Shown here piece by piece: positions 1-11,655 of a stretch of 11,655 nucleotides of DNA; position 1 is the stretch's first letter; each line of letters opens with the position of its first letter. Location of the stretch: positions 1 to 11,655 of the forward strand of contig JAITAT010000106.1 in NCBI GenBank assembly GCA_031283975.1, written 5' to 3'. The translations under genes and the position numbers were made by a program. A model generated the notes under the pieces. It saw only the letters and a list, made by a program, of their open reading frames with translations, did no database searches and was not told where the DNA came from. Origin of the DNA: Synergistaceae bacterium (GTDB lineage Bacteria > Synergistota > Synergistia > Synergistales > Synergistaceae).

Positions 1-1211
<1,211 letters not shown>

Positions 1212-1212
1212 G

Positions 1213-1485
1213 TTACCACGGCATTTCGCCGTCCGCGAGACGCCTGTCCGCGATTATATTGAAAGCCGGCCCGCCGCGTTTCAGAACGTGTTCGTCCGCG
1301 CTCAGCGTCTCGACAACCAGAAGCCTGCGCGGAAAAGCTATCTCCAAGCCGTCGCCGGCACAGACGTCCGCCGACGGCTTCACCGTATGTCCGTTGAGCC
1401 TGACGGCCCCGACCGATACCATTTCACAAGCCGTCGCACGGCGCTTTACCAGCCGGGACAGTTTCAGAAACCTGTCTATGCGCAT
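1213..1485 (-). CDS. rqcP: S4-domain RNA-binding protein, RqcP/YabO family
   Basis: This 90-residue protein is a stand-alone S4 domain. It begins MRIDRFLKLSRLVKRR and continues with a SVGAVRLNG turn and a KPSADV-GD segment, the same order as Bacillus RqcP (YabO), and is also related to Hsp15. RqcP binds stalled 50S subunits carrying peptidyl-tRNA and works with RqcH to add poly-alanine tails in bacterial ribosome-associated quality control. The S4 fold covers about residues 1-60; the rest is a short basic, low-conservation tail. The gene starts 10 bases after the rpoD stop, and its Shine-Dalgarno-like GGCGG overlaps that gap, so it is almost surely cotranscribed with rpoD. The stop is TAA. 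The family is secure; the assignment to RqcP rather than a general Hsp15-like heat-shock protein rests on sequence resemblance, as no rqcH is in view. Confidence 0.88.
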   Translation of the reverse strand: MRIDRFLKLSRLVKRRATACEMVSVGAVRLNGHTVKPSADVCAGDGLEIAFPRRLLVVETLSADEHVLKRGGPAFNIIADRRLADGEMPW

Positions 1486-1495
1486 TATACCGCCG

Positions 1496-2722
1496 TCAAT
1501 CGAGAAAATCCTTGAGCCTCCGGCTTCGGCTCGGGTGACGCAGTTTTCGCAGGGCTTTCGCCTCGATCTGCCTTATCCTCTCCCTCGTGACGCCAAAACG
1601 CTTGCCGACGTCCTCCAGGGTATGCGCGTGGCCGTCTTCAAGGCCGAAACGCAGGCGAAGGACCTCGCGTTCCCGTTCACCGAGGTCGGCGAGCATTTCC
1701 TCCAGTTGTTCGCGCAGTATCATACTGGCCGCGACTTCTTCGGGATTGGGCATCTCCTTGTCCTCGAGGAAGTCTCCCAGTTGATTGTCCTCTTCCTCGC
1801 CTATCGGCGTTTCAAGAGATACCGGTTCCTGGGCGATTCGCTGTATTTCCTCCACCCGGTCCGACGATATCTCCATCTCGGCCGCTATCTCCTCGGCCGT
1901 CGGTTCGCGCCCAAGACGCTGAACGAGCTGGCGTGATATGCGTATCAGCTTGTTTATAGTCTCGACCATGTGAACCGGTATGCGTATAGTGCGGGCCTGA
2001 TCCGCGATGGCGCGGGTTATGGCCTGTCTTATCCACCATGTGGCGTAAGTGCTGAATTTGAAGCCCTTCTGATAGTCGAACTTTTCGACCGCTCTTATGA
2101 GACCCAGATTGCCCTCCTGTATGAGGTCGAGGAACAGCATTCCCCGCCCTATGTACTTCTTCGCTATGCTCACCACCAGACGCAGGTTGGCGTCCACCAG
2201 ATGGGCCTTGGAGACTGCGTCTCCGGCTTCGACGCCTTTCGCCAGCGCCACTTCCTCATCCGCCGTGAGCAGGGATATCTTGCCTATCTCGCGCAGATAC
2301 ATTCGAACCGGATCCGACAGAGGCAGTTCTTCGAGAACGGCCTCGTCCTTGCCGGGCAATATCGGCAGCGTTTCTTCGTCGAGTTCGTCCTTGTCCTTGG
2401 GTTCGTCCACGACGTCGATTCCGAGCTCCATTATGTTGAGATAGATGTTGTCCATAATCTCGGGAGACAGTATCTCCTTCGGCAGTTTCTTCTCTATCTC
2501 CTCGTATGTGACGAAGCCCTTTTCCCTGCCCATGTGCAGCAGATCCTTTATGCTGTCGATGTAATCCATCATTTCCTCGACGGGCATATCGGAAGCCACC
2601 GGCTCCACGACGGAGGGATTCAGCGACTCCATCGAAACTTCAATGTCATGCGGCGGTTCGTCCAAGTCGACGCTCATATTGCCGTCGCCGATATCGGGCA
2701 ACATGTCATCGTTCTCGTCCAT
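1496..2722 (-). CDS. rpoD: RNA polymerase primary sigma factor RpoD/SigA
   Basis: This is the housekeeping sigma-70 that recruits RNA polymerase to most promoters. It is compact (408 residues from the start chosen here), like SigA-type factors rather than the 613-residue E. coli protein, and lacks the large non-conserved insert. An acidic region 1.1 (to about residue 120) is followed by region 1.2 ([12 protein letters not shown]), region 2 ([17 protein letters not shown]...[18 protein letters not shown], then [13 protein letters not shown] for -10 recognition and melting), region 3 (TRIIRIPVHM-like segment onwards) and region 4 ending with the -35 helix [21 protein letters not shown]. An ATG 18 bases further upstream (2740) is possible, but AAGGAG at 2730-2735 lies 7 bases before the ATG at 2722, so that start is preferred. 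It follows dnaG by 27 bases, the classic primase-sigma arrangement. Confidence 0.97.
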
Positions 2723-2729
2723 AATATCT

Positions 2730-2735
2730 CTCCTT
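2730..2735 (-). promoter_or_regulatory. Shine-Dalgarno site deciding the rpoD start
   Basis: AAGGAG on the minus strand, with a 7-base spacer to the ATG at 2722-2720. The alternative in-frame ATG at 2740-2738 has only a G-rich GGGGCG upstream and would place this site inside the coding sequence. This favours a protein starting MDENDDML over one starting [12 protein letters not shown]. Confidence 0.7.
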
Positions 2736-2749
2736 CCCATTCGCCCCGG

Positions 2750-4525
2750 TCATTTGGGGCGTCCCTTGAGTTTTTTCACGAGTTCGTGATACTCCGCGGC
2801 CTCGTTTTTTTCGGCCTCGCCCCTTATGACAAGCGGCTTTAGAACCTCCAGCCTGCGGCGCGCCGCGCAAACGCGTATATCCTCGATTATTTTGTCCGCA
2901 TGTTCCGGTTTAAGGCCGGTTTCCCCTATTACCGCGTCTCCCCGCGCCAGGCGTTCAAAACAAATTCGTTCGCCGAGCGCGCGCCACCTCGACTCGAGTT
3001 CGTCGGGAGCGTCCCCGGAAACAAGCGCCGCCGCTATTCCGGCTGAAGCCTCGTCCGAAAAGAACGGGATCAAATCCCCGCATTCCCAGCGAGCTCTCAA
3101 TTCCTCGTCGCGCCATAACAAACTGCAAAAGGCGCATTCCAGATCGAGCGCCCTCCTGTCGCGCGTATTTTCGCCTTCATTTATATATACGCACGGAACG
3201 CTGTCATTACCTTCCCGGAAATTTGCCGATTTTACATTTTCGATTCTTCCACGCCTGAAGCCTTTGCGTCTCGCGTCGATCTCCCCGCGCAGTTCGTGTT
3301 CGAGTATACCGAAACCGCGCGAGATTGCGGGCGTATACGCCGCGATATCGAGCGCCGGAAGCGAAGCGAGCCCGGCAAGAATGTCCTCGCGCGCGATGCG
3401 GGCTTTTCCCGGCGACGCGAGGTCGTGTCTTTTTATGTAAACGTGATACAGCGGCAGAGGCAGGGCTTTTTTGAGAGCGGATTCGAATTTTTCCGCGCCG
3501 TCCTCACCGGACAGAAAATCGTCCGGGTCCAGATTTTCCGGCAGTGTGACGACTCTGACGTCGACGCCGTGTCTCTGTAAGATATACATTCCTCTGATGG
3601 AAGCTTCCTGCCCGGCGCCGTCGGCGTCATACGCTATATAGCAAAGTCCGGTGAAACGCTTGATCAGCGCGGCCTGTTCCTCTGTGAGGGACGTCCCCAG
3701 CGACGCGACGGTTTCCGTGAAACCACTCAGGTGCGCTCTTATGGCGTCCATATAGCCCTCGACGAGAATGATCCTGCCGCGTTCGCGCGCTGCCCGTTTC
3801 GCGCCGTCCATCAGATAGAGCGTTCTGCGCTTGTTGAACAACGGTCCTTCGGGGCTGTTGACGTATTTCGCGCCCTCGCCGTCTATTATCCGCCCCCCGA
3901 AGCCTACGACGCGCCCTCCGTCGTCGTTTATCGGGTATATCACCCTTCCCCTGAATCGGTCATACATGCCGCGCTCGCTTTTGATCGCGAGCCCGGCGTC
4001 CAGCGTTTCGGCTTCGCTGAACCCGGCCGACGCGAGGTGCTTTGACAGCAAATCCCATGACTGAGGCGACCAGCCTATTTCGAACCTCGCCGCCGTCTCC
4101 GCGCAAATATTCCTGCGTTCGAGATACGCCCTGGCGGATTGTCCTCCCGGTTCTTCGAACGCTGAACGGAAAAAAAATTTTGCCGCCTCGAGCGCGCCGC
4201 GTACTCCATGCGCCTTGCTCCTTGAGATTTTTTCGCCGCCGGTATTCGAGAGTTTCACGCCCGCGCGTTCGGCCAGAAGGACGAGGGCCTCCTTGAAGCC
4301 GAACCCCTCGATTTCCATGATGAAGTCGAAAATATCGCCCCCCTTGCCGCAGCCGAAACAGTGATATGACTGCTTGTCCGGCGAAACGTGGAATGAAGGG
4401 GTCTTTTCGGAGTGGAACGGACAGAGCCCCACAAGGGAGTTTCCCGCTCGTTTCAGCTCGACGTAAGCGCTTATGAGGTCTACGATGTCAATTCTGGATT
4501 TTATTTCGAGAGAGTCGTTTCGCAT
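2750..4525 (-). CDS. dnaG: DNA primase
   Basis: DnaG makes RNA primers for lagging-strand and initial leading-strand synthesis and docks on the replicative helicase. The 591-residue length is normal. The N-terminal CHC2 zinc domain uses Cys35, His38, Cys56 and Cys59 ([11 protein letters not shown] ... [11 protein letters not shown]). The catalytic core follows: the basic face around [12 protein letters not shown] (188-199) and GGR with [11 protein letters not shown], then the TOPRIM fold with Glu256 in LVEGYMD and the metal-binding Asp300 and Asp302 in YDADGAG. From about residue 370 the divergent C-terminal part would be the helicase-binding domain. The start matches the usual family start just before the SRIDIVDLI helix, although its ribosome site is weak (GGCAGCG). 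It is the first gene of dnaG-rpoD-rqcP(-eno), 93 bases downstream of hppA. No key residue is missing. Confidence 0.97.
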
Positions 4526-4552
4526 TTTCGCTGCCTTTTATGGACGATTAAC

Positions 4553-4584
4553 GCGGGCTCTCCGGCAAGTTCCGGAGGGCCCGC
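4553..4584 (-). terminator. GC-rich hairpin between hppA and dnaG, probable terminator
   Basis: An inverted repeat of two 6-base arms on each side (GCGGGC/GCCCGC outside, CTCCGG/CCGGAG inside) encloses a 6-base loop, giving a 13-position stem with one mismatch. It starts 35 bases after the hppA stop. On the minus strand it is followed by GTTAAT rather than a full T run, so intrinsic termination may be partial. The single imperfect pair is a G-U wobble in a plus-strand RNA but an A-C mismatch in a minus-strand RNA. It separates hppA from the dnaG cluster. The rest of the 93-base gap shows no convincing promoter. Confidence 0.5.
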
Positions 4585-4618
4585 CCAAGACGGGGCCAAA
4601 TACACGGTGTTTTTTCGT

Positions 4619-6586
<1,968 letters not shown>

Positions 6587-6598
6587 AATTTTTTCAAA

Positions 6599-6606
6599 CC
6601 CCCCCC
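6599..6606 (-). repeat. G8 homopolymer in the hppA leader
   Basis: Eight consecutive G on the minus strand lie 12 bases before the hppA ATG, the only purine-rich stretch where a ribosome-binding site would be expected. The following TTTGAAAAAATT is AT-rich. Runs of this length are prone to slippage, which here would change leader spacing but not the reading frame. Confidence 0.6.
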
Positions 6607-6667
6607 GATTTTGACCTGTACTGCGAAAGTGAACCGCGCGTAAAGCTGTTTCAAAAATTCAGAACAG

Positions 6668-6696
6668 TGTATATTCTAACATCAATTTATTGAAAA
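6668..6696 (-). promoter_or_regulatory. Candidate promoter for hppA
   Basis: In the 95-base gap before hppA the minus strand has TTTTCA (6696-6691) and TATACA (6673-6668) with a 17-base spacer, each 4 of 6 matches to the sigma-70 consensus. It would give a leader of about 75 bases ending at the hppA ATG. The -35 box lies inside the last codons of the truncated lpd gene. This gap is AT-richer than the flanking genes. I recognise no riboswitch in the leader. Confidence 0.35.
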
Positions 6697-7263
6697 GATG
6701 TTTTTCGGAGGGAGAAAATGCAACCCCTCAATCTTTGGAGAGTTAATTGACAAGGCTTCGCGGCTCGTCATGGCATACCCCGATTCCAAGGATTCGACGA
6801 GACCTTCGATGGGCGGTGTGACGGCTTGCGATCCGGAGGCTATCAACAATTTTCGCGCTTCGTATATCCCTCCGCCCGATATCACCGCAAAACCGGAATC
6901 TGTTTTGCCCGAAATCACGGCTTCGCCGGAGATAACAGCGACGTTTTTCGACTTCATCCTGGACGCTACTCCGCTCACCAAGGTTTTTACGACTTTTTCC
7001 TTCCTTTTCATTACCGCCTGATGATCCAGCCGCGCGTTTTCGACAGTGACTCCGTAGGGCGCTCCGTGCGCAGCCCTGTCCAGCAGTTTGGCCGAGTAAA
7101 GCATCGTCTTTGTCGGGATGCATCCTTCGTTGAGACAGACGCCGCCCAGTTTGTTTTCTTCAAAGAGCGCGACCTTCATGCCGCCGTCCGAGGCCCGTTC
7201 CGCCGCTACATATCCTGCCGGGCCGCCGCCGATGATTATGAGGTCGAAATTTGACGTCGTCAT
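6682..7263 (-). pseudogene. lpdA: Dihydrolipoamide dehydrogenase, truncated after the FAD half
   Basis: Full-length Lpd (about 460 residues) reoxidises dihydrolipoamide in the pyruvate/2-oxoacid dehydrogenase and glycine cleavage complexes. Only 193 residues are present. The FAD-binding Rossmann start (DLIIIGGGPAGYVAAE, 7-21), the redox disulfide Cys42/Cys47 in GGVCLNEGCIPTK, and the FAD-domain stretch to LLIASGSQAVTPP and the TSREALSI segment are normal. Resemblance stops about where IGGGYIG, the NAD-binding glycine loop, should follow; instead an unrelated tail (LHFLPPKNIFSIN) leads to TGA. The NAD domain, central domain and dimer interface with the catalytic His-Glu pair are absent, and the 95 bases before hppA are too short to hold them. 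It starts inside the purE stop (ATGA overlap). A 3' deletion is the simplest reading; an assembly join or a functional flavin-domain remnant remain possible. Lpd activity is not expected. Confidence 0.82.
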
Positions 7264-7787
7264 CTCGCGTCGTACACCTCGTGAGGAACTGGCGGCAGGC
7301 CGCGCTCGGATATCTTTTTACCGCTTTCTCTTACGCCTCCGATCGCGTCTTCAGCCCTTTCCGCGAGTTTCCCAGCAAGCGTTTCGTCATTTATGGATAG
7401 TACGCGCAGAGCTAGAAGCGCCGCGTTTTTCGCGCCGTCAATCCCCACGCTTCCGACCGGTACTCCCGGAGGCATCTGTGTGACTGAGACGAGCGCATCG
7501 ACGCCGCGCAGCGGGCCGGACGCTATGGGCACGCCTATAACCGGCAGAGTGGTATGAGCCGCTATCACCCCGGGGAGCGCGGCCGACAGGCCGGCCATAG
7601 CGATTATCACTTTTATCCCGCGCGCGCGCGCGGATTGCGCGTAGTTTTTAACATCCTCCGGCGTGCGGTGAGCCGACGCGACGCCGACCTCGAACTCCAC
7701 CCCGAACTCGGTTATCACGTCGGCGGCCTTTGCCGCGACATCCAGATCGGACGCCGAACCGACCATTATCCCAATTGTTGGCATCAT
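7260..7787 (-). CDS. purE: Phosphoribosylaminoimidazole carboxylase PurE (N5-CAIR mutase)
   Basis: PurE converts N5-carboxyaminoimidazole ribonucleotide to CAIR (class I), or carboxylates AIR directly (class II), in purine synthesis. The 175-residue protein has the phosphate-binding GSASD (10-14), the catalytic His40 in SAHRTP and the substrate loop SGPLRGVDALVSVTQMPPGVPVGSV. The usual AGGAAHLPG motif reads AGLSAALPG here, so the second motif histidine is alanine; related forms exist in other bacteria. The overall sequence resembles the class I mutase. No purK is in the window to confirm that. The first ATG overlaps the purD stop (ATGA) and is immediately followed by a second ATG; GGAG at 7794-7797 is 6 bases before the first, so the exact start is uncertain by one codon. 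Its own stop overlaps the lpd start. Confidence 0.95.
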   Translation of the reverse strand: MMPTIGIMVGSASDLDVAAKAADVITEFGVEFEVGVASAHRTPEDVKNYAQSARARGIKVIIAMAGLSAALPGVIAAHTTLPVIGVPIASGPLRGVDALVSVTQMPPGVPVGSVGIDGAKNAALLALRVLSINDETLAGKLAERAEDAIGGVRESGKKISERGLPPVPHEVYDAR

Positions 7788-9073
7788 TCCTCACTCCATC
7801 CTATATCCCGCCTGTAGTGCATGTCGCCGAAAGTAATCCCGGCAACCCGGGCATAAGCGTTTTTTCGGGCGGCGGCGAAATCGTCGCCCGTGCCGACTAC
7901 GGACAGAACTCGGCCTCCGCTGGTCACTATCTCTCCTTCGTCGTTTTTGGCCGTGCCGGCATGATAAACGAAAGTACCGGCCGGAGCGCTTTCATCGCCC
8001 AACCCGGAAATGACCATGCCCTTGCGGAATTTTCCCGGATATCCTCCGGAGGCCATCACCACGCAGAACGCGTGCCCGCCGTATTCAGCTTCGGAGCGGC
8101 CACGGAGCGCACCTTCCGCCGCGGACAGCGCCAGTCGGCCGAAATCTTCGCGGAGCAGCGGCAGAACGGACTGCGTCTCCGGATCCCCGAACCTGACGTT
8201 GTACTCGACCACGGAAATTTTAGTCTCATCGCCGGTTTCGATGAGCATGAGACCCATGTATATTACGCCGCGGTATTCTATACCCTCCGAAGCGAGCCCG
8301 GACAATGTGGGCCTCATCACCTCGTCCGCCGTGCGCTGCGGTATACATACCGGAAGGCGCACTGGCGAATAAGAACCCATTCCGCCGGTGTTCGGCCCCT
8401 TGTCCCCGTCGTATACCCGCTTGTGGTCGCGGCTTGGCGGGAGAAGTCTGAACGATTTTCCGTCGGTCACCGCCAGAACGGTCAATTCATACCCCGGCAG
8501 GTAGTCCTCTATTATCAGTGTGCGGCCGGATTCTCCGAGCGTTTCCCCTGACAGAAGACCTCGGCATATTTTCATGGCTTCCCCGGCGTCGTCCGGCAAA
8601 AAGACTCCCTTACCGGCCGCCAGACCGTCCGCTTTTATGACGAACGGCGGTTTCCGTTTAGCGAGCGCCGCGGCGCAGCCGTCCTCGGAATGGCATACAT
8701 CGAACGGCGCGGTTGGGATACCGTGGCGCTTCATGAAGCCTTTGGCAAAGGCCTTGCTGCCCTCCAGCCTGGCTCCTTCTGCGCCAGGGCCGAATACCTT
8801 TATTCCGGCGCCGCGCAGCGTGTCGGACAGTCCTACGACCAGCGGCGCCTCGGGCCCTATCAGGACGAACCTTATCCCGTTCTTTTCGCAGAGCGCGAGT
8901 ATCACCTCCGCGTCGCACGGGTCGGCGTCGTGTATTCGCGCCAGTTCAGCTATCCCCGGATTGCCCGGAGCGCAGTGAATTTTCCCTATGACGTTAGATT
9001 TGGACAGGGCGTGGACTATGGCGTGTTCGCGCCCGCCGCCTCCCAAGACTAAGGCGTCGTTTTTTTCGCCCAT
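7784..9073 (-). CDS. purD: Phosphoribosylamine-glycine ligase (GAR synthetase)
   Basis: PurD joins glycine to 5-phosphoribosylamine using ATP, the second step of de novo purine synthesis. The 429-residue length is typical. The N-domain begins with LVLGGGGREHAI (8-19) and has GPEAPLVVGLSD. The ATP-grasp part has FVIKADGLAAGKGV, the acidic and RDHKR motifs of LLPPSRDHKRVYDGDKGPNTGGMGSYSP, and the Mg2+ ligands in VVEYNVRFGDPETQ. A C-terminal domain completes the fold, and no residue I checked is missing. No Shine-Dalgarno site precedes the ATG; the start lies 2 bases after the ancestral purH stop (TAG at 9078-9076), suggesting translation by coupling or reinitiation. The premature TAG in purH moves termination 165 bases away and could lower purD expression. 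The 3' end overlaps purE. Confidence 0.97.
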   Translation of the reverse strand: MGEKNDALVLGGGGREHAIVHALSKSNVIGKIHCAPGNPGIAELARIHDADPCDAEVILALCEKNGIRFVLIGPEAPLVVGLSDTLRGAGIKVFGPGAEGARLEGSKAFAKGFMKRHGIPTAPFDVCHSEDGCAAALAKRKPPFVIKADGLAAGKGVFLPDDAGEAMKICRGLLSGETLGESGRTLIIEDYLPGYELTVLAVTDGKSFRLLPPSRDHKRVYDGDKGPNTGGMGSYSPVRLPVCIPQRTADEVMRPTLSGLASEGIEYRGVIYMGLMLIETGDETKISVVEYNVRFGDPETQSVLPLLREDFGRLALSAAEGALRGRSEAEYGGHAFCVVMASGGYPGKFRKGMVISGLGDESAPAGTFVYHAGTAKNDEGEIVTSGGRVLSVVGTGDDFAAARKNAYARVAGITFGDMHYRRDIGWSEE

Positions 9074-9075
9074 GA

Positions 9076-9240
9076 CTAGTGTCTGAATGTGCGGGTACCG
9101 CCGACGAACATGCTGATACCCAGTTCCAGCGCGCGTTTTTCGACTTCCTCGTCTCTTATCGAGCCGCCTGGCTGGATTATGGCCGTCACGCCGGCCGCCG
9201 CCGCCAGTTCCACCGTGTCTGGGAAGGGGAAGAACGCGTC
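9076..9240 (-). pseudogene. purH: Severed C-terminal 54 codons of purH
   Basis: Immediately after the TAG at 9243-9241 the same frame continues for 54 codons with unmistakable PurH sequence: [17 protein letters not shown], then [13 protein letters not shown] and the terminal GGTRTFRH, ending at TAG 9078-9076 just before purD. In this family the segment forms part of the folate/AICAR site of the transformylase domain (the FPF-x-D, QPGGS and terminal Arg elements). No ribosome-binding site or suitable start codon is visible after the break, so independent translation is unlikely. The lack of any further lesion suggests the break is recent, is read through, or is a sequence error. Confidence 0.9.
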
Positions 9241-10599
9241 CTACGCCATCACCGAACCTTTGGCTTTATCACCCGCCATCTCTATGGCGCGCCTCGCCGC
9301 GTCCACCCTGTTGGTGAATCCGCCGCCTATGCCAACGCTGGCGCTTTCGGAGGCCAGCACTATGGCGTTGCTCTTTACGAGACTGGCCGTTCTCCACGCG
9401 AACAGCATGTCGCTCCACAGATCGGGGCGCGCGCGGCTCACCCATTTGCCCCCGCTCTGCGACGGAGGCGGCGGGAGTGTCTCCGACTGCACCAGGAACC
9501 CCGCCCTGTTGCCGATGATTTGCTCGCGGGGCGTATAGCCGCCGGTTATAGTTAGTACACGCAGATTGTGCTTCGACGATTTCAAAAATTCTATGGCTTC
9601 CGGCGTTATCTCCGGAGCAGCCAATATCTCGTAAAAATGTTCCGCAATCCGTTTCGCGAGCGGCAGATCGACTCCGCCGGTGAAGCCTACTATGCCCCCA
9701 AAAGCGGAAACGGAGTCGCAGGCGAGCGCGCGTTCGTAAGCGTCGGTTTCATTGCCGCCCTCCGCGACGCCGCATGGCGTCGTATGTTTTACTATGACAC
9801 AGGCGCATGTTTCCCTGAAAATCGCGCCGCCTTTCAGCAGAGTGTCGAGATCCAGCAGGTTGTTGTAGGACAGTTCCTTGCCGGAGTGCTGGACAAAGGG
9901 TGGGTTCGAGAGAGTCGGCATGAAGAGCGCCGCACTCTGGTAAGGATTCTCGCCGTATCTCAGTTTTTGCGCGCGCCGTAGCGGAAGCGTCATTTCATCC
10001 TCATCTCCGCCGGTATATCCGAGGGATTCTTTCAGCCCTTCATGTATCGTGGCGTCGTAAGAGGCGGTTTTCAAAAATGCCTTGATCGCCAGATCGCGGC
10101 GCGTCTCCCTCGTAACTCCCCCGTTTTCGAGCGCGCGTGCGAAGGGTTCGTAGTCGGACGGGTCGGTTATCACCGCGACGCTGGCATAGTTTTTCGCCGC
10201 CGCCCGTATCAAGGAGACGCCTCCGATGTCGATTTTTTCTATCAGTTCATCCTCCTCGGCGTTTTTGCGCGCCGTCTCCTCGAAGGGGTAGAGCGTGCAA
10301 ACGACGACGTCTATCAGCGGTATGCCGTGTTTGACGCGGTCACGCTCGTCGTCCGCGTGTCCACGCCTCGCCAGTATGCCGCCCATGATCTTAGGGTGCA
10401 GCGTCTTGACTCGGCCGCCCAATATCGATGGCGTGCCGGTGATATCGAGCACCTCCGTGACTTCTATCCCGTTCGAGCGCAAATGCGCGGCGGTACCCGA
10501 GCTGGATACCACCTCGTAGCCGGCCTTGACGAGAGCGCGGGCCAGCTCCGTTATTCCTTCCTTGTCCCACACGGATATAAGGGCTTTTGGTTTTTCCAT
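9241..10599 (-). CDS. purH: Bifunctional AICAR transformylase/IMP cyclohydrolase, interrupted by in-frame TAG
   Basis: PurH performs the last two steps to IMP: formyl transfer from 10-formyl-THF to AICAR, then cyclisation. The N-terminal MGS-like cyclohydrolase domain is complete (ALISVWDKEGI, SSSGTAAHLR, GRVKTLHPKIMGG, VVCTLYPFE, IDIGGVSLIRAAAKN, to about 200). The transformylase domain follows, with RYGENPYQ (family usually PHQ), the catalytic Lys-His in VKHTTPCGVA, and SNAIVLA with GIGGGFTNRVDAARRA. After 452 residues the frame hits TAG at 9243-9241, where the family reads GSVLASDAFFPF; one C-to-A change in a TCG serine codon explains it. Restored, the protein would be 507 residues, the normal size. 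As written, transformylase activity should be lost; the cyclohydrolase domain might still fold. TAG also ends hppA and hisB here, so general TAG reassignment is unlikely. A strong GGGAGGTGG site (10610-10618) precedes the start. Confidence 0.93.
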   Translation of the reverse strand: MEKPKALISVWDKEGITELARALVKAGYEVVSSSGTAAHLRSNGIEVTEVLDITGTPSILGGRVKTLHPKIMGGILARRGHADDERDRVKHGIPLIDVVVCTLYPFEETARKNAEEDELIEKIDIGGVSLIRAAAKNYASVAVITDPSDYEPFARALENGGVTRETRRDLAIKAFLKTASYDATIHEGLKESLGYTGGDEDEMTLPLRRAQKLRYGENPYQSAALFMPTLSNPPFVQHSGKELSYNNLLDLDTLLKGGAIFRETCACVIVKHTTPCGVAEGGNETDAYERALACDSVSAFGGIVGFTGGVDLPLAKRIAEHFYEILAAPEITPEAIEFLKSSKHNLRVLTITGGYTPREQIIGNRAGFLVQSETLPPPPSQSGGKWVSRARPDLWSDMLFAWRTASLVKSNAIVLASESASVGIGGGFTNRVDAARRAIEMAGDKAKGSVMA

Positions 10600-10625
10600 T
10601 TTGTAAAATCCACCTCCCTGAAATG

Positions 10626-11306
10626 TCAGACGTGTAAAATATCGGCGTCAAGACTGTGGGGCGGAGTTCCACGGTCTTGACGCCGTTTGATATTCGCTTC
10701 CGCGAATCGTCTCAGGATATCGAGCCCGCAATCCCCGCTCTTTTCGGGGTGAAACTGCACTCCGAATACATTGCCTCGCTCCACGGCGGCGGTCAGTTCC
10801 GAGCCGTAACGCGTCACGGCCGTGACATATTCCGGCTCGGTGACGGCATAATACGAGTGTACAAAATAGACGTACGCGCAGTCGGAATCGGGCAGTATGG
10901 CGCTATGTCCGCGCATTTCGAGCAGATTCCAGCCGACCTGCGGTATCTTCAGCTTCCTATCGCCCGGCAGGGCGGCGTCGGGTATGCGGTCGACATGCCC
11001 CGGCAGAATTCCCAACCCTTCATGCTCGCCGTTCTCGTAACCAGTCTCGAATAACAACTGCATTCCAAGGCAAATTCCCAGCAACGGTGTCCCGGAAGCC
11101 GCCGCCGTGGAGACGCGCTCGGCCCATCCGCGGCGACGCAGTTCGGCGATCGCCCCTTCGAAAGCGCCCACTCCGGGCAGCACGATTTTATCCGCTTTAT
11201 CCAGCTCTTCCGGTCCGGCGGCGATGAAAGCGTCAAAGCCCAGCAAACGGAAAGCGTTCGAGACGCTTTTCAGATTGCCCATGCCAAAATCAATTATGCC
11301 AATCAT
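10626..11306 (-). CDS. hisH: Imidazole glycerol phosphate synthase glutaminase subunit HisH
   Basis: HisH hydrolyses glutamine and channels ammonia to HisF, which forms IGP and AICAR in histidine synthesis. The class I amidotransferase fold is complete: IIDFGMGNLKSV at the start, the oxyanion strand VLPGVGAFEGA, the nucleophile Cys79 in GICLGMQLL, then VGWN, YFVHSYYA, and the rest of the triad His186 and Glu188 in FHPEKSG. At 226 residues it is about 20 longer than usual; the extra tail (IKRRQDRGTPPHSLDADILHV) is encoded largely by an inverted repeat and looks acquired. The start is well supported by GGAGGGG at 11312-11318, 5 bases upstream, and follows hisB by 15 bases. hisA and hisF would normally follow but purH does, so the his operon is cut here or rearranged. 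The AICAR by-product of the HisF/HisH reaction is the PurH substrate, a metabolic link between the neighbours. Confidence 0.96.
   Translation of the reverse strand: MIGIIDFGMGNLKSVSNAFRLLGFDAFIAAGPEELDKADKIVLPGVGAFEGAIAELRRRGWAERVSTAAASGTPLLGICLGMQLLFETGYENGEHEGLGILPGHVDRIPDAALPGDRKLKIPQVGWNLLEMRGHSAILPDSDCAYVYFVHSYYAVTEPEYVTAVTRYGSELTAAVERGNVFGVQFHPEKSGDCGLDILRRFAEANIKRRQDRGTPPHSLDADILHV
10643..10685. repeat. Long inverted repeat in the 3' end of hisH
   Basis: Twelve perfectly complementary bases (10643-10654 with 10674-10685; core GTCAAGAC/GTCTTGAC) are extended by four more pairs (10656-10659 with 10669-10672) after one imperfect pair, leaving a loop of about 9 bases. It occupies the last codons of hisH. 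In minus-strand RNA it is followed by ATATTTTACAC, only modestly U-rich, and then the purH ribosome site. It could be a terminator or attenuator separating his from pur, an RNA-processing stem, or the scar of a repeat or mobile element. The imperfect pair is G-U in plus-strand RNA and A-C in minus-strand RNA. Confidence 0.75.
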
Positions 11307-11321
11307 CGAAACCCCTCCGTC

Positions 11322-11655
11322 CTAAAGGACGCCCTTCGTCGACAGAACGCCGGAAATTCTGGCGTCCTTCGACGCCGCTTTGTCCAGCGCGCGCCCGAAA
11401 GCCTTGAACATGGCCTCCGCGATGTGGTGATTGTTTTTACCGGCGAGTACCTTCATGTGCAAATTCAACCCAGCGTTGAGACATACCGCCCTGAAAAATT
11501 CCTCTATCATTTCGGTATCCATGTCTCCTATTTTCGGCGCGGTGAAAACGCCGTCGAACGCGAGATAAGGCCTGCCCGAAACGTCGAGCGCACACATCAC
11601 CAGGGCGTCTTCCATGGGAACCGTATCGGAACCGTACCGCGCTATACCCTTCCTG
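11322..11655 (-). CDS. hisB: Imidazoleglycerol-phosphate dehydratase, N-terminus outside window
   Basis: HisB (monofunctional IGPD) dehydrates imidazoleglycerol phosphate to imidazole acetol phosphate in histidine synthesis. The frame is open at the window edge: codons from 11654 read RKGIARYGSDTVPMEDALV, continuing the family sequence, so the ATG at 11615 is internal and about the first 80-90 residues lie outside. Visible family features are DVSGRPYLAFD, the EFFRAVCLNAGLNLHMKVLAGKN segment, and the metal-binding motif HHIAEAMFKAFGRAL, ending STKGVL and TAG. No lesion is seen in this part. hisH starts 15 bases downstream, so the two are cotranscribed. Confidence 0.96.
   Translation of the reverse strand, partial: RKGIARYGSDTVPMEDALVMCALDVSGRPYLAFDGVFTAPKIGDMDTEMIEEFFRAVCLNAGLNLHMKVLAGKNNHHIAEAMFKAFGRALDKAASKDARISGVLSTKGVL

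Follow-up and report, generated by a model that had tools for sequence, protein, structure and literature searches.

An in-frame TAG codon in purH of a Synergistaceae draft genome, very probably a private stop and not a recoded codon

An amber codon inside purH with an undamaged frame behind it

Why does the purH gene of this Synergistaceae bacterium carry a TAG in the middle of a frame that continues, undamaged, to the usual end of the gene? The window, by which we mean the whole stretch of 11,655 nucleotides that was analysed, is the entire contig C9, which belongs to a draft genome (G000) of 1,318,508 bases in 267 contigs, 63.13% complete and 1.64% contaminated. On its minus strand lie eno (cut by the contig end), a gene for an S4-domain protein, rpoD, dnaG, hppA, a truncated lpd, purE, purD, purH, hisH and hisB; the names of purH and lpd were checked against NCBIfam, and most of the others come from a reading of the sequences.

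Translation of positions 9076 to 10599 on the minus strand gives 452 residues, a stop, a further 54 residues (beginning DAFFPF and ending RTFRH) and a second stop. The gene is thus 452 codons long as written, and would comprise 507 codons and a terminal stop if read through. The first-pass annotation had reported an amber codon within purH, an intact 54-codon tail behind it and a normal gene end beside purD, and the translation bears this out: the TAG is codon 453 (9243-9241), codons 454 to 507 (9079-9240) follow in the same frame and are conserved in the homologue alignment, and purD starts at 9073. The terminal stop of purH (9078-9076) is also TAG, a point absent from the earlier annotation.

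The frame behind the TAG is not a product of chance, because the read-through sequence matches PurH across 507 residues; it is 87% identical to the gene of a related genome, G001, which has a serine codon at this site and no stop. Read through, it also aligns to the last residue with the solved PurH relatives 3zzm and 4ehi, and the gene has the domain order and the neighbour, purD, of bifunctional PurH (TIGR00355, NF002049). What sets it apart from that family is codon 453, a stop: the protein of 452 residues passes NCBIfam NF002049 (480.8 bits; cut-off, 402) but misses TIGR00355 (414.7 bits; cut-off, 528), and what is encoded as written is not a full bifunctional PurH with a complete tail. 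The IMP cyclohydrolase half is intact despite the TAG. The Pfam AICARFT match spans codons 134 to 440 and so ends 5' of the stop, at about codon 440; the domain model is therefore no proof of lost activity. We take the segment behind the TAG to contribute to the AICAR transformylase site. A literature search for the residues of this site (including Arg588) found no open paper that gives them, and the accessible portions of PMC10461232 and PMC10912719 hold nothing on the PurH tail.

Codon 453 and the tail in related genomes

A search of 60 genomes returned a purH match, some of them to partial genes, in 55, and G000 alone has a stop inside the match. From the best 120 of 8000 scored proteins we aligned the 110 that are 490 to 530 residues long, leaving out three short homologues and seven fusions of 709 to 712 residues; among these listed matches, serine occupies the position of codon 453 in every one of the 110 aligned proteins. 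A scripted reading of the codon itself gave serine at 25 of 28 gene loci. The script misread the other three (L003, L017 and L025); of these, L003 alone, the G001 gene, was re-read, as a serine codon. The stop is thus absent from relatives, as a nonsense allele would have it, and the earlier expectation that serine is the usual residue here was correct. The comparison with closely related genomes, which that annotation had suggested, places the stop in one assembly. The proposal that a single base change created the stop is supported: TAG is one base from the G001 serine codon.

An intact copy from the same species was sought as well, and none is nearly identical; the closest among the best 120 of 8000 scored proteins is 92% identical. 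The nearest PurH proteins among named genomes belong to the Synergistaceae metagenome-assembled genomes (MAGs) Nc350_bin37 (87% identical) and Roe453_bin29 (78%). In the accessible part of PMC11707648, Roe453 is the lower termite Roisinitermes ebogoensis. A termite-gut origin is likely for the group around G000, and G000 itself may share it. G001 has two purH genes, on contigs C68 (L193) and C47 (L180), which share 87% and 78% identity with the query; the second may be explained by the 7% contamination of that MAG. The three short homologues among the 120 listed have 435 to 437 residues, and one of them, P0065, resembles the copy of another genome (G010) that stops at a contig end.

Conservation of the tail bears on the age of the stop. 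In the alignment of 110 homologues, the tail keeps all 16 invariant columns and all 25 columns with at least 95% conservation, and the body departs from consensus at 1 of 182 columns conserved to at least 95% and 1 of 96 invariant columns, residue 388 in both cases. Against G001, Nei-Gojobori estimates are dN 0.101 and dS 0.70 for the tail, on 54 codons only, and dN 0.066 and dS 0.597 for the body, which suggests that the tail is slightly less constrained. Because the tail is conserved much as the body is, the TAG should be a recent change, an error or a codon that is read through. Six genomes (G011, G016, G033, G037, G046 and G054) gave nothing closer than distant homologues, and in these the tail is the stretch with the best score, a sign of its importance to the PurH family.

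These observations also bear on whether the 452-residue protein might be functional as it stands, either as a shortened PurH or as a cyclohydrolase only. Its IMP cyclohydrolase half and its Pfam AICARFT match (134-440) are intact, but the tail is present in all 110 aligned homologues (themselves chosen at 490 to 530 residues) and is what distant homologues retain best in the six genomes above; we regard a functional short form as very unlikely.

The 120 bases from the TAG onward fold with a z score of −0.36, and 70 of 200 shuffles are at least as stable. We rejected an RNA element 3' of the stop, since the fold is no better than that of the shuffles and dS of the tail is not lowered.

TAG as a stop codon and pyrrolysine decoding in the genus

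The TAG might instead be read as a residue, through pyrrolysine insertion, by an amber-suppressor tRNA or by leaky readthrough, in which case PurH would be full-length. If this were true, a bacterial housekeeping enzyme of purine synthesis would contain pyrrolysine or a suppressed residue. The constraint on the tail, of the same kind as that on the body, is in keeping with such decoding, and the genus does contain pyrrolysine users: 3 of 11 genomes (G003, G006 and G008) have PylS above the cut-off and, in the same three genomes, tRNA-Pyl. In-frame TAG codons occur there in methylamine methyltransferases. MttB is found in 7 of the 11 genomes, with one TAG-bearing copy each in G003 and G006, and MtmB in 2 of the 11 (G003 and G008), with one TAG-bearing copy each. 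The purH of G000 resembles these genes (mtmB, mttB) in having an in-frame TAG within a conserved frame.

The resemblance ends there. PurH is not a methylamine methyltransferase, and the TAG is not conserved: the pyrrolysine users that have purH (G003, L007; G008, L010) carry serine codons at this site, so it is not a conserved pyrrolysine site. Neither tRNA-Pyl nor MttB nor MtmB was found in the 63% complete G000, and its only PylS-like match reaches 25.3 bits, where the cut-off is 178; similarly weak matches turn up in other genomes that lack the cassette and in control genomes. The relatives with closer PurH proteins (G001, G007, G004 and G002) likewise have no PylS above the cut-off and no tRNA-Pyl. 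None of the 13 tRNA genes found in G000 has a CTA anticodon, in a tRNA set that is incomplete, as is the genome at 63%. The fold 3' of the TAG is unremarkable, as described above.

TAG is also an ordinary terminator in this genome. On 61 of the 267 contigs of G000, it ends 29 of 195 open reading frames of at least 200 codons (15%), purH among them, and in 60 stretches of G001 it ends 49 of 230 long frames. The first-pass annotation had noted that hppA and hisB of the window end in TAG and had considered a global reassignment of the codon unlikely. Both statements hold: hppA ends in TAG, as does the hisB frame (at 11324-11322), and global reassignment is very unlikely, since TAG would then be rare or absent as a stop, which it is not.

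Taken together, we consider decoding of the TAG as a residue improbable. Because G000 is 63% complete, the assembly may lack a pyrrolysine cassette that the organism has; that an unassembled cassette or an amber-suppressor tRNA gives full-length PurH by reading this codon has, in our view, only a very slight chance. The earlier annotation had pointed to suppressor tRNAs and pylT/pylS as places to look. No suppressor is among the 13 tRNA genes recovered from the 63% complete genome; pylT/pylS turned up in three of the 11 genomes of the genus, and G000, at that completeness, gave no tRNA-Pyl and no PylS above the cut-off. Of the four options that it had left, suppression and pyrrolysine decoding are thus unsupported in G000 (63% complete), and a nonsense mutation and a sequence error remain.

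The pyrrolysine users themselves are of more interest than the purH stop, and with such organisms in the genus, amber codons of this group deserve to be checked individually. G003 has the full set above cut-offs (tRNA-Pyl, PylSc, PylB, PylC, PylD and PylSn), adjoining a TAG-bearing mtmB. At this locus (L219, contig C7, 6696-13283), mtmB with its in-frame TAG, tRNA-Pyl, pylSc, pylB, pylC, pylD and pylSn stand in a row; the two mtmB pieces, taken alone, matched no NCBIfam model. In G008 (L220, contig C77, 8277-8349, with L047) and G006 (L221, contig C126, 5569-5641, with L046), pylS has tRNA-Pyl nearby. The accessible part of PMC6778437 names a few bacterial genera with pyl genes and has Synergistaceae only among contaminants; a term search of PMC11363022 found no mention of Synerg* or termite. 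Our literature search met no paper on pyrrolysine in Synergistaceae, and we make no claim that the subject is unpublished.

Nonsense mutation, consensus error and the purine pathway

Very probably, then, codon 453 is a private nonsense codon that arose by one base change and is not recoded, whether the base is a real mutation or an error. The gene looks like an ordinary nonsense allele in a MAG or an error in the consensus of one (the stop occurs in one assembly only and is one base from the G001 codon, and the rest of the gene is undamaged), and we found no feature that differs. A nonsense codon is favored because the stop occurs in G000 only, all 110 aligned homologues have serine, TAG is an ordinary stop and the 63% complete genome gave no TAG-reading tRNA among 13 tRNA genes and no pyrrolysine machinery. 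As to whether the base is real, which we infer, we judge a recent one-base mutation private to this strain to have about an even chance.

The other possibility, that codon 453 of the organism is in truth an ordinary serine codon, that its PurH is normal and that the consensus or assembly is wrong here, falls somewhat short of even and is nearly as likely as mutation, because the draft is fragmented (63% complete, 267 contigs) and the same contig carries a truncated lpd at a join. The match of this lpd (window 6596-7263) to the 461-residue lpd of G001 stops after residue 175; by blastn, the window tracks the G001 contig with lpd down to about 6758 and the G001 contig with hppA from about 6596. 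The junction may have arisen by deletion, by rearrangement or in assembly, and it lowers trust in the contig; a real rearrangement there would remove this argument for error. The difference in purH is C to A on the strand of the gene. Changes of this type are common in oxidative damage of DNA samples. The intact purD and purE and the undecayed tail fit an error as well as they fit a recent mutation.

Counting against error, purH is the only such stop recognised on 61 of 267 contigs, by a scan with a sensitivity of about 41%. This codon-usage scan took in stops with 40 open codons on either side and would notice 3475 of 8497 internal sites. It flagged 12 of 1291 stops in 317,366 bases of G000 and 7 of 1521 in 405,290 bases of G001; purH had the top score in G000 (0.33; next, 0.23). 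The other 11, judged by eye, mark the ends of genes or belong to chance frames: the hisB/hisH and dnaG/rpoD boundaries account for two, and nine resemble neighbouring genes or chance frames. The assembly is therefore not full of such stops. Genome-wide decay is likewise unsupported on these 61 of 267 contigs at about 41% sensitivity. In a two-way tblastn with the G001 sample, 15 queries in either direction had a match that reached 60% identity or more. Two rows were flagged for G001 against G000, purH and an upstream-extended open reading frame in the purD frame, which we read as a shadow frame. In the opposite direction, two stretches of G001 (L184, 8340-9944, and L177, 2100-2753) are 62 to 63% identical to open frames of G000 but have six and two stops, and are pseudogenes or shadow frames.

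If the base is real, serine codon 453 was replaced by TAG through one base change, translation would stop at residue 452, and the AICAR transformylase half would lose its final 54 residues. The IMP cyclohydrolase domain would remain in the truncated protein, transformylase activity would very probably be gone, and the cell would then depend on purine salvage. De novo purine synthesis would have been lost only recently, in a genus in which purH has perhaps been lost elsewhere. As a finding, the purH stop is ordinary. It shows how a clean in-frame stop before a conserved tail in a draft genome mimics recoding, and that relatives and reads are to be checked first.

The rest of the pathway is partly visible in G000. 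The purD and purE frames are open, and part of purL is present (positions 218 to 710 of 718), a fragment that scores below the cut-off. The first-pass annotation had raised a second AICAR transformylase such as purP. We rejected this: G000, 63% complete, has one PF01808 match, and PurP was found in none of the 11 genomes of the genus, G000 included. PurH was not found in G006 (95% complete) or G009 (72% complete), which makes loss of purH in the genus plausible and loss of purine synthesis conceivable; G006 keeps purL. Elsewhere among the 120 listed homologues, seven proteins of 709 to 712 residues (P0075, P0091, P0097, P0108, P0111, P0118 and P0119) carry a PF00551 formyltransferase domain in addition, so that two purine steps are fused in one protein.
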